Part shown: piece by piece, positions 1 through 64,000 of the stretch | Position numbering within the stretch: position 1 is the stretch's first letter | Layout of the letters: each line of letters starts with the position of its first letter | Origin: Micromonospora sonchi | GTDB lineage: Bacteria > Actinomycetota > Actinomycetes > Mycobacteriales > Micromonosporaceae | Assembly: GCF_014646235.1 (NCBI RefSeq) | Contig: NZ_BMNB01000006.1 | Span: 124,001-188,000, forward strand | Reading direction: 5' to 3' | DNA: 64,000 bases | Notes under the pieces: generated by a model | What the model saw: the letters and a program-made list of their open reading frames with translations, nothing else | Told to the model about the DNA's origin: nothing | Database searches by the model: none | Position numbers and translations under genes: made by a program

Positions 1-7
1 CGTTCGC

Positions 8-298
8 TCATCGGTACCGGTTCCTCGCCGACTGGGCGCTCTGCCAGGCACGCAGCGCATCCTTGATCCGTACGTTCTCCTCCTGCGCCACGGCCACGGC
101 GACCTGCGCGGCGGCCAGCTCGTCGGCCACCCGGTGCAGAAAGGCGCGGATCTCGGCCGGATCCAGGCCGTGCCGCCGGACGTTGAGACACCGCTCGCGG
201 ACCTGTGCGGGCCGCAGTGGAAACGGGCCCGGCGGCGGAATCGCTGGTTCGGGTCTTGTCGCAGGCCGGCGCAGCAGCCGGCGGATCAGGTAGCGCAC
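8..298 (-). CDS. Small DivIVA-domain protein
   Basis: About 96 residues. An N-terminal basic, proline-rich segment (VRYLIRRLLRRPA) is followed by a DivIVA-like coiled coil from about residue 29: FPLRPAQVRER, then GLDPAEIRAFLHRVADELA. Full-length Wag31/DivIVA is much longer, so this is a short paralogue and not the polar-growth DivIVA. I chose the GTG at 298 because GAAGGGTGG lies just upstream; an ATG at 496 would add a low-complexity Pro/Arg/Ala leader. It is probably cytoplasmic and oligomeric. The partner is unknown. It could bind membranes or act as a scaffold, but nothing nearby tells which. Confidence 0.75.
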   Translation of the reverse strand: MRYLIRRLLRRPATRPEPAIPPPGPFPLRPAQVRERCLNVRRHGLDPAEIRAFLHRVADELAAAQVAVAVAQEENVRIKDALRAWQSAQSARNRYR

Positions 299-651
299 GT
301 GTTGACCACCCTTCGTCGGATCGGGTGACGGTGGAGGGGCGGCCTCCGCCGAGGGGGTCGGCGGAGACCGCCCGCGCCCGGCCGCCGCAGCCTCAATTGG
401 CGGTACGACGACAGGGCCGCGCCGGGGAGCGCGGAGATGGGGTCTCGACGGCGATGCGAGACCGGTACGAGAGGCGCCAACCGACCGCATCAGCACCGCA
501 TCACCACGAGTGACGGTATTGCCACCGAGTCACCTATGTCAAGCATGTCTCTGAGTCAGTGACCCACTTGTGTCACCGATGCTACGTGTGTTGCCTGTGG
601 CGTAGCTGTTGATCGATACTGGGCGGGCCAACCGACTGCAAGGGGCCTGAC
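299..651. other. Intergenic region with a candidate GntR operator
   Basis: This 350-base divergent region separates the DivIVA-like gene from the GntR gene. Reading frames across 299-500 are low-complexity and look like shadows. The part nearest the GntR gene is AT-richer and contains the inverted repeat GTGAC (559-563) / GTCAC (572-576). This fits the GT...AC half-site pattern bound by many GntR proteins and could be an autoregulatory operator. That role is inferred. Confidence 0.35.
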
Positions 652-879
652 GTGCCTATTCCGCCCACCATGGATGAGCTGCTCGAAGATCTCCTGAGCA
701 AGATCAAGGATGGGACGTATCCGCCTGGGTCTCAGCTGCCCTCAGGGCGGGCGCTGGCGGACGAGTACGACGTCTCGCAGTCCACGATCAGCCGAGCGGT
801 GGCGCGGCTGCGGGATCAGGGCGTGCTGGTCGGCCGCCCAGGGCGCGGCGTCTTCGTCGCGGAGTCCAGCCGGCGCTGA
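652..879 (+). CDS. Minimal GntR-family winged-helix regulator
   Basis: 75 residues making up a single GntR winged helix-turn-helix. The recognition region is LADEYDVSQSTISRAVARL (about residues 36-54) and the wing is GVLVGRPGRGVFVAE. GntR proteins normally carry a 150-residue or larger effector or dimerisation domain, which is absent. Such stand-alone domains are common in actinomycetes, often linked to transfer or toxin loci. The GTG start is supported by AAGGGG six bases upstream. It converges with the next gene with two bases between them. Targets are unknown; autoregulation through the palindrome at 559-576 is possible. Confidence 0.8.
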   Translation: MPIPPTMDELLEDLLSKIKDGTYPPGSQLPSGRALADEYDVSQSTISRAVARLRDQGVLVGRPGRGVFVAESSRR

Positions 880-881
880 CC

Positions 882-1334
882 TCAAACCAGCTCGTCGGCG
901 GACGATGGCGGAGCGGGACACCAGGTGGTGCACGAGGACCAGGTGGTGAACGAGCGCCAGGCAGCCGACTCTGCCACAGCCTCGGGATGGTGGATCTCCG
1001 CACCAGCTTGGATCAGGAACAGGTCCGTTCGGGAGAGCGCTTCTGCTCGCTCCCCTGGTGCGCGCTCGACGAAGGCCCGTCGTACCGCGTCCATGGCCGC
1101 ATCAAACCGTCCCCGAGGAATCCGATCCAGCAGGCTCGCAATTGGGTAGGTCAGGTGCCCAAGGACGTAGCTGAGGATCAGAGCAATCGCTATCAGCAGC
1201 GGCGTTGGCAGCTTGGCTAATCCCTCGGCGTCGAGCCAGCTCTGCCGGTCGGATAGGTAGATCAGCAGCGACAGGTAGAGCGAACCTGGGATCGCGTACG
1301 CGAAGAGGTCATAGATTCCAACGCTGATGTTCAT
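882..1334 (-). CDS. Membrane protein, probably C-terminally truncated
   Basis: About 150 residues from the ATG at 1334 (AGAGG upstream). Two hydrophobic segments are clear: IYDLFAYAIPGSLYLSLLIY and LLIAIALILSYVLGHLTYPI. A soluble helical part follows. The last 25 residues (WRSFTTWSSCTTWCPAPPSS...) do not look like a real C-terminus. In the next frame the same DNA gives a hydrophobic stretch around LALVHHLVLVHHLVSRSAI. This suggests a frameshift that replaced a third membrane segment near position 965. Function is unknown. It sits between two regulator or toxin loci in a lower-GC patch. Confidence 0.55.
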   Translation of the reverse strand: MNISVGIYDLFAYAIPGSLYLSLLIYLSDRQSWLDAEGLAKLPTPLLIAIALILSYVLGHLTYPIASLLDRIPRGRFDAAMDAVRRAFVERAPGERAEALSRTDLFLIQAGAEIHHPEAVAESAAWRSFTTWSSCTTWCPAPPSSADELV

Positions 1335-1457
1335 CTCTAGAGTCCTCTGGGCGGCACCCTCGGGTAGGCGCAGGCGATGCAAAGCTGGCAACGCAGCAAC
1401 CTTCGTAGCGTGACGTGTACCTCGATCCAACCTGGGAGTTGCGAAGTGAGGGCCGCG

Positions 1458-1901
1458 TCAGGCGGCGGCGGTCCCTCGCTCCTGCTTGAGCGGGGTGCTC
1501 CCGCTTTTGCGGATCTTCTCAGCGCGACCGGTGGCAGCCTTCCTCGGCGCTAGCTGCGATACGCGCTGCGGGGAGATGCCAAGAAGTGCACCCGCGTCTC
1601 GGACCGTGTAGCCCTTGGCGAGTAGCGCACGGGCCGCGCTCACCGTTGCCTCTTCGGCGGACTCCTCAGCCTTGCGTAGAGCGCTGCGGGCCTTGTGGGC
1701 GCGGGTCACCTCTTGCGGCAGTTCGGGCTGCACATCGATATCGAAGCTGTTCGGGTCGATGTTGAGCATGAGGGCGATGGCTTCACGTGCCATCTCTTCG
1801 ACTTGGTCGAGACGGCGAGCCTGCGAAAACACGCCCTTGATCTCTGGCACACTGATCGCCCACCAAGAGCCCGAGCGTACGCATCTGGCGGTGTACTTCA
1901 T
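1458..1901 (-). CDS. hicB: HicB-family antitoxin
   Basis: About 147 residues. The N-terminal partial RNase-H-like HicB fold is MKYTARCVRSGSWWAISVPE followed by GVFSQARRLDQVEEMAREAI. The C-terminal DNA-binding part includes the helix-turn-helix-like GYTVRDAGALLGISPQRVSQL. HicB neutralises HicA and usually represses the operon through its C-terminal domain. The ATG at 1901 has a GAGAGGGGGG ribosome site. A GTG at 1922 overlapping the hicA stop (GTGA) is the alternative start. The long basic tail after the HTH is poorly conserved. Confidence 0.85.
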   Translation of the reverse strand: MKYTARCVRSGSWWAISVPEIKGVFSQARRLDQVEEMAREAIALMLNIDPNSFDIDVQPELPQEVTRAHKARSALRKAEESAEEATVSAARALLAKGYTVRDAGALLGISPQRVSQLAPRKAATGRAEKIRKSGSTPLKQERGTAAA

Positions 1902-1918
1902 CGGTGACGGCCCCCCTC

Positions 1919-2110
1919 TCACCTCAAGCCCAGGCTGCGCAGGATACCCCGCGCGGTAAGTTCGTTGATCTCCTTGTGTCGAGGTATAACCACACTCTGC
2001 GAGCCGTACCTGTAGATCGTATGGCTGCCGCCCTCGCGGGCTTTCTCGAAGGTGACGCCAGCGTTGGCAGCCGCTTTGCTGATCCTGTTGATCAGGTCAA
2101 CCCGCTTCAC
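1919..2110 (-). CDS. hicA: HicA-family mRNA interferase toxin
   Basis: 63 residues, the usual HicA size, with the double-stranded-RNA-binding-like fold. The signature is EGGSHTIYRYG, containing the catalytic histidine, followed by VVIPRHKEINELTARGILRSLGL. HicA cleaves mRNA when it is released from HicB. The gene is first in the operon, with hicB directly after it, which is the classic order. The GTG start follows a -10-like TAGACT by six bases, so the transcript may be leaderless. Confidence 0.9.
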   Translation of the reverse strand: MKRVDLINRISKAAANAGVTFEKAREGGSHTIYRYGSQSVVIPRHKEINELTARGILRSLGLR

Positions 2111-2111
2111 G

Positions 2112-2145
2112 CAGCAAGTCTAGTCTGCTGGACAATTCAAGTAAA
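2112..2145 (-). promoter_or_regulatory. Putative hicAB promoter and operator
   Basis: Read on the minus strand, TTTACT (2145-2140) and TAGACT (2122-2117) are separated by exactly 17 bases and resemble -35 and -10 hexamers. The -10 ends six bases before the hicA GTG, which predicts a leaderless mRNA. An inverted repeat CAGCA (2112-2116) / TGCTG (2126-2130) straddles the -10 and could be the HicB operator. The assignment rests on position and motif only. Confidence 0.5.
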
Positions 2146-2245
2146 GCATCCTAGACGGGGGGCTGGCCAGGGAGGCCATTTGCTTCGACCCGGCGCCCGC
2201 CTCGATGTCACCCACAACGCCTACCGCGTCACCCGCCGTTCACCA

Positions 2246-2328
2246 CCTTGATCGACTCCGTTTCGGCGGGATGGCGGCATGAGGGGTGGGTCGATACCGC
2301 AGTATCGCCGTAACGGAGTCGATCAAGG
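2246..2328. repeat. Palindromic intergenic repeat, 17-base perfect arms
   Basis: CCTTGATCGACTCCGTT at 2246-2262 and its exact reverse complement at 2312-2328 form a 17-bp stem. The 49-base centre holds a second small hairpin (GATAC/GTATC). It lies between the hicAB end of the patch and the 3' end of the XPB gene, just after that gene's stop. The arm sequence recurs at 50534, so this is a dispersed element and not only a terminator. Confidence 0.75.
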
Positions 2329-2344
2329 CCGCCGCAGGCGCTGC

Positions 2345-4024
2345 TCAGTCGAAGGAGGGCAGCGACGGGCCGAGGACGTCGTCGGCGTCGACGATGGTGT
2401 ACGCGTAGCCCTGCTCGGCGAGGAAGCGCTGGCGGTGGGCGGCGTACTCGGTGTCGATGGTGTCCCGGGAGACGACCGTGTAGAAGTGCGCCTGCCGGCC
2501 GTCGGCCTTGGGGCGGAGCACCCGGCCGAGCCGCTGCGCCTCCTCCTGTCGCGATCCGAACGTGCCCGACACCTGGATCGCCACCGCTGCCTCGGGCAGG
2601 TCGATCGAGAAGTTCCCGACCTTCGAGATGACGAGAGTACGCAGCGAGCCGGAGCGGAACGCGTCGAAGAGCCGCTCCCGTTCCTTGTTCGTCGTCGAGC
2701 CCTGCACGATCGGGGCGTCGAGGTATTCCCCCAACTGGTGCAGCTGGTCGATGTACGCGCCGATTACCAGCGTCTGCTCGGTCCGGTGCCGCTCCACCAG
2801 GGCGCGAACCACCGGCAGCTTGGTGCGGGCGGTGGCGGCCATCCGGTAGCGCTCCTCGGTCTCCGCGGTCGCGTAGGCCATCCGCTCGGCGTCGGTCAGG
2901 GTGACGCGTACCTCGGTGCACTCGGCCGGGGCGATCCAGCCCTGCGCCTCGATGTCCTTCCAGGGTGCGTCGTACCGCTTCGGGCCGATCAGGCTGAACA
3001 CGTCGCCCTCCCGGCCGTCCTCGCGGACCAGGGTGGCGGTCAGGCCGAGCCGGCGGCGGGCCTGGAGGTCCGCGGTGAACCGGAAGATCGGCGCGGGCAG
3101 CAGGTGGACCTCGTCGTAAACGACCAGGCCCCAGTCGCGGGCGCCGAACAGGTCCAGGTGGGTGAAGGCGCCCTTCTTCCGCGAGGTGAGCACCTGGTAC
3201 GTGGCGATGGTGACCGGGCGGATCTCCTTGCGCTCGCCGGAGTATTCCCCGATCTCCTCCTCGGTCAGCGACGTGCGGGCGATCAGCTCCCGCTTCCACT
3301 GCCGGCCGGCGACCGTGTTGGTGACCAGGATCAGCGTGGTCGCCTTCGCCTCGGCCATCGCCGCCGCGCCCACCAGCGTCTTGCCGGCGCCGCAGGGCAG
3401 CACCACCACCCCGGACCCGCCGGCCCAGAACGAATCCACCGCCTCCCGCTGGTACGACCGCAGCGTCCACGGCTTGCCGCCGTCCTTGCCGGTTTCGGCC
3501 AGCTCGATCGGGTGCGCCTCGCCGTCGACGTACCCGGCCAGGTCCTCCGCCGGCCAGCCCAGCTTGAGCAGGGCCTGCTTGAGCCGGCCCCGCTCGGACG
3601 GGTGCACCGCGATGGTGTCGTCGTCCAGCTTCGCGCCGAGCATCCCGGCCAGTTTCTTGCTCTTGGCCACCTCGACCAGCACCACCCGGTCCAGGGCCCG
3701 CAGCACCAGGCCGTGCGCCGGGTCGTTGACGAGCTGCAACCGGCCGTACCGGTCCATGGTTTCGGCCACGTCGACCAGCAGGGCGTGCGGCACCGGATAC
3801 CGCGAGTACTTGATCAGGGCGTCCACCACGCCCTCGGCGTCGTGCCCGGCGGCGCGGGCGTTCCAGAGCCCGAGCGGGGTCAGCCGGTACGTGTGCACGT
3901 GCTCGGGGGAGCGCTCCAACTCGGCGAAGGGCGCGATGGCCATCCGGCACGCCTGCGCGTCGGGGTGGTCGATCTCCAGCAGCAGGGTCTTGTCCGACTG
4001 CACGATCAGGGGTCCACCGCTCAC
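2345..4024 (-). CDS. XPB/UvsW-type superfamily 2 DNA helicase
   Basis: About 559 residues. An N-terminal damage-recognition-like and N-terminal XPB domain (to about residue 190) precedes the RecA-like motor. Walker A is LPCGAGKT near residue 211, Walker B is DEVH near 304, and motif VI is QRLGRVLRPK near 498. The family uses ATP-dependent 3'-5' unwinding in nucleotide-excision-repair-type processes; the bacterial role is poorly defined. The GTG at 4024 has an excellent GGAGGAGG site, whereas the upstream ATG at 4138 does not. Length and motif spacing are normal for bacterial XPB. It is transcribed alone. Confidence 0.92.
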   Translation of the reverse strand: MSGGPLIVQSDKTLLLEIDHPDAQACRMAIAPFAELERSPEHVHTYRLTPLGLWNARAAGHDAEGVVDALIKYSRYPVPHALLVDVAETMDRYGRLQLVNDPAHGLVLRALDRVVLVEVAKSKKLAGMLGAKLDDDTIAVHPSERGRLKQALLKLGWPAEDLAGYVDGEAHPIELAETGKDGGKPWTLRSYQREAVDSFWAGGSGVVVLPCGAGKTLVGAAAMAEAKATTLILVTNTVAGRQWKRELIARTSLTEEEIGEYSGERKEIRPVTIATYQVLTSRKKGAFTHLDLFGARDWGLVVYDEVHLLPAPIFRFTADLQARRRLGLTATLVREDGREGDVFSLIGPKRYDAPWKDIEAQGWIAPAECTEVRVTLTDAERMAYATAETEERYRMAATARTKLPVVRALVERHRTEQTLVIGAYIDQLHQLGEYLDAPIVQGSTTNKERERLFDAFRSGSLRTLVISKVGNFSIDLPEAAVAIQVSGTFGSRQEEAQRLGRVLRPKADGRQAHFYTVVSRDTIDTEYAAHRQRFLAEQGYAYTIVDADDVLGPSLPSFD

Positions 4025-4482
4025 GCCGAGTCTCCTCCTCCGTACGGCTGATCCGCCCCTCTCGGCAGGCATCTGACCTGCCGCGCGGGGCGACCATCCA
4101 GTGTTGCACGTCCCGGCCGGTGGCAAGAACACGCTCACGAGCGCAACCGAACGGGTGCCCCGGTGCGTCTAGGAGGAGGGGCGAGTGCGGGGGGCGGCGC
4201 TGTAGTGAGGGTGCGCCGCCCTCGCGATCGTCCCGCCGGTCGGCACCGGTGCGTGCGCGTTCGACCGCGGTCAGACGGGCCAGCGCGGGGGCCGCTCCCG
4301 TCACCGCGGATCAGCCAACGGGGGCGAGCGGCGCGCCCGGGCCCGATCGGCGAACCGCCGACGTTTCGTCGCCGCCCCACCCTGGGTACGAGCTGCCGCA
4401 AGATCAGAACACGCTGGTGCTGGCCGGCCGCCGCGCGGAGTGACACCCTGGACGGCAGAGCCGGACGGTACGGGGAGGGCAG
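4025..4482. other. Divergent intergenic region with a strong stem-loop
   Basis: This 458-base spacer separates the XPB gene from the small membrane protein gene. Open frames across it are Arg/Pro/Gly-rich on both strands and I do not support any as a gene. The one structured element is GGCGGCGC (4193-4200) / GCGCCGCC (4213-4220), a perfect 8-bp stem with a 12-base loop and no T-run. Promoters for both flanking genes presumably lie here. Confidence 0.4.
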
Positions 4483-4713
4483 ATGACCGTCGATCAGGAA
4501 GTTGTCCCCGAGCACGAGCAGGCCGAACCCGTCTCCACCGCGACGGTGGTCGGGTACGCGATCTTCGGAGTTGTACTGGCCGGCTGGTTCCTCTTCATCT
4601 GGCTGGTGGTGCAGAAGGGCTTCGTCGACTCGGTGGGCGAGGTGGCCGGAATCGGCTTCGGGCTGCTGCTGCTCGTGGCGATCGTCGGGTCGGTGCGGCG
4701 CAACCGGCGCTGA
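4483..4713 (+). CDS. Small two-helix membrane protein
   Basis: 76 residues. A short acidic N-terminus is followed by two hydrophobic helices, VVGYAIFGVVLAGWFLFIWL and VAGIGFGLLLLVAIVGSV, and a basic tail RRNRR. The ATG is preceded by GGGGAGGG. No enzymatic motif is present and I do not recognise a function. It lies between two helicase-related genes on the opposite strand and converges with the second one, with six bases between them. Confidence 0.75.
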   Translation: MTVDQEVVPEHEQAEPVSTATVVGYAIFGVVLAGWFLFIWLVVQKGFVDSVGEVAGIGFGLLLLVAIVGSVRRNRR

Positions 4714-4719
4714 CCGGGC

Positions 4720-7188
4720 TCACTTCTCCAGCACCGCCGCGGTGATCCGGTGCAGCGCGAAGGTGTGCAACATCTCCGTCCGCTCGTCCTCGGCGCGCAG
4801 GTAGCCCGCACCGAGTGAGACGGGCCGGACCAGCCGGGACGCGGTCGCCCCGTGCGCGTCGACATAGCCGACCCAGACCAGCGCCTTGTCGCGTACCGCC
4901 TGCTGGAGCACGGCCAGGGCGTCGCTGTGACTGTGCGCGGGCACTGGCCCGGTCGGGGGCGCGCCGCGTACCGCCGCCGGGGCCCGCCGGGCCGCCCGCG
5001 CCGCCGCGTCGCCCCGGCGGATCTGCTCGACCACACCGAGCAGGCGCGGCAGCGGCAGGCGCGGGGCCACCAGCGGGTCGCTCGCCCGGGTGGCCACCGA
5101 CACCCGGGCCGGCGCCCGCCGGGCCTTCGGACGGGTGAGCATCGCCGAACCGGTGGCGTCCTCGGCCACCGGCGCGTAACCGGCCTCCCGCAGCACGCCC
5201 AGCATCCGGCTGGTCTGGTAGGGGGTGACCAGCACCGTCGGCGCGAGCCGCCGCAACGCCAACTCCGTCACCCGCCGGTCGGCCAGCACCTCGGCCAGCA
5301 GCGCTTCGTCGTCGCTGCGCAGGTACGCCCCGGCGGAGCCGGCGCGCAACCCGCCGTGTTTGCGGGCCACGTCGTCGACCAGGTAGGTCAACCCCTGCGG
5401 CACCGGTGTACGCGACCGGCGCCGGAACAGTGCGTGCAGGTCGTCGGCGGAGTAGCCGGTGTCCAACGCCCGGCGCACGCTGCCCGTGGTGACCCGGTGC
5501 ACGCTCGCCCCACCGGCCGACTCGGGTTCGGCGACCAGGTCCAACTCGGCGGCGAGCGCCGGCTCCGGCGGCCCGGGTACCACCACGGTCAGGTCGGCCT
5601 GCACCAGGAAGTGATCCACCGGGGCGGGCAGCAGCGCGTCCAGCGCCCGGACCGCCGTGCCGGCGTCCACGGCGTCGGAGCGGAGCCCGAGCGGGTCGTC
5701 GCTGTCGCGGTCCTCGGTCGCGGTCGCCTCGGCCAGCAGCATCCGCCCGTACGAGGTGAGCGCCCCCAGCCCGGTCACGCCCAGCGTGGCCGCCTCGGCC
5801 AGCACCTCCCGATGCGCCGCCTCCCGGCCCCGGCTGCGCCGGGGCGCCCGCCACTCGAGCAGCGCCTGCACCTCGTCGGCGGTGGGCGCGGTCGCCGGTT
5901 CCAGCTCGGCGAGCACGCCGAGCACCGCCCGCCGGGTGGCCGGCGCGCCGGCGCGCTCCGCCTCGGCGGAGAGCACCGTGATCGGCCGGTCCCGGTCGTC
6001 GCGCTGGCCGACCAGCCCGGCCTGCCGGGTCATGGTCAGCCAGGCGCGGGCCAGCTGCTCCCAGCGCTGGGCCAGCGACCCCGCCCGCCACAGCTCGTAG
6101 CCGGCGGCGGGCAGCACCTGCTGGTCGACGCCGTACCGGGCGGCGGAGCCGGGCAGCTCGACCTCGCCGGTGAGCCCGGCCGCGTACGCCACCTCCAGCA
6201 GCAGCGCCGCCGTCGACTCGTCCAGCCCGGTGGCGCGGGCCAACCGCCGCAGATCGCGTACGCCGAGGCCGCCCGAGCGCAGCACCGGCGCCGGTTCGGC
6301 AGCCAACTGTTCCAGCAGCGCCTCGGTGTGGCGTACCACCTCCATGGTCTGCCCGGCCCCGGCGGAGTCGGCGGCCTTCGGCTCGCGGCCGACGGCGGCG
6401 ACCGGCGGCGGGCTGGTGCTCAGCGGACCCAGCGGCCCGGTGTCGCGGCGCAGCAGCAGCCCGATCTCCCGCGGCAGCTCGACCATGCCGGTGGTGCCGC
6501 CCTTGCCACCGGCGACCCGCACCAGCAGCCGGTGGTCGACCAGCCAGCGCACCGGGGAGCCGGTCGGCGCCCCGCCGTTGGTCTCGTCCGGGGGCAGTTC
6601 GTCCTCGGCGCCGGCGGCCGGGGCCTGCAACGCGCCGGGTGGCACGCTGCCGACCGGCGGCCCGGCCGCGAGCCGGTCCAGGATCGCCCGCGCCGACGGG
6701 GGCGCGGCCAGCAGCGTCCGCCGCAGCTTCGCCGGGTCCGCGCAGAGCGCCGCCGTACGCGGGTCCAGCTCCGCCGCCGGTCGGCCGAGCCCGGCGGGGT
6801 ACGGGGAGATCTCGTCGATGCCACCGACGAGCTGCAACCGGTGGTCGGGGCCGTACAGCAGGAGGCGGGCGCGTAGCCGGTCGACGGCGGCCCGGACGGC
6901 GGTCGGTGCGGGCGGGTGCGGGCCGGCGGTGGCCATCGCGAGGACCCCGTCGACCGAGGTGGTGCCGTCGGCCGGGTCACGGGTCAACCGGGCGGCGTCC
7001 ATGATCTGGAGGGTGAACCGGTCCAGCTCGTCCAGGGCGCGCGACACCGAGACCCGGGACTGGGCCCGGATCGCGAGCGCGGCGATGTCGGCGGGTACCG
7101 GTACGACGAGGTCGGGCCGCTGCTGGAGCAGGGCGGCGAGCGACTCGTCGGGCAGCGACCGCAGGTGGTCGGCGAGTGAGGTGCTCAT
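4720..7188 (-). CDS. Helicase-associated (Helicase_C_3-like) DNA-binding protein
   Basis: 822 residues, alanine- and leucine-rich, starting MSTSLADHLRSLPDESLAALL. The N-terminal third resembles winged-helix repeats. The middle contains the conserved block HFLVQADLTVVVPGPP. The C-terminal part has a WYL-like strand pattern (ALVWVGYVDAHGATASRLVRP). No Walker A or B motif is visible, so it is not itself a helicase. Proteins of this type are widespread in actinobacteria near XPB and are often labelled XPB/Ssl2-like or helicase-associated. A role with the helicase upstream is inferred. The ATG at 7188 is the natural start, although its ribosome site is weak. Confidence 0.8.
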   Translation of the reverse strand: MSTSLADHLRSLPDESLAALLQQRPDLVVPVPADIAALAIRAQSRVSVSRALDELDRFTLQIMDAARLTRDPADGTTSVDGVLAMATAGPHPPAPTAVRAAVDRLRARLLLYGPDHRLQLVGGIDEISPYPAGLGRPAAELDPRTAALCADPAKLRRTLLAAPPSARAILDRLAAGPPVGSVPPGALQAPAAGAEDELPPDETNGGAPTGSPVRWLVDHRLLVRVAGGKGGTTGMVELPREIGLLLRRDTGPLGPLSTSPPPVAAVGREPKAADSAGAGQTMEVVRHTEALLEQLAAEPAPVLRSGGLGVRDLRRLARATGLDESTAALLLEVAYAAGLTGEVELPGSAARYGVDQQVLPAAGYELWRAGSLAQRWEQLARAWLTMTRQAGLVGQRDDRDRPITVLSAEAERAGAPATRRAVLGVLAELEPATAPTADEVQALLEWRAPRRSRGREAAHREVLAEAATLGVTGLGALTSYGRMLLAEATATEDRDSDDPLGLRSDAVDAGTAVRALDALLPAPVDHFLVQADLTVVVPGPPEPALAAELDLVAEPESAGGASVHRVTTGSVRRALDTGYSADDLHALFRRRSRTPVPQGLTYLVDDVARKHGGLRAGSAGAYLRSDDEALLAEVLADRRVTELALRRLAPTVLVTPYQTSRMLGVLREAGYAPVAEDATGSAMLTRPKARRAPARVSVATRASDPLVAPRLPLPRLLGVVEQIRRGDAAARAARRAPAAVRGAPPTGPVPAHSHSDALAVLQQAVRDKALVWVGYVDAHGATASRLVRPVSLGAGYLRAEDERTEMLHTFALHRITAAVLEK

Positions 7189-7275
7189 CGTCGTTCCACG
7201 CTAGCCCGCACTGGCCTGCTCCCGCCCATCGGACAGCCGGGCTGGGGTGGTCGGTCGACCGGGTAGCGTTCCAGG

Positions 7276-7899
7276 ATGTCTGCACTGACCGTCGGGTTCG
7301 ACCTCGACATGACCCTGGTCGATTCGCGTCCCGGCATCGCCGCGGCCTTCCGGGCACTGACCGAGCGGACGGGCGTACCCGTCGACGCCGAGGCGGCAGT
7401 GTCGCGGCTCGGCCCGCCGTTGCGTACCGAGATCGCTCGCTGGTTCCCGCCCGAGCGGGTCGAGGAGGCGGTCCGGATCTACCGCGAGCTCTATCCGGCG
7501 TACGCGATCACCCCGTCTCTCCCGATGCCCGGCGCCCGGGCGGCCGTCGACGCGGTCCGGGAACGGGGCGGCCGGGTGCTGGTGGTCACGGCGAAGCACG
7601 GCCAGCTGGCCCGGCTGCACCTGGACCACCTGGGGCTGGTGGTGGACGAGTTGGCCGGGGACCTGTTCGCCGAGGAGAAGGCGACGGCGTTACGCGCCCA
7701 CAGCGCGACCCACTACGTGGGCGATCACGTGGCGGACATGGTGGCTGCCCGGACGGCCGGCGTGCCCGGGATCGCGGTGGCCACCGGGCCGTGTTCGGCC
7801 GACGAATTGCGGTCCGCCGGGGCGGCCGTGCTGCTGGCGGACCTCGCCGGATTCCCGGCGGCGCTCGACGGCGTGACCCGGCTAGCCTTGAGGCAGTAG
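7276..7899 (+). CDS. HAD-superfamily phosphatase (phosphoglycolate-phosphatase-like)
   Basis: 207 residues with all HAD motifs. Motif I is FDLDMTLVDS with nucleophile D9 and acid D11. Motif II lies in VLVVTAKHGQ, with the lysine of motif III further on. Motif IV is YVGDHVADM. A helical cap lies between about residues 16 and 85 (subclass I cap). The family hydrolyses small phosphate esters, and phosphoglycolate is the usual guess; the true substrate is not readable from sequence. It lies 30 bases upstream of the cold-shock gene on the same strand and may share its transcript. Confidence 0.85.
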   Translation: MSALTVGFDLDMTLVDSRPGIAAAFRALTERTGVPVDAEAAVSRLGPPLRTEIARWFPPERVEEAVRIYRELYPAYAITPSLPMPGARAAVDAVRERGGRVLVVTAKHGQLARLHLDHLGLVVDELAGDLFAEEKATALRAHSATHYVGDHVADMVAARTAGVPGIAVATGPCSADELRSAGAAVLLADLAGFPAALDGVTRLALRQ

Positions 7900-7928
7900 A
7901 CGGCTCAACACGAAGCAGAGGTTCTCAG

Positions 7929-8315
7929 GTGCCTACGGGTCGAGTGAAGTGGTACGACGCGACCAAGGGATACGGTTTCGTCACCAGTGACGAGGGTGGC
8001 GACGTGTTCCTGCCGAAGACCGCGCTACCGGCCGGTGTCACCGAGCTCAAGGGCGGCCAGCGGATCGACTTCAGTGTGGTGGACAGCCGGCGGGGCACCC
8101 AGGCGATGGGCGTGAAGTTGCTGGAGGCGCCGCCGTCCGTGGCGGAGCTGCGCCGCCGGCCGGCCGAGGAGCTGCACGGCCTGGTGGAAGACATGATCAA
8201 GGTGCTGGAGGCGAAGGTCCAGCCCGACCTGCGCCGGGGCCGGTTCCCGGACCGCAAGGCCGCGCAGAAGATCGCTCAGCTGGTCCACGCGGTCGCCCGC
8301 GAGCTGGAGGCCTGA
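7929..8315 (+). CDS. Cold-shock-domain protein with helical C-terminal extension
   Basis: 128 residues. The first ~66 form a cold-shock (OB-fold) domain with RNP1 KGYGFV at residues 13-18 and RNP2 DVFLP at 25-29, which bind single-stranded RNA or DNA. Classical Csp proteins stop at about 67 residues. This one has a 60-residue charged helical tail (VAELRRRPAEELHGLVEDMI...). The extended form is seen in other actinomycetes. GTG start with AGAGG upstream. The last 40 bases overlap the 3' end of mqnD on the other strand. Confidence 0.9.
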   Translation: MPTGRVKWYDATKGYGFVTSDEGGDVFLPKTALPAGVTELKGGQRIDFSVVDSRRGTQAMGVKLLEAPPSVAELRRRPAEELHGLVEDMIKVLEAKVQPDLRRGRFPDRKAAQKIAQLVHAVARELEA

Positions 8316-9124
8316 GGCACGAGCCCGGCGTCGGCGGCCCGGCCGAGCAACGCCTCGACGGCGGCGAACCCCGACCTCCCCAGGTCGGCGGTGTACTCGT
8401 TGACGTAGAGGCCGATGTGCCGGTCCACCACGTCGGGCTCCATCTCCTGAGCGTGCGTCAGCACGTACTCCCGGCTGGCCGCCGGGTCGGCCCAGGCCCG
8501 CTGGACCGAGTCCCGGATCCACCCGGCGGCCTGCTCCGGATCGACCGCGCCGCGCCGGGCCAGGATGGCGCCGAGCGGGATCGGCAGGCCGGTGTCGCTC
8601 TCCCACCACTCACCCAGGTCGACCAGGGCGGTCAGGCCGTGCCGTGGATAGGTGAACCGCGCCTCGTGGATCACCAGACCGGCGTCGTACCGTCCGGCGG
8701 CGACGCCGGGCATGATCTCGTGGAACGGCACCACCTCGATGCGCTGTGGCGCGCGGCCGGCCGCCCAGAGCCGGAAGAGCAGGTACGCGGTGGTCCGGTC
8801 GCCGGGCACCGCCACGGTCGCACCGCGCAGGTCGGTACGCTCCGGCCCGCCGGCGCGGTCGGTGCGGGTCAGCACCAGCGGCCCACACCCGCGCCCCAAC
8901 GCACCTCCGCAGGGCAGCAGGTGGTAGTCGTCCAACAGCCAGGGCAGCGCCGCGTAACTCACCTTCACCAGGTCGTACGCGCCGCGCTCGGCGGCGGTGT
9001 TGGTCACGTCCACGTCGGCGTAGGTCACCTCCACCGGCGGCGCGCCGGGCACCTGCCCGTGCACCAGGGCGTGGAAGACGAACGTGTCGTTGGGGCAGGG
9101 CGAGATCGCCAGCGAGAGCGCCAC
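8276..9124 (-). CDS. mqnD: MqnD, 1,4-dihydroxy-6-naphthoate synthase
   Basis: 282 residues, normal for MqnD. The signature SPCPNDTFVFHALVHG near the N-terminus and the VTYADVDVTN and DLVKVSYAALPWLL blocks match the periplasmic-binding-protein-like fold. MqnD converts cyclic dehypoxanthinyl futalosine to 1,4-dihydroxy-6-naphthoate in the futalosine route to menaquinone. MqnB of the same pathway lies 1.4 kb away on the same strand. The start is GTG. The 3' end overlaps the convergent cold-shock gene by 40 bases. Confidence 0.92.
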   Translation of the reverse strand: MALSLAISPCPNDTFVFHALVHGQVPGAPPVEVTYADVDVTNTAAERGAYDLVKVSYAALPWLLDDYHLLPCGGALGRGCGPLVLTRTDRAGGPERTDLRGATVAVPGDRTTAYLLFRLWAAGRAPQRIEVVPFHEIMPGVAAGRYDAGLVIHEARFTYPRHGLTALVDLGEWWESDTGLPIPLGAILARRGAVDPEQAAGWIRDSVQRAWADPAASREYVLTHAQEMEPDVVDRHIGLYVNEYTADLGRSGFAAVEALLGRAADAGLVPQASSSRATAWTS

Positions 9125-9336
9125 ACCCCCACCGTAACCCCGCCCACGGTGACCGCTGGCCGCGGCGTTGTCGTCGTCAGCCAGAGCACACCCCGCCGCG
9201 GCCCCTCCCCTCCCACGAAACCCGGTGGAGGAGCCCCGCCCTCATGCCGTGCGTTGGCGCGTTCGGTCCCCCGGGCTGATCGGGCTCGGCGACGCGCCAC
9301 CGCCTCCACGCCGCCCGAGACCGGTCAGAGACGCTC

Positions 9337-9482
9337 CCTGTCGAGCTGAGAGCAGAGACGGATCGGGCCCCGGCCAGCGGAGGCTTAGGGTGGCCGGCAG
9401 CTTGCGGCGATGGCGCAGGCGGTTCAGCTCGACAGGGCAGGTGGGAGTTGCGGCGATGGCGTGGGCGGTTCAGCTCGACAGG
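9337..9482. repeat. TCAGCTCGACAGGG repeat cluster (one inverted, two direct copies)
   Basis: CCCTGTCGAGCTGA at 9337-9350 faces TCAGCTCGACAGGG at 9425-9438. A 35-base unit, beginning TTGCGGCGATGGCG and ending in this motif, occurs at 9402-9436 and again at 9448-9482 (period 46, two or three mismatches). The same facing pair occurs at 40993-41119, showing a dispersed family. Confidence 0.75.
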
Positions 9483-9547
9483 CGGCCAACGTGAGACTGA
9501 GGGTCTTCGTCGTCCGATTTGCTGATCGAATTGGCGGTAGCTGGGGG

Positions 9548-9568
9548 TTGTCCACAGGTTTATCCACA
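9548..9568 (+). promoter_or_regulatory. Two DnaA-box-like nonamers
   Basis: TTGTCCACA (9548-9556) and TTATCCACA (9560-9568) both match the actinobacterial DnaA box and are 12 bases apart start to start. They lie about 55 bases upstream of the XRE-acetyltransferase start. With only two boxes and no dnaA or dnaN nearby, this is not an origin. Regulation or DnaA titration is possible. Confidence 0.45.
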
Positions 9569-9620
9569 GGTTTGTGTCCGGGGTTGAACGGGTGCGGCGT
9601 GGCCGGGAAGCATCGAAGGC

Positions 9621-10502
9621 ATGGCGGATGGGACCGGTACTGGTGGCGTTTTTGACGATCTGGGCGCGATGCTTCGAGCGCTGCGCCGGGAGGCCGACCT
9701 GAGTCAGCGTCAGTTGGCCATGTTGTCCGGAGTGCCGCAGTCCACGGTGGCGCGCATCGAGTCGGGACGGGCCGCTGATCCTCGGTTCCGGACCGTTCAG
9801 CGGCTCGTTCGAGCGGCCGGCCGGGCAATGCGGCTGGGGACCGCCGGTGACCCTGATCCGACCTGCGATGGCCCGACCTGCGATGGCCCGACCTGCGATG
9901 GCCCGACCTGTTTCGGTGGCGCTATCCACGATGACACCCGGCGTGATGAGGCGGGGCGGCGCTATCCGGCGCACCTGGACGTGCGGAAGGTACGCACGTT
10001 GAAGGACTGGCCAGGCGCATGGTGGGCGCACTCGTATTCTCTGCGGCCCGATCGATGGCCGTTGCGGGTGCCCGAGGTGACGTACGACCTCGACCGTGGT
10101 CGTCGGGACGAGCGGCGGCTGCGGGAGCGGCTGCGGGACGCGGTGCGGATCCGCCGGGTCACCGACGGGGTGCCGGCGGGGTGCTGGCGCCTGGTGGCCG
10201 AACTGCCCGACGGAGAGCTGGTCGGCGAGCTGCGCGCACACGAGCGCAGCCTCGACCTGCTGTACGGCGAGGATCTGGGCGACCGTCGCGAGGTGGTGCT
10301 GGATGGCGTGGTGGTGGCGCCCAGACTGCGGCTGCTCGGCATCGGACGTCGGCTGGTGACCCGGCTCGCCGCGGAGACCCGCCGCGCGGGGCTGCCCGCC
10401 GTGCGTGCCACGGCCGAATTCGGCGGCATTCAGTTCCTGCTGGCCTGCGGGTACCGGATCGAATGGAACAGGCCCCAGGCACTTCGCCTGGAACATCACT
10501 GA
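9621..10502 (+). CDS. XRE-type HTH fused to a GNAT-like acetyltransferase domain
   Basis: 293 residues. Residues about 15-65 form a Cro/C1-type HTH (LSQRQLAMLSGVPQSTVARIESG). A Cys-Asp-Gly-Pro-Thr tandem repeat at about residues 80-98 acts as a linker. A middle domain follows with KDWPGAWWAHSYSLRPDRWP. The C-terminal ~90 residues resemble GNAT motif A (RLLGIGRRLVTRLAAETRRA) and motif B (FLLACGYRIEW). Acetyl-CoA-dependent modification is inferred. The fusion suggests a regulator coupled to an enzyme. The ATG at 9621 has GAAGG nearby. It sits between mqnD and mqnB on the opposite strand, flanked by repeats, so it may be inserted. Confidence 0.7.
   Translation: MADGTGTGGVFDDLGAMLRALRREADLSQRQLAMLSGVPQSTVARIESGRAADPRFRTVQRLVRAAGRAMRLGTAGDPDPTCDGPTCDGPTCDGPTCFGGAIHDDTRRDEAGRRYPAHLDVRKVRTLKDWPGAWWAHSYSLRPDRWPLRVPEVTYDLDRGRRDERRLRERLRDAVRIRRVTDGVPAGCWRLVAELPDGELVGELRAHERSLDLLYGEDLGDRREVVLDGVVVAPRLRLLGIGRRLVTRLAAETRRAGLPAVRATAEFGGIQFLLACGYRIEWNRPQALRLEHH
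9861..9910 (+). repeat. In-frame 15-base tandem repeat (3.3 copies)
   Basis: The unit ACCTGCGATGGCCCG is repeated three times without error (9861-9905) plus ACCTG. It encodes TCDGP repeats inside the XRE-acetyltransferase gene. Perfect identity suggests recent slippage, and copy number may vary between strains. Confidence 0.85.
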
Positions 10503-10512
10503 GCGGCCGGGG

Positions 10513-11163
10513 TCAGCGCAGGGCGGTGGCGGCGGTGGTGAGGGCGGTGAGGGCCTCGCGCAGGCGCCAAGCGCCGCGGTCGCGCGGTCCGACCGGGTTC
10601 GAGATGGTCCGCAGCTCGGCGAAGGGCACCCCGGCGTGGCTCGCGGCGACGGCCACGCCGTACCCCTCCATGGCCTCGGCCACCGCGTCCGGGTGGCGTC
10701 GGCGCAACGCCTCGGTGCTGGGCGCGGTGCCGGTGACGGTGCTCACGGTCAGCACCGGCCCGACGGTGGCGTCCGGCAGCGCGGCACGCAGGGCGGCCAG
10801 CAGCCCCGGGTCGGCGGCGACGGCGGTGCCGCCGCCGAGCAGTTCGGGCGGCATGCCCAGTTCATCGACCGGGATGAAGCCGTTGGGCGACTCCGCACCC
10901 AGATCGGCGGCGACGGCGCAGGTGCCGAGCACGGTGCCGCCGACCGCCACCAGGCCCGGGAAACCACCGGCCACGCCCGCGCTGATCACCGCGCGGTACG
11001 GCCGGCCGGCCGCCTCGGCGAGCGCCAGCAGTCGGGCGGTGGCCGCACCGGCGACGGCGGGACCCACGCCCACCGGCATCACCGCCACGGTGGGGTCGGC
11101 GAGGCCGGCCTGGACCGCCTCCGCCTCGGCGGGGACCGCGGTGACCACGAGCAGGCCGGTCAC
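10513..11163 (-). CDS. mqnB: MqnB, futalosine hydrolase
   Basis: 216 residues of the nucleoside phosphorylase/hydrolase fold. VVTAVPAEAEAV starts the protein, VGVGPAVAGAATA is the glycine-rich substrate loop, and SAGVAGGF and VAEAMEGYGVAVAA (with the MEG motif) mark the active site. MqnB releases hypoxanthine from futalosine to give dehypoxanthine futalosine for MqnC and MqnD. The GTG start overlaps the stop of the upstream MFS gene by four bases (GTGA), so the two are translationally coupled. It converges with the XRE-acetyltransferase gene. Confidence 0.9.
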   Translation of the reverse strand: MTGLLVVTAVPAEAEAVQAGLADPTVAVMPVGVGPAVAGAATARLLALAEAAGRPYRAVISAGVAGGFPGLVAVGGTVLGTCAVAADLGAESPNGFIPVDELGMPPELLGGGTAVAADPGLLAALRAALPDATVGPVLTVSTVTGTAPSTEALRRRHPDAVAEAMEGYGVAVAASHAGVPFAELRTISNPVGPRDRGAWRLREALTALTTAATALR

Positions 11164-12815
11164 GGGATCGGCCCGGGGGAACTGCGGGTCTCGTCGTCGC
11201 TGCCGCCGGAGCGGGTGGCCGCCGACGACGGCCGATAGATGTGGAAGCCCGGGGGCGCCAGGTCTGGTTCCTCCGGTGTCGAGTCGCCGTTGACGGGCGC
11301 GGGGGAGATGGGCGCCGATTCCGCCGCCTTGGCGGTCTCCCGATCCCGGGCGGCCTGGTCCACGGCCGCCTGCTCGTCGGCGGCCTGCTCGTCGGCGGCC
11401 TGTTCCGCCGTGGTCAGTTCGTCGTCGGTCAGCGGCCGTCCGCAGAGCCGCTCGGCCCGCAACCGCCGGGCCATCACCAGGCCCCGCGCGGCGGCGAGCA
11501 CCCCGACCCCGGCCGCGACGGCGATGCCGATCCGACCGTTGAAGGGTACGAGCCCCAGCCCGCCGCCGGCCACGAAGGCGAGCATCAGCACCGTCTCCGA
11601 GTGGGCGAAGGAACTGGCCCGCAGTCGTTCCGGGATTCGTTCCTGGATCGACGCGTCCACGGCGAGTTTGGCGATCCCGCTCATCAGGGCCGCGACCACG
11701 CAGAACAGGGCAACCATCGGCAGCGAGAAGTTCAGCGCGGCGAACACCGCCACCCCGGCGACGATGACCAGACCACTGGCCTGCAGCGCGACCGGCCGGT
11801 GGATGCGCAGCCGGGTGCCGAGCGCGGTGGCCAGGAAGGTGCCGACGGCCAGCGCGGCACCGACCAGGCCCAACGCTCCCTCGTCACCCAGGTCGCGACC
11901 GAACACCACCGTGGTCAGGTCGCCCGCCTTGATGGTGAAGGCGAGAAAGAGCAGCAGGAAGCCGTAGACCGCCCGAAGCGTGGCCGCCCCGATCAGGGCC
12001 GAGATCACCAGCCGGCCGGCCGGGCGCCCCCGGCCCAACGGGCGTTCGCCGCCGCGTCGCCGCAGTGCCCGCAGTGGTCGCGGCACCCGCTCCGGCGGCT
12101 CGGAGTCGGCCTTCGGCGGCAGCCGCAGGGCGATCACCATGCCGATCAGGAAGATGATCGAGGCGACTCGCAGCGGCCACTGCGGCCCGAACCAGAACGC
12201 GGCCAGCCCGATCGGGGCGACCAGCGCTCCGGCGACCGTGCCGTAGACGCTGGCCCGCGCACCGACCTGGGACAGGCCGAGTCCTTCGGGCAACAGCCGG
12301 GGCACGGCGGCGGAGCGGGCCACGCCGTACGCCCGGGAGAGCGCCAGCACGCCGAAGGCCGCCGGATAGAGGCCGAAGCCGTGGATGTAGTCGGAGATCA
12401 ACCAGGCCAGGAACGCTCGGCCCAGCATGGTCGTGGCCAGGGCGTACCGCCGGCCGTGCCGGAAGTGGTCGAGCAGTGGGCCGACCACCGGGGCGAGCAT
12501 GGCGAACGGCACCATGGTCACCAGCAGGTAGAGCGCCACCTTGCTCCGGGCCTCGCCGAGCGGCACGTTGAAGAAGATCGTTCCAGCCAGGCCGATGGCG
12601 ATCAGCGTGTCCCCGGCGCAGGAGACCGCGTGCAGGTCGAACAGGCGGACCATGCCGGTCTCGCCGCCGGCACCCCGGGCCCGGGCCCGGACCGCGCCGC
12701 GGGTCACCCAGCGGCCACCACTGAGCGAGCCGCGCAGCAGCAGTCGCGTGGCACGGATACCGGTGCCGATGGTCCGCCCGAGGAGGGACCGCTCGGAGCG
12801 GGAGAACAGCGGCAT
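11160..12815 (-). CDS. MFS transporter with charged C-terminal tail
   Basis: About 551 residues. A basic N-terminal region of ~75 residues precedes about twelve membrane helices, beginning LFDLHAVSCAGDTLIAIGLA. The C-terminal ~100 residues are hydrophilic and include tandem DEQAA units (DELTTAEQAADEQAADEQAA). Substrate is unknown. Coupling to mqnB by a 4-base overlap is the only functional hint. The ATG at 12815 has AGGATGG upstream; an in-frame ATG at 12824 is the alternative. It is divergent from the DUF3027 gene, with a 105-base promoter region between them. Confidence 0.82.
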   Translation of the reverse strand: MPLFSRSERSLLGRTIGTGIRATRLLLRGSLSGGRWVTRGAVRARARGAGGETGMVRLFDLHAVSCAGDTLIAIGLAGTIFFNVPLGEARSKVALYLLVTMVPFAMLAPVVGPLLDHFRHGRRYALATTMLGRAFLAWLISDYIHGFGLYPAAFGVLALSRAYGVARSAAVPRLLPEGLGLSQVGARASVYGTVAGALVAPIGLAAFWFGPQWPLRVASIIFLIGMVIALRLPPKADSEPPERVPRPLRALRRRGGERPLGRGRPAGRLVISALIGAATLRAVYGFLLLFLAFTIKAGDLTTVVFGRDLGDEGALGLVGAALAVGTFLATALGTRLRIHRPVALQASGLVIVAGVAVFAALNFSLPMVALFCVVAALMSGIAKLAVDASIQERIPERLRASSFAHSETVLMLAFVAGGGLGLVPFNGRIGIAVAAGVGVLAAARGLVMARRLRAERLCGRPLTDDELTTAEQAADEQAADEQAAVDQAARDRETAKAAESAPISPAPVNGDSTPEEPDLAPPGFHIYRPSSAATRSGGSDDETRSSPGPIP

Positions 12816-12920
12816 GGGACCCATCCTGACCCATCGGGCGGACAGATGGCGCGCCACCGCCCCAGAACACCTCTGGGGAGTGCCTCGCGGCCGACCCCAC
12901 CGATGGGGAACAATGGTCTG

Positions 12921-13739
12921 GTGACCAGGCCCGCCTCCGCCCGTGCCGCTCGTCTCGACCAGGTCTGCGCCGCCGCCGTCGAGGTGGCACGTGCCGGCGT
13001 TACCGAGGTGGATCCCGACGACGTCGGCGACCACCTCCAGGTGATGGTCGAGGGTGATCGACTCGTAACGCACTACTTCGAGTGCCGGCTGGCCGGTTAC
13101 CGGGGCTGGCGGTGGGCAGTCACCGTCACCCGGGTGCCGCGCAGCCGTAACGTGACGATCTGCGAGACCGTGCTGCTGCCGGGGCCGGACGCGCTGCTCG
13201 CGCCAGGCTGGCTGCCCTGGCAGGAGCGGCTCAAGCCGGGCGACCTCGGCCCGGGTGATCTGCTGCCGACGCCGCCGGACGACGAGCGGCTCCAGCCCGG
13301 CTACCTCCTCTCCGACGATCCGGCGGTCGAGGAGACCGCCTGGGAGTTGGGGCTCGGCCGGCCCCGCGTGCTGTCGCGGGAAGGGCGGATCGAGGCGGCC
13401 CAGCGCTGGTACGACGGAGACCACGGCCCGTCGGCCCCCATCTCGACTGCCGCGCCGGCCACTGCCCGCTGCGGCAGCTGCGGGTTCTATCTCCCGCTCG
13501 CGGGCAAGCTCCGGCAGTGCTTCGGAGTCTGCGGCAACTTCTACGCCCCGGACGACGGCCGGGTGGTCAGCGCCGACCACGGCTGCGGCGCCCACTCGGA
13601 GACGTTGGTCGAGACCGAGACGGCGGTGGACGAAATGCCCACCGTCTACGACGACAGCACGGTGGAGCCGATGTCGGTCAGCCACCCCTCGGGAGCGGTC
13701 GAGCCGGGCGAGCCGACGGAGTCGTACGACCACTCCTGA
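12921..13739 (+). CDS. DUF3027-family protein
   Basis: About 272 residues. The conserved core contains HYFECRLAGYRGWRWAV and VCETVLLPGPDALLAP-like blocks (here ICETVLLPGPDALLAP). A cysteine cluster follows, CGSCGFYLPL ... CFGVCGNFYAPDDG ... DHGCGAHSE, spaced like a metal site. This is the pattern of actinobacterial DUF3027, whose function is unknown. The C-terminal 40 residues are acidic and variable. GTG at 12921 is chosen over ATG at 12903, which lacks a ribosome site; both are possible. Confidence 0.85.
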   Translation: MTRPASARAARLDQVCAAAVEVARAGVTEVDPDDVGDHLQVMVEGDRLVTHYFECRLAGYRGWRWAVTVTRVPRSRNVTICETVLLPGPDALLAPGWLPWQERLKPGDLGPGDLLPTPPDDERLQPGYLLSDDPAVEETAWELGLGRPRVLSREGRIEAAQRWYDGDHGPSAPISTAAPATARCGSCGFYLPLAGKLRQCFGVCGNFYAPDDGRVVSADHGCGAHSETLVETETAVDEMPTVYDDSTVEPMSVSHPSGAVEPGEPTESYDHS

Positions 13740-13779
13740 CCTGCTTTCGGCGCTCGCCGCAGGGTGATGTCGGCAACAG

Positions 13780-14052
13780 TCAGCGGGCGGCGCGGCGGCG
13801 ACGCCGGTGCGCGTCGTGCCGCATCATCACGGCGAGACCGGGAAAGCCCCACAGGAAACCGGCGAGGCAGATCCAGAGCCAGTTTTCGTTGCCACTGGCG
13901 GCCAACCGGTCGCGGAGGAGCAGTAGCACCAGGCCAACGACCGCCCAGGCCGCCATCCCGGCGAGCGCGAACGGCACCATCGGCGGATCGATCGGTTCGG
14001 GTCGCGGCGGCTGCTTCGGCACCCGGTCAGGGTACGTGATCGGCTTTGCCAT
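13780..14052 (-). CDS. DUF2530-family small membrane protein
   Basis: 90 residues. A proline-rich N-terminus (RVPKQPPRPEPIDPP) precedes two hydrophobic helices (FALAGMAAWAVVGLVLLLL and NWLWICLAGFLWGFPGLAVM) and a basic tail HDAHRRRRRAAR. This matches DUF2530, an actinobacterial family without known function. It is divergent from the purine permease gene with 58 bases between starts, so the two promoters overlap. Confidence 0.8.
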   Translation of the reverse strand: MAKPITYPDRVPKQPPRPEPIDPPMVPFALAGMAAWAVVGLVLLLLRDRLAASGNENWLWICLAGFLWGFPGLAVMMRHDAHRRRRRAAR

Positions 14053-14110
14053 ACGCCCGTCATCTGCGACGATGCGCGCGACGACCTGATCTTTCGCTGC
14101 GAGGAACCCG

Positions 14111-15589
14111 ATGGCAGTAGCGCCGCCCGAGAACGACACACCACCCGATCCGAGCCGGCCGGTGAGCCGCTTCGACCGGTACTTCGAGATCACCGCCCGA
14201 GGCTCGACGATGAGCCGCGAGGTACGCGGTGGCCTGGCGACCTTCTTCACGATGGCGTACATCGTGGTGCTCAACCCGCTCATCCTCGGCAGCGCCGTCG
14301 ACGCCGACGGCAAGACCCTGCCGATCCCGGCGATCGCCGCGGCCACCGCCCTGATCGCCGGTCTGATGACCATCCTGATGGGCGCGGTCGGCCGGTTCCC
14401 GCTGGCGCTCGCCGCCGGCCTGGGCATCAACGCTCTGGTCGCGTACGAGATCGCACCGGAGATGACCTGGGCCGACGCGATGGGCCTGGTGGTCATCGAA
14501 GGCGTGATCATCGCGATCCTGGTGCTGACCGGCCTGCGTACCGCCGTGTTCCACTCGGTGCCGACCCAGATGAAGACGGCGATCGGCGTCGGTATCGGCC
14601 TCTTCCTGACCATCATCGGCCTGGTGGACGCGGGCTTCGTCCGGCGGCTCCCGGACGAGGCGAACACCACCGTTCCGCTCGGCCTGGGCATCGGGGGCAG
14701 GCTGGTCAGCTGGCCGACCCTGGTCTTCGTGCTGGGCCTGCTGCTGACCCTGGTGCTGGTGGTACGCCGGGTCAGGGGCGCGATCCTGCTCGGCATCCTC
14801 GCGTCGACCGTGGTGGCGATGGTGGTGGAGGCCCTCGGCAATGTCGGCCCGTCGTTCGTCAACGGCGTACCGAACCCGAAGGGCTGGTCGCTGAACGTAC
14901 CGACCCTGCCGAGCAATCCGCTCGACATCCCGGACCTGTCGCTGCTCGGCAAGTTCAACGTGCTGGGGTCGTGGGAGCGGGCCGGCTGGCTGGTCGTGCT
15001 GATGTTCATCTTCACCCTGCTCATCACCGACTTCTTCGACACGATGGGCACCATGGTCGCGGTCGGCAGGGAGGGCGGCCTGCTCGACGAGCAGGGCACC
15101 CCGCCCCGGGCGAAGGAGATCCTGCTGGTCGACTCGATCGGCGCCGCCGCCGGCGGCGTGGGCAGCGTCTCCAGCAACACCTCGTTCGTCGAGAGTGCCG
15201 CCGGGGTCGCGGAGGGTGCTCGGACCGGGGTGGCCAACCTGGTCACGGGCGTGCTGTTCCTGCTGGCAATGTTCCTGGCACCGTTGGTGGTGATCGTGCC
15301 GTTCGAGGCGGCGTCGGTGGCGCTGGTGGTGGTCGGCTTCCTGATGATGACCGCGGTACGCGACATCGACTGGTCGGACTACGAGATCGCTATCCCGGCG
15401 TTCCTCACCATCGTGCTCATGCCGTTCACCTACTCCATCTCCAACGGCATCGGCGCGGGCCTGATCGTGTACGTGGTGGTCAAGGTGGCCAAGGGCAAGT
15501 CCCGTGAGGTCCACCCGCTGCTGTACGGGGTGGCGGCGCTCTTCGTGGTGTACTTCCTGCGTGGGCCGATCGAGGCGCTGCTGTTCTGA
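14111..15589 (+). CDS. NCS2/AzgA-type purine permease
   Basis: 492 residues, about 12-14 membrane segments. Family hallmarks are FFTMAYIVVLNPLIL near the N-terminus, DFFDTMGTMVAVG, and the substrate-site region SSNTSFVESAAGVAEGARTG. AzgA-type proteins take up hypoxanthine, guanine or adenine by proton symport across the inner membrane. No purine enzymes are adjacent, so the exact base is not predicted. The ATG has GAGGAA upstream. It is monocistronic. Confidence 0.92.
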   Translation: MAVAPPENDTPPDPSRPVSRFDRYFEITARGSTMSREVRGGLATFFTMAYIVVLNPLILGSAVDADGKTLPIPAIAAATALIAGLMTILMGAVGRFPLALAAGLGINALVAYEIAPEMTWADAMGLVVIEGVIIAILVLTGLRTAVFHSVPTQMKTAIGVGIGLFLTIIGLVDAGFVRRLPDEANTTVPLGLGIGGRLVSWPTLVFVLGLLLTLVLVVRRVRGAILLGILASTVVAMVVEALGNVGPSFVNGVPNPKGWSLNVPTLPSNPLDIPDLSLLGKFNVLGSWERAGWLVVLMFIFTLLITDFFDTMGTMVAVGREGGLLDEQGTPPRAKEILLVDSIGAAAGGVGSVSSNTSFVESAAGVAEGARTGVANLVTGVLFLLAMFLAPLVVIVPFEAASVALVVVGFLMMTAVRDIDWSDYEIAIPAFLTIVLMPFTYSISNGIGAGLIVYVVVKVAKGKSREVHPLLYGVAALFVVYFLRGPIEALLF

Positions 15590-15694
15590 TTCCAGGCCGG
15601 GCGCGCGGCTGCGTCCCCCACGCACCGCGCGCCCGCCGGACAGGCGGAACTCCAGCGTGATCATGGCCATATCGACTACCGCCGGACAGAAAAT

Positions 15695-15709
15695 TAGTTA
15701 GGCTAACTA
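15695..15709. promoter_or_regulatory. Palindromic operator before the MarR gene
   Basis: TAGTTAGGCTAACTA is a perfect 15-base palindrome (7 + G + 7) ending two bases before the marR GTG, in a strikingly AT-rich island. Its core GTTAGGCTAAC also matches the centre of the DtxR/IdeR iron box. Position suggests MarR autoregulation. Iron control is the alternative. Because it abuts the start codon, the message may be leaderless. Confidence 0.65.
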
Positions 15710-15711
15710 TC

Positions 15712-16161
15712 GTGACGGAGCGGACGGTGACGGCTCAGAGCATGCCACCGGCGCAGCTGGCCCATCAGCTGCGTGATGCGATCACCCGGCTGAACCGGCG
15801 GGTCCGCCAGGCCCGACCGGTCGGTGACCTGACGGTCACCCAACTCTCCGCGCTCACCAGCATCCGGCTGGGGGGCGCGGTCACGCCCCGGGAACTCGCC
15901 GACGTCGAACGGGTGCAGCCACCGACGATGACCAGGATCGTCGCGAAGTTGGAGGAGCGCGGCCTCGTGCAGCGCAGCCCGCACCCGACCGACGGCCGGC
16001 AGGTCATCCTCGCGGTGACCGAGGGGGGCCGGACCGTGCTCGACCAGTTCGAGCGGGTCCGGGACGTATGGCTGGCCCATCGGCTGGCCGAGTTGAGCGA
16101 TGCCGACCAGGAGACGCTGCACCACGCCGCGGAGATTCTCCAGCGGCTCTCCCGCGCCTGA
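15712..16161 (+). CDS. MarR-family transcriptional regulator
   Basis: 149 residues with the usual MarR layout. Helices are followed by a winged HTH: LTVTQLSALTSIRLGGAVTP, then RELADVERVQPPTMTRIVAKL (recognition helix) and the wing RSPHPTDGRQVILAVTEGG. It likely binds the adjacent palindrome and is released by a small-molecule ligand or substrate of the exporter. The MFS gene starts 77 bases downstream on the same strand. A GTG start with no Shine-Dalgarno fits leaderless translation. Confidence 0.9.
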   Translation: MTERTVTAQSMPPAQLAHQLRDAITRLNRRVRQARPVGDLTVTQLSALTSIRLGGAVTPRELADVERVQPPTMTRIVAKLEERGLVQRSPHPTDGRQVILAVTEGGRTVLDQFERVRDVWLAHRLAELSDADQETLHHAAEILQRLSRA

Positions 16162-16238
16162 GGCCGCACACCCGGTGTGCCCCGCGCCGCGCCGTCCGTC
16201 GTTGACGACGAGTACGACCGCGAGGAGGCGCACTCAGA

Positions 16239-17516
16239 GTGCAGGCACGGTTGAGCACGATGTTCCAGTCCCTACAGGTCCGAAACTACCGACTGTTCGC
16301 GTCCGGACAACTGATCAAGCTGATCGGTGTCTGGATGATGTTCATCGCCCAGGACTGGCTGGTTCTCGAGCTTTCCGACAACTCGGCCACGGCGCTCGGG
16401 GTGGTCATCGCCCTCCAGTTCACCCCCGTCCTGCTGCTCACGCTGCTCTCCGGCCGGCTCGCCGACCGGTACGACAAGCGGATGCTCCTCTTCGTCGCCA
16501 ACGCCTTCTGGACCGTGCTGTCGCTGGCGATGAGCGTGCTGGTGCTCACCGACCTGGTCCAGCTCTGGCACGTTTTCCTCTTCGCCGCCCTGCTCGGCGT
16601 GGCCAACGCGGTGGAAACGCCGGTGCGCCAGGCGTTCGTCTCCGAACTGGTCGGCATGCGGCTGCTGCCCAACGCGCTGTCGCTCAACGCGGCCGTGTTC
16701 AACTCGGCCCGGATCGTCGGCCCGGCCGTCGCCGGTCTCGCCATCGCCGCCCTGGACGTCGGGCCGGTCTTCCTGGTCACCGCGATCAGCTCGATCGGGC
16801 CCCTGGTGATGGTGGTCCGGATGCGCCCGGCCGAGCTGCACCGGGAGCCGCTGCCGCCGCGCGAGGAGCGGGCCTCGGCGACGGTGCTGGACGGGCTGCG
16901 CTACGTCGGTCGCCGTCCCGACCTGCTGCTGCCGATGGTGGTGATGTCGGTGATCGGGATGTCGCTGTTCAACTTCCAGCTCACCCTGGCGGCGCTCGCC
17001 AAGACGGTGTTCAACACCGGTGCCGCCTCGTTCGGCCTGTTCAGTACCACCCTCGCGGTCGGCGCGCTGATCGGTGCCCTGGCCGGCACCGGGCGGCGTA
17101 GCCGCCCCTCGGTCTGGCTCGTGCTCGGAGCGGCGATCGGCTGCGCCGTGTTCGGCACGCTCGTCGGGCTCGCGCCCGCGTACTGGATGGTCGTGGCGCT
17201 GCTGCCGCCGACCGGCTTCTTCACGGTCTACTTCGCCCAGGCGGCCAACCAGCGGGTTCAACTCGGCACCGACGCCGCGTTCCGGGGGCGGGTGATGGCG
17301 CTGTGGGTGCTGGTGTTCCTGGGGACCAATCCGGTCGGCGCCCCGATCATCGGCTGGGTTGCGGAGACCTACGGCGCCGGCGTCAGCATCTGGGCCGGCG
17401 GGCTGCTCTCCCTGGCCACCGCACTGCTCGCACTGGCCTGGCAGCTTCGCCGCGACGGCGCCCGAGTGCGATTCCGCGTTCTGCCGATGCCCCGCTTCTA
17501 CGTCACCCAGCTCTGA
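16239..17516 (+). CDS. MFS transporter, drug- or siderophore-exporter type
   Basis: 425 residues, about 12 membrane helices. The N-terminus is SLQVRNYRLFASGQLIKLIG, typical of the EntS/tetracycline-type MFS subfamily. Motif A is LADRYDKRML after helix 2. The start is GTG at 16239 with GGAGG 12 bases upstream; an ATG at 16260 has no site. It is probably co-transcribed with the MarR gene, which implies ligand-induced efflux. The iron-box-like operator would instead fit metallophore export. Substrate is unknown. Confidence 0.87.
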   Translation: MQARLSTMFQSLQVRNYRLFASGQLIKLIGVWMMFIAQDWLVLELSDNSATALGVVIALQFTPVLLLTLLSGRLADRYDKRMLLFVANAFWTVLSLAMSVLVLTDLVQLWHVFLFAALLGVANAVETPVRQAFVSELVGMRLLPNALSLNAAVFNSARIVGPAVAGLAIAALDVGPVFLVTAISSIGPLVMVVRMRPAELHREPLPPREERASATVLDGLRYVGRRPDLLLPMVVMSVIGMSLFNFQLTLAALAKTVFNTGAASFGLFSTTLAVGALIGALAGTGRRSRPSVWLVLGAAIGCAVFGTLVGLAPAYWMVVALLPPTGFFTVYFAQAANQRVQLGTDAAFRGRVMALWVLVFLGTNPVGAPIIGWVAETYGAGVSIWAGGLLSLATALLALAWQLRRDGARVRFRVLPMPRFYVTQL

Positions 17517-17592
17517 GCACACCGGGACGGCCGGGTGGCCCGGTTCGGGAAAATCGGTTACGTCACGGTGAGTTGCGGCATAGCTTCGGTGA

Positions 17593-18090
17593 GTGGAGGT
17601 CGTACGCTTGCTGCTGCTCGCCCTGGCGCTGGCCGCCGTGGTTCTGCTGCCCGTGCTGATCGCGCTCCTGCTCTGCGCGGACGAGGTGATCGACCGCTTC
17701 ACCTGCGGATACGCCCACTGGCGGGAGCGCCGCCTGATCTCGCGGCTGAATCGAGCGGTGGACGCGGACAAGATCGCCGGACGGGTCGACCTCGCCGCGC
17801 TCGACCGGGCCGACCGTCGTCCGCTGGAACGAATCGCCGCCGACCTGCGGTGCCTGCGCCGGGATCGGATCGGCGGCACCGGGCCGGCGGCGGTCTGGCA
17901 CAGCGGCGTCCTCGACGCATACGACGATCGGCTCCGGCTGGCCTGCCGGGCGCTGGGCATCACCGAGTACCTGGCCGAGTTGGCCGGCGTCGATCGGCAG
18001 CTCGAACGGGTCCGGGTCGAGGGCGAGTTGGACGCCGCCGGTCTGCGACTGCCGGCGAACCGCCCCGGGCAACACGAGCGCCACGCCTGA
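17593..18090 (+). CDS. Membrane-anchored protein of unknown function
   Basis: 165 residues. One N-terminal hydrophobic helix (LLLLALALAAVVLLPVLIAL) is followed by a soluble, charged, helical domain rich in Arg/Leu/Asp with the conserved-looking LGITEYLAELAGVDRQLER. It has no known motif. The soluble part is probably cytoplasmic because it is Arg-rich directly after the helix. It ends 18 bases before thpR on the same strand, so the two may form an operon. Start GTG at 17593. Confidence 0.65.
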   Translation: MEVVRLLLLALALAAVVLLPVLIALLLCADEVIDRFTCGYAHWRERRLISRLNRAVDADKIAGRVDLAALDRADRRPLERIAADLRCLRRDRIGGTGPAAVWHSGVLDAYDDRLRLACRALGITEYLAELAGVDRQLERVRVEGELDAAGLRLPANRPGQHERHA

Positions 18091-18107
18091 CTGGCATCCT
18101 GGATCTG

Positions 18108-18689
18108 GTGCGACTCTTCACCGCTGTCTACCCGCCGACCGAGGCGGTCGAACACCTCACCGCCCAGGTGGCCGGGCTACGGCTCGGCGCCGCGGCGGCC
18201 GCCGGGACGAACGTACGCCTGGTCGACCCGGCCCAGGCCCATCTCACCCTCGCCTTCCTCGGTGAGGTCGACCCCGCGCGGTTGACCGCGGTACGGCAGG
18301 CCCTCGAACTCGTGGCCGACGCCATGCGCGGCAACGACGGGACGGGCGACGCTCCGCTGGTGCTGCGGCTGGGCGGCGGTGGCCGGTTCGGCTGGGGGCG
18401 GGACACCGTGCTCTGGGCCGACGTACGCGGTGACGTCGCCCGCCTGGTGGCACTGGCCGGCGCCGTCCGGGCCGGACTGGCCGCGATCGGGGTGGCCGGT
18501 GACGACAAGCCGTTCCGGCCTCACCTGACCATCGCCCGTCCCGGCGACCGGATGCCGCACGCCGACATCGAGGCGGACCTGGCCGCGCTCGACGGCTATC
18601 TCGGTCCGCCCTGGGTGGCCGGCGAACTGGTGCTGGTGCAGAGCCGACCCGGCCCGAGCTACCAGCCCTTCGCCGCCTGGCCGATCTGA
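18108..18689 (+). CDS. thpR: ThpR, RNA 2',3'-cyclic phosphodiesterase
   Basis: 193 residues. It is a two-histidine (2H) phosphoesterase with HLTLAFLG at residues 45-52 and HLTIARP near 145; the two HxT motifs supply the catalytic histidines. The family opens 2',3'-cyclic phosphates on RNA. It was once called 2'-5' RNA ligase. The N-terminus MRLFTAVYPP is typical. The GTG at 18108 lies a short distance after the previous gene. The normal length and both motifs make the assignment firm. Confidence 0.92.
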   Translation: MRLFTAVYPPTEAVEHLTAQVAGLRLGAAAAAGTNVRLVDPAQAHLTLAFLGEVDPARLTAVRQALELVADAMRGNDGTGDAPLVLRLGGGGRFGWGRDTVLWADVRGDVARLVALAGAVRAGLAAIGVAGDDKPFRPHLTIARPGDRMPHADIEADLAALDGYLGPPWVAGELVLVQSRPGPSYQPFAAWPI

Positions 18690-18705
18690 ACCCACGAACC
18701 CACCG

Positions 18706-19374
18706 TCAGCCGGCGGGGACGACCAGGCCGCTCTCGTACGCTGCCACCACCAGTTGGGCCCGGTCCCGCGCGTGCAGTTTGGTCAGCAACCGGCCGACGT
18801 GGGTCTTGACAGTGGCCATGCTCAAGCACAACTGCTCGGCGATCTCCGTGTTGGACAGCCCTCGCCCGATCAGGGTGAGTACCTCGCGCTCCCGTTGGGT
18901 GACCCCGTCCAGCGTGGAGAGCGGGGATCGTCCCGGGCGAGGACGGCGGGTGAACTCGGCGATCAGCCGCCGGGTCACGGTCGGGGCGAGCAGCGCCTCA
19001 CCGGCGGAGACCACCCGGATCGCGGCGATCAGGTCCATCGGCGCGGTGTCCTTGAGCAGGAAGCCGCTCGCCCCGGCCCGCAACGCGCCGTAGACGTACT
19101 CGTCGAGGTCGAACATGGTCAGGATGAGCACCCGGGTTGCGGCGGTCTCCGCCGACTCGCAGATGTGCCGGGTGGCCTCGATGCCGTCCATCCGGGGCAT
19201 CCGGACATCCATCAGGACGACGTCCGGCCGTTCCCGCCGAGCCGCGGCGACCGCCTCGGCGCCGGTGCCGGCCTCACCGACCGTGGTCAACCCCTCGGTG
19301 TGGTCGACCAACAGCCGGAAGCTCGCCCGCAGCAGCGCCTGATCGTCGGCGACGAGCACCCGTACGGCGGTCAT
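18706..19374 (-). CDS. NarL/FixJ-type response regulator
   Basis: 222 residues. The receiver domain has the phospho-acceptor D56 in VVLMDVRMPRMDG, the acidic pair VADDQ near the N-terminus and the conserved lysine in GFLLKDTAP. The C-terminal LuxR-type HTH is VTQREREVLTLIGRGLSNTEIAEQLCLSMATVKTHVGRL. The start codon overlaps the stop of the sensor kinase gene (ATGA), showing tight coupling. It probably controls the adjacent ABC transporter. Ligand unknown. Confidence 0.93.
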   Translation of the reverse strand: MTAVRVLVADDQALLRASFRLLVDHTEGLTTVGEAGTGAEAVAAARRERPDVVLMDVRMPRMDGIEATRHICESAETAATRVLILTMFDLDEYVYGALRAGASGFLLKDTAPMDLIAAIRVVSAGEALLAPTVTRRLIAEFTRRPRPGRSPLSTLDGVTQREREVLTLIGRGLSNTEIAEQLCLSMATVKTHVGRLLTKLHARDRAQLVVAAYESGLVVPAG

Positions 19375-20567
19375 CCGGTCCGCCCGAGCGGCAGGGTGGC
19401 CCGGACGGTCCAACCGCCCGCGTCGTCCGGGCCGGCACGGAACTGTCCCTGATAGAGGGCCACCCGTTCACGCATGCCCACCAGGCCCTGACCGCATCGC
19501 GCCGGTGATCGGGCCGGCCGCCCTCCGTCGTCGTGCACCTCGACGCGTACCTCGTTCGGGGCGAGCGCCACGTCGACCCGGCACCGCGCCGGACCGGCGT
19601 GCTTCACGACGTTGGTCAGCGACTCCTGCACGATTCGAAACACCGACAGCCCGACGCCCTCCGGCGGCGTACCGGTGCCGTGCACGGCAAACTCCACCGG
19701 GACCCCCGCCGATCGGGTCCGTTCGACCAGGGCCGGCAGATCGGCCAGGCCGGGCACGGGTTCGAGATCAGGCTCGGGACGTAGGGTGCCGAGAACCCGA
19801 CGTAGCTCGACCAGCGCGGCCCGGCTGGTGGATTCGATCACCCGCAGCGATTCCTGCGCCTGCTGCGGGTGCTGCTCGGCAACGTGGTTTGCGACCGCCG
19901 CCTGCACCGCGATCAGGCCCATCCCGTGCGCGGCGATGTCGTGCACCTCCCGGGCGATTCGCAGCCGCTCGTCCTGCACCGCCTGCTCGGTCACCCGTTC
20001 CGCGGCCCGCCGGGCCCAGGCGCGTCGCTCCCGCACGGCCCAGCCGATCGCCCAGGCGGCACCGAGCACCAGCGCGACGAACACCCCGCCCAGCACGCCG
20101 TACGACTCACCGCCCGTGGACGGCGAGCCCAGACCGAACGGCGACTGGGCCACCGACAACACAGCGACCGTGATCACCCCGAGGCAGCAGGCGAGGGCCG
20201 CAGCGGACCGGCGGGTCGACTCGGCCACAGCGACCGAGTAGAGCACGGCTCCCACCGCGACCAGCGGCGCCGCCACCGCGTAGTCGGGGATGATCCCGGT
20301 GGCCAGGGCGAACGCCGCCACGACGAGCACCACGGCAGTGGCGATCCACGGACGGTACCGGCGCAGTATCACCGACGCGCCGAGGGCCAGCCCGGTCAGC
20401 GCCGACTGCCAGGGCGGCTCGTGCAGCCCGCCAACCGTCGGGGCCGGGGCTTCCATGGCCGCGTACCAGCCGAGTGCGGCGACCGCGGCGGCCAGCAACA
20501 CGTCGGCCAGGAACGGGCCGGCCCGGCTGAGCCAGCGCATCCACGGCGGCGGCGCTACGGCGGTCAT
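19371..20567 (-). CDS. Sensor histidine kinase, HisKA_3 (NarX/DesK-like)
   Basis: 398 residues. About five or six N-terminal membrane helices lie between residues 20 and 178. The dimerisation helix carries the phospho-accepting H209 in RIAREVHDIAAHGMG. The C-terminal ATPase domain has the HDDGGRPARS and GQGLVGMRERV boxes. There is no extracellular sensor domain, so it may sense the membrane or an associated transporter, as in bacitracin-type systems. It starts ~157 bases from the divergent ABC transporter operon, a common arrangement for antimicrobial-peptide resistance modules. Confidence 0.92.
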   Translation of the reverse strand: MTAVAPPPWMRWLSRAGPFLADVLLAAAVAALGWYAAMEAPAPTVGGLHEPPWQSALTGLALGASVILRRYRPWIATAVVLVVAAFALATGIIPDYAVAAPLVAVGAVLYSVAVAESTRRSAAALACCLGVITVAVLSVAQSPFGLGSPSTGGESYGVLGGVFVALVLGAAWAIGWAVRERRAWARRAAERVTEQAVQDERLRIAREVHDIAAHGMGLIAVQAAVANHVAEQHPQQAQESLRVIESTSRAALVELRRVLGTLRPEPDLEPVPGLADLPALVERTRSAGVPVEFAVHGTGTPPEGVGLSVFRIVQESLTNVVKHAGPARCRVDVALAPNEVRVEVHDDGGRPARSPARCGQGLVGMRERVALYQGQFRAGPDDAGGWTVRATLPLGRTG

Positions 20568-20724
20568 GCGATCGAGAGTAGTTTCCCGGCCGCCGGGCGC
20601 GCGTCAGACCAGGGTCGGACGTTCCTGGGTCGGAAACCGGCCGTCGACTCCACCCGGGGTACGAGTCCGAAGTGTCCATCCCGGCCTGACGCTTTCTCGG
20701 CCCGTGACGGCGATCGTGGCAGCC

Positions 20725-21459
20725 ATGACGACAGCCACGGTTTCCCTCCGCGACCTGCGGATGGTGTACGGCACCGGAGCACGCCGGGTGTGTGCCCTGG
20801 ACGGGGTCACGACAGACTTCCCGCCGGCCACCTTCACCGCGATCATGGGCCCGTCCGGTTCCGGCAAATCCACCCTGCTGCACTGCGCGGCCGGGCTGGA
20901 CCGCCCGACCGGAGGCCGGGTCACGATCGCCGGCACCGACCTGGGCGGCCTGGACGAGTCGAGCCTGACCCGGCTGCGCCGGGACCGGATCGGGTTCGTG
21001 TTCCAGGAGTTCAACCTGGTCTCCTCGCTGACCGCCGCGCAGAACGTGGCGCTGCCGGCCCGACTGGCCGGGCGTCGGCCGAGTGCCGGGGAGGTCGCCG
21101 CCGCGCTCGCCGAGGTCGGCCTCGCCGACCGGGCCGGGCACCGGCCGAGCGAGCTTTCCGGCGGCCAGCAGCAGCGGGTGGCGATCGCCCGGGCGCTGTT
21201 CAACCGGCCGGCCGTCCTGTTCGCCGACGAACCGACCGGCGCTTTGGACAGCCGCTCCTCCCGGCAGGTGCTTGAGCTGCTGCGTACCGTCGTCGACGAG
21301 CACGGGCAGACCGTCGTCATGGTCACCCACGACCCGTTGGCCGCGGTGACGGCCGACGAGATCGTGGTGCTCGCCGATGGCCGGCTGGTCGACCGGCTCA
21401 CCGAGGCGAGCGCCGAGTCGATCATCAGCCGGCTGGCCACGCTGGAGCCGACGTGCTGA
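20725..21459 (+). CDS. ABC transporter ATP-binding protein, MacB/LolD type
   Basis: 244 residues. Walker A is GPSGSGKST, the Q-loop is FVFQEFNLV, the signature is LSGGQQQR, Walker B with the catalytic glutamate is VLFADEPTGALDS, and the H-loop is MVTHD. The NLV...GALD pattern belongs to the MacB/LolD/FtsE family that pairs with FtsX-type permeases. The 3' end overlaps the permease start by seven bases. The divergent two-component system next door is its likely regulator. Confidence 0.93.
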   Translation: MTTATVSLRDLRMVYGTGARRVCALDGVTTDFPPATFTAIMGPSGSGKSTLLHCAAGLDRPTGGRVTIAGTDLGGLDESSLTRLRRDRIGFVFQEFNLVSSLTAAQNVALPARLAGRRPSAGEVAAALAEVGLADRAGHRPSELSGGQQQRVAIARALFNRPAVLFADEPTGALDSRSSRQVLELLRTVVDEHGQTVVMVTHDPLAAVTADEIVVLADGRLVDRLTEASAESIISRLATLEPTC

Positions 21460-23798
21460 CCCGGGAACGGCTCGGCGCACTCGTGCCGGTGCTGCTCGGC
21501 ACCGCGATCGTCACGGCCAGCCTGCTGCTCTTCGCCTCCGGCGCGCCCCGCGTGCCGGACCGCTTCGCCGGGACGGCGGTGGTGGTCCGTAGCCCCGAGG
21601 TGAGCACTCCCGCCATACCCTTCCCCGAGCCCCGCCCCTGGTCCGGACCGGAGGCCGCCGAGCTGGTCCGGCAGCTGGCAGCGGTGGACGGGGTGACGGC
21701 GGTGGTGCCCGAGCACACTTTCTACGCCCAGCCGGTGCTCGACGGGCGTGCGGCTCCCGGGCCGACCGAGGGACAGGGCTGGGCGAGCGTCGCGCTGGCC
21801 CCGTACCGGCTCGTCGCGGGTGCTCCGCCCGTGCGGGACCGGGAGGTGGTTGTCGACCGGGCGCTGGGCGTACCGGTCGGGGGCGAACTCACCGTGCTGA
21901 TCGCGACCGGCCCGGCGAGCTGGACCGTCACCGGCCTGGTCGACGCCGAAGCGCTCTATGTCTCGGACGCCGCCGCCCGCCGACTCGCCCCCGGGGTACG
22001 CGCGATCGGCCTGCTCGGACAGCCGGACGTCGACGCGGTGGCCGACACCGTGGGTGCTGCCGGCAGCGTCCTGGCCGGAGCGGAACGGGGTGCCCTCGAA
22101 CCCCGAGCCGACGCCCGCACCCGGTGGATCGGTATGCAGGTGCTCACCGGAATGTCCGCGCTGGCCGCCTTCGCCTGCATCTTCGTGGTCGGTGCCACCT
22201 TCGCCTTCACGGTCAACCAGCGGCGGCGGGAACTCGGGCTGCTCCGCGCGGTCGGTGCGACACCACGCCAGGTACGCCGGACGGTGTACCGGGAGGCGCT
22301 GATCGTCGGAGTGCCGGCCGCGCTGGGCGGAGTACTGCTCGGCGCAGCGGTCGCGGTGCCGGTCGGTGCCCTACTGGTCGACGCCGGATTCCAACCGCTC
22401 GGCTTCGAGGTCAGGTGGCGGCTCTGGCCACTGCTGGCGGGGCTCACGGTGGGACCGGTCGTGGCGCTGCTCGGCGCGGGCGTCGCGGCCCGTCGGGCCG
22501 GACGAGTCCGGCCGATCGAGGCGTTGCGCGCGGCCGAGGTGGAGCAGCGTCCGATGACCCGTACCCGTTGGGTGGCCGGACTGGCGGCGGCAGTCGGCGC
22601 GGGCGTAGCTGGGCTGACCGCGCTGACCACCGACGACCTGGCCGATCTGTCGGCGGTCGCGTTGCTCGGCACGATGGCCCTGGTCGTGGCGGCGGCGCTG
22701 CTGGCACCGGCGGTGGTGCCCGCCCTGGTCCGAGTGCTCGGTCGAGCCCTGCCCGGGGTGCTCGGCGAAGTGGTCCGGGGCAGCGCCGCGACAGCGGTCC
22801 GCCGCACCGCCTCGACGGCGGCACCGGTGCTGCTCACCGTGGCCTTCGCGGTCTTCATCTTCGGCAATGTGCAGACCACCACCGGTGCGTACGCCGCCGC
22901 CCGGGAGGCGTCCGTGCGGGCCGGTGCGGTGCTGATCCCCGACGGCACCCCGGGGCTGACCGACGCGGCGGTGACCAGTGCGGCGGGAGCGGCGCTGCTG
23001 AGCACCGAGGCGTACGTGGCCGACACGGTGATCACCGCGATCGGCACCGATCCGGCGTCACTCGGCTCGGTGGCGGCCCGGATGTCGGTGCTGTCCGGCT
23101 CCACTTCCGCCCTGTCCGAGCCGGACACGGTGGCGGTCGCGCACGCCACGGCGGACCGTTTCGGCTGGTCGATTGGGGACACCGTGCGGGTGATCTTCGC
23201 CGACGGCCAGCCGGTCGGGCTGCGGGTGGTGGCCGTGGTCGCTGACGGTGGCTTCCCCGGCGACCTGCTGCTGGACCGGGCCCTGCTCCGACAACGGAAC
23301 CCGTCCGTGCTCGCCGCCGCGGTGCTGCTGACCGGGCCGCCGCCGGGCCGGACGCCACCCGGGGCGGAGTTGGTGGACGTCGCCACGTACGCGGCTCGTG
23401 CCGACGCCGAGGAGGACCGACTGGTGTGGCTGGCGACGCTGCTCATGGTCGGCGTATCCGCCGGATACGGCGCGTTGGCGGTGGCCAGCACGTTGGCGCT
23501 GGCCACCGTGACCCGGACCCGGGACCTGCGGCTGCTGCGACTGGCCGGCGCGACCCGCCGTCAGGTGTTGCTGTCCGTGGCGGCCGAGTCGGCGCTGGTG
23601 GTGGCGATCGGCGCGCTGCTCGGCGGGGTAGCGGCGTTGCTCGCACTGCTCGGCTCGGTGGGCGCACTGGCCGAGCAGGCCGGCGCGCCCGTCGACCTGG
23701 TCGTGCCCTGGCCCGCCGCTGCTGCAGTCGTCACCCTCTGCCTGGCCCTGGCAATCCTCGCCAGCACCCTCCCCGCCCAATCCCTGACCTCCCGCTGA
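21453..23798 (+). CDS. FtsX-family ABC transporter permease
   Basis: 781 residues, in two tandem FtsX-like halves. A first membrane helix at residues ~8-26 is followed by an extracellular domain to ~220, three helices (about 230-360), a second set (about 380-470), a second extracellular domain and three final helices (about 655-780). Both halves carry the FtsX motif in R(R/T)RELGLLRAVGATPRQVRR-like form (second: RTRDLRLLRLAGATRRQV). This layout is typical of 4+4 exporters or lipid and peptide-removal systems of actinomycetes. GTG start overlapping the ATPase gene. Confidence 0.92.
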   Translation: MLTRERLGALVPVLLGTAIVTASLLLFASGAPRVPDRFAGTAVVVRSPEVSTPAIPFPEPRPWSGPEAAELVRQLAAVDGVTAVVPEHTFYAQPVLDGRAAPGPTEGQGWASVALAPYRLVAGAPPVRDREVVVDRALGVPVGGELTVLIATGPASWTVTGLVDAEALYVSDAAARRLAPGVRAIGLLGQPDVDAVADTVGAAGSVLAGAERGALEPRADARTRWIGMQVLTGMSALAAFACIFVVGATFAFTVNQRRRELGLLRAVGATPRQVRRTVYREALIVGVPAALGGVLLGAAVAVPVGALLVDAGFQPLGFEVRWRLWPLLAGLTVGPVVALLGAGVAARRAGRVRPIEALRAAEVEQRPMTRTRWVAGLAAAVGAGVAGLTALTTDDLADLSAVALLGTMALVVAAALLAPAVVPALVRVLGRALPGVLGEVVRGSAATAVRRTASTAAPVLLTVAFAVFIFGNVQTTTGAYAAAREASVRAGAVLIPDGTPGLTDAAVTSAAGAALLSTEAYVADTVITAIGTDPASLGSVAARMSVLSGSTSALSEPDTVAVAHATADRFGWSIGDTVRVIFADGQPVGLRVVAVVADGGFPGDLLLDRALLRQRNPSVLAAAVLLTGPPPGRTPPGAELVDVATYAARADAEEDRLVWLATLLMVGVSAGYGALAVASTLALATVTRTRDLRLLRLAGATRRQVLLSVAAESALVVAIGALLGGVAALLALLGSVGALAEQAGAPVDLVVPWPAAAAVVTLCLALAILASTLPAQSLTSR

Positions 23799-23800
23799 CC

Positions 23801-23856
23801 CCCCACCCCGCGCTCCCCACCCCGCGCTCCCCACCCCGCGCTCCCCACCCCGCGCC
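23801..23856. repeat. 14-base tandem repeat, four copies
   Basis: The unit CCCCACCCCGCGCT is repeated four times head to tail, the last ending in C. It starts two bases after the permease stop codon. Near-perfect identity implies recent expansion. Confidence 0.85.
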
Positions 23857-23925
23857 GATCTTGCACTTTCGGTCGCCGATAAGCCCCTGTAAGGGGCTTT
23901 TGCCCCGACAGAAAGTGCAAGATCG
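23856..23925. repeat. Nested palindromic element with 15-base perfect arms
   Basis: CGATCTTGCACTTTC (23856-23870) and its exact complement (23911-23925) enclose a second hairpin. A diverged relative lies 90 bases further on (24015-24060). The symmetric arms allow function on either strand. Confidence 0.75.
23881..23900 (+). terminator. Rho-independent terminator inside the palindromic element
   Basis: AAGCCCCT (23881-23888) pairs with AGGGGCTT (23892-23899) across a three-base loop, followed by TT then G. This is the only convincing classic hairpin with a T-run in this spacer and would end the two-gene ABC transporter transcript. Confidence 0.65.
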
Positions 23926-24014
23926 CGGTCTTCGGGACGCCTCGCAGGCGTGAAGACCGGCAGCGGCTCACCCCCCGTCGCCCGTCCCACTGGCCAGATC
24001 ACTCCCAGCGGGCA

Positions 24015-24060
24015 ATCTTGGACATTTCCTGCCCCCAGAGGGGCCTCCCGAGTCCAAGAT
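24015..24060. repeat. Second nested hairpin, ATCTTGGAC arms
   Basis: ATCTTGGAC (24015-24023) faces GTCCAAGAT (24052-24060), with an inner CCCC/GGGG hairpin. The outer arm resembles that of the element at 23856 (ATCTTGCAC). It lies downstream of both convergent genes. Confidence 0.6.
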
Positions 24061-24256
24061 CTACTGCAGCGGGGGTGGTTTTCGGGGGATATATCGGGCG
24101 AGGTGGTTCGGTCTGCCGCTGAGGTCGGCGGCGGGGCAGTGCGCGGGGTGGGGCAGGGCGCGGCGGAGTAGGGGCGCGCTGGCGGGGTGGGGTTGGCCTT
24201 TGGTGCTCCGCTGCGCGAAGCGGCCCTAATCGGGAGGAAGTAGGTCTGCTTCCGAG

Positions 24257-25324
24257 TTAGGAGGACTCGCGGGCGGCGGGGCCGCTGCCGAAGAGGACGT
24301 CGTCCCAGCTGGGCAGCCGCTTGCGCGGCTTGCCGGAGGCGTCGGAGGTCTCCGTCGTGGCCGCGCCCTGCCGACGCGGTCGGAGCACGGCCAGCGAGGG
24401 TACGGCCGGAACCTCCTTCGGCGCGTCGGAGTCGTCGTCGAACGCCGAGCCCTGACCACCGCCGAGCAGCGCGGCGGCCCCGCCACTGACGGCCCGCTGC
24501 CGGGGCGAGTCCGACCCGGCCAGCGCGGCCGGCGAACGGGGCTCGAGACCGCGACCAGAGGTCGAGCCGAGCGGCCGGTCGAGCGAGGCGAGCAGGGCAT
24601 CCCGGCCGGCCCGGATCGGGTCACGGCCCGGCCGGCCCGGATCGGCGGGCGCCGGCAAACCGTGCCCGCCCCGGCTCGGCTCGCCGCGCGACGGGGTGGG
24701 CAGGGCGTGGCCGCCCCGCTCCGGCGCCGGCTCCTGGCCCAGGATCGGGATCGGGCGCTCGGCGCAGAGGTACTGTGCCATGTCGTCGTGCGGGGTCACC
24801 GACTGGCGGGTCTTGTCGAGATCCCAGACCGCCTGTGCGGTGGCCTTGCCCGACGGCCAGGTGGCGACGATCCGCCAGGTGCCGTCCTCGCGGCGCCACG
24901 CGTCCCAGGAGATCTTCTCGGTGTCGATCCCGTGCTGGGCGAGCCGGCCGTTGACCACCTCGGCGAGCGGCGTCGGCTTCTCGGCGCCCTTCAGTCGGGT
25001 GCGGCGGGCGTGCTGGGCGAGCATCGCCCGCTCCTGAAGCACCGGCCCGGCGTAGCGGAGCACCCGGTCGACCGGAACGCCCGCGATGCGGGCCACGTCC
25101 TCGGCGGACTCACCGGCGCGGATCCGGGCCTGGATGTCCCGTGGGGACAGCGACGGCACCGGATCGGCGGCAGAAGCCACCGCGAGCGTGGGCGCGCCCG
25201 GCTCGGCGTGCAGTGCTCCGGCGATACGCTCGTCGATGGGCAGGGCGAGCAGCCGCCCGACCTCGTCGGCGAGCACCAGGGCCTGGCCGTCCTCGGAGAG
25301 GGCGACGAAGCGTACTGGGCGCAT
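24257..25324 (-). CDS. sepH: SepH, FtsZ-stimulating septation protein
   Basis: 355 residues. The N-terminal DUF3071 domain starts MRPVRFVALSEDGQALVLAD and includes an HTH-like segment, SPRDIQARIRAGESAEDVAR followed by IAGVPVDRVLRYAGPVLQER. The second conserved block is DAWRREDGTWRIVATWPSGK. The C-terminal half is disordered and rich in Gly/Arg/Pro, as in Streptomyces SepH, which binds FtsZ and promotes filament assembly during division. The ATG at 25324 has GGAGG nine bases upstream. Monocistronic. Confidence 0.92.
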   Translation of the reverse strand: MRPVRFVALSEDGQALVLADEVGRLLALPIDERIAGALHAEPGAPTLAVASAADPVPSLSPRDIQARIRAGESAEDVARIAGVPVDRVLRYAGPVLQERAMLAQHARRTRLKGAEKPTPLAEVVNGRLAQHGIDTEKISWDAWRREDGTWRIVATWPSGKATAQAVWDLDKTRQSVTPHDDMAQYLCAERPIPILGQEPAPERGGHALPTPSRGEPSRGGHGLPAPADPGRPGRDPIRAGRDALLASLDRPLGSTSGRGLEPRSPAALAGSDSPRQRAVSGGAAALLGGGQGSAFDDDSDAPKEVPAVPSLAVLRPRRQGAATTETSDASGKPRKRLPSWDDVLFGSGPAARESS

Positions 25325-25535
25325 CGCGTTGCCTCCGTCCCGCTTCGCTGGCCGTACGCCACGAGCCGGCCACCCGGGCGTTGCGTACCACCGTACGCCC
25401 ATTCGGGTCCAGGTGGGAGACGCCACGCCCGGGCGGGCGGGCCGATTCGCCGCTGCTCCGCCGCTGTCCGACGGCTCAGCTGGGCCCGACCGCCCGGCGT
25501 GAGTGGCCGGGCTCGTGACGGTCGTCGTGGACCGG

Positions 25536-26976
<1,441 letters not shown>

Positions 26977-28083
26977 TCAGGCGCTGTGGGGGAGGCTGTC
27001 CCAGCCGTCAACCTCCTGCGGCTTGCGAGGGCTCGGGCCGACGTAGCGGGCGGAGGGGCGGACGAGGCGCTTGAGCTTCTTCTGCTCCAGGATGTGCGCG
27101 CTCCAACCGCCCATCCGCGCGCAGGTGAACATCGAGGTGAACATGTGCGCCGGCACCTCGGCGAAGTCGAGCACCACGGCGGACCAGAACTCGACGTTGG
27201 TGGCGAGCACCCGGTCCGGGCGGCGGGCCTGCAACTCGGTCAGGGCGGCCTTCTCCAGCGCCTCGGCGATTTCGAACCGCGGCGCGCCCAACTCCTTGGC
27301 CGTGCGGCGGAGCACCCGGGCGCGCGGGTCCTCGGCCCGGTACACCCGGTGGCCGAAGCCCATCAGCCGCTCACCCCGGTCGAGCACGCCCTTGACGTAG
27401 CTCTCGGCGTCGCCGCTGCGCTCGACCGCCTCCAGCATGCTCAGCACCCGCGACGGAGCACCGCCGTGCAGCGGGCCGGAGAGCGCGCCGATGCCGGAGG
27501 AGATGCAGGCTGCGGCGTCCGCGCCGGTGGAGGCGACGATCCGCGCGGTGAAGGTGGAGGCGTTGAGGCCGTGCTCGGCCGCCGAGATGAAGTACGCGTC
27601 CACGGCCTTGACGTGCCGCGGGTCGGGCTCGCCGCGCCACCGCTTCATGAAGCGCTCGACCACCGTCGAGGCCTTGTCGATCTCCTTCTGCGGCACCGCC
27701 GGCAGCCCGAGACCGCGGGCGGACTGGGCGACGAAGGAGAGCGCGGTGACCGACACCCGGGCCAGGTCCTCGCGGGCCCGCTCGTCGGAGATGTCCAGCA
27801 TCTGCTGCAATCCCCAGTACGGCGCGAGCATCGCCACGGCGGACTGCACGTCGACCCGGATGTCGCCGGAGTGCACGGGCACCGGGAACGGTTCGGCCGG
27901 CGGCAGGCCGGGGCCGAACCGGCCGTCGACCAGCAGAGCCCAGACGTTGCCGAAGGAGACCTGGCCGATCAGGTCCTCGATGTCGACCCCGCGGTAGCGC
28001 AGCGCGCCACCCTCGCGGTCGGGCTCGGCGATCTTGGTTTCGAACGCTACGACGCCCTCAAGTCCGGGTTTGAAATCGGCCAT
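26977..28083 (-). CDS. citA: Citrate synthase 2 (CitA type)
   Basis: 368 residues. The N-terminus MADFKPGLEGVVAFETKIAEPDREGGALRYRG... is that of mycobacterial CitA. Active-site blocks are EHGLNASTFTARI (His), SGPLHGGAPS (His) and MGFGHRVYRAEDPRA. It condenses acetyl-CoA with oxaloacetate at the entry of the TCA cycle. The short length and N-terminus separate it from the ~430-residue GltA2. The ATG at 28083 has AGGAG nine bases upstream. It is divergent from pdxH. Confidence 0.93.
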   Translation of the reverse strand: MADFKPGLEGVVAFETKIAEPDREGGALRYRGVDIEDLIGQVSFGNVWALLVDGRFGPGLPPAEPFPVPVHSGDIRVDVQSAVAMLAPYWGLQQMLDISDERAREDLARVSVTALSFVAQSARGLGLPAVPQKEIDKASTVVERFMKRWRGEPDPRHVKAVDAYFISAAEHGLNASTFTARIVASTGADAAACISSGIGALSGPLHGGAPSRVLSMLEAVERSGDAESYVKGVLDRGERLMGFGHRVYRAEDPRARVLRRTAKELGAPRFEIAEALEKAALTELQARRPDRVLATNVEFWSAVVLDFAEVPAHMFTSMFTCARMGGWSAHILEQKKLKRLVRPSARYVGPSPRKPQEVDGWDSLPHSA

Positions 28084-28331
28084 CTCACTACTCCTGGTGT
28101 GTCGTCGGTGCGCCCGCCCGGGCTCGGTGTCCCGGCCCCGGCCGGGTGAGCGCCTTAGGCGACCCTCAGGGATGTGTTCGTGACATCTTGCCCGCTGGTG
28201 ATCGGGTATGCGAGATGCCGTCGATGTGCTGCACACGACATCCCCGGACGTGTGGGTCGCCGCCCGTTCGGCAAGACTGGACCGTACATGCAGGTCGGGC
28301 CGGTACCGGCCCGGTGCGCCGGGGAGGGCAC

Positions 28332-28988
28332 GTGACGGGGGACACACCGCGGCCAGCGGGGATGCGCCATGAGTACGCCGCCGAGTCCGGGCTGATCGAG
28401 GCCGACCTGGCGGGTGACTGGCACACCCAGTTCGACCGCTGGTTCGCCGAGGCGGTGGCCGCCGGGCTGCCCGAGCCGAACGCCATGGTGGTGGGCACCG
28501 CCGACGTCGCCGGGTGGCCGAGCGCGCGGACCGTGCTGCTCAAGGGGTACGACCCGGACGGCTTCGTCTTCTTCACCAACTACCGGTCCCGCAAGGGGGT
28601 CGAGGCCCTCGCCAACCCGCACGCCAGCCTGGTCTTCCCCTGGTTCCCGATGCACCGGCAGGTGATCGTCGCCGGCTCGGTGCAGCCGGTCGGGCGGACG
28701 GAGACCGAGGCGTACTTCGCCAGCCGACCGCGTGGCTCCCAACTGGGCGCGTGGGCCAGTGCCCAGTCGGCGGTGCTGCCGGACCGGGTCGCGCTGGACG
28801 ACGCCTACCGTGCGGCGGCGGAGCGGTTCGCCGACGTGGATCCGATCCCCGCCCCCGAGCACTGGGGTGGGCTGCGGGTACGGCCCGAGTCGGTCGAGTT
28901 CTGGCAGGGCCGGGCCAGCCGGCTGCACGACCGGCTGTGCTTCCGCCGTACCGACGGTGGCTGGGTCGTCCAGCGGCTGGCTCCGTGA
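28332..28988 (+). CDS. pdxH: PdxH, pyridoxine/pyridoxamine 5'-phosphate oxidase
   Basis: 218 residues. The FMN and substrate blocks are complete: ARTVLLKGYDPDGFVFFTNY, SRKGVEALANPHASLVFPW, RQVIVAGSVQPV, SRPRGSQLGAWAS (conserved substrate loop) and WGGLRVRPESVEFWQGR, with the RLHDR C-terminal signature. It makes pyridoxal 5'-phosphate, cofactor of enzymes such as the nearby SerC. The GTG at 28332 follows GGGGAGGG. The stop overlaps the next gene's GTG by four bases. Confidence 0.94.
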   Translation: MTGDTPRPAGMRHEYAAESGLIEADLAGDWHTQFDRWFAEAVAAGLPEPNAMVVGTADVAGWPSARTVLLKGYDPDGFVFFTNYRSRKGVEALANPHASLVFPWFPMHRQVIVAGSVQPVGRTETEAYFASRPRGSQLGAWASAQSAVLPDRVALDDAYRAAAERFADVDPIPAPEHWGGLRVRPESVEFWQGRASRLHDRLCFRRTDGGWVVQRLAP

Positions 28989-30325
28989 CCGCGACCGAGA
29001 CCACCCGGCCGCGCGAGCAGCGCCGCTGGGCGATCGACCTGCGTCCGCTGCGGGTGCCGGCGTACCGGCGGCTGTGGCTCGGCAACGGCATCGCGATGTT
29101 CGGCTTCCAGTTCACCGCGGTCGCCGTACCGGTGGAGATGTACGCGCTGACGCAGGACTCGCTCTGGGTGGGGCTGCTCGGCGTCGCCGCTTTCGTACCG
29201 CTGCTGGTTTTCGGGTTGTGGGGCGGCGCGGTGGCCGACGCCGTCGACCGGCGCCGGGTGCTGCTGGGCAGCTCGGTGCTGCTCTGGGTCTCCGTGCTGG
29301 GGCTGCTGGCGCAGGCCCTGCTGGGCGTCGGCAGCCCGGTGCTGCTGCTGGCCCTGGTGGCGCTGAGTTCGGTCTCGTTCGCGATCGGCGGTCCGGCCCG
29401 CGGCGCGCTCGTCGGCCGGCTGGTTCCGGCCGAGCTGGTCCCCGCCGCCACCACGCTGAACTTCACCACGGCGATGGCCACCGCGGTCCTCGGTCCGCTG
29501 GCCGCCGGCCTGATCCTCGCCGCCTTCGAGCTCGGGGTCGCGCTGCCGGTCGCGTACGGGCTGGACGCCACGCTGCTGGTGGCCCTGGTCTGGGCGGCGG
29601 TCCGGCTGCCCGCCATGCCGCCCGAGCCGGACCCGGACGGCGGGCCCCGGCAGGCCGGGCTGCGCAGCATCGTCGACGGCGTCCGCTACCTGGCCGGCGC
29701 GCCGGTGCTGCTGCTCTCCTTCGCGATCGACCTGATCGCGATGGTGTTCGCCTACCCCCGGGCGCTCTTTCCCGAGGTGGCGGCCGAGCGGTTCGGCGGC
29801 GGCGCGGCGGTGGGCTGGTTGTACAGCTCGATCGCGATCGGTTCGCTGCTCGCCGGGCTGCTGTCCGGCTGGATCGGCCGGGTCCGTCGGCAGGGGCTGG
29901 TGCTGGTGCTGGCCGTCGTCGGGTGGGGCATCGCGGTGGCACTGGCCGGGCTGGCTCGACACCTCTGGCTGGTCGTCGCGCTGCTGGTGCTGGCCGGCGC
30001 AGCCGACCTGATCAGCTCGGTGGTACGGCAGTCGATGCTGATCGTCTACGCGCCGGACCGGATGCGCGGGCGGCTCCAGGGGGTCAACACGGTCGTGGTG
30101 GCCGGCGGGCCGCGCCTGGGCGACCTACGGGCCGGCGTCATGGGGGCTGGCCTCGGCAGCGGGGTGGCCTGGGTCGGTGGCGGCCTGGCGGCCGCGGCGC
30201 TCGCGGTGCTGCTCGCGGTGGCGTTCCCGACGCTGGCCCGCTACCGCGCGCAGATCGGGCCGAGCGGGGAGAACGTTTCCGTCGATCGCCGACCGCGGCG
30301 AGCGGACGGCGACCCTGCCGGCTAG
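28985..30325 (+). CDS. MFS transporter coupled to pdxH
   Basis: 446 residues, about 12 helices, starting after a hydrophilic ~20-residue lead with LRPLRVPAYRRLWLGNGIAMFGFQ, the pattern of the EntS/MFS_3 exporter group. Motif A is WGGAVADAVDRRRVLL. The substrate is unknown. GTGA overlap with pdxH implies co-translation, but a link to vitamin B6 is unproved. A short Arg-rich tail ends 11 bases before the aldose epimerase gene, so three genes may form one operon. Confidence 0.87.
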   Translation: MTATETTRPREQRRWAIDLRPLRVPAYRRLWLGNGIAMFGFQFTAVAVPVEMYALTQDSLWVGLLGVAAFVPLLVFGLWGGAVADAVDRRRVLLGSSVLLWVSVLGLLAQALLGVGSPVLLLALVALSSVSFAIGGPARGALVGRLVPAELVPAATTLNFTTAMATAVLGPLAAGLILAAFELGVALPVAYGLDATLLVALVWAAVRLPAMPPEPDPDGGPRQAGLRSIVDGVRYLAGAPVLLLSFAIDLIAMVFAYPRALFPEVAAERFGGGAAVGWLYSSIAIGSLLAGLLSGWIGRVRRQGLVLVLAVVGWGIAVALAGLARHLWLVVALLVLAGAADLISSVVRQSMLIVYAPDRMRGRLQGVNTVVVAGGPRLGDLRAGVMGAGLGSGVAWVGGGLAAAALAVLLAVAFPTLARYRAQIGPSGENVSVDRRPRRADGDPAG

Positions 30326-30336
30326 GGTCTGGCGAC

Positions 30337-31266
30337 ATGGAAACCCGCGAGCCGCGTCCCCTGTCCGGGGCACAGTGGACCATTTCCGCCGCCGGTCACG
30401 AGGCGGTCATCGTCGAGGTGGGTGGCGGACTGCGCGCCTACCGGCAGGACGGCGTCGAGCACCTCGACGGGTACGCCACCGACGAGATGTGCCCTGGTTC
30501 GGCCGGTCAGGTGCTGGCGCCCTGGCCGAACCGGATCCGCGACGGCGTCTACACCTTCGGCGGGCGGTCGCTACAGCTCAACATCACCGAGCCGGAGCGG
30601 AACACCGCCCTGCACGGCCTGGTGAACTGGGCGTCGTGGCAGCTGATCGAGCAGCGGCCGGACGAGATCACGGTCGGCTACGACCTGCTGCCGCAGCCGG
30701 GTTACCCGTGGCCGTTGCGGCTGCGTACCCGGTGGAGCGTGGCAGCGGAGGGGCTGCGGGGCGAGCACGAGGTGACGAACGTCGGCGTCGAGCCGGCGCC
30801 GTTCGGCTTCTCCGTGCACCCGTACCTGCGCCTGCCCGGAGTGGCGGTGGAGGACATCGCGCTGCGGGTACCCGCCCAGACCCTGATGGTGGTGGACAGC
30901 CGGCTGTTGCCGGTTGGCGTGACCCGGGTCGCCGGCACCGAGTACGACTACACCGAGCCGCGGCGCATCGGCGACGCGGTGCTGGACCACGCCTTCGGGC
31001 AGGTGGTGCGGGACGCCGACGAGGGCTCGGCGGTGACCCTCACCGGCCCGGACGGCACGGGCGGGCTGCGGATCTGGGCCGACGCGCAGTTCGGCTGGTG
31101 GCAGGTCTACACCGGTGACACGTTGCCCGGTGAGCGGTTCCGCCGGTCGGTCGCGGTGGAGCCGATGACCTGCCCGCCGGACGCGTTCCGCTCCGGCCGG
31201 GATGTGATCGTCCTGGCGCCGGGCGACACCTGGCGTGGCGTCTGGGGCATCCGGCCCGGCAGTTGA
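30337..31266 (+). CDS. Aldose 1-epimerase (GalM-like)
   Basis: 309 residues of the galactose mutarotase fold. Substrate and catalytic regions include APWPNRIRDGVYTFGG, ALHGLVNWASWQL (His), GFSVHPYLRLPG (catalytic His) and RRSVAVEPMTCPPDAF (catalytic Glu). It interconverts alpha and beta anomers of free aldoses; the exact sugar is open. It starts 11 bases after the MFS gene, and the 62-base gap to the nitroreductase suggests a possible longer operon. Confidence 0.9.
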   Translation: METREPRPLSGAQWTISAAGHEAVIVEVGGGLRAYRQDGVEHLDGYATDEMCPGSAGQVLAPWPNRIRDGVYTFGGRSLQLNITEPERNTALHGLVNWASWQLIEQRPDEITVGYDLLPQPGYPWPLRLRTRWSVAAEGLRGEHEVTNVGVEPAPFGFSVHPYLRLPGVAVEDIALRVPAQTLMVVDSRLLPVGVTRVAGTEYDYTEPRRIGDAVLDHAFGQVVRDADEGSAVTLTGPDGTGGLRIWADAQFGWWQVYTGDTLPGERFRRSVAVEPMTCPPDAFRSGRDVIVLAPGDTWRGVWGIRPGS

Positions 31267-31328
31267 GCGGCCGAGTGCCGGCTCGGGCGACGGGTCGGGG
31301 CCTGCCGGGGGCGAGTGAGGAGCAGAGC

Positions 31329-31931
31329 GTGGAGTTCGCGGAGGTCGTACGGCGGCGCCGGATGGTGCGCAACTACGACCCGGACCGCGCGGTCCCGCCG
31401 GAGGTGGTCCAGCGGTTGTTGGAGCACGCGGTGCGGGCCCCGTCGGCGGGTTTCTCCCAGGGCTGGGGGTTCCTCGTGCTGGAGGAGCCGGCGGACCGGG
31501 AACGCTTCTGGGCGGCCAGCACCCCGGAGGGCGGCGGGAGGGAGCGCTGGCTGGCCGGAATGCGCCGGGCCCCACTGATCGTGGTGCCGCACGCGAACCG
31601 CTCGGTCTACCTTGAGCGCTACGCGGAACCGGACAAGGGCTGGGCGGACCGGTCGACGGAGCACTGGCCGGTGCCGTACTGGTACATCGACACCGGCTTC
31701 GCCGCGCTGCTGATGATGCTGACCGCGGTCGACGAGGGGCTCGGCTCGTGCTTCTTCGGCATCCCGCCGCAGCGGCTGGAGTCCTACCGCGCGGCGTTCG
31801 GCGTGCCGGAGGCGTACGATCCGATCGGCGCGCTCACGATCGGTTACCGTGCGCCCGACCACCGGTCACCATCGCTGCGTCGGGGACGCCGTCCGGTGGA
31901 AGAGGTTGTCCGACGAGGGCGATGGAGCTGA
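31329..31931 (+). CDS. Nitroreductase-family flavoprotein
   Basis: 200 residues. FMN contacts appear in VEFAEVVRRRRMVRNYDPDR (the RRRSxRxF-like start), ARAPSAGFSQGWGF-like (here VRAPSAGFSQGWGFLVLEE) and GLGSCFFGIPPQ. The family reduces nitro, quinone or other electrophilic groups with NAD(P)H. An insertion PYWYIDTGFAALLMMLTAVD before the glycine block is usual for this actinobacterial subgroup. I chose the GTG at 31329 (GGAG upstream) over a TTG at 31263. Confidence 0.88.
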   Translation: MEFAEVVRRRRMVRNYDPDRAVPPEVVQRLLEHAVRAPSAGFSQGWGFLVLEEPADRERFWAASTPEGGGRERWLAGMRRAPLIVVPHANRSVYLERYAEPDKGWADRSTEHWPVPYWYIDTGFAALLMMLTAVDEGLGSCFFGIPPQRLESYRAAFGVPEAYDPIGALTIGYRAPDHRSPSLRRGRRPVEEVVRRGRWS

Positions 31932-32118
31932 CCCGAAGCGGCGGTTTTGTCCGGATGTAACCGGACGGCGGGAGCGAAACTGGCATCAGGGAGCAGAACG
32001 TGGGGTGCGGGGTGCGGCTACGCTGGCAAGGTCATCGGTGCTGCGGGTCGCGGTGCCGTGCCGCGACCCGGCCCGGTGTCGCGGCTCGTCCCGGCCAGGG
32101 GGAGGGGAGCGTGCCGTC

Positions 32119-32424
32119 GTGATCTTCAGAGCGGTCCGGGACGGGCGTCCCTACCCGGAACACAATCTGACCCTCAAGCAGTGGGCGGAGATCCCACCCC
32201 GCCCGCTGCGCCTGGACCAACTCATCACCACCAAGCGTGAGCTGGCGCTGGACAAGCTCCTCGCCGAGGACTCCACCTTCTACGGCGACCTCTTCCCGCA
32301 CGTGGTGCAGTGGAACGGCGGCCTCTACCTGGAGGACGGCCTGCACCGCGCGCTGCGCGCCGCGCTGCAACAGCGCAACCAGATCCACGCCCGGGTGCTC
32401 GCGCTCGCCGGGCCGGTCGAGTGA
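32119..32424 (+). CDS. Small conserved actinobacterial protein
   Basis: 101 residues, strongly conserved in look: VIFRAVRDGRPYPEHNLTLK, QLITTKRELALDKLLAEDST, FYGDLFPHVVQWNGGLYLED and GLHRALRAALQQRNQIHARV. I recall relatives in Streptomyces and Micromonospora that automated pipelines name as a VapB-family antitoxin. No toxin gene adjoins it, so I do not adopt that function. The GTG at 32119 has GGAGGGG upstream. Expressed alone or just ahead of the DUF4230 gene. Confidence 0.75.
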   Translation: MIFRAVRDGRPYPEHNLTLKQWAEIPPRPLRLDQLITTKRELALDKLLAEDSTFYGDLFPHVVQWNGGLYLEDGLHRALRAALQQRNQIHARVLALAGPVE

Positions 32425-32544
32425 GTTCGGCGAGCTCGGACTGTACCTGCGGAAACGCGTAGCCGTGCTACTCGGCGAGCGGCTGTCGTACCGAGGGCTT
32501 ACCGTCATCAACAGACAACGCGTCTGACGAGGACGGTGAGGGCG

Positions 32545-33282
32545 ATGGCACGCGACGGCGGCATCAACGAGCCCACCAGCGCATATCCCGAGGTTGATTC
32601 ACATCCGGGCGGGTCGGATGGCCCGCCCCCGTCGTCGGGCGGCGGCGCGGTGCGCGCCCTGCTCTGGATGCTCGGCGCGGCGGCGCTGGCGGTGGTGCTG
32701 CTGTTCGGCGTGCAGGCCGCCGGGATCCTGCCGGAGTTCCGCAACCCGTTCGCCAAGGAACAGACCGATCGCAGTCAGCCCGCGCTGCTGGAGTCGATGC
32801 GGGATCTCAGCCGCTACGTGGCCGCCGAGGGCAACTTCCAGGTCGTGATCGACCTGCAGAACGACCGACGCCACGTGCCGGACTGGCTGCTCAACCAGCG
32901 GACGCTCTTCGTCGGCGCGGGCAGCGTGGAGGCGTACGTCGACTTCGGCACGCTCGCCGAGGGGGCGGTCGTGCCGTCGGCGGACGGCAGATCCGTCGAG
33001 ATCAAGCTGCCCGCGCCGCAGCTCGCCGAGACCAACCTCGACCTGGACAAGAGCTACGTCTTCGCGGAGGAACGTGGCCTGCTCAACCGGGTCGGTGACC
33101 TGATCGGCGGCGACCCGAACCGGCAGCAGCAGGTCTACCGACTGGCCGAGGACCGGATCACCGCCGCCGCCCGGGAGAGCGGGCTGGCCGCGCGGGCCGA
33201 GGAGAACACCCGCAAGATGCTCGAAGGGCTGCTCGGCTCCCTCGGCTACGAGCGGGTGACCGTCACGTACGTCGCGCCCTGA
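32545..33282 (+). CDS. DUF4230-family membrane-anchored protein
   Basis: 245 residues. A Ser/Gly/Pro-rich cytoplasmic lead of ~35 residues is followed by one transmembrane helix (LLWMLGAAALAVVLLFGVQA) and an extracytoplasmic domain with NFQVVIDLQNDRRHVPDWL and YVDFGTLAEGAV, typical of DUF4230. Function is not established. The ATG at 32545 has GAGGG seven bases upstream and is preferred to the GTG at 32536. It converges with the PspC-domain gene. Confidence 0.82.
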   Translation: MARDGGINEPTSAYPEVDSHPGGSDGPPPSSGGGAVRALLWMLGAAALAVVLLFGVQAAGILPEFRNPFAKEQTDRSQPALLESMRDLSRYVAAEGNFQVVIDLQNDRRHVPDWLLNQRTLFVGAGSVEAYVDFGTLAEGAVVPSADGRSVEIKLPAPQLAETNLDLDKSYVFAEERGLLNRVGDLIGGDPNRQQQVYRLAEDRITAAARESGLAARAEENTRKMLEGLLGSLGYERVTVTYVAP

Positions 33283-33334
33283 CCCGGTCCCGGCCGGTGC
33301 GCCCGACGCATCGGCGCGCCCGGCCGGCGGGTGG

Positions 33335-33541
33335 TCAGTAACCGGCGACGGGGTGGCGGTCCTCGTTGGGCATGATGATCCAGAGCGCCAGGTAGATGAT
33401 CACCTGGGTGCCGGGCAGCAGCAGCGACAGCAGGAACAGCAGCCGGACGAGCCCGGCCGACATGCCGAATCGCTGGGCCAGGCCGATGCAGACACCGGCG
33501 AACATGCGCCCCTGCCGGGGCCGGACGAGTTTGCGGCTCAT
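33335..33541 (-). CDS. Small PspC-domain protein
   Basis: 68 residues that form a single PspC domain. RMFAGVCIGLAQRFGMSAGL is the conserved lead, then an amphipathic stretch and a membrane helix (LLFLLSLLLPGTQVIIYLAL) ending with WIIMPNEDRH. PspC proteins act in envelope stress or membrane anchoring. The stand-alone short form is common in actinobacteria. The ATG has AGGGGAAG nine bases upstream. Divergent from the exporter operon. Confidence 0.88.
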   Translation of the reverse strand: MSRKLVRPRQGRMFAGVCIGLAQRFGMSAGLVRLLFLLSLLLPGTQVIIYLALWIIMPNEDRHPVAGY

Positions 33542-33781
33542 CGTGGCACTTCCCCTCTGCGGCGGTGCGCCGCTTCCGTAGTCGACGTTAGAAACGGGTG
33601 GCCACTGCGCCCTCGGTCCAGAGGAGGAACGCCGTTCCCCCGACCCGTAGGTGCTTACCCGTGCGGCCAGCCCGCGACGCCTGGGTGACACCGCACCTGG
33701 CATGATCGATTGTGGGCCTTTCGGCTCGCCGGATGTCGTGCACTGTTAACCTGTCGTCCGTTGCGCAGGCAGGAGACAGCG

Positions 33782-34609
33782 GTGACCTCTGGCGTGGGGG
33801 CGTTGTGGTCGCACCGCAACTCGTTGCGCATCCTGGTCCGGCGCGATCTCGCGGTGAAGTACCAGCAGTCGGCGCTGGGCTACTTCTGGTCGCTGATCGA
33901 GCCGCTGGGGATGGGGGCCATCTACTGGTTCGTCTTCGGCGTGCTCTACTCCCGCGACACCAACCGCCACCTGGGCGATGCCGCCGGGTCGTACCCGCTG
34001 TTCCTGATCACCGGGATCTTCGCCTGGATGTGGACCAGCTCGGCGCTGAGCGAGGCGACCAACGCGCTGACCGGCCAGTCCCGGCTGATCACCACCATGA
34101 ACCTGCCCCGGCAGGTGTTCCCGATCGGCCGGGTCGCCGGCCGCTTCGCCGAGTACGCCGCCGGTGTGCCGATCCTGGCCGCCATCGCGATCTTCTACGC
34201 CGCCCACGGCCGGATCGAGCCGGGCTGGTCGCTGCTGGCCCTGCCGCTCGCGGTGCTGGTTCAGGCCACCCTGCTGATCGGAGTCGCGCTGCTGCTGTCG
34301 GCGTGCAACGTCCTGATGCGGGACGTGGAGCGGTTCATGCGCCTGGTGATCCGGGTGCTGTTCTACGCCACGCCGATCATCTATCCACTGGGCCTGGTCC
34401 GCAGCTCGGGGCTGCCCGAGTGGCTCAAGGTGGGCTACGAACTCAACCCGTTGGTCGGCATCTTCCAACTGCACCACGCCGTGTGGTACCCGGACGAGTT
34501 TCCGGCCGCCCGGATGCTCGTCACCACCATCGGCATCAGCGTGCTGGTGCTCGTCGCCGGCTGGTGGGCGTTCCGCCGGCTCGAACCCGCCGTGCTCAAG
34601 GAACTCTGA
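33782..34609 (+). CDS. Wzm/TagG-type polysaccharide ABC exporter permease
   Basis: 275 residues, about six membrane helices (ABC-2 family). Family features are RILVRRDLAVKYQQSALGYFWSLIEPL... near the N-terminus and NVLMRDVERFMRLVIRVLFYATPIIYPL near the C-terminus. It exports undecaprenyl-linked glycans or teichoic-acid-like polymers with the ATPase that follows (TGATG overlap). First gene of a four-gene overlapping operon. The GTG at 33782 has AGGAG eight bases upstream. Confidence 0.92.
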   Translation: MTSGVGALWSHRNSLRILVRRDLAVKYQQSALGYFWSLIEPLGMGAIYWFVFGVLYSRDTNRHLGDAAGSYPLFLITGIFAWMWTSSALSEATNALTGQSRLITTMNLPRQVFPIGRVAGRFAEYAAGVPILAAIAIFYAAHGRIEPGWSLLALPLAVLVQATLLIGVALLLSACNVLMRDVERFMRLVIRVLFYATPIIYPLGLVRSSGLPEWLKVGYELNPLVGIFQLHHAVWYPDEFPAARMLVTTIGISVLVLVAGWWAFRRLEPAVLKEL

Positions 34610-35355
34610 TGGCCGACGCGATCATCGAGGCCGAGGGGATCGGCATCCGGTTCGTCCGCAACCGTCGCCGGCAGTTGCGGCTGCGGGAGGTGGTCATCCA
34701 CCGCGGCCGGCGGGGCGGTGCCGAGGGGCAGTTCTGGCCGCTGCGGGACGTCAGTTTCTCGATCGCGGCCGGCGAGACCGTCGGGGTCGTCGGCCGCAAC
34801 GGCACCGGCAAGAGCACCCTGCTGCGGCTGATCGCCGGGGTGCTGATCCCCGACGAGGGGCGGATCCGGGTCTCCGGCGCCGTCGCCCCGCTGCTGGAAC
34901 TCTCCGCCGGCTTCTCCAGCGACCTGACCGGGCGGGAGAACCTCTACCTGGTGGGCGGCCTGCACGGGCTGTCGTCGGCGTACCTGAAGCGGCACTTCGA
35001 CGAGATCGTGTCGTTCGCCGGCGAGCAGGTCGAGCAGGCGATCGACACCTCGGTACGGCACTACTCGTCCGGCATGAAAGTCCGGCTCGGCTTTGCGATC
35101 ATCTCCCACCTGCCGCACCCGATCCTGTTGATGGACGAAGTGACGGCGGTTGGGGATGCGGAGTTCCGCGCGAAGTGCTACACGACCATCGACCGTCTGC
35201 TCGGGGAGGGGCGCACTTTGGTGCTGGTCTCACACAACGAAAACGATCTGATCCGATTCTGCCGTCGAGGGCTCTACCTCGACGCGGGCCGGCTGAGCGT
35301 CGACGGCACGATCGCCGAGGCGCTGGCCGCGTACGACGACGCGGTCACCCGGTGA
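34609..35355 (+). CDS. Wzt/TagH-type polysaccharide ABC exporter ATPase
   Basis: 248 residues. Walker A is GRNGTGKST (residues 62-70), the signature is HYSSGMKVRLGFA, Walker B is ILLMDEVTAVGD and the H-loop is LVSHN. The YSSGM signature and ALSAGF-type block (LLELSAGFSSDLTGRENLYL) identify the Wzt/TagH family. It lacks the C-terminal carbohydrate-recognition domain of Wzt proteins that cap-select their O-antigen, so it should be a TagH-like exporter. Overlaps its neighbours by 1 and 4 bases. Confidence 0.93.
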   Translation: MADAIIEAEGIGIRFVRNRRRQLRLREVVIHRGRRGGAEGQFWPLRDVSFSIAAGETVGVVGRNGTGKSTLLRLIAGVLIPDEGRIRVSGAVAPLLELSAGFSSDLTGRENLYLVGGLHGLSSAYLKRHFDEIVSFAGEQVEQAIDTSVRHYSSGMKVRLGFAIISHLPHPILLMDEVTAVGDAEFRAKCYTTIDRLLGEGRTLVLVSHNENDLIRFCRRGLYLDAGRLSVDGTIAEALAAYDDAVTR

Positions 35356-37172
35356 CCCTCGCGATCGTGCTCGCCGCCGGGGCGCCGGCCGCGAGCCTGC
35401 CGACGGGTGCCGGTGAGTCGCTGGCCGACCGGCTGGCCGCCCAGTGGCGCCGGGCGGGGGTGTCCGAGGTGCGGGTCGCCGCCGACCTCGACGAGGTGGC
35501 CGACCTGGCCGGCCAGGCCGACGGACCGGTGCTGGTCAGCGGCGCCGACCTGGTCGCGCACACCGCAGTGCTGCGGCACCTGCTGACCAGCCCGGTGGGT
35601 GCGACCGTGGCGCTGGTGCTCACCGACCCGCCCGCCGGCGGCCGGACGGCGGTACGCGAGGAGCGTGGCCAGGTGGTCGACGCCGGTCCGGCCGAGCGGC
35701 TGGCGGGCGCGACCACCGGCATCTTCGGGGGCGCGTTGCGGGTCCGCCGCGACGACGTGCCGGCGCTGGTCGCCGCCGCCCGTACCGCTGCGGCTGGGGA
35801 ACTGTCGACCGGCTCCGGCTCGACCGGGCCCGCCGTGGACCGGGTCTTCGCGGGGCTCACCGGGCAGGGGACGCTGGTCCTCGCCCATCGGGTACGCCTG
35901 CTGGTCGCGCACCGGGTCGACGACGCGGCCGGACTGGCCGGTGCGGAGGCGGCGATCGCCGCCGTGCCCGAGGACCGGGCCGAACTTCGGCTGTCGGTGA
36001 AGGAGAAGGACGACTTCTTCACCACGTACTTCGTCAGCACCTGGTCGCCGTACGTCACCAAGGCCGCGGCCCGGCTAGGGCTGAGCCCGACCGGCGTCAC
36101 CATGCTGTCGGTGGGGTTCGCGGTGGCCGCGGCGGCGTTCTTCGCCACCGGCGGCCGGCCGGCGCTGGTGACCGGCGCGATCCTGCTCTACCTCGGATTC
36201 GTCCTGGACTGCGTGGACGGTCAACTGGCCCGGTACACCCGCAACTTCAGCGCCTGGGGCGGCTGGCTGGACACCATGGCCGACCGGGCCAAGGAGTACC
36301 TGGTCTACGCCGGCCTGGGTTGGGGTGCCACCGCGGCCGGGTTCCGGTACGGCTGGGCGCTGGCGATCGCCGCGATGGCGTTGCAAACCGTGCGGCACAT
36401 GACCGACGCCTGGTACGGCGTACTGCACGACGAGGCGGCCCGGCGGCCGAAGGACGTCGGCACCGGCGGCGGGGGCATCGGCGACCGGCTGAACGCCGCG
36501 TCCACGAAGGTGCAGGCCGATGCGGGCTCGGTGTCGTACTGGCTGAAACGGACGGTGGTCTTCCCGATCGGGGAACGGTGGGCGCTGATCGCGCTGGCCG
36601 TGGCGCTGTTCGACCAGCGGGTCGCCCTGCTGGCGGTGCTGACCTGGGGGGTGCTGGCGTTCGCGTACACCGGTGCGCTGCGTACGCTGCGGGCGCGCTG
36701 GATGGGGGTGTCGGTGCTGGACACGGTCGACGCGACCCTGCACCGCGACGACGGCCCGCTGGCCGCGCGGCTGCCGCTGTCGCGCCGTCCGGGGTCGCTG
36801 GACTGGCTCGTGCCGGCCGCGCTGCGGGCGGCGGAGTACCTGTTCGCGATCGCGGCCGGGGTGATCGGCGGCGCGCCGGCCTGGCTGATCTTCGGGTACC
36901 TCTTCGTGCTCACGCTGCACCACTACGACCTGGTGGCCCGGCTGGAGAAACGGCAGCCCGCCCCGCCGTTGCACGCCGCCACCCTCGGTTGGGAGGGCCG
37001 GTCGATGCTGCTGGCATTGGCGGCGATCGCCGGATTTGTGAACATCGCCCTGGTTACACTCGGTGTCTACCTCCTGGTGCTCTTCGTGGTGAGCGTCGTG
37101 CTGGCCTGGTTCGTCCGGCCGACCCGGGCCGCGCGGGTGCCGGCGGGTGCGGGAGGCCGCGCGACGATCTGA
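35352..37172 (+). CDS. CDP-alcohol phosphotransferase fused to a degenerate nucleotidyltransferase-like domain
   Basis: 606 residues. The N-terminal ~210 residues look like a Rossmann nucleotidyltransferase (VTLAIVLAAGAPAASLPTG) but lack the GxGTRLxP...K pyrophosphorylase motif. Then VKEKDDFFTTYFVSTWSPYV leads into a membrane CDP-alcohol phosphotransferase domain. Its full signature D-x2-D-G-x2-A-R-x8-G-x3-D-x3-D is at about residues 286-308 (DCVDGQLAR ... GWLDTMAD). About eight helices follow to the C-terminus. It would transfer a phospho-alcohol from CDP-alcohol to an acceptor. The alcohol is unknown. The layout resembles archaeal IPCT/DIPPS fusions. GTGA overlap with the ATPase gene. Confidence 0.88.
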   Translation: MTLAIVLAAGAPAASLPTGAGESLADRLAAQWRRAGVSEVRVAADLDEVADLAGQADGPVLVSGADLVAHTAVLRHLLTSPVGATVALVLTDPPAGGRTAVREERGQVVDAGPAERLAGATTGIFGGALRVRRDDVPALVAAARTAAAGELSTGSGSTGPAVDRVFAGLTGQGTLVLAHRVRLLVAHRVDDAAGLAGAEAAIAAVPEDRAELRLSVKEKDDFFTTYFVSTWSPYVTKAAARLGLSPTGVTMLSVGFAVAAAAFFATGGRPALVTGAILLYLGFVLDCVDGQLARYTRNFSAWGGWLDTMADRAKEYLVYAGLGWGATAAGFRYGWALAIAAMALQTVRHMTDAWYGVLHDEAARRPKDVGTGGGGIGDRLNAASTKVQADAGSVSYWLKRTVVFPIGERWALIALAVALFDQRVALLAVLTWGVLAFAYTGALRTLRARWMGVSVLDTVDATLHRDDGPLAARLPLSRRPGSLDWLVPAALRAAEYLFAIAAGVIGGAPAWLIFGYLFVLTLHHYDLVARLEKRQPAPPLHAATLGWEGRSMLLALAAIAGFVNIALVTLGVYLLVLFVVSVVLAWFVRPTRAARVPAGAGGRATI

Positions 37173-37189
37173 CGGGGGCCGGGACGACG

Positions 37190-39367
37190 ATGACGCTGAT
37201 CAGCTTCGTCGTCCCGGCCTTTCGCGTGCAGGGCTACCTGCGGGAATGCCTGGACTCGATCCTCGGTCAGCCGGTCACCGGGATCGAGGTGATCGGCGTC
37301 GACGACGGCTCGCCCGACGCCAGCGGCGACATCCTCGACGAGTACGCGGCCCGCGACGACCGGGTACGGGTGGTCCGGCTGGACCGCAACGTCGGGCTCG
37401 GCCCGGCCCGCAACGCCGGCCTGGATCAGGCCGTCGGCGAGTACGTCTGGTTCGTCGACGGTGACGACTGGCTCGCCCGGGACTGTCTCACCGAGGTCGC
37501 CGCCAGACTGCGCGACACCCGACCCGACGTGCTGCTGGTCGACCACGTCCGGGCGTACTGGGACAACACGGCCACCCGCAGCGCGATGGAGCAGGTCTTT
37601 CCGGAGCCGCCGGGCCCGGGCACGTTCCGACTGGTCGACCGGCCGGAGACGCTGGAACTGCTGCACACCGCGTGGAACCGGTTGGTCCGCCGGCAGTTCC
37701 TGGCCGACATCGGGCTGCGCTTCGCCCCCGGCTGGTACGAGGACGTGTCGTTCAGCTATCCGCTGCTGCTGGCCGCCGACCGGATCGGCGTGCTCCACGT
37801 GGTCTGCGTGCACTACCGGCAGCGCCGCGCGGGGGCGATCACCAGGACCCGGGGTGAGCGGCACTTCGACGTGTTCGAGCAGTGGCACCGGGTGTTCCGG
37901 GAGGTCGACCGGCTCGGCGCCGGGCAACTGCGGTCGGCGGTCTTCGAGCGGATGATGTGGCACTACCTGACCGTGCTCGGCAACGGCGCCCGGATCGCCC
38001 CCGAACTGCGGCCGGCCTTCTTCGCCCGGGTGACGATCGAGCACGCCCGGCTCCGGCCACCCGGTGGGCACCGGATACCCGATGGCGTCGAAGGGCTCAA
38101 ACACCGGCTGGTGGCGGCCGGTCGATGGCGTACGTTCAGCGCCCTGCGCGCCACCAACCAGGTGGGCGAGATCGCCCGCCGGGTCGGGCGCCGGATGCTC
38201 CCGCCGGCCGGGATCGCCGCGCGGGCGGCGCGGGACCTCACGCTGCGCGGGTACCACCGGGCGGAGCTGTGCCGCCCGCTCGACGAGAACCTCGCGCTGT
38301 ACGCGGCCTACTGGTACCGCGGCTACGCCTGCAACCCGGCGGCGATCTACGAGGCGGCCCGGCGGCTGGCGCCGCAGATCCGGGGCGTGTGGATCGTCCG
38401 CCGCGACCGGGTGCACACCCTGCCCGAGGGAGTCGAGTACGTGGTGGCCGGGACGGCCGCGTACCACCGGATGCTGGCTCGGGCACGGTGGCTGATCAAC
38501 AACGTCAACTTCCCGGACGGGGTGGCCAAGCGCCCGGGCTCGGTGCACGTGCAGACCCATCACGGCACGCCGGTCAAGGTGATGGGGCTGGACCAGCAGC
38601 GGTACCCGCTGGGCGCGGTCGGGATGGACTTCGCCGGGCTGCTGCGTCGGGTGGACCGGTGGGACTACAGCGTCACCTCGAACAGCTTCTCCACCCAGAT
38701 GTGGGAACGTGCCTATCCGGCCGCGTACACCACCTTGGAGGTGGGGTACCCGCGCAACGACCGGTTGGTCACCGCCACCACGGAGGAGGTGCTGCGGTTG
38801 CGCACCACGCTCGGCGCCGGCCTCGGCGAGCAGGTGGTGCTGTACGCCCCGACGCACCGCGAGCACCTGCCCCGGTACCGGCCGCCCTTCGATCCGGAAC
38901 GACTGCTCGACGCGCTCGGCCCGTCCGGACTGCTGCTGGTCCGCAGCCACTACTTCGAGGACGCGGACCGGCGGGTGCGGCACCCGGCCAACCGGGACCG
39001 GATCGTGGACGTCACCGACCATCCCCGGGTCGAAGACCTCTACCTCGCGGCCGACGTGCTGGTCACCGACTACTCCTCGGCGATGTTCGACTACGCCGTC
39101 CTGGACCGGCCGATCGTGGTGTACGCCCCGGACTGGGACGCGTACCGGCTGACCCGGGGCGTCTATTTCGACATCACCGCCGAGGCGCCCGGCCCGGTGG
39201 CGCGTACCTTCGCCGGGCTGCTCGACGTGTTCGGCCGGGGGGACGCGTACTCGTCCGCCGCCGACCAGACACGGGCGCGCTTCCGGGAGCGGTTCTGCGC
39301 GCTCGAGGACGGGCACGCCGCCGAGCGGGTGGTCGGCCGGGTCTTCCTCGGCGAGCCGAGCGCCTGA
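37190..39367 (+). CDS. GT2 glycosyltransferase fused to TagF-like CDP-glycerol glycerophosphotransferase
   Basis: 725 residues. The N-terminal GT-A domain (1-~270) starts LISFVVPAFRVQGYLRECL, with VDDGSPD and the metal-site FVDGDDW. The C-terminal GT-B part (~370-720) is TagF/TarF-like: QTHHGTPVKVMG, YAPTHREHLPRYRPP and DVLVTDYSSAMFDYAVLDRP. The two activities would add a sugar and polymerise glycerol- or other alditol-phosphate units on a lipid-linked chain for export by the ABC pair upstream. It starts 18 bases after the previous gene. No tagD-type gene is in the window. Confidence 0.92.
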   Translation: MTLISFVVPAFRVQGYLRECLDSILGQPVTGIEVIGVDDGSPDASGDILDEYAARDDRVRVVRLDRNVGLGPARNAGLDQAVGEYVWFVDGDDWLARDCLTEVAARLRDTRPDVLLVDHVRAYWDNTATRSAMEQVFPEPPGPGTFRLVDRPETLELLHTAWNRLVRRQFLADIGLRFAPGWYEDVSFSYPLLLAADRIGVLHVVCVHYRQRRAGAITRTRGERHFDVFEQWHRVFREVDRLGAGQLRSAVFERMMWHYLTVLGNGARIAPELRPAFFARVTIEHARLRPPGGHRIPDGVEGLKHRLVAAGRWRTFSALRATNQVGEIARRVGRRMLPPAGIAARAARDLTLRGYHRAELCRPLDENLALYAAYWYRGYACNPAAIYEAARRLAPQIRGVWIVRRDRVHTLPEGVEYVVAGTAAYHRMLARARWLINNVNFPDGVAKRPGSVHVQTHHGTPVKVMGLDQQRYPLGAVGMDFAGLLRRVDRWDYSVTSNSFSTQMWERAYPAAYTTLEVGYPRNDRLVTATTEEVLRLRTTLGAGLGEQVVLYAPTHREHLPRYRPPFDPERLLDALGPSGLLLVRSHYFEDADRRVRHPANRDRIVDVTDHPRVEDLYLAADVLVTDYSSAMFDYAVLDRPIVVYAPDWDAYRLTRGVYFDITAEAPGPVARTFAGLLDVFGRGDAYSSAADQTRARFRERFCALEDGHAAERVVGRVFLGEPSA

Positions 39368-39501
39368 GCCGCCACTACGTCAATCGAGGGAGCGTAATAG
39401 GTCTGTCACGACCTGAACATGACACGTTTACCCGATGTGCTGCCGCGATGATCCTGGTCACAGTCATTCCGGGTTCCGTTGACGACGTGGGGGAGGAGAC
39501 G

Positions 39502-40806
39502 GTGACCACCGTCGCGCTCAAGGATGTCACCAAGGTCTTCCGAGACGGCACCGTCGCGGTGGACAGCATCAACCTCGACGTCAACGATGGCGAGTTCATG
39601 GTCCTGCTCGGGCCGTCGGGCTGCGGCAAGTCGACCGTGCTGCGGATGGTCGCCGGGCTGGAGGAACCGACCACCGGCGCGGTGATGCTCAACGGGGAAC
39701 TGGCCAACGACCTGCCGCCCCGGGACCGGAAGATCGCCATGGTCTTCCAGGACTTCGCCCTCTATCCGCACATGAGCGTCGGGGACAACATCGCCTTTCC
39801 GCTCAAGCTGGCCGGCGTCGAGCCGGCCCCGCGTGGCGAGCGGGTCACCGACGTGGCCAGCGCGCTCGGCATCGGTGACGTGCTGCCGCGACGACCCAGC
39901 CAACTCTCCGGCGGGCAGCGTCAGCGGGTCGCGATGGGCCGGGCGATCGTCCGCCGACCGGGCCTGTTCCTGATGGACGAGCCGCTCTCCAACCTGGACA
40001 GCGGCCTGCGGGCCGAACTGCGGGCCGAGATCTCCGGCCTGACCCGGGAACTCGGCGTCACCACCATGTACGTCACCCACGACCAGGCCGAGGCGCTGAC
40101 CATGGCCGACCGGGTCGCCATCATGCGCAAGGGCGTCCTCCAGGACGTGGGCACCCCCACCCAGGTGTACAACCGCCCGGCGACCCTCTACGTGGCCGCC
40201 TTCCTCGGCAGCCCCCGGATGAACCTGCTGGAGGCGTCGGTCTACGTCCACCTCGACCGGTACGTCACGCTCACCCTCGGCGACCAGGCCCTCTACCTGC
40301 CCTGGGACGACATCCGCAGCCGTGCCGTGGCGCACTACCACGGCGAGCGCATCGTGGTCGGGATGCGGGCGGAGGCGCTCACCCCGGTCGCCCCGGACTC
40401 CCCCGGCGACGTGCTCCACGGCCGGATCCGCTATCTCGAACACCACGGCCACGAGTCGCTGGCCTTCCTCGACATCGGCGCCACCGCGATCATGGTCGAC
40501 GAGATCGGAGCCCTGCCGGACGGCGACACCCCGACCGGACAGCGCGGCCTGCGCCGCTTCAGCCAGGTGATGCAGCGCCTCACCGTCCGCACCAGCAGGG
40601 AGCCGGCGTCGACGTCTGCCGACCACAACCGCACCAGCGTTCTGGCCGACCCCGGCCGCCACCATCGCCGCCCCGCCGAACTCGCCGTCCGACTCGCGCC
40701 CTACCCGGCCGTCACCGCCGGCCACTCGTTGGCCATCAAGGTACGCATGGACGCCCTGCACTTCTTCGACGACCGCGGCGACCGCATCGACGTCGGCTGG
40801 CGCTGA
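39502..40806 (+). CDS. MalK/UgpC-type ABC ATPase without a partner transporter
   Basis: 434 residues. The nucleotide-binding domain has GPSGCGKST, MVFQDFALYPHM, LSGGQRQRVAMGRAI, LFLMDEPLSNLD and YVTHDQAE. A C-terminal TOBE-like regulatory domain runs to residue 434, about 60 longer than MalK/MsiK (a ~50-residue insert rich in His/Arg/Thr sits near residues 345-395). The family energises carbohydrate importers and in Streptomyces one ATPase (MsiK) serves many. None of the permease or binding-protein genes adjoin. The GTG at 39502 has GGAGGAG upstream, 134 bases after the polymer operon. Confidence 0.9.
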   Translation: MTTVALKDVTKVFRDGTVAVDSINLDVNDGEFMVLLGPSGCGKSTVLRMVAGLEEPTTGAVMLNGELANDLPPRDRKIAMVFQDFALYPHMSVGDNIAFPLKLAGVEPAPRGERVTDVASALGIGDVLPRRPSQLSGGQRQRVAMGRAIVRRPGLFLMDEPLSNLDSGLRAELRAEISGLTRELGVTTMYVTHDQAEALTMADRVAIMRKGVLQDVGTPTQVYNRPATLYVAAFLGSPRMNLLEASVYVHLDRYVTLTLGDQALYLPWDDIRSRAVAHYHGERIVVGMRAEALTPVAPDSPGDVLHGRIRYLEHHGHESLAFLDIGATAIMVDEIGALPDGDTPTGQRGLRRFSQVMQRLTVRTSREPASTSADHNRTSVLADPGRHHRRPAELAVRLAPYPAVTAGHSLAIKVRMDALHFFDDRGDRIDVGWR

Positions 40807-40807
40807 G

Positions 40808-40883
40808 GTGTAAGGAAGGGCCCCCTATTAACGCCTGCGGTAGAGGAAGGGCCCCTTATTAACGCCTGCGGGAAAGGAAGGGC
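40808..40883 (+). repeat. Direct repeat AAGGAAGGGCCCC...TTAACGCCTGCGG
   Basis: Two ~31-base units (AAGGAAGGGCCCC, a short T/A step, then TTAACGCCTGCGG) plus a partial third start two bases after the ABC ATPase stop with GTGTAAGGAAGGGC. This is the same start and family as the element after the citrate synthase gene at 26976, but arranged as direct and not inverted copies. Confidence 0.8.
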
Positions 40884-40992
40884 TCTGTTGCCGTAGGTCC
40901 GGTCGGCGGCCGATCCCGGCAGGATCGGTTCCGGCAGGCCGTGTTTCCTGGTGGCGCCCGGCGGCCAGGCGGCGTGATGCCCTTCATGTTGT

Positions 40993-41119
40993 CCCTGTCG
41001 AGCTGAACCGTTTATGCCATCACAAGATGATCCCGGCGGCGGTGGGCTGCGAATCGATGCACCGCTTGGCGCTGCCCGGGCGAGGGCCGCGATTCGTTCA
41101 CGCTCTCAGCTCGACAGGG
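40993..41119. repeat. Facing pair of TCAGCTCGACAGGG motifs
   Basis: CCCTGTCGAGCTGA (40993-41006, continuing ACC) faces TCAGCTCGACAGGG (41106-41119) across 99 bases. The same pair, with different DNA between, is at 9337-9438. This could be terminal repeats of a tiny non-autonomous element or a binding site. Confidence 0.7.
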
Positions 41120-41140
41120 TCAACCCCGCGCGGCAACGTG

Positions 41141-41235
41141 CGGCGACCGCCATGCGACGTGCGGCGACCGCCATGCGACGTGCGGCGACCGCCATGCGAC
41201 GTGCGGCAACCGCCGTGCGACGTGCGGCGACCGCC
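41141..41235 (+). repeat. 21-base tandem repeat, about 4.5 copies
   Basis: The unit CGGCGACCGCCATGCGACGTG is repeated three times exactly, then twice with one to three changes. Its length is a multiple of three in all frames and it encodes ATAMRRA in one frame, but no convincing gene covers it. Confidence 0.8.
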
Positions 41236-41304
41236 GTGGCGCCTGACGCTGCTGGTGGGGGTGGCGGGGCGGCGGGGCGGTGCGGACGGGGGCAGCGTGT
41301 GGAG

Positions 41305-41631
41305 TCAGGGGCGTGGGCGGCGGTAGGGGGCCCAGGCGACGAAGCGGGTGAAGAGGGTGCGTGGGGCGGGGCCGTCGTCGGGGTTGAGCCGGTACAGGTC
41401 GCGGGTCGCTTCGTAGAAGAGCCCGGCCAGGTAGATCGACAGGCCGATTTCGTTGTGGTCGTACTCGACCTTGAGCAGGATGCGCGCCATCGCGCACGGC
41501 CACGGATGGCCGCAGGCCCGGCAGCACCACATCGGACGCAGCGGGGTGTGCGGCTTCTCGTGCGAGGGGTACGCCCGGGGCCGGTCGGGCGCCGGCCCGT
41601 CACCCGGCTGCGGCAACTGCTGGCTGATCAC
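41305..41631 (-). CDS. Conserved small protein with CxxC...C motif
   Basis: 108 residues. The core PMWCCRACGHPWPCAMARILL, followed by EYDHNEIGLSIYLAGLFYEA and DLYRLNPDDGPAPRTLFTRF, recurs across actinomycetes. The cysteines (WCCRACGxPWPC) may bind zinc. Similar sequences are called flavin reductase in automated annotation, which the sequence does not support because there is no flavin fold at this size. The GTG at 41631 has GAGGAG nine bases upstream. Divergent from the XRE/DUF397 pair. Confidence 0.7.
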   Translation of the reverse strand: MISQQLPQPGDGPAPDRPRAYPSHEKPHTPLRPMWCCRACGHPWPCAMARILLKVEYDHNEIGLSIYLAGLFYEATRDLYRLNPDDGPAPRTLFTRFVAWAPYRRPRP

Positions 41632-41844
41632 ATTGGACTCCTCGTCGCACGGCTGTCCGGGGCGTCGGGGCCCCGTCCATCAGGGGCGAGCGGGACGGAT
41701 CCCGACCGAATCCCCGCGATATGCCGCAACTCGGGGAATCCGTACGTGACAGTTTGGTGATGGTCCAACTACGTTCGGAAGTGGTTCGGGTTCTACCAGC
41801 CCGGCCGTACGACACGGTCGTCACCGGAGTGCAGAGGTGTGCAG

Positions 41845-42645
41845 ATGGATCGGTTACCCATGCTGGAGTTGTTCGCCGGTGAGCTGCGCCGGCTGCGGAC
41901 CAAGGCCGGCCTCTCCCAGGAGGCGCTCGGCGAGCAGATCAGCTACTCGGCCTCGCTGGTGGCGTCGGTCGAGCAGTGCCGTCGCCCGCCCCGGGAAGAG
42001 TTCGCCCTGCGTTGCGACGACGCGCTGCACGGCGAGGGGCTGCTGGTCCGCATCCGGGAGGCGATCCTCAAGGAGAGCCTGATGCCGTGGTTCCGCGAGT
42101 GGGTGACGATCGAGCAGGAAGCGACCGCCCTGTGCAGCTTCGAGCCGCTGGTCGTGCCCGGCCTGCTGCAAACCGAGGAGTACGCCCGCGCGCTGCACGA
42201 GGGCGCGAGCCAACTCGTCGGCGACGCAATGGAGCAGCAGGTGGCCGCGAGAATTGCCCGGCAGAAGGTGCTCATCCGGCCCAACCCGCCGCTGCTGGTG
42301 GCGGTGCTCGACTACACGGTGCTGGAGCGCCCGATCGGTGACCCGAAGGTGATGCAGGAGCAGTTGCGACACCTGGTGGAGGTGGGCCGGCGGACCCGGG
42401 TGCACCTGCACGTGGTGCCCAAGGGCGTCGGCGCCTATCCGGGGCTGAACGGTGCCTTCGTGATCGCCACACCACCCGAGGGCGAGGATCTCGTCTATCT
42501 CGACAACCAATTGCAGGGCACCATTGTGGAGCGCACCGTGGACGTAAACTTGCTGCGGCAGAACTGGGAATCCGTCCGGGCCGAAGCGTTACCCCACCGG
42601 GCCACCCTCAAACTGATCTCGGAGGCGGCGGAATCATGGACCTGA
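41845..42645 (+). CDS. XRE-family regulator with DUF5753 (WhiJ-like)
   Basis: 266 residues. The N-terminal HTH is LRRLRTKAGLSQEALGEQIS followed by YSASLVASVEQCRRPPREEF. The C-terminal DUF5753 domain is marked by WFREWVTIEQEATALCSFEP, LVVPGLLQTEEYARAL and YLDNQLQGTIVE. Many paralogous XRE/DUF397 pairs exist in filamentous actinomycetes and act in development and antibiotic control (WhiJ, BldB-linked families). The ATG at 41845 has AGAGG seven bases upstream. Overlaps the DUF397 gene by 10 bases. Confidence 0.92.
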   Translation: MDRLPMLELFAGELRRLRTKAGLSQEALGEQISYSASLVASVEQCRRPPREEFALRCDDALHGEGLLVRIREAILKESLMPWFREWVTIEQEATALCSFEPLVVPGLLQTEEYARALHEGASQLVGDAMEQQVAARIARQKVLIRPNPPLLVAVLDYTVLERPIGDPKVMQEQLRHLVEVGRRTRVHLHVVPKGVGAYPGLNGAFVIATPPEGEDLVYLDNQLQGTIVERTVDVNLLRQNWESVRAEALPHRATLKLISEAAESWT

Positions 42646-42824
42646 CCGGCGCGATCTGGCGCAAGAGCACCCGCAGCAGCGGCAATTCTGGCAACTGCGT
42701 GGAGGTGGCCGACAACCTGGCGCGGGTGGTCGCCGTCCGCGACAGCAAGGACCGCCAGGGCCCGGTGCTCACCTTCACCCCGAACACCTGGCGCTCCTTC
42801 CTGGCCTACGCGAAGCAGCGCTGA
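42636..42824 (+). CDS. DUF397-family small protein
   Basis: 62 residues. WRKSTRSSGNSGNCVEVADN, then VAVRDSKDRQGPVLTFTPNTWRSFL is the complete DUF397 signature. These proteins are encoded beside XRE/DUF5753 regulators and are thought to antagonise or modulate them. It begins inside the regulator gene (10-base overlap). A strong hairpin follows seven bases after the stop. Confidence 0.93.
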   Translation: MDLTGAIWRKSTRSSGNSGNCVEVADNLARVVAVRDSKDRQGPVLTFTPNTWRSFLAYAKQR

Positions 42825-42830
42825 GGAACC

Positions 42831-42898
42831 CCCGATCGGTGGCAGCCCAGCTGTGCTCCGGACCGGCGTGTCGAGCAGCTGCACTGCCACCGATCGGG
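42831..42898 (+). terminator. Long hairpin, 15-bp perfect stem
   Basis: CCCGATCGGTGGCAG (42831-42845) pairs exactly with CTGCCACCGATCGGG (42884-42898). The 38-base loop can fold further (AGCTG...CAGCT). It lies immediately after the DUF397 stop and before the next gene's promoter, and there is no T-run. Probably a terminator-like structure or a mobile palindrome. Confidence 0.6.
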
Positions 42899-42905
42899 AT
42901 CTCGG

Positions 42906-42921
42906 TTACCTTGCCAGGTAA
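42906..42921. promoter_or_regulatory. Inverted repeat TTACCT-N4-AGGTAA upstream of the thioesterase gene
   Basis: TTACCT (42906-42911), TGCC, AGGTAA (42916-42921), followed by a further GTTAC, in an AT-rich stretch 27 bases before the thioesterase ATG. It resembles TetR- or MarR-type operators. No regulator is adjacent. Confidence 0.4.
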
Positions 42922-42947
42922 GTTACTGGCTAGTAGCGTTAGGCGGT

Positions 42948-43412
42948 ATGACCATCGACTCGGGGCAGGTGGCGGCCGGCATGCTCGCGGCGGTGCCCTT
43001 CGCCCGTACGCTCGGATTTGAGTTCGTCGAGGTGGCTCCCGAGGCGGAGGGTGGGGTCCGGGCCGTGGTCCGGCTGCCCGACTCGCCGGCCACCCACAAC
43101 CACGTCGGCGGCCCGCACGCCGGGGCCATGTTCACCCTCGGCGAGACCGCCTCCGGCGCGGTGGTGCTCGCCGCGTTCGGGCATCTGCTCGACCGGGCCA
43201 CGCCGCTGGCGGTGCGCGCGGAGATCGCGTACCGCAAGCTTGCCCTGGGCCCGGTGCTGGCCACGGCCCGGCTCGGTCGCCCGGTGGCCGAGGTGGCCGC
43301 GGAGCTGGCGGCCGGCGAGCGACCGGAGTTTCCGGTACGCGTCGAGATCGCCACCGAGGAGGGCAAGCCGACCTCCGAGATGACCGTCGTTTGGACCCTG
43401 CGCCCGAACTGA
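42948..43412 (+). CDS. Hotdog-fold thioesterase (DUF4442/PaaI-like)
   Basis: 154 residues. The core THNHVGGPHAGAMFTLGETASG matches the PaaI/DUF4442 hotdog active site, in which the central helix follows HAGAMFTLGE. PFARTLGFEFVEVAPEAEGG is the leading strand. The family hydrolyses acyl-CoA thioesters; the substrate is unknown. Start ATG at 42948. Downstream genes are on the same strand 60 bases away but have their own promoter space. Confidence 0.85.
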   Translation: MTIDSGQVAAGMLAAVPFARTLGFEFVEVAPEAEGGVRAVVRLPDSPATHNHVGGPHAGAMFTLGETASGAVVLAAFGHLLDRATPLAVRAEIAYRKLALGPVLATARLGRPVAEVAAELAAGERPEFPVRVEIATEEGKPTSEMTVVWTLRPN

Positions 43413-43472
43413 CGCGGGCCGGCTCGACGCCGAAGGGGTTTGCCGCCGGGCGGCGGTGGATAGATTGGTGGG

Positions 43473-44225
43473 ATGCTCGGCCTCCCCGCTCACGTGACCG
43501 CGTGTCTCTTCGATCTGGACGGTGTGCTCACGCAGACCGCACGGGTGCACAACGCCGCCTGGACCGAGACCTTCGACGACTTCCTGCGCCGGCACGCCGC
43601 CACCGCCGGCGAGCCGTACCAGCCGTTCGACCCCGGCCCGGACTACCACCGTTACGTCGACGGGCGTCCCCGGCTCGACGGCGTACGCACCTTCCTCGCC
43701 TCGCGCGGCATCACCCTGCCGGAGGGTACGCCGGACGATCCGCCGGGCGCGCAGACCGTGCACGGCATCGGCAACCAGAAGAACGCCCTGGTGCTGGAGC
43801 GGATCCGCAGCATGGGGGTGGACGTCTACCCCGGTTCGGTGACGTACCTGAAGGCGGTGGCCGAGGCCGGCCTGCGCCGAGCCGTCGTCACGGCCAGCGC
43901 CAACGGTCGGGAGGTGATGGCCGTCGCCGGGCTGGAACCGCTGCTGGAGGCCCGGGTCGACGGGCTGACCGCCCGCGCCGAAGGGCTGCGCGGCAAACCG
44001 CATCCGGACACCTTCCTCGCCGGCGCGAAAGTGCTGGGGGTCGAGCCGAAGCAGGCGGCCGTCTTCGAGGACGCGCTCGCCGGGGTGGAGGCCGGCCGGG
44101 CCGGCGGCTTCGGGTACGTGATCGGGGTGGACCGCGTCGGCCAGGCCGACGAACTACGCGCGCACGGCGCGGACGTGGTGGTCACCGACCTCGCCGAGTT
44201 GCTCGCCCCGGGGAGGCCCGAATGA
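43473..44225 (+). CDS. Beta-phosphoglucomutase-like HAD hydrolase
   Basis: 250 residues. Motif I is CLFDLDGVLTQTARVHNAAW, the usual beta-PGM form (DLDGV). The cap region includes HRYVDGRPRLDGVRTFLASR. Motif II/III is VVTASANG ... GKPHPDTFL, and motif IV is VFEDALAGVEAGRAGGF. In GH65 systems it isomerises beta-glucose 1-phosphate to glucose 6-phosphate. The stop overlaps the GH65 start (ATGA), which fixes the pair functionally. Confidence 0.92.
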   Translation: MLGLPAHVTACLFDLDGVLTQTARVHNAAWTETFDDFLRRHAATAGEPYQPFDPGPDYHRYVDGRPRLDGVRTFLASRGITLPEGTPDDPPGAQTVHGIGNQKNALVLERIRSMGVDVYPGSVTYLKAVAEAGLRRAVVTASANGREVMAVAGLEPLLEARVDGLTARAEGLRGKPHPDTFLAGAKVLGVEPKQAAVFEDALAGVEAGRAGGFGYVIGVDRVGQADELRAHGADVVVTDLAELLAPGRPE

Positions 44226-46597
44226 TCCGGGAGCGGGCGTACCCGGTCGAGCCGTGGCACGTGCGCGAGACCCGGCTCGACATGGACGTCCTCGCCCAGT
44301 CCGAGTCGGTCTTCGCGCTCTCCAACGGGCACGTCGGGCTGCGCGGCAACCTGGACGAGGGTGAGCCGCACGGCCTGCCCGGCACCTACCTCAACTCCTT
44401 CTACGAGCTGCGTCCGCTGCCGTACGCGGAGGCCGGCTTCGGCTTCCCCGAGTCCGGCCAGACCATCGTCAACGTGACCAACGGCAAGCTGATCCGGCTG
44501 CTGGTGGACGACGAGCCGCTGGACGTGCGCTACGGCGAGGTGCTCGCCCACGAGCGGGTCCTCGACCTGCGTTCCGGCACCCTGCACCGGTCGCTGCACT
44601 GGCGCTCACCGGCCGGCCGCGAGGTCCGGGTGAACAGCACCCGGTTGGTCTCCTTCCGGCAGCGCTCGGTCGCCGCGATCCGGTACGAGGTCGCGGTGGC
44701 CGATGACAAGCCGCTACGGCTGATCGTCCAGTCCGAGTTGGTGGCCAACGAGACACTGCCGCCGCAGAGCCGCGACCCGCGGGTGGCGGCCGTGCTGGAG
44801 TCGCCGCTGGAGGCCGAGGAGGAGCTGACCACCCCCGGCGGCGGGTTGCTGATCCACCGGACGAAGGTTTCCGGCCTGCGGGTCGCCGCCGCGATGGAGC
44901 ACGAGATCGAATCGCCGGCGCGCACCACCATCGACTCGGAGGGGTACGAGGACTGGGTGCGTACCACGGTCGGGTGCGTGCTGGAGCCGGGCCAGAAGCT
45001 CTGCGTGATGAAGTACCTGACCTACGGCTGGTCCAGCCGGCGCTCGCTGCCCGCCCTGCGCGACCAGGTCGGCGCCGCGCTGGCCGCCGCCCGGCTGGAC
45101 GGCTGGGACGGGTTGGTGCGCGAACAGCGGGAGTACCTCGACGAGTTCTGGGACGCCGCGGACGTGGAGGTCGACGGCGACCCGGAGGTGCAGCAGGCGG
45201 TCCGGTTCGGGCTGTTCCATGTGCTCCAGGCCGGTGCCCGCGCGGAGCGCCGGCCGATCTCCGCCAAGGGTCTCACCGGCCCCGGGTACGACGGGCACGC
45301 CTTCTGGGACACCGAGATGTTCGTGCTGCCGGTGCTGACGTACACCCATCCGGCGGCGGTACGCGACGCGCTCTACTGGCGGCATGCGACGCTGCCGAAG
45401 GCCCACGAGCGGGCCCGGACGCTGAACCTGGCCGGCGCGGCCTTCCCGTGGCGCACGATCGAGGGCCCGGAGTCGTCGGGCTACTGGCCGGCGGGCACCG
45501 CGGGCTTCCACATCGCGGCGGGCATCGCCGACGCGGTGCGGCGCTACGTGCTGGTCACCGGGGACCGTCAGCTGGAACGCGAGATCGGGCTGACCCTGCT
45601 GGTGGAGACCGCACGGCTGTGGCGCTCGCTCGGGCACCACGACCGCGCCGGGCAGTACCACATCGACGGGGTCACCGGCCCGGACGAGTACACCGCTGTC
45701 AAGAACGACAACGTCTACACCAACCTGATGGCGCAGCGGAATCTGCTGGCCGCCGCCGACGCCGCGGCGTGTTACCGCGACGAGGCGTACCACCTCGGCG
45801 TGACCGACGAGGAGGCGGCCGCGTGGCGGGACGCTGCCGTGGCCATGCACATCCCGTACGACGACGAACTCGACGTGCACCAACAGGTGGAGGGCTTCAC
45901 CCGGCTGCAGGAGTGGGACTTCGCGGACACGCCGCAGGACAAGTACCCGCTGCTGCTGCACTACCCGTACTTCGATCTGTACCGCAAGCAGGTGATCAAG
46001 CAGGCTGACCTGGTGCTGGCCATGCACTGGCGTGGCGACGCGTTCACCGTCGAGGAGAAGCTGCGCAACTTCCTCTACTACGAGCGGCGTACGGTGCGCG
46101 ACTCGTCGCTGTCGGCGTGCACGCAGGCGGTGCTGGCGGTGGAGGTCGGCTACCCGGACCTGGCGCACAGCTACCTGCGCGAGGCGGCGCTGATGGACCT
46201 GCACGACCTGAACGAGAACACCCGTGACGGGGTGCACATGGCCGCCCTCGCCGGGGCGTGGATCGCGCTGGTCGCCGGGTTCGGCGGATTACGGGACCAC
46301 GATGGCGTGCCGTCCTTCGAGCCACGCCTGTCGAGCCGGCTGAACCGCCTGGCGTTCGCGCTTCAGTGGTGCGGCATGCGGCTCCGGGTCGACGTCCGGT
46401 CGCACCAGACGACGTACGCGCTGCACCACGCCGACCCGGACGCGGCGCTGGAGCTACGCCACTACGGCGAACCGGTCCGGGTCACCTGCGCGAAGCCGGT
46501 GACCGTGCCGAACCCGCCACCTCGCGCGAATCTCCCGCCGGTCGAGCAGGCCCCCGGCCGGGAGCCCCTGCTCCGCCTGCCGGAGAACCCGATCTGA
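44222..46597 (+). CDS. GH65 glycoside phosphorylase (trehalose/maltose/kojibiose type)
   Basis: 791 residues, full length for GH65. The N-terminal beta-sandwich begins EPWHVRETRLDMDVLAQSES. The (alpha/alpha)6 barrel has GHAFWDTEMFVLPVL, the general acid E489 in [19 protein letters not shown], the KQVIKQADLV phosphate-site block and the final SACTQAVLAVEVGY. It cleaves an alpha-linked disaccharide with phosphate to glucose and beta-glucose 1-phosphate, which the overlapping beta-PGM would take. The exact disaccharide is not readable from sequence. Confidence 0.93.
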   Translation: MIRERAYPVEPWHVRETRLDMDVLAQSESVFALSNGHVGLRGNLDEGEPHGLPGTYLNSFYELRPLPYAEAGFGFPESGQTIVNVTNGKLIRLLVDDEPLDVRYGEVLAHERVLDLRSGTLHRSLHWRSPAGREVRVNSTRLVSFRQRSVAAIRYEVAVADDKPLRLIVQSELVANETLPPQSRDPRVAAVLESPLEAEEELTTPGGGLLIHRTKVSGLRVAAAMEHEIESPARTTIDSEGYEDWVRTTVGCVLEPGQKLCVMKYLTYGWSSRRSLPALRDQVGAALAAARLDGWDGLVREQREYLDEFWDAADVEVDGDPEVQQAVRFGLFHVLQAGARAERRPISAKGLTGPGYDGHAFWDTEMFVLPVLTYTHPAAVRDALYWRHATLPKAHERARTLNLAGAAFPWRTIEGPESSGYWPAGTAGFHIAAGIADAVRRYVLVTGDRQLEREIGLTLLVETARLWRSLGHHDRAGQYHIDGVTGPDEYTAVKNDNVYTNLMAQRNLLAAADAAACYRDEAYHLGVTDEEAAAWRDAAVAMHIPYDDELDVHQQVEGFTRLQEWDFADTPQDKYPLLLHYPYFDLYRKQVIKQADLVLAMHWRGDAFTVEEKLRNFLYYERRTVRDSSLSACTQAVLAVEVGYPDLAHSYLREAALMDLHDLNENTRDGVHMAALAGAWIALVAGFGGLRDHDGVPSFEPRLSSRLNRLAFALQWCGMRLRVDVRSHQTTYALHHADPDAALELRHYGEPVRVTCAKPVTVPNPPPRANLPPVEQAPGREPLLRLPENPI

Positions 46598-46627
46598 CCG
46601 TCGTCTCCCAACGCCGGCGCGACGGTC
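46596..46627. terminator. Weak bidirectional hairpin after the GH65 gene
   Basis: GACCGTCG (46596-46603) pairs with CGACGGTC (46620-46627) across a 16-base loop, starting on the GH65 stop codon region and lying between convergent genes. No T-run is present. Confidence 0.35.
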
Positions 46628-46639
46628 GCCGGCCGGCGG

Positions 46640-46822
46640 TCAGATGGGCTCGCCCTGCGATGGCCGGCCGGTGGCGTCGTGCGGCGTCCTGGCCCGGGGG
46701 TCGCCGGCCGAACGGGCCTGAGCTGCCTCGTCCGCCCAGTCCCGGCCGTGCTGGATGTCCTGATCCCGCCGCTCGCGCTCGGCGGCCTCGGGAGGACGGG
46801 GCTCACGATCATGATGCGGCAT
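46640..46822 (-). CDS. Small charged protein, unknown function
   Basis: 60 residues, very hydrophilic: MPHHDREPRPPEAAERERRD, then QDIQHGRDWADEAAQARSAG and a Pro/Thr-rich end. The ATG has GAGGAT seven bases upstream, which supports translation. It is probably disordered. The next gene is divergent. It could be spurious given the high-GC background. Confidence 0.45.
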   Translation of the reverse strand: MPHHDREPRPPEAAERERRDQDIQHGRDWADEAAQARSAGDPRARTPHDATGRPSQGEPI

Positions 46823-47009
46823 GACGGATCCTCACGATCTGGTCGGCGGCGCCTCTGGCACCGTTCCGGCTGGGGTCGGGCGTCGGCTACCCGCCCAGCC
46901 CCGGCCGCAAACGGGTGCCGCCTATCCGGGATGCCGGGATCGCGATGGCGTGCGCCTGTTCAGCCCGGGTATCCGGCAGGCGGGATGCCGACGCGGCGGG
47001 GAGGGCGAG

Positions 47010-47696
47010 ATGGACCTACGGAGCAGCACGGTGACGGTCCCGGCAGGGGAGGTCGACCTGTCGGCCGACCTGCTGGTGCCGCCGCAACCGGCCGGCGTGG
47101 TGCTGTTCGCGCACGGCAGCGGCAGTTCCCGGCACAGCCCCCGCAACGTGGCGGTGGCGCACACGCTCAACGCCGGCGGGCTCGGTACCGTCCTGGTCGA
47201 CCTGCTGACCCCGGCCGAGGACGAAATGGACGCGGTCACCGCCGAGTTGCGCTTCGACATCGGCCTGCTCGCCGGACGACTGGCCGCGATCGTGGACTGG
47301 CTGGCCACCGAGCGCCCCGGCGGGACGGCCTCGGTCGGGCTCTTCGGTGCCAGCACGGGTGCCGCTGCCGCCCTCGTCGCGGCGGCGCAACGGCCGGATC
47401 TGGTACGCGCCGTGGTGTCCCGGGGCGGACGCCCAGACCTGGCCGGTGCCGCTCTCGACCAGGTACGCGCGCCGACCCTGCTGCTGGTCGGCGGCCTCGA
47501 CGAACAGGTCATCACCCTCAACCAGGAGGCGCTGAGCCGACTGACCGCGCCGGCCGAGTTGCGGGTGGTCCCCGGCGCGACCCATCTCTTCGAGGAGCCC
47601 GGCACCCTGGAACAGGTTGCCGGGGCGGCGAAACGCTGGTTCCAGGCCAACCTCCCGGTGACCGTCGGCGTGCCGTCCGTCTCCCGCCGGCAGTAA
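47010..47696 (+). CDS. Alpha/beta hydrolase (dienelactone-hydrolase-like)
   Basis: 228 residues. The oxyanion region is VVLFAHGSGSSRHSPRN, the nucleophile serine lies in GLFGASTGAAAAL, the acid is in LLVGGLDEQVI and the histidine in VPGATHLFEEPG. All three triad positions are in place. The substrate is unknown; such proteins are often beside phosphoribosyltransferase genes in actinomycetes, but here not. The ATG at 47010 has GGGGAGGG upstream, which fits better than an ATG at 46821. Confidence 0.87.
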   Translation: MDLRSSTVTVPAGEVDLSADLLVPPQPAGVVLFAHGSGSSRHSPRNVAVAHTLNAGGLGTVLVDLLTPAEDEMDAVTAELRFDIGLLAGRLAAIVDWLATERPGGTASVGLFGASTGAAAALVAAAQRPDLVRAVVSRGGRPDLAGAALDQVRAPTLLLVGGLDEQVITLNQEALSRLTAPAELRVVPGATHLFEEPGTLEQVAGAAKRWFQANLPVTVGVPSVSRRQ

Positions 47697-47708
47697 TTCC
47701 TCTTCACC

Positions 47709-48866
47709 TCACCCGGCGTCGCGGGGCTCTGGTGATGGCGGTGGGGCCGGTGGATCCGATGGCGCGCCGGCGGGCTGTCGTTGGCGTTGGACGCTGTCGA
47801 TGACCCGCCAGGCGACGGCGGCGATCGGGACGGCGACGAAGGCACCACCGATGCCGGCGATCAGGGTGCCGGCGGTCACCGCGACCAGGATCACCACCGG
47901 GTGCAGCCGTACCTGACGCTTCATGACCAGGGGCTCCAGCAGGTTGCCCTCGATCTGCTGGACGGCGATCACCGCCGCCAGGGTGAGCAGGGCGGTGGTC
48001 GGGCCGTCGGCGGCCAGCGCCACCAGCACCGCGACCGCGCCGGCCACGGTCGCGCCGATGATGGGAACGAACCCGCCGATGAAGGTGATCAACGCCAGTG
48101 GGAACGCCAGCGGTACACCGAGCAACACCAGGGCAAGGCCGATCCCGACCGCGTCGATCGCCGCGATCAGCATGGTGCCCCGGCTGTACGAACCGAGCGT
48201 CCGCCAGCCGACCCGACCGGCCTCGGCGGCGATCTCCCGGTTCGGCCCGGTCATCCGGCGCAGCGTCCAGTGCCATATCGCCCGGCCGTCCTTGAGCAGG
48301 AAGAAGAGCAGCACCAGGGCCAGCAGGGCGGAGCCGAGCACCTCGGCGACGGTGCGCGCGCTGGCGAGCGGGTCGACCTGCGGCGAGGTGGCCGCCTGGC
48401 GTAGCTGGGCGAGCAGCCGGTCGAGCTGCTCGTCGGTGACCGGCAGCGCCGAGGTGATCAGGTCCCGGGTATGGCCGAGGCCCTGGCGGAGCTCGTCGCC
48501 CAACTCGCTGAACTGGTTCGCGGTCAGGTGCCAGACCAGCACCCCGACGCCGCCCAGGCTGCCGAGCAACAGCAGCATGGTGAGCAGGGCGGCCAGCGTG
48601 GCAGGCAGCCGCAGCCGGCGCAACGCGAGCTGTACCGGGTCGAGCAGCGCGGTGAGGAAGAGGGTGGCGGCCACCGCGATGGCCAGCGGGGTGACCAGCA
48701 TGATGATCCGCGCCAGCAGGTAGAACCCGGCGGCGATCACCACCAGGCAGGCGCTCCACACCACCGCGGAACGGACCAGCCAGGGCAGGGCGGCCCAGGT
48801 CTGTCGCGGTCCGGCGCCCCGGTTCGGCCCATCCTCGGGCGTACGCCCGGTGCGCGCTGCCACCAC
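47709..48866 (-). CDS. AI-2E family transporter (TqsA/PerM-like)
   Basis: 385 residues, about eight helices. Family blocks are IAVAATLFLTALLDPVQLAL, LLALVLLFFLLKDGRAIWHW and the C-terminal FIGGFVPIIGATVAGAVAVLVAL ... QQIEGNLLEPLVMKRQVRLHPV. The E. coli TqsA member exports AI-2; others act in ion or metabolite export, so a quorum role is only a name here. The GTG at 48866 has GAGGAGGG five bases upstream. The proline-rich tail is variable. Confidence 0.9.
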   Translation of the reverse strand: MVAARTGRTPEDGPNRGAGPRQTWAALPWLVRSAVVWSACLVVIAAGFYLLARIIMLVTPLAIAVAATLFLTALLDPVQLALRRLRLPATLAALLTMLLLLGSLGGVGVLVWHLTANQFSELGDELRQGLGHTRDLITSALPVTDEQLDRLLAQLRQAATSPQVDPLASARTVAEVLGSALLALVLLFFLLKDGRAIWHWTLRRMTGPNREIAAEAGRVGWRTLGSYSRGTMLIAAIDAVGIGLALVLLGVPLAFPLALITFIGGFVPIIGATVAGAVAVLVALAADGPTTALLTLAAVIAVQQIEGNLLEPLVMKRQVRLHPVVILVAVTAGTLIAGIGGAFVAVPIAAVAWRVIDSVQRQRQPAGAPSDPPAPPPSPEPRDAG

Positions 48867-48957
48867 GTCGGCCCTCCTCGTGTCCGGCGAGGTCCTACCC
48901 GATCGGCGGCCATCCGACACCGGTTTCGCGGTCGGTCCCTGGCGCGACACCCAATGG

Positions 48958-49743
48958 CTAGGCGGGCACCGGTGCCCGTCCGACGACCACGGCGGGGATG
49001 TCGCGGGTCTGGTCGGCGTCGCCGAGCCCGACCAGCGGCAGCAGCGACTCGCGCTCCTCGGCCGGCGGGAGCAGCGCGACGATCATCTCCTCCCGCAGGC
49101 TGCGTGCCGCCGCGCCGGCGAGTTCCGCGGCCCGCCACGCCGCCTGCTCGCGTTCCCGGGCCGCCCGCTGCTGGGCGAAGAGGTGGTCGCGTACCGCCCG
49201 GCGCAGCATCAACTCCTGCTCGACCGGGTGTAGCCGGGGATCCCAACCGCGGTGCGCGAAGACGTCGCTGAGCTGTTCCACCGACAGCTCCCGCCGCCAG
49301 TACGCGTCCAGTGCCGCCCGGTGCAGCCAGCGCTCACGGTCGGCGTACTCGGCGGGGGTGCGCGGGGTCTGCGGCAGGGGCATGGCGGCGGCGTCCGACA
49401 GCCGGCGGACATTGGCCTCTGCCGCCTCGTACGCCTGCCAGGCCTGCTCGGCCTCGTCCTGCGTGGCGATCCACTCGTCGCGGCGGCGGCGTGCCGTCGC
49501 GTCGGCCCGGTCGGCGGCCACGGCGACCTCCCCGGCCCAGCGGTCCTGGTCCCGCTGCCGGTCGGCGCGCTCGTCCGGGCCGGGCAGCGCGGCGTCCCGA
49601 ATCCGGGCACCCGCGTCGAAGCGGAGGCGGCGGGGACGCAGCAGCAGACCGGCGACGGCGAGCGTCATCACGCCCAGCAGGCTCAGCCAGATCGTGGCGG
49701 CCCGGGGAACGTCGAGCAGTACGGCGGAGAGGGCGGTTCGCAT
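48958..49743 (-). CDS. Membrane-anchored helical protein, unknown
   Basis: 261 residues. One N-terminal helix (AATIWLSLLGVMTLAVAGLLL) is followed by a long soluble part that is Ala/Glu/Arg-rich and probably coiled-coil (EWIATQDEAEQAWQAYEAAE, QQRAAREREQAAWRAAELAG). It contains a conserved-looking centre ERWLHRAALDAYWRRELSVE. I recognise no family. The ATG at 49743 has GAGGTG upstream. It lies 91 bases from the AI-2E gene on the same strand. Confidence 0.65.
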   Translation of the reverse strand: MRTALSAVLLDVPRAATIWLSLLGVMTLAVAGLLLRPRRLRFDAGARIRDAALPGPDERADRQRDQDRWAGEVAVAADRADATARRRRDEWIATQDEAEQAWQAYEAAEANVRRLSDAAAMPLPQTPRTPAEYADRERWLHRAALDAYWRRELSVEQLSDVFAHRGWDPRLHPVEQELMLRRAVRDHLFAQQRAAREREQAAWRAAELAGAAARSLREEMIVALLPPAEERESLLPLVGLGDADQTRDIPAVVVGRAPVPA

Positions 49744-49919
49744 TATCAACACCTCGCGGTCGAAGGAGGGTCGTCGACTGGGCGGGACGGGTGTCTGACG
49801 GCCGGCGCCGCCGGAGGTCCGGGCGGTCGCGCTCGTCGCGGATGGCCCACCGGGGTGGCGGGATCGCCGGGGGCGGGATCGAAGCGCCGGGGTGGCGGGG
49901 GTGGTCCGCGGGCCGTCGG

Positions 49920-50405
49920 TCAGGCGGTGGGCGGACCGCGTCGAGTCGGTTCGCCCTCGCCGGCGGCGGCTCGCCAGCCGGTGACATCGGCCGAAACCGC
50001 GGTGGCCGGGATCGCGGTGGCCGGGATCGCATGCGCCAGCATGCCGTCGGCCGGGATCGTGTGGATCGCGTCGGCCGGGATCGCGTCGGCCGGGACCGCG
50101 TGCGCCGGGATCGCGGTGGCCGCCGCGGGTCGGGTGCCGGCGTGCTCGGACCGGGCCGGGGCGACAAGTCGATGCGGCGCGGTCGGGGTCGTGTCAGTCG
50201 CGCGAATCGGCTCGACGAAGGGCCGGGCCACGACCGTGGCGGCGACCGGTGCGGCCGGGAGCTCGATGCCGGGTGTCGGCCCGGTGGCGGCGGTCGTGCC
50301 GAAAGCGACCGCGAGCACGAGTGTCGCCAGCGCCAGCCGGGTCAGCTCCCGGAGCGCGCGCAGCGTCGCCGGCCACATCGGACGGGCGAACGCGAAAGAC
50401 GACAC
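49920..50405 (-). CDS. Low-complexity secreted or membrane protein, unknown
   Basis: 161 residues. An N-terminal hydrophobic helix (LTRLALATLVLAVAFGTTAA) may be a signal peptide, followed by an Ala/Pro/Thr-rich region. Residues about 98-140 are an Ala-Ile-Pro-Ala-type repeat (AVPADAIPADAIHTIPADG...), which at DNA level is a ~15-base imperfect repeat. No domain is recognised. GTG start. Low complexity makes the gene uncertain, though the hydrophobic lead and length are consistent with a real protein. Confidence 0.5.
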   Translation of the reverse strand: MSSFAFARPMWPATLRALRELTRLALATLVLAVAFGTTAATGPTPGIELPAAPVAATVVARPFVEPIRATDTTPTAPHRLVAPARSEHAGTRPAAATAIPAHAVPADAIPADAIHTIPADGMLAHAIPATAIPATAVSADVTGWRAAAGEGEPTRRGPPTA

Positions 50406-50881
50406 GTGTCCAACCTATCGCCCCCGTGCCCAGATCGCATGGCGGAGACGGTGGCCGAGCCGTGAGCCGCGCCACCGTGTCCCCTGTGGACGACAAAGCT
50501 GAGGGAGACCGGCAACAGGGCGATGGGAGCCAGTTGATCGACTCCGTTTCGTCGGTACGGCGGTGTCCGATCGGTCGGGACACCGCCGTTACGGCGAAAC
50601 GGCGATCGGCGATGATCAGGTTTGCGCGGCACCCCGCGCCCAGGACCACGGGTTGCGGCATCGTGTGGCAGGGCCGCGAGTTGCGGTGTCCAGTGCGATG
50701 TCGCCGGTCGCGGATCTGGTCTCCTCGTCCGGCCGCCTGGCGCGCCAGGACCCGATCCCGCCGCCACCCCGCGGTGGCCACCATGGATGGGCTGCTCGGC
50801 GGGCCCTCCGCCCTGTTGCCGGTCGCCCTATGGTCGGCGGCGGGGCTCGGTCCGGCGGCGGGAGTGAGGCCAGCGGGTGGG
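50406..50881. other. Intergenic region with a long hairpin repeat
   Basis: 476 bases with no supportable gene. It includes the TTGATCGACTCCGTTTCG repeat and hairpin (50534-50601). The remainder is featureless GC-rich sequence upstream of the low-complexity gene and after the winged-helix gene. Confidence 0.5.
50534..50601. repeat. TTGATCGACTCCGTTTCG repeat with long hairpin
   Basis: The motif at 50534-50551 matches the arm of the palindrome at 2246. From 50545 to 50601 the sequence folds into a hairpin with 24-base arms: 12-bp perfect inner stem (ACGGCGGTGTCC / GGACACCGCCGT), then two mismatches, then ten pairs including one G-U. The loop is nine bases. Confidence 0.75.
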
Positions 50882-51205
50882 TCAGTCGGCGAGGTCGGCC
50901 AGCGGCTCCTCGGTGAACAGGGCCAGCAGGTGGCCGACTTGGCGGTCAGCCTCGGCCGGGTGGCGGAACCGGCCGGCCGGGTTGAGGGTGTATTCGTTGC
51001 GGCGGCCGACCCGGGTACGCCGCAGGTAGCCACCCGCCTCCAGGTCCGCGACGATCGCCTGCGCGGCCCGCTCGGTGACCCCCACCTCGGCCGCCACGTC
51101 GCGTAGCCGGGCGGTCGGGTTGCGGGCGATGGCCAGCAGGACGTGCCCGTGATTCGTGAGAAACGTCCAGTTTCGGGTGCTTTCCCGCTGATCTGCCGTC
51201 GCCAT
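50882..51205 (-). CDS. Winged-helix (MarR/ArsR-like) regulator
   Basis: 107 residues. The HTH is PTARLRDVAAEVGVTERAAQ followed by AIVADLEAGGYLRRTRVGRR and NEYTLNPAGRFRHPAEAD. The C-terminal part is short, so dimerisation is probably through the N-terminal helix NWTFLTNHGHVLLAI. Divergent from the carbonic anhydrase gene with ~200 bases between. Start ATG at 51205 or 51214; neither has a clear site. Effector unknown. Confidence 0.82.
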   Translation of the reverse strand: MATADQRESTRNWTFLTNHGHVLLAIARNPTARLRDVAAEVGVTERAAQAIVADLEAGGYLRRTRVGRRNEYTLNPAGRFRHPAEADRQVGHLLALFTEEPLADLAD

Positions 51206-51407
51206 GTTGACCATCGTATGGCCGGCGCCCCGGGTCATCAGGTGTGGCTGACGTTTCCGGCCGCCCTTGGCAAGCGTTGCGGAATACCTGAAATGCATAT
51301 CACGCATATCTTGACGCGGCTTGCAGTGCGTGTGACCGTGGTGGCGGCCCGTGTCCAGCGTCGGCCGGGATGACCAGGCATTACACCGAGAGAAGAGGTG
51401 AATTCGG

Positions 51408-52106
51408 ATGAGCCGACCCGGATCGATCGGCGGGCAGTCAGGACCGGAGCGGGAGTTCCTCACCGCGGACGTGCCGGGTGCCCCGGAACGCGCGCTGGCC
51501 GAACTGATCGCCGGTAACCGCCGGTTCGTCACCGACGCCCTCTGGCATCCCAACCAGAACGCCAGCCACCGCTCTGCCGTCGCGACGGAACAGCATCCCT
51601 TCGCGGTGATCGTGGGCTGCTCCGACTCCCGCCTCGCTGCCGAGATCATCTTCGACCGTGGGCTGGGCGATCTCTTCGTGGTGCGTACCGCCGGGCACAC
51701 CGTCGGGCCCGAGGTGCTGGGCAGCGTCGAGTACGCGGTGACCGTGCTGCGTACGCCACTGGTGGTGGTGCTCGGGCACGACTCGTGCGGTGCCGTGCAG
51801 GCGGCCCGCGCATCGGTGGCGACCGGCACGCCGCCGTCGGGTCACCTGCGTGCCGTGGTGGATGCGGTGGTGCCCAGCCTGCGCCGGGCGCGCGAGGCGG
51901 GGGTGGCGGAACTGGACGGGATCGTCGACATCCACATCGCGCAGACCGTGGAGGCGATGCTGAAGTCGTCCGAGACGCTCGCCGCCGAGGTGGCCGCGGG
52001 CGGGTGCGCGGTGGTGGGGATGTCGTACCGGCTGGCCGCCGGTGAGGTGCGGGCGGTGACCGCGCGACCGGTCGAGCTGGCCGGTGCGCTGGTGCCGACC
52101 GCCTGA
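51408..52106 (+). CDS. Beta-class carbonic anhydrase
   Basis: 232 residues. Zinc ligands are C71 (GCSDSR), H124 and C127 (GHDSCGAV), with the D73/R75 dyad. The AGHTVGPEVLGSVEYAV block is typical. It hydrates CO2 to bicarbonate for carboxylases and pH balance. The ATG has AGAGG ten bases upstream. The divergent winged-helix gene is a candidate regulator. A 16-bp hairpin follows the gene. Confidence 0.93.
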   Translation: MSRPGSIGGQSGPEREFLTADVPGAPERALAELIAGNRRFVTDALWHPNQNASHRSAVATEQHPFAVIVGCSDSRLAAEIIFDRGLGDLFVVRTAGHTVGPEVLGSVEYAVTVLRTPLVVVLGHDSCGAVQAARASVATGTPPSGHLRAVVDAVVPSLRRAREAGVAELDGIVDIHIAQTVEAMLKSSETLAAEVAAGGCAVVGMSYRLAAGEVRAVTARPVELAGALVPTA

Positions 52107-52136
52107 CCGGAGCCGCCAAATTGGCATGATCGACGG

Positions 52137-52172
52137 CGAGGGCCGTTCCGCCGGGTGGCGGAACGGCCCTCG
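52137..52172. terminator. Bidirectional terminator hairpin, 16-bp perfect stem
   Basis: CGAGGGCCGTTCCGCC (52137-52152), loop GGGT, exact complement (52157-52172), then AAAAA on the plus strand. It lies between the convergent carbonic anhydrase and wall-protein genes. The A-run is on the wrong side for classic termination of the plus transcript, but the hairpin is very stable. Confidence 0.75.
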
Positions 52173-52191
52173 AAAAACGCGCCCGAGGCGC

Positions 52192-53205
52192 TCAGAGCAG
52201 TGACACGTGGACGTGGTCGGTGTGGTTCGACGGGCCGCTGTAAGACTTCCAGCCGGTCGCCGGGAACCAGATCTGCCGGTTCCAGATCACGTAGTAGATG
52301 CCCAGCCGATCGGCGTTGCGGACCAGGAAGGCCGCCAGGTTGTTGCCGTAGACCCGGGTGTCGTTGTTGTGCCACGGGCTGAAACCACTGTTCTGCAGTG
52401 ACCAGTCGCATGCCCGGCCCTTGGGGTGCTCGAACTTGTCACCCGGGCGCCAGCAGCCGACGAACCGGTTGAAGCCGGCCCGCTTGACCTCCTTGTACAT
52501 GTGCAGGGTCCGCGGCGTGATGAAGCCCGACGTGGTCGGGTCCTTCTGGTTGGCCGACTCGGGCTTCCAGCCGCCGTCCGCCGCCCGGTTCGGTCCGATC
52601 CGGGCGACCGGGGAGGTGGCTGCCACCAGGCCGCCGGTGAGGCCGACGCCGCCGACCAGCCGGAGAGATTTCTCCGCCTCACTCTTCTTGCGGGCCATGT
52701 CGTTGGTCAGCTTCTGCTGCTCGCGTACCTCGGCGTCGAGCGCGAGCTTGGCCGTCTCGGCGCGCAGCTTCACCGCGTTGACCTCGGCCAGCTTCTTGTC
52801 GTTGACCAGGTTCAACTCGTCGAGCGCGGAGGCCCGGTCGATGAACGAGTCGGGGGCATCGCTCTGCAACAGCATGGCGATCGCGCCGACCCGGCCGGTC
52901 CGGTACGACTGCGTCGCGATCTCCGCCACCTGCGGGGCGAGGTCGTCCAGGGCAGCCTGGGCGCGGCGGACCTCCACCGCGAGTTGGAGCTGCTTCTTCT
53001 TGGACTTCTCCAGTCGCGACTTGGCCTTGGAGAAGTCCCGGTTCGTCGCCTCGATCAACTCATTGAGCATCGGCGGTTCGTCGTCGTGCTCCGCGGGCTT
53101 CGGTGGCTTGGGCGCGGCCGTCGCGGGCATCGGCCCGGCGAACACGGCGAACGCGGCGAACACGGCCACCACGGGTGTCAACCAGCGGCGTAGGGGTGCC
53201 GTCAC
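52192..53205 (-). CDS. Secreted coiled-coil protein with VldE/M15-like C-terminal domain
   Basis: 337 residues. A signal peptide (LTPVVAVFAAFAVFAGPMPA, cleavage near ATAA) precedes a long coiled coil (residues ~30-175), as in NlpC/P60-type wall proteins. A C-terminal ~110-residue domain follows with HPKGRACDWSLQ and the final HTDHVHVSLL, typical of the ARB_07466/VldE-like family related to D,D-peptidases. Wall remodelling is inferred; no classical Zn motif proven. The GTG at 53205 sits after GGAAGGGAAAA. The leader carries a c-di-AMP riboswitch. Confidence 0.87.
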   Translation of the reverse strand: MTAPLRRWLTPVVAVFAAFAVFAGPMPATAAPKPPKPAEHDDEPPMLNELIEATNRDFSKAKSRLEKSKKKQLQLAVEVRRAQAALDDLAPQVAEIATQSYRTGRVGAIAMLLQSDAPDSFIDRASALDELNLVNDKKLAEVNAVKLRAETAKLALDAEVREQQKLTNDMARKKSEAEKSLRLVGGVGLTGGLVAATSPVARIGPNRAADGGWKPESANQKDPTTSGFITPRTLHMYKEVKRAGFNRFVGCWRPGDKFEHPKGRACDWSLQNSGFSPWHNNDTRVYGNNLAAFLVRNADRLGIYYVIWNRQIWFPATGWKSYSGPSNHTDHVHVSLL

Positions 53206-53222
53206 TGTTTTCCCTTCCATCG

Positions 53223-53366
53223 ACCGCCGACCGGGTTAGCTGACGGGTTCGGGACGGAAGCGGCCCCTACCGCTGTCGCGGATTCACCCCACGTACCTGG
53301 GTCCCCGGTTCGCCTGGTGGCGATTGGGCGGCGGTACCGCAGGCGCTGGGACACGCCTTCGGCGGT
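53223..53366 (-). ncRNA. ydaO/yuaA (cyclic di-AMP) riboswitch
   Basis: The leader of the wall-protein gene carries the ydaO consensus blocks on the minus strand: GAACCGGGGACCC, GTGGGGTGAATCC, GGTAGGGGCCGCTTCCG and CCGAACCCGTCAGCTAACC. P1 can form from ACCGCC (53366-53361) and GGCGGT (53228-53223). In Streptomyces this element lowers expression of wall hydrolases at high c-di-AMP. It ends just before the Shine-Dalgarno, so both transcription and translation control are possible. Confidence 0.9.
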
Positions 53367-53506
53367 GACCGGCAGTGAGGTTACCCGAGAGTCGATCGGG
53401 GTCTCTACGCCTCGTACCCGGTCAGATGTGTCATTTCGTAATCGCGGTGGGTGACCAGCGACACTCGTATCGGCCGCGGCGGCCGAGGCGGTCACGTTGA
53501 GGAGTG

Positions 53507-54865
53507 TCACCATCTGGTGTCCGTGCTCCTGTCCGGTTCGGGCCACCCCGATGGGGCGGCGGTGGACGTGTTGCGGGTACGCGGTGTGCTGAGGGCGTGC
53601 AGCGCCTCGGCCCGGTCCGTCGCCGGCCGGGAAGCCCTGGGGGTGCCGTCGTCGCGCGGTCCGCGGTCACCATCGCCCGGCGTTCGGTGCCCGGCCGTGG
53701 TCACCAGCGTCGCCAGGGCGGTGGTGAGCGGTACGGCGGCGATCAGCCCGATCGTGGCCACCACGCTGCGGACGATCTCCTGGGTGAGGAACTCACTGGT
53801 CACGATCTGACCGAGGGCGCGGGAGTCGGCGGTGAGCAGAAGTAGCAGCGGCAGCGACGCACCGGCGTACGCCAGGACGATGGTGTTGACCACCGAAGCG
53901 ATGTGCGCCCGCCCGACCCGGGTCGCCGAGCGGTACAGCTCGCGGCGGGAGATGTTCGGGTTGGCGTGGCGCAGCTCGGTGACCGCCGTGGCCTGGGTGA
54001 CCGTGACGTCGTCGAGGACGCCCAGTGACCCGATGATGATGCCGGCCAGCAGCAGGCCGTGCAGGTCGACGTCGGCGCGGAACATGGACAGCGTGGTGGC
54101 GTCCTCGCTGCCGAAGCCGGTCAGGTGGGTGGCGGTGGTCGCGGCCAGGCCGAGCAGCCCGGTGAGCACCAGGCTGGCGAGGGTGCCCAGCACGGCCACC
54201 GAGGTCTGCGCGGACACGCCGTGCGTCAGGTAGAGCACCACGAACATGATCAGCGCCGAGCCGACGATGGCGACCAGCAGCGGCGGGTGGCCGGCGCTGA
54301 TGCCGGGGAGCACGAAGGCCAGCAGGATCGCGAAGCTGGCGGCCAGGCCGGCCAGGGCGGCCAGGCCGCGTAGCCGCCCGAAGGCGACGATGGCGGCGGC
54401 GAACAGCACCGTGAGCCACACCAGAGGCTTGCCCCGCTGGTGTTCGGCGATGTTGTACGTGCTGACCGACGGATCCTCCGGGTCGATCAGCGAGACCAGG
54501 ATGATCTCGTCGCCGGCGCTGACCCGAGGCGCCCCGGGCCCGGCCGGGATGGGCGTCTGCACCTCCTGGCCGGCGTCCGGGCCGTCCTGCACCCGCACGG
54601 TGACCGTGCCGCACGGACCGGCCGCCGTCGTCGGGGTGCCCTCCGGGACCGCCGGGTTGGGCGGGCAGGTCTCGGTCACCACCCGGGTGACCGTGCCGTG
54701 GTGGCGGGGGATGTCGTCGGCCGTTTCCGGTCGGGGCGCGTCCGTGGGCCAGAGCACCAGGGCGGCGACCAGGGTGACGAGGAACAGGGGGACCACCGTC
54801 ACGATGAGGATCCGCCGCACCCCGGGCGGGGTGGGCGGAGCGGAACGGGTGTGGTCGGCGCCCAT
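53507..54865 (-). CDS. YibE/F family membrane protein
   Basis: 452 residues. An N-terminal helix at 18-40 is followed by an extracytoplasmic part, then about seven helices from ~148. GVLDDVTVTQATAV and LRHANPNISRRELYRSATRVGRAHIASVVNTIVLAY are the YibE/F signature. Transport function is suspected but unproved. The ATG has GGGAGA nine bases upstream. The ~60-residue C-terminal tail is disordered. Not obviously linked to the riboswitch gene. Confidence 0.88.
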   Translation of the reverse strand: MGADHTRSAPPTPPGVRRILIVTVVPLFLVTLVAALVLWPTDAPRPETADDIPRHHGTVTRVVTETCPPNPAVPEGTPTTAAGPCGTVTVRVQDGPDAGQEVQTPIPAGPGAPRVSAGDEIILVSLIDPEDPSVSTYNIAEHQRGKPLVWLTVLFAAAIVAFGRLRGLAALAGLAASFAILLAFVLPGISAGHPPLLVAIVGSALIMFVVLYLTHGVSAQTSVAVLGTLASLVLTGLLGLAATTATHLTGFGSEDATTLSMFRADVDLHGLLLAGIIIGSLGVLDDVTVTQATAVTELRHANPNISRRELYRSATRVGRAHIASVVNTIVLAYAGASLPLLLLLTADSRALGQIVTSEFLTQEIVRSVVATIGLIAAVPLTTALATLVTTAGHRTPGDGDRGPRDDGTPRASRPATDRAEALHALSTPRTRNTSTAAPSGWPEPDRSTDTRW

Positions 54866-55235
54866 TCAATGTCTCCCAACGATTCCAGGGCGGAGTACGT
54901 GCCGGCGGCCGCGTCGGTTCAGTGGTGTCGTACCACCGCCGCGACGGGCGACGTGGGTGGCCCGACAGTGGCGGGATGGCTGCGTACCGTGACATCCTGG
55001 TCGGCGTTCGACGGACGCCGCAGCGGGGCGACGGAGGCAAGCGCCCGGCGGTGAACGCGGGCGGTGGGGCGCGGATGTCGGCTGGCCATCGTGAGCGAAT
55101 GGTAGTCAGCCCGGCATCGGAACGCAGGTCGCGAGGGCTTGGCGGTGGTTCGTGGCGGGCCAGGGCCCTGGCCGGCTCGGCGGTCGGCCGCGTCTCGTCG
55201 GCGTGATTCAGCCGCGTCTCGGCGAGGCTGGCTGG
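54866..55235. other. Intergenic region after csoR
   Basis: 370 bases between the yibE/F start and the csoR end on the same strand. Short frames on both strands (about 55-95 residues, Arg/Gly/Pro-rich) are not supported by ribosome sites or composition. A weak inverted repeat GTGGT/ACCAC lies near 54930. The yibE/F promoter should be here. Confidence 0.4.
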
Positions 55236-55532
55236 TCAGCCGCGCTTCAGCAGACGGCCGACGGCGGCCATCATCTCGGTGGCCATCTCGTCGGCGCGCC
55301 CCTCGGCGGCGCCTTCGTGCATGCAGTGCCGGGCGTGCCCGTCCAGCAGGCCGAGGGCGACCTTGTCCAGCGCGGCCTGAACGGCGGAGATCTGGGTGAG
55401 CACGTCGATGCAGTAGCGGTCCTCGTCGACCATCTTCTCGATGCCACGCACCTGGCCCTCGACACGGCGCAGCCGGGCGAGTAGTTGCTCCTTGCTGGCG
55501 GTGTAGCCGCGGATCGGCGCAGGTGTGGTCAT
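55236..55532 (-). CDS. csoR: CsoR-family copper-sensing repressor
   Basis: 98 residues, all-helical DUF156 fold. Cu(I) ligands C41, H66 and C70 have the spacing of Mycobacterium CsoR (25 and 4). The N-terminal R/K-rich helix ([15 protein letters not shown]) binds DNA. It represses its own and the copZ-copA promoter until copper binds. Divergent from copZ across 118 bases containing two palindromes. ATG start. Confidence 0.94.
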
Positions 55533-55546
55533 GCGGCCAGCATACC

Positions 55547-55563
55547 GTACCCCCAGGGGGTAT
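55547..55563. promoter_or_regulatory. CsoR operator 1
   Basis: GTACCCCCAGGGGGTAT, centred on a perfect 15-base palindrome TACCCCCAGGGGGTA (55548-55562), matches the CsoR box pattern of Gly/Cyt-rich inverted repeats. It lies 15 bases from the csoR start. Confidence 0.8.
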
Positions 55564-55582
55564 GTTACCGTCGTCGTGACGG

Positions 55583-55599
55583 ATACCCCCATCGGGTAT
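55583..55599. promoter_or_regulatory. CsoR operator 2
   Basis: ATACCC-CCATC-GGGTAT is an inverted repeat 36 bases after operator 1 and 50 bases before copZ. It has the same half-site ATACCC as operator 1 on its right side, so the csoR and copZA promoters could be controlled together. Confidence 0.7.
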
Positions 55600-55650
55600 C
55601 CGGAGCCGGTCGTCCGGTCCGCCCTGGCCGGGCGTGGAGAGGAGAATTCC

Positions 55651-55878
55651 ATGGTCACCACGACGTACCAGGTGCAGGGCATGACCTGCGGGCACTGCGT
55701 CAACGCGGTCAGCGCCGAGGTGGGTGCGCTCCCCGGGGTCGACGAGGTGCAGGTCGACCTGGCCGCCGGCCGGGTCACCGTCACCAGCGAGCAGCCGCTG
55801 GACGACGACGCCGTCCGTGCGGCCGTCGACGAAGCCGGATACGAGTTGGTCGGCGGCGGCGCCGACCAACGGCGGTAG
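55651..55878 (+). CDS. copZ: CopZ copper chaperone
   Basis: 75 residues of the HMA fold with the metal-binding motif GMTCGHC at residues 10-16. It carries Cu(I) in the cytoplasm to CopA, the next gene. The ATG has GGAGAGGAGAATTCC directly upstream. 14 bases separate it from copA. Confidence 0.93.
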
Positions 55879-55892
55879 GCCGAGGTGCCACG

Positions 55893-58121
55893 ATGAACAC
55901 GGCGACGAACCTGATCGAACTCTCGATCGGCGGCATGACCTGTGCCGCCTGCGCCGCCCGCATCGAGAAGAAGCTGAACCGGATGGACGGCGTGCGGGCG
56001 ACCGTCAACTACGCCACCGAGAAGGCGTCCGTCTCCTACGACGCCCCGGTCACCCCCGACGACCTGGTCGCCACGGTGGAGAAGACCGGCTACCGGGCCG
56101 CGCTGCCGCCACCGCCCACCCCGGCCGCAGCGGCAGTTGCCGCCGAGCCGGTGGACGAGCTGCGGTCCCTGCGTACCCGGCTCTGGGTCTCGGCGGTGCT
56201 GACCGTGCCGGTGATCGTCCTGGCCATGGTGCCGGCCTGGCAGTTCACCAACTGGCAGTGGCTGTCGCTGACGCTGGCCGCCCCGGTCGTGGTCTACGGC
56301 GGGCTGCCGTTCCACCGGGCCGCGCTGGTCAACCTGCGGCACGGCGCCGCGACCATGGACACCCTGGTCTCGGTCGGCACGCTGGCCGCCTTCGGCTGGT
56401 CGCTGTGGGCGCTGTTCTTCGGCACCGCCGGCATGCCCGGAATGACCCACCCGTTCAGCCTCGACATCGGCCGCAGCGACGGCGCCGGCAACATCTACCT
56501 GGAGGTGGCGGCCGGGGTGACCACCTTCATCCTGATCGGCCGCTACTTCGAGGCGCGATCGAAGCGGACCGCCGGAGCGGCGCTGCGGGCGCTGCTGGAG
56601 CTGGGTGCCAAGGACGTCTCGGTGCTGCGCGACGGGGTGGAGACCCAGATCCCGGTCGATCAGCTCGTGGTGGGGGACCGGTTCGTGGTACGCCCCGGCG
56701 AGAAGATCGCCACCGACGGAACGGTGACGGAGGGCAGCTCGGCGGTCGACGCGAGCATGGTGACCGGCGAGTCGATGCCGGTCGAGGTCGGCGTGGGCGA
56801 CCCGGTGGTCGGCGGCTGTGTCAACGCCGGTGGACGGCTGGTGGTCACCGCCACCCGGGTCGGCGCCGACACCCAGCTGGCGCAGATGGCCCGGCTGGTC
56901 GAGCAGGCGCAGAGCGGCAAGGCCGCCGTGCAGCGGCTCGCCGACCGCATCTCGGGGATCTTCGTACCGATCGTGATCGCGTTGGCCGCCGCCACCCTGG
57001 GCTGGTGGCTGGTCAGCGGAGCCGGGCCCACCGCCGCGTTCACCGCCGCGGTGGCGGTGCTGATCATCGCCTGCCCATGCGCCCTCGGCCTGGCCACACC
57101 GACCGCACTGCTGGTCGGCACCGGCCGCGGCGCCCAGGTCGGCGTGCTGATCAAGGGGCCGGAGGTGCTGGAATCCACCAAGCGGGTGGACACCGTCGTG
57201 CTGGACAAGACCGGCACGGTCACCACCGGCCGGATGGCCCTGCTCGACGTGACGCCGGGCGAGGGCGAGCAACGGGCGGAGGTGCTGCGGCTCGCCGCCG
57301 CGCTGGAGTCCGGCTCGGAGCACCCGGTGGCCCGGGCCATCGTGGCCGCCGAGCCCGACGGGCTGCCGCCGGTCGGCGACTTCGCCAACGTCGAGGGGCT
57401 CGGCGTGACCGGCACGGTGGAGGGCCGTCAGGTGCTGCTCGGCCGGCCCCGGCTGCTGCGCGAGCGGGGTCTCGTCGTACCGGATGATCTCGTGCGGGCG
57501 GCGACCGACGCGGAGGCGGCGGGACGCACGGCGGTGCTGGTCGGTTGGGACGGTCGGGCTCGTGGTGTGCTCGCCGTGGCCGACCAGGTCAAGCCGACCA
57601 GCCGGGAGGCGGTGCGGCGGCTGCGTGCGCTGGGCCTGACCCCGGTGCTGCTCACCGGCGACAACGCGACCGTCGCCCGGACGGTGGCCGCCGAGGTCGG
57701 CATCGACGAGGTGATCGCGGAAGTGCTGCCGGCGGAGAAGGTCGAGGTGGTCGCTCGCCTCCAGGCCGAGGGCCGGGCGGTGGCGATGGTCGGCGACGGG
57801 GTCAACGACGCCGCAGCGCTGGCCCAGGCCGATCTCGGCCTGGCCATGGGCACCGGTACGGACGTGGCGATCGAGGCGTCCGACCTGACCCTGGTACGCG
57901 ACGACCTGCTGGCCGCGGTGGACGCCATCCGGCTCGCCCGACGCACCCTGGGCACCATCAAGGGCAACCTGTTCTGGGCCTTCGCCTACAACGTGGCGGC
58001 CCTGCCGCTGGCCGCCGCGGGCCTGCTCAATCCGATGATCGCCGGTGCGGCGATGGCCTTCTCCTCGGTCTTCGTGGTGGCCAACAGCCTCCGGCTGCGT
58101 CGGTTCCGCCCGGTCGCCTGA
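55893..58121 (+). CDS. copA: CopA-type Cu(I) P-type ATPase
   Basis: 742 residues. One N-terminal HMA domain has GMTCAAC (14-20). Helices lead to CPC (394-396) in the ion path, the phosphorylated D438 in [17 protein letters not shown] (histidine of the N domain) and [14 protein letters not shown]. The C-terminal helices carry the PIB-1 type N...YN and MxxSS pattern ([22 protein letters not shown]). It exports Cu(I). ATG start 14 bases after copZ. Confidence 0.95.
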
Positions 58122-58198
58122 CTCGCCGCCCCTGTCCCGGCCGGTGCGCGACCAGCCGGCCGGGAACCAATCCGGTGCGCCGACCGACCAATACGGCG

Positions 58199-58780
58199 AT
58201 GACAGCCGTGACCGACGACGCCACCGGGTACGCCCTCGCCGCGGGCCGGGGCGACCACGCCGCCGCGGCGGCGTTCGTCCGGGCGACCCAGCACGACGTG
58301 CGTCGGTTTCTGGCTCACCTGCCCGGGGTGCGGGACGTCGACGACCTGGTCCAGGAGACGTACCTGCGGGCCTGGGGGGCGCTGCCGTCGTTCGCCGGCC
58401 GATCCACGGCACGGACCTGGCTGCTCGCCATCGCCCGGCGGGTCGCGGTGGACCAGGTGCGGGCCGCCACCTGCCGCCCCCGCACCGCGAACCTGGTCGA
58501 CTGGCAGGCCGCCGCGGAGGCGACGCCGGCCGGGGTGTGCACCGGAGTGGACGAGCGGGTGGTGCTGCACGGGCTGCTCGACGGCCTCGCCCCCGGGCGC
58601 CGGGAGGCGTTCGTGAGCACCCAGTTGCTCGGCCTGTCGTACGCCGAGGCCGCGCAGGTCTGCGACGTGCCGGTCGGCACCATCCGGTCGCGGGTCGCCC
58701 GGGCCCGCGACGACCTGGTCGCGGCCATGCGGACCGCGACCACCGACCATCGGGGCGACCGGCCCGACGCGGCCGGCTGA
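58199..58780 (+). CDS. ECF RNA polymerase sigma factor (SigC-like)
   Basis: 193 residues. Sigma-2 contains DVRRFLAHLPGVRDVDDLVQETYLRAWGAL. Sigma-4 contains LLGLSYAEAAQVCDVPVGTI then RSRVARARDDL. Similar in length and motif to mycobacterial SigC, which controls copper-related genes. It follows copA by 77 bases on the same strand, so it may be co-transcribed and copper-inducible. The zinc-finger protein convergent downstream is a candidate anti-sigma. Confidence 0.9.
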   Translation: MTAVTDDATGYALAAGRGDHAAAAAFVRATQHDVRRFLAHLPGVRDVDDLVQETYLRAWGALPSFAGRSTARTWLLAIARRVAVDQVRAATCRPRTANLVDWQAAAEATPAGVCTGVDERVVLHGLLDGLAPGRREAFVSTQLLGLSYAEAAQVCDVPVGTIRSRVARARDDLVAAMRTATTDHRGDRPDAAG

Positions 58781-58793
58781 CCCGGCGACGCCG

Positions 58794-59645
58794 TCAGGCG
58801 GCCCGCCGACGTTGGTCGCCGTGACGGGTCTGGGTGTTGCCGTGGCGGGTCTGGGCGTTGCCGTGGCGGGTCTGGACGTTGCCGTGGCGGGTCTGGGCGT
58901 TGCCGTGGCGGGTCTGGGCGTTGCGGGTCGAGTAGGGCGGCACCAGACGCAGGGGAGCCGGCTCGTCGAGCTCGTCGGGCTGTAGCCGCCAGCGGGACTC
59001 CTCGGGCTGCTGCCGGTCGCTCGGCTCACCGGGCCGCCGCGAGTTGCGGGCCAGCAGCACGATGATCAGAAAACCGACCACGAGGAAGCCGTGGCTGACC
59101 AGTCGTTCCACCGCGACCTGCGAGGCGACGAAATCGTTGACCGACAGCAGCACGAGGGTCACCACGAAGGCGCTGAGCATCGGCAGCAGTTCCGACGGCG
59201 AGGTACGACGCAACGCGACGAAGAGGAACCCGGCGCCGACCGCGACGTTCCAGGCGGCGGACTCGTGCCACAGGTGCTGGCCGCTGACGTGCAGGTGCCC
59301 GGCCACGTCGACGCGCCCGATCTGAGCCAGCCCGAGGACCAGTTGGACCGCGCCGAGCAGGCCGAGCGCGGCGCGCAGGCCGGTGAACGTGGTGAGCCGC
59401 TGGGCGAGCGGCATGCGCCACCACCGCCGCCGCCGCGGCGCGGCGGCGAGGATCCTCTCGCTGAGGTCCGGCAGGTCGGTCACCACCTGGGTACGCACCC
59501 GCCGGTTCACCGTCGCCGCCGCGTCCAGCCAGATCCGGCAGCCGGCGCAGGTCTCCAGGTGCCCCGCGACCGTGTGCTGCTCGTCCGGCGTCGCCTCACC
59601 GTCCAACTGCGCCGACAGAATCTCCCGCCACTGCTCACACCCCAT
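58794..59645 (-). CDS. Zinc-finger (zf-HC2) anti-sigma-like membrane protein with repeat tail
   Basis: 283 residues. An N-terminal zf-HC2 domain (H-x3-C-x2-C: GHLETCAGCRIW) binds sigma factors. Then come about four membrane helices (LRAALGLLGAVQLVLGLAQI ... HGFLVVGFLIIVLLA). A soluble tail of ~75 residues ends in five near-identical NAQTRHG units. It converges with the ECF sigma gene, with 13 bases between, and is 69 bases downstream of the P2-ATPase, which suggests joint expression with that operon. Start at ATG 59645. Confidence 0.88.
   Translation of the reverse strand: MGCEQWREILSAQLDGEATPDEQHTVAGHLETCAGCRIWLDAAATVNRRVRTQVVTDLPDLSERILAAAPRRRRWWRMPLAQRLTTFTGLRAALGLLGAVQLVLGLAQIGRVDVAGHLHVSGQHLWHESAAWNVAVGAGFLFVALRRTSPSELLPMLSAFVVTLVLLSVNDFVASQVAVERLVSHGFLVVGFLIIVLLARNSRRPGEPSDRQQPEESRWRLQPDELDEPAPLRLVPPYSTRNAQTRHGNAQTRHGNVQTRHGNAQTRHGNTQTRHGDQRRRAA
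58829..58924 (-). repeat. 21-base in-frame tandem repeat (~4.6 copies)
   Basis: The unit TCTGGGCGTTGCCGTGGCGGG (as plus strand) is repeated with only single-base changes. It encodes the NAQTRHG heptad in the zinc-finger protein. Near-identity suggests recent expansion, so strain-to-strain length variation is likely. Confidence 0.85.
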
Positions 59646-59714
59646 GTACCGGTAGTCGCTCCCCGGGCCGGAGTGGTTCCCGCCGGATGTCCTGCCGGGT
59701 GGCACCGGCCCTGG

Positions 59715-62405
59715 TCAGGAGCCGGTCAGCTTGCGGCGCAGTTCGTCGCTGCCCCACACGATGATCGGAAAGACCAGCAGCAGCGCGAGTGCCGGCACCG
59801 GCGGTGGCCGGGTAGCGAAGAGGTCCGGCAGCGGTGGCACGGTGACGATGGCCGCGGCGACGGCGAGTTCGAAGGCGATGCCCCACAACAGCGGACGGTT
59901 GGTGAACACGCCCACCGCCCGCAAGGGGGCGCGTTCGGTACGCGCCGCGAAGGCGGTGCCGACCTGGCAGGCCACGATGCCGAGGAAGGTCATCGTGGTG
60001 GCCTGGAGGTAGGTCTCGTGCAGCGGGCTGCCCGGCCCGGTCGGCGCGCCCGGGGTCCAGCCGCCAGAGAGCAGGACGGCGAAGAAGCCCGCCATCACCA
60101 GCACCGCGGAGATGAGCCCGAGGAACGCCCAGGCGCGCAGCAGCATCCGCCGGTCGATCACCCGGTCGGTACGCCGCCGGGGCGGCCGCTCCATCAACCC
60201 CGGCTCGGCCGGTTCGCGGCCCAGCGCCAGCGCGGGCACGGTCTCCGTACCCAGGTCGATGGCGAGGATCTGGAGCACGGTCAGCGGCAGCGGCACCGCC
60301 CCGGCGGAGAGCGCGAAGATCAGGAACGGGACGACCTCGGGAGTGGTGTGGGCGAGGATGTACAGGATGAACTTGCGGACGTTGGCGTAGACCCGCCGGC
60401 CGGCGCCGACCGCGGCCACGATGGTGGCGAAGTTGTCGTCCGTGAGCACCATGGTCGCCGCCTCCCGGGTCACGTCCGTCCCGGCCCGCCCCATCGCCAC
60501 GCCGATGTCGGCCTGCCGCAGGGCCGGTGCGTCGTTGACCCCGTCGCCGGTCATGGCGACGATCTGCCCGTCGGCCTGCAGCGCCTCGGCGATGTGCAGC
60601 TTGGCCTCCGGCGACACCCGGGCGAAGATCACCTCGGGGTTTGCGGCCAGCAGGTCCCGCAGCGCCTGCGGGGTCATGCCGTCGAGGTCCGCCCCGGTCA
60701 GCACCCTCGGCTCGCCCCGGGTGATGCCGACCTGACGGGCGATGGCGGTCGCGGTCAGCCCGTGGTCGCCGGTGACCATGATGATCCGGATACCGGCGGT
60801 GTGGCAGCGGGCCACCGCGTCCGGCACCGCCGCCCGGGGCGGATCCACCATGGCGACGAACCCGAGGAAGGTCAGCTCCCGTTCGGCCTGCGCCCGTTCC
60901 CCGGTCGGCCCGGTCAACCGGCGGCGGGCCAGGGCGAGGACCCGGCGCCCCTGCCGGGCCTGCCCGGTCACCGCGTCGGCGAGGTCGGCCCGGGTGGCCT
61001 CGTCGAGCGGCCGCTCGACGCCGCCGGCATCGATGATCCGGGTGGACCGGCGCAGCACCTCCTCCGGCGCTCCCTTGGTGTGCAGCCACAGCTCCGTGCC
61101 GGACGAGTCCACGGTGGACATCAGCCGCAGCCGCGGATCGAAGTGGAACTGCGCCTGCCGCTGGCCGCCGGGCGGCGGTCCGAGCTTCGCGGCGAAGCGG
61201 AGCAACGCGGTCTCGGTCGGGTCGCCGACGTCCGCGTCCGGCCGCAGCTCGGCGTTGTTGCAGGCGACCGCCGACACGGCCAGGGCGCACAGCGCGGGGC
61301 CGGGCGGGGGAGGCGGGTCGGGCAGCGGGTCCAGCAGTTGGTCTCCGGCGCGTACGGCGCTGACCCGCATCCGGTTCTTGGTGATGGTGCCGGTCTTGTC
61401 GGTGCAGATGACGGTGGTGGAACCGAGCGTCTCCACCGCACTGAGCCGCTTGATCACCGCGCCCAGTCGGGCGAGACCGCGTACGCCGACCGCCAGCGCC
61501 AGCGTGATGGTGGGCAGCAGCCCCTCGGGCACGTTCGCCACCAGCAGCCCGATCGCGAAGGTGAAGGCGTCGGAGATCGGCATGCCGGCGGCGAACACCC
61601 CGATCGGGAAGAAGATCACCCCGGCGCCGACCGCCACGGCCGCGATCAGCCACGCCACCCGGCGGACCTGCCGTTCGAGCGGGCTCTCCTCCCGCCCCAC
61701 CCGCTGGGACAGGGCGGCGATCCGGCCCAGCTCGGTACGCATGCCGGTCGCGTAGACCAGCCCGCGTGCCTCGTCGGCCACGCAGGAGGTGCCGCTGAAG
61801 ACCAGGTTGCCCGCCTCGGTCAGGCTGCCGGCCCGGCCGGCCGCGTCGGCGCTGCGGTAGGCCGGCTGGGACTCGCCGGTCAGGGCGGACAGGTCCACCC
61901 CGACACCGCCGTCGACCAGCCGCGCGTCGGCGCTGACCCGATCACCCTCGCCGACCGCGATGATGTCGCCGGGGACCAGCTCGGCGGCCGGCACCTGGCG
62001 CCACTGCCCGTCGCGCAGCGCCCGCGCCTGCTGGGGCAGGTACCGGGTCAGCGCCTCGACGGCCCGCTCCGCCTGCCGCTCCTGCACCGCGGCGAAGGCC
62101 GCGTTCAGCGCGATGACCGCCAGGATCGCCGCGCCGAGCACGGCCGTGCCGGCCACCCAGGCGAGGATCGCGGCCACCCAGAGCAGCAGGGCGAGCGGGT
62201 GGACGAGCTGTCGCCCGAGTTCCCGCCACCAGCTGCGGCGACGCTGCCGGCGCAGCTCGTTGCGCCCGTACTCGGTGCGCCGTTGGCGGGCCTGTTCGGT
62301 GGTCAGGCCGTGCTCGGTGGCGTCCAGCCGACGGAACAGATCGGGCAGCGGTGCCTGGGGGTCCAGATCCGGGCGGCCCTCGCTCCGCGTCCGGTTCGTC
62401 GTCAC
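59715..62405 (-). CDS. P2-type cation-transporting ATPase
   Basis: 896 residues. The N-terminal cation-ATPase domain is followed by the actuator LTGESQPA, the ion-site helix [15 protein letters not shown], the phosphorylated D336 in [15 protein letters not shown], and [22 protein letters not shown]. The PEGL motif and the helix-5/6 set place it with the P2 (Ca2+-, Na+/K+-type) ATPases and not the metal P1B. Ion identity is not readable. The GTG start overlaps the GH65 gene by four bases. Confidence 0.92.
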
Positions 62406-64000
62406 GGCACCGTCCCGGCCGGCATCCGATGCAGCCCGACGGCGACGGTGGTGCCGGCCGCCAGCTCGACCGGTCGCTCGTGGACCAGCACGGTGATCGG
62501 TGGGTCCGCCCCCGGCGGTGTGGTGAAGCGTACGGTGTGGTGGTCGATCCGCAGCCCGATCAGCCGGTTCCGGTACCGGATCACGCAGTCGAGGTGGTCG
62601 AGGCAGTCGGGGAGCAACGGGTTGAGCCGCAGCACGTCACCGCGTACCTCCAACCCGGTGTAGCAGCGCTGGAGGATGTCCAGGGTGCCCGCGGTCGCCC
62701 CGAGGTGGATGCCCTCCCGGGTGCTGCTGTGCGCCGGGTCGGTCAGGTCGGTGCCGAGCGCGGCGAGCAGCATCTCCCAGGATCGGCGGCGATCCGTCCG
62801 GGCCAGTACCCACGCGTGGGCCACCCGGCTGAGCGTGGAGCCGTGGGTGGTGCGGGACAGGTAGTAGTCGACGATGGCCGGGATGCTCGCCGGGTCGAAG
62901 GCGTAGCCGAGCTGGCGTACCAGTGCGGTCAGTTCCTCGGCGCTGAAGAGGTACAGCAGCATCAGCACGTCGGCCTGCTTGGAAATCTTGTACCGGTTCG
63001 GGTCGTCGCCCTCGGTCTGCAGCAGCGGGCCGAGCAGGCGCAGGTCGCCGTAGCGCCGCCGGTACCGGTCCCAGTCCAGCTCGGCGAGGTCCCGGTAGCC
63101 CTCGAACTGCGCGGGTATCCCGCCCGGGAGGAAGGCCAGCCGCAGCCGCCGGGCGATGTGTGCCCAGCGTGCACGCTCCGCGTCGTCGACGGCGATCGTC
63201 CGCCACGACACGGCGCCGGGATGCCGGCCGACGACGGCGTACGCCTCCTCGGCCCGGCCGAGCACCCAGGCGACCATGACGTTGACGTACGCGCAGTTGT
63301 CCAGCCCCTGGCCGGGCCGCCCCGGATAGCCGTCGTGGTACTCGTCGGGCCCGGTCACGCCACGGATGTCGTACCGGTCGTCGGCCGGGTCGTAGCTGGC
63401 CGCCGCCGCCCAGTAGCGGGCCGTGGCGACCAGCAGCTCGAGCCCGGACTCGGCGAGGAAGGACAGGTCAGCGGTGGTCTCCCAGTAGCGCCACACGGAG
63501 TACGCGATGGCGAGGTTGGCGTGCGGCTGCCGACCGGTGTGGTCGGGCATCCACTCGCCGTTGACCGGGTTCACCGAGCATCGCGGGCTCTCGTCCCGCC
63601 CGCTGGTGCCGCTCTGCCAGGGGAAGAGCGCTCCGTCCCCGCCCGTGTCGGCCGCCTGCCGTCGCGCGGCGGTCAGCCGCCGGTGCCGATACTCCAGCAG
63701 GGCCCGGGTCAACTCGGGAAACCGCAGATTGAGGTACGGGTAGACGAAGAGTTCGTCCCAGAAGATGTGCCCGTGGTAGCCCTCCCCGTGCAACCCGCGC
63801 GCCGGTACTCCGGCGTCGAGTTCGGCCGCGTACGGCGAGAGGGTCTGCAGCAGGTGGAAGGTGTGTACGCGGATCGGCAGCTGCCACGGATGCGACTCAC
63901 CGACGTCCAGCCGGAACCGCGTCCAGAGGTCCCGCCACGCGGCGGTGTGCTCGGCGAGCAGCCGGGTGAACGAACCGGCCCGGCGGACCTCGTCCCGGGC
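62402..64000 (-). CDS. GH65-family glycoside hydrolase/phosphorylase, 5' end beyond window
   Basis: The last ~533 residues are visible: [11 protein letters not shown]-like entry (read up to 64000), [52 protein letters not shown] (general-acid Glu), [15 protein letters not shown] and [20 protein letters not shown]. This is the kojibiose/trehalose-phosphorylase group of GH65. The frame continues open to the window edge, so the N-terminus is missing and the first visible residue is not a start. It is co-transcribed with the P2-ATPase (GTGA overlap). Confidence 0.92.

Follow-up and report, generated by a model that had tools for sequence, protein, structure and literature searches.

The window analysed here, a stretch of 64,000 nucleotides from the soil actinomycete Micromonospora sonchi, encodes on its plus strand (33782-39367) a four-gene operon consisting of Wzm, Wzt, a 606-residue protein and a GT2-TagF fusion (Table 1). 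Judged from its sequence and predicted models, the 606-residue protein is a three-part membrane enzyme whose core is closest to AF2299. We put at about even the chance that the operon makes and exports an alditol-phosphate surface polymer, most likely a glycerol-phosphate one. In the proposed pathway, a glycerol-1-phosphate-dehydrogenase-like enzyme (FeADH) would reduce dihydroxyacetone phosphate to glycerol phosphate, probably the sn-1 form, which a nucleotidyltransferase (NTPt) would convert to CDP-glycerol. With CDP-glycerol as donor, the DUF5941 protein would then place a glycerol-phosphate primer on a membrane (lipid-linked) acceptor, GT2-TagF would add sugar and glycerol phosphate, and Wzm/Wzt would carry the chain across the membrane. 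An earlier note on this DNA had proposed a degenerate nucleotidyltransferase domain, a likeness to archaeal enzymes, a supplier of CDP-alcohol outside the window and an alcohol other than plain glycerol; the first three are supported and the last is not.

Table 1. Features of the operon in the window.
Feature	Position	Strand	Support
Wzm/TagG-like ABC exporter permease, 275 aa, GTG start	33782..34609	+	PF01061 (ABC2_membrane) 51 bits
Wzt/TagH-like ABC exporter ATPase, 248 aa	34609..35355	+	PF00005 (ABC_tran) 73 bits
606-aa DUF5941-family protein (degenerate nucleotidyltransferase + CDP-alcohol phosphotransferase core + DUF5941)	35352..37172	+	
Nucleotidyltransferase-fold N-domain, residues 1-210	35352..35981	+	AF2 pLDDT about 93
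Catalytic core, residues 217-451	36000..36704	+	CDP-OH_P_transf 30.6 bits (cut-off 22)
CDP-alcohol transferase signature, residues 286-311	36207..36284	+	motif D-x2-D-G-x2-A-R-x8-G-x3-D-x3-D
DUF5941 domain, residues 454-593	36711..37130	+	PF19365 46.5 bits (cut-off 27)
About 55 codons of close relative L041 absent in frame (approximate site)	36770..36795	+	
GT2-TagF fusion, 725 aa	37190..39367	+	Pfam: Glycos_transf_2 (PF00535) 126 bits, Glyphos_transf (PF04464) 392 bits

Gene coordinates and Pfam matches bear out the four tightly spaced genes and the complete exporter described earlier: Wzm and Wzt overlap by one base, Wzt and the gene of the 606-residue protein by four, and a gap of 17 bases precedes GT2-TagF. 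The interval then assigned to the operon, 35352-39367, holds the last two genes and leaves Wzm and Wzt outside, and both the C-terminal DUF5941 and the fuller operon of relatives had been missed. The GTG start of Wzm was picked by reading the sequence, while the Pfam run used 33779-34609. For Wzt, Pfam gave no C-terminal carbohydrate-binding domain (none among the 16 families listed), and its score against the NCBIfam teichoic-acid export ATPase was 157 bits, under the cut-off of 538. We compared 12 loci (L029-L040), 80 loci (the best 80 of 560 relatives), three loci from the same genome and the window. Wzm and Wzt upstream together with TagF downstream were found in 35 of the best 80. TagF occurred within 4.5 kb after DUF5941 in 49 of these 80 and NTPt in 19, both together in none; L107 was scored as having neither although NTPt is present, because the gene sits past the 4.5-kb limit. 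Since the neighbours of DUF5941 vary between TagF and NTPt, the products of these operons may differ.

The CDP-alcohol transferase site, previously called intact, has all eight of its residues (D286, D289, G290, A293, R294, G303, D307, and D311), and these were invariant in 41 of 41 sequences (alignment A2). Alignments A2 and A3 comprised the window protein and 40 of the 80 loci and left out the g7 (inferred Streptomyces) sequences. In the predicted model of the Micromonospora trifolii orthologue, the six-TM class I core fold was recovered, with AF2299 (4q7c) aligned over 195 residues (rmsd 2.4, Z 19.2). AF2299 was also the top PDB profile match for both transferase families (55.5 and 77.6 bits). 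The 606-residue protein stayed under the NCBIfam cut-offs for PIPS (45 of 170 bits), archaetidylinositol-phosphate synthase (57.6 of 180) and IPCT-DIPPS (31.4 of 580). The inositol-phosphate arginines of RsPIPS could not be located reliably, as the match to the PIPS-like protein encoded in this genome falls apart beyond TM3.

The whole 606-residue protein was modelled by AF2 with a pLDDT of 89.4 and a pTM of 0.88. Structural comparison of residues 1-210, a check suggested in the earlier note, matched the predicted model to the nucleotidyltransferase fold, with PntC at Z 18.3 (rmsd 2.7, 198 residues aligned) and GlmU at Z 17.0. The catalytic motifs of such nucleotidyltransferases (NTP_transferase/IPCT) are a G-x-G-x-R loop, a lysine and a second metal aspartate. 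The N-domain of the window protein opens with LAAG and has no G-x-G-x-R loop in its sequence; in 41 sequences, with positions matched by eye and no structural alignment, loop, lysine and second metal aspartate are apparently absent. One likely metal-site aspartate is D in 32, N in 7 and E in 2 of the 41, and residues 1-210 hold only three invariant positions (alignment A1). Across the family, the N-domain seems to be a nucleotidyltransferase fold devoid of catalytic residues. This is in agreement with the degenerate domain first described, except that the LAAG motif is itself not conserved: Streptosporangiaceae rows read LATT, LATS or LATP, and g7 genomes AILTG.

The C-terminal part of the protein passes the gathering cut-off of Pfam DUF5941 (PF19365). 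In the L042 model, a full DUF5941 forms six long helices, and the stretch absent from the window copy contains two helices there. Among 29 members compared, two motifs are separated by 15 to 18 residues in the window and one other protein and by 67 to 98 in the remaining 27. In the predicted transmembrane model of the M. trifolii orthologue, four CHPT1/CEPT1 entries aligned over 301 to 305 residues (model residues 2-432; Z 18.4-19.5, rmsd 3.5-4.0), and in the predicted model of the window protein the alignment reached residue 606. Entries for AF2299, DIPPS, and PIPS aligned over 177 to 196 residues of the orthologue model and stopped by residue 240, PGP and PS synthases aligned over 148 to 163 (Z 7.2-10.2), and the best row from outside the family had a Z of 7.5. 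The predicted models thereby hold a catalytic TM1-6 and a second unit at the place of TM7-10, as in CHPT1/CEPT1. According to PMC10182977 and PMC10156783, the single chain of CHPT1/CEPT1 comprises a catalytic TM1-6 and a dead unit, TM7-10, and in CEPT1 TM7-10 form a dimerisation unit viewed as derived from a second protomer. The TM7-10-like placement of its model and the missing transferase signature suggest that DUF5941 is a catalytically inactive second unit of the CDP-alcohol transferase type. The extended signature G-E-x2-D-H-x2-D of CHPT1/CEPT1, whose Glu and His are proposed to be catalytic in CHPT1 (PMC10182977), is absent from the 606-residue protein, which has G303-G304 and D307-T308 instead.

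At the sequence level, DUF5941 was not significantly similar to transferases by hhalign (E values of 0.23 and 0.16, and 0.14 and 0.18 with trimmed profiles, compared with 0.74 for an unrelated membrane protein), and we rejected these values as sequence proof of a dead transferase. The best match of the trimmed DUF5941 profile to the core was the TM3 motif. In a column-shuffle test devised after the motif had been seen, this TM3-like motif was in register with p 0.0015 (2000 shuffles) and a score of 15.7, compared with 7.5 for a Wzm control; the other segments (2000 shuffles each) gave p values of 0.0575 (TM4), 0.106 (TM5), 0.13 (TM2), and 0.41 (TM6). A chain of TM3 and TM5 scored 19.1, reached in 0 of 500 shuffles, versus -14.6 for reversed DUF5941 and 5.2 for Wzm. 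For TM5 alone, the Wzm control scored above DUF5941 (5.3 versus 3.4). Aligned as single sequences, 14 of 29 DUF5941 domains had p <= 0.05, the window copy having p 0.004. The idea, drawn from PMC4634129, that the extra helices of DUF5941 directly bind the lipid acceptor is weakened because of the dimerisation role and second-protomer origin ascribed to TM7-10 of CEPT1; a lipid acceptor for the 606-residue protein is retained purely by analogy.

GT2-TagF carries DGDD, HHGTP, RSHY and TDYSS motifs. Its Glyphos_transf domain, together with HHGTP and RSHY, in which we take the two active-site histidines to sit, places it among the TagF-like polymerases. The TagF part scored 191 bits against TarF (glycerol), short of the NCBIfam cut-off of 550, and 64 bits against TarL (ribitol), also under cut-off.

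A candidate for the supplier that had been noted as missing from the window emerged from a search of the genome, as the earlier note had suggested. Contig C4 encodes an intact nucleotidyltransferase (NTPt), a glycerol-1-phosphate-dehydrogenase-like protein (FeADH) and a second transferase. NTPt and FeADH are 67% (E 8.5e-102) and 53% (E 1.8e-114) identical to the copies of the g7 operon, and the C4 transferase shares just 24% identity with its g7 counterpart. In the PDB, FeADH was closest to 3ce9, a glycerol dehydrogenase (E 5e-46), followed by G1P dehydrogenases (E 3e-44), and it scored 257 bits against the NCBIfam equivalog of glycerol-1-phosphate dehydrogenase, under the cut-off of 413. The metal ligands expected of the latter enzyme are Asp, His and His; the metal-ligand motifs GIGDAVSN, SGGDHEISHA and SHGEQVG of FeADH align with like motifs of 3ce9, named a glycerol dehydrogenase. 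Both NTPt and FeADH are near neighbours of DUF5941 in Streptosporangiaceae and other lineages. Among 296 sampled genomes, NTPt was found (E 1e-30 or better) in 13 of 13 with DUF5941 and, at 34 to 42% identity, in 3 of 283 without it; among 150 genomes of the family, 7 match the 606-residue protein without NTPt and 26 carry NTPt without that protein. TagD was rejected as the supplier, as none of the four PF01467 matches in the genome was TagD-like; going by sequence, they are presumably one CoaD-like, one NadD-like and two HldE-like proteins.

These results lend no support to an alcohol other than plain glycerol, as the candidate supplier includes a glycerol-1-phosphate-dehydrogenase-like enzyme and AF2299 uses CDP-glycerol (PMC4634129). 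The unusual feature could possibly be the enantiomer, an archaeal-type sn-1. We tentatively extend this to a hypothesis that we think may well fail: actinomycetes would possess a G1P dehydrogenase and a cytidylyltransferase dedicated to making CDP-sn-1-glycerol, which a bacterial CHPT1-like pseudo-dimer (core plus dead DUF5941) would use to start a surface polymer on a lipid, and fused, split and shortened DUF5941 would represent possible steps towards the extra unit of the eukaryotic enzymes. Archaeal-handed CDP-sn-1-glycerol is not known from bacteria. If the proposed role of the operon is right, DUF5941 gains a function class, the active-plus-dead one-chain layout of eukaryotic phosphatidylcholine synthesis gains a bacterial example, both fused and split, and a concrete CDP-glycerol route is at hand in a genome where TagD was not found. 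A full-text literature search returned no paper on DUF5941, no paper was found that names four of the five linked product names together, and the accessible Micromonospora and Actinoplanes literature yielded nothing on a DUF5941 operon.

Several other readings were weighed against a glycerol-phosphate polymer. What the 606-residue enzyme makes might instead be a small soluble compound, such as a glycerophosphoinositol-like solute, or a phospholipid resembling phosphatidylinositol phosphate, with the enzyme's location next to the exporter bearing only a loose relation to the polymer; we consider this unlikely. The enzyme's nearest characterised relatives, AF2299 (whose product we take to be a glycerophosphoinositol-like solute), DIPPS, and PIPS, make no polymers, and the C4 genes stand without an exporter. 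However, Wzm and Wzt matches lie within the same 16 to 19 kb as DUF5941 in 11 of the 12 loci L029-L040, the twelfth having GT2 matches, TagF lies downstream in more than half of the best 80 of 560 loci (see above), and the other enzymes with a TM7-10-like unit considered here, CHPT1/CEPT1, act on lipid acceptors. It is less probable still that the polymer contains ribitol or another alditol and that contig C14 of the same genome supplies CDP-ribitol to the window TagF. On C14, an IspD domain (167 bits) and a short-chain dehydrogenase (SDR) form a fusion, which adjoins Wzm and Wzt genes and one for a weakly matching PF04464 protein. In 19 of the 21 loci L100-L120, a match to this IspD/SDR fusion borders the DUF5941 operon. 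Yet this exporter and PF04464 protein are the C14 locus's own, the window TagF scores higher with TarF than with TarL, and DUF5941 co-occurs with NTPt. The two loci without an IspD/SDR-type match are L103 (Glycomyces) and L116 (Actinoplanes).

For the domains of the 606-residue protein, we regard it as distinctly unlikely that DUF5941 has an accessory role as an unrelated membrane domain and resembles TM7-10 of CHPT1/CEPT1 by chance helical packing. The lack of significant profile similarity to transferases, the six long helices of the full domain where CHPT1 has four, and the Wzm result on TM5 would fit such a coincidence, but CHPT1/CEPT1 entries align over 105 to 128 residues more than AF2299, DIPPS, and PIPS, far above unrelated rows, and the TM3-like motif is in register. 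An N-domain that is still able to activate an alcohol phosphate, making the protein bifunctional like IPCT-DIPPS, is highly improbable: the fold is retained and the likely metal-site aspartate is mostly kept, but, judged by eye, there seems to be no loop, lysine or second aspartate, invariant positions are few, and the same genomes encode an intact NTPt.

Among known systems, AF2299 (Archaeoglobus fulgidus, 4o6m/4o6n/4q7c) likewise has a cytidylyltransferase-like N-domain on a six-TM transferase core but is without the DUF5941 unit. IPCT-DIPPS (4mnd), the top Foldseek match, is also a fusion of nucleotidyltransferase and transferase; in apparent contrast to the window N-domain, its nucleotidyltransferase is active. 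Because these two are the nearest solved full-length layouts, the archaeal likeness is upheld. CHPT1/CEPT1 (8ul9, 9uet, 8ero, 8gyw) resemble the 606-residue protein in joining an active core and a second transferase-like unit in a single chain. They differ in the Glu and His of their extended signature and in having, in CHPT1, four helices at the place of TM7-10 rather than the six of the L042 model; moreover, some bacteria have a gene for DUF5941 alone, and the 606-residue protein bears a nucleotidyltransferase domain. TagF-like capsule polymerases (PMC5974469) also combine a glycosyltransferase and TagF in one chain and make poly(oligosaccharide phosphate) or poly(glycosylpolyol phosphate), but they are Gram-negative, and those that use glycerol carry a GT-B domain at the C-terminus, whereas the window protein has its GT2 domain at the N-terminus. 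Finally, the available text of PMC13118837, which does not name DUF5941 or offer a mechanism, describes a syntenic Streptomyces region with a CDP-alcohol phosphatidyltransferase, GT2, a nucleotidyltransferase, tagGH and araM. This is the same gene set as that of the fuller g7 operon, whereas the genome of the window splits the set and pairs DUF5941 with TagF.

The four genes of the operon (see the table) are each backed by a Pfam match, in agreement with the sequence description in an earlier note, which had named the right genes but given a span covering only the last two. The set, which lies in a 6.59 Mb draft genome, is a real, conserved operon. As that note had also stated, the CDP-alcohol transferase signature of the 606-residue protein is complete; its domain layout, however, had overlooked DUF5941 (PF19365), which Pfam places at residues 454 to 593. 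Among the best 80 of 560 relatives, the best named ones are from Micromonospora, with at most 81% identity in the best segment.

Genes of the operon in the window
Gene	Coordinates	Strand	Basis
Wzm	33782-34609	+	Pfam
Wzt	34609-35355	+	Pfam
606-residue protein	35352-37172	+	Pfam
GT2-TagF	37190-39367	+	Pfam

We modeled the 606-residue protein with AlphaFold2 from 41 sequences (pLDDT 89.4, pTM 0.88; pLDDT about 93 for residues 1 to 210). By structure comparison, the predicted N-terminal domain matched the nucleotidyltransferase folds of PntC (Z 18.3, rmsd 2.7, 198 residues) and GlmU (Z 17.0), while a Foldseek search with the whole protein placed IPCT-DIPPS and AF2299 on top. The glycine-rich loop is unconserved over 41 relatives. 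With positions matched by eye, arginine occupies the presumed loop position in 6 of them and the presumed site of the C-terminal metal aspartate in 34, and the other likely metal aspartate is retained in 32; the catalytic roles of these positions are those we assume. The family's N-terminal domain thus seems to have kept the fold and lost the chemistry, as had been proposed for the window protein.

The nearest solved relative of the transferase core is AF2299 (55.5 bits), ahead of PIPS (38.7) and CHPT1 (25.1). DUF5941, on which one full-text literature search found no paper, is full-length in the Micromonospora trifolii orthologue, and we folded the transmembrane part of that protein by itself (pLDDT 87.9, pTM 0.89). 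DUF5941 forms six long helices in this model. The CHPT1/CEPT1 structures 8ul9, 9uet, 8ero, and 8gyw aligned over 301 to 305 residues, spanning model residues 2 to 432 (Z 18.4 to 19.5, rmsd 3.5 to 4.0), whereas AF2299, DIPPS, and PIPS aligned over 177 to 196 residues, none past residue 240; the top match outside the transferase family had a Z of 7.5. The model of the window protein gave a consistent picture, aligning with 8ul9 over 310 residues (Z 21.3, model residues 80 to 606), part of this alignment falling in the N-terminal domain. According to two reports (PMC10182977, PMC10156783), TM7 to TM10 of CHPT1/CEPT1 resemble TM3 to TM6 of the partner protomer, suggesting dimer ancestry. These helices are the second unit of CHPT1/CEPT1, and DUF5941 occupies a like position in the predicted models. 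By analogy, DUF5941 may be a catalytically dead second transferase unit. Its conserved motif WLVPxxLRxxEY aligns with WLDxxxDRxKEY of core TM3, both catalytic aspartates being replaced (P = 0.0015 by column shuffle, applied after the motif was noticed), while in the same kind of test its TM5 segment matched the core no better than an unrelated control. This reading rests on predicted structure, and the sequence support is suggestive, since the profile comparison of DUF5941 with transferases was not significant. DUF5941 is a separate gene in Streptosporangiaceae and in two other lineages (loci L037 and L038). Around 36770-36795, the window copy is missing about 55 DUF5941 codons in frame relative to a close Micromonospora relative (L041). 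Two of the DUF5941 motifs lie 18 residues apart in the window copy and 15 apart in one genome of Thermoleophilaceae, but 67 to 98 apart in the other 27 of 29.

The supplier of the CDP-alcohol had been placed outside the window, and we indeed found a candidate group elsewhere in the genome. None of the four PF01467 matches in the genome is TagD-like, but contig C4 carries together an intact nucleotidyltransferase (NTPt), a glycerol-1-phosphate-dehydrogenase-like enzyme (FeADH), and a transferase. In eight inferred Streptomyces genomes, the transferase core-DUF5941 gene is followed, in order, by NTPt, FeADH, a second transferase (nearest solved relative also AF2299, 77.6 bits), GT2, Wzm, and Wzt; 19 Streptosporangiaceae loci have this set as far as GT2, with Wzm/Wzt matches mostly absent from the stretch. 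The family names in this comparison are those we presume. The C4 NTPt and FeADH are 67% (E = 8.5e-102) and 53% (E = 1.8e-114) identical to their Streptomyces counterparts; the C4 transferase (L129:9858-10574) is just 24% identical to its own and may therefore be a different enzyme. NTPt adjoins FeADH in all 12 further loci drawn from NTPt matches, and the C4-type transferase comes next in 9. Three loci without that transferase (L146, L147, and L148) have a Wzm-like match (46 to 48% identity) near NTPt and FeADH. NTPt is closest to phosphocholine cytidylyltransferase 1jyk (E = 1.7e-16). FeADH scored 257 bits against the glycerol-1-phosphate dehydrogenase profile, under the cut-off of 413, and matched 3ce9, named a glycerol dehydrogenase (E = 5e-46), and glycerol-1-phosphate dehydrogenases (E = 3e-44).

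DUF5941 occurred in 13 of 296 genomes of the phylum (E 0.001), 8 of them from one genus; NTPt (E 1e-30) was present in all 13, at 59% identity or more, and in 3 of the 283 others, at 34 to 42%. Among 150 family genomes (both matches at E 1e-30), 86 had matches to the 606-residue protein and to NTPt, 7 to the former alone, 26 to NTPt alone, and 31 to neither (Fisher P = 2e-10, uncorrected for descent). Because of these 26, two of which belong to the window's genus (G428, G441), NTPt may also serve some separate purpose. We scored the downstream side of DUF5941, up to 4.5 kb, in the 80 best of 560 named loci: TagF followed in 49, NTPt in 19, and both in none; in 12, some ending at contig edges, neither lay within the distance limit.

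The suggestion in the earlier note that the alcohol is not plain glycerol was not supported. Most likely, CDP-glycerol would be produced by FeADH and NTPt, the DUF5941 protein would load glycerol phosphate onto an acceptor held in the membrane, GT2-TagF would extend the chain, and Wzm/Wzt would export it. The CHPT1 plan and the exporter point to a lipid acceptor, and FeADH to the sn-1 enantiomer; such a pathway would overturn the view that bacteria lack this archaeal-handed form. The rival alcohol is ribitol, which a separate locus on contig C14 could supply. It is favored by the IspD/SDR-type neighbor in Streptosporangiaceae: of the 21 loci L100 to L120, 19 have such a gene beside the DUF5941 operon, a possible sign of ribitol chemistry. 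The C14 locus itself (L130:6912-12020) encodes a separate Wzm and Wzt, an IspD/SDR fusion, and a PF04464 protein, and probably serves a ribitol-type polymer.

A further, weak PF04464 protein lies on contig C2 (L131:9503-11125). The genome also has two kinase/cytidylyltransferase fusions (L132:8237-10096 and L028), which we take to be HldE-like. Two WecG/TagA-family genes on contigs C11 and C19 (L150 and L151; 188.9 and 183.3 bits) indicate that a linkage-unit type enzyme exists in this genome.

Overall, the operon is a new form of transferase and teichoic-acid-like systems that are already known, with a predicted chemistry. A 2026 study (PMC13118837) notes that in Streptomyces the genes for a CDP-alcohol phosphatidyltransferase, a GT2 enzyme, and a nucleotidyltransferase are syntenic with tagGH and araM, and ties the set to teichoic acid. 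GT-TagF fusions making repeating glycosyl phosphates are described for Gram-negative capsules (PMC5974469). AF2299 is like the 606-residue protein in its transferase core; its report (PMC4634129) describes a small, hydrophilic pocket that accepts CDP-glycerol and an N-terminal domain resembling cytidylyltransferases.
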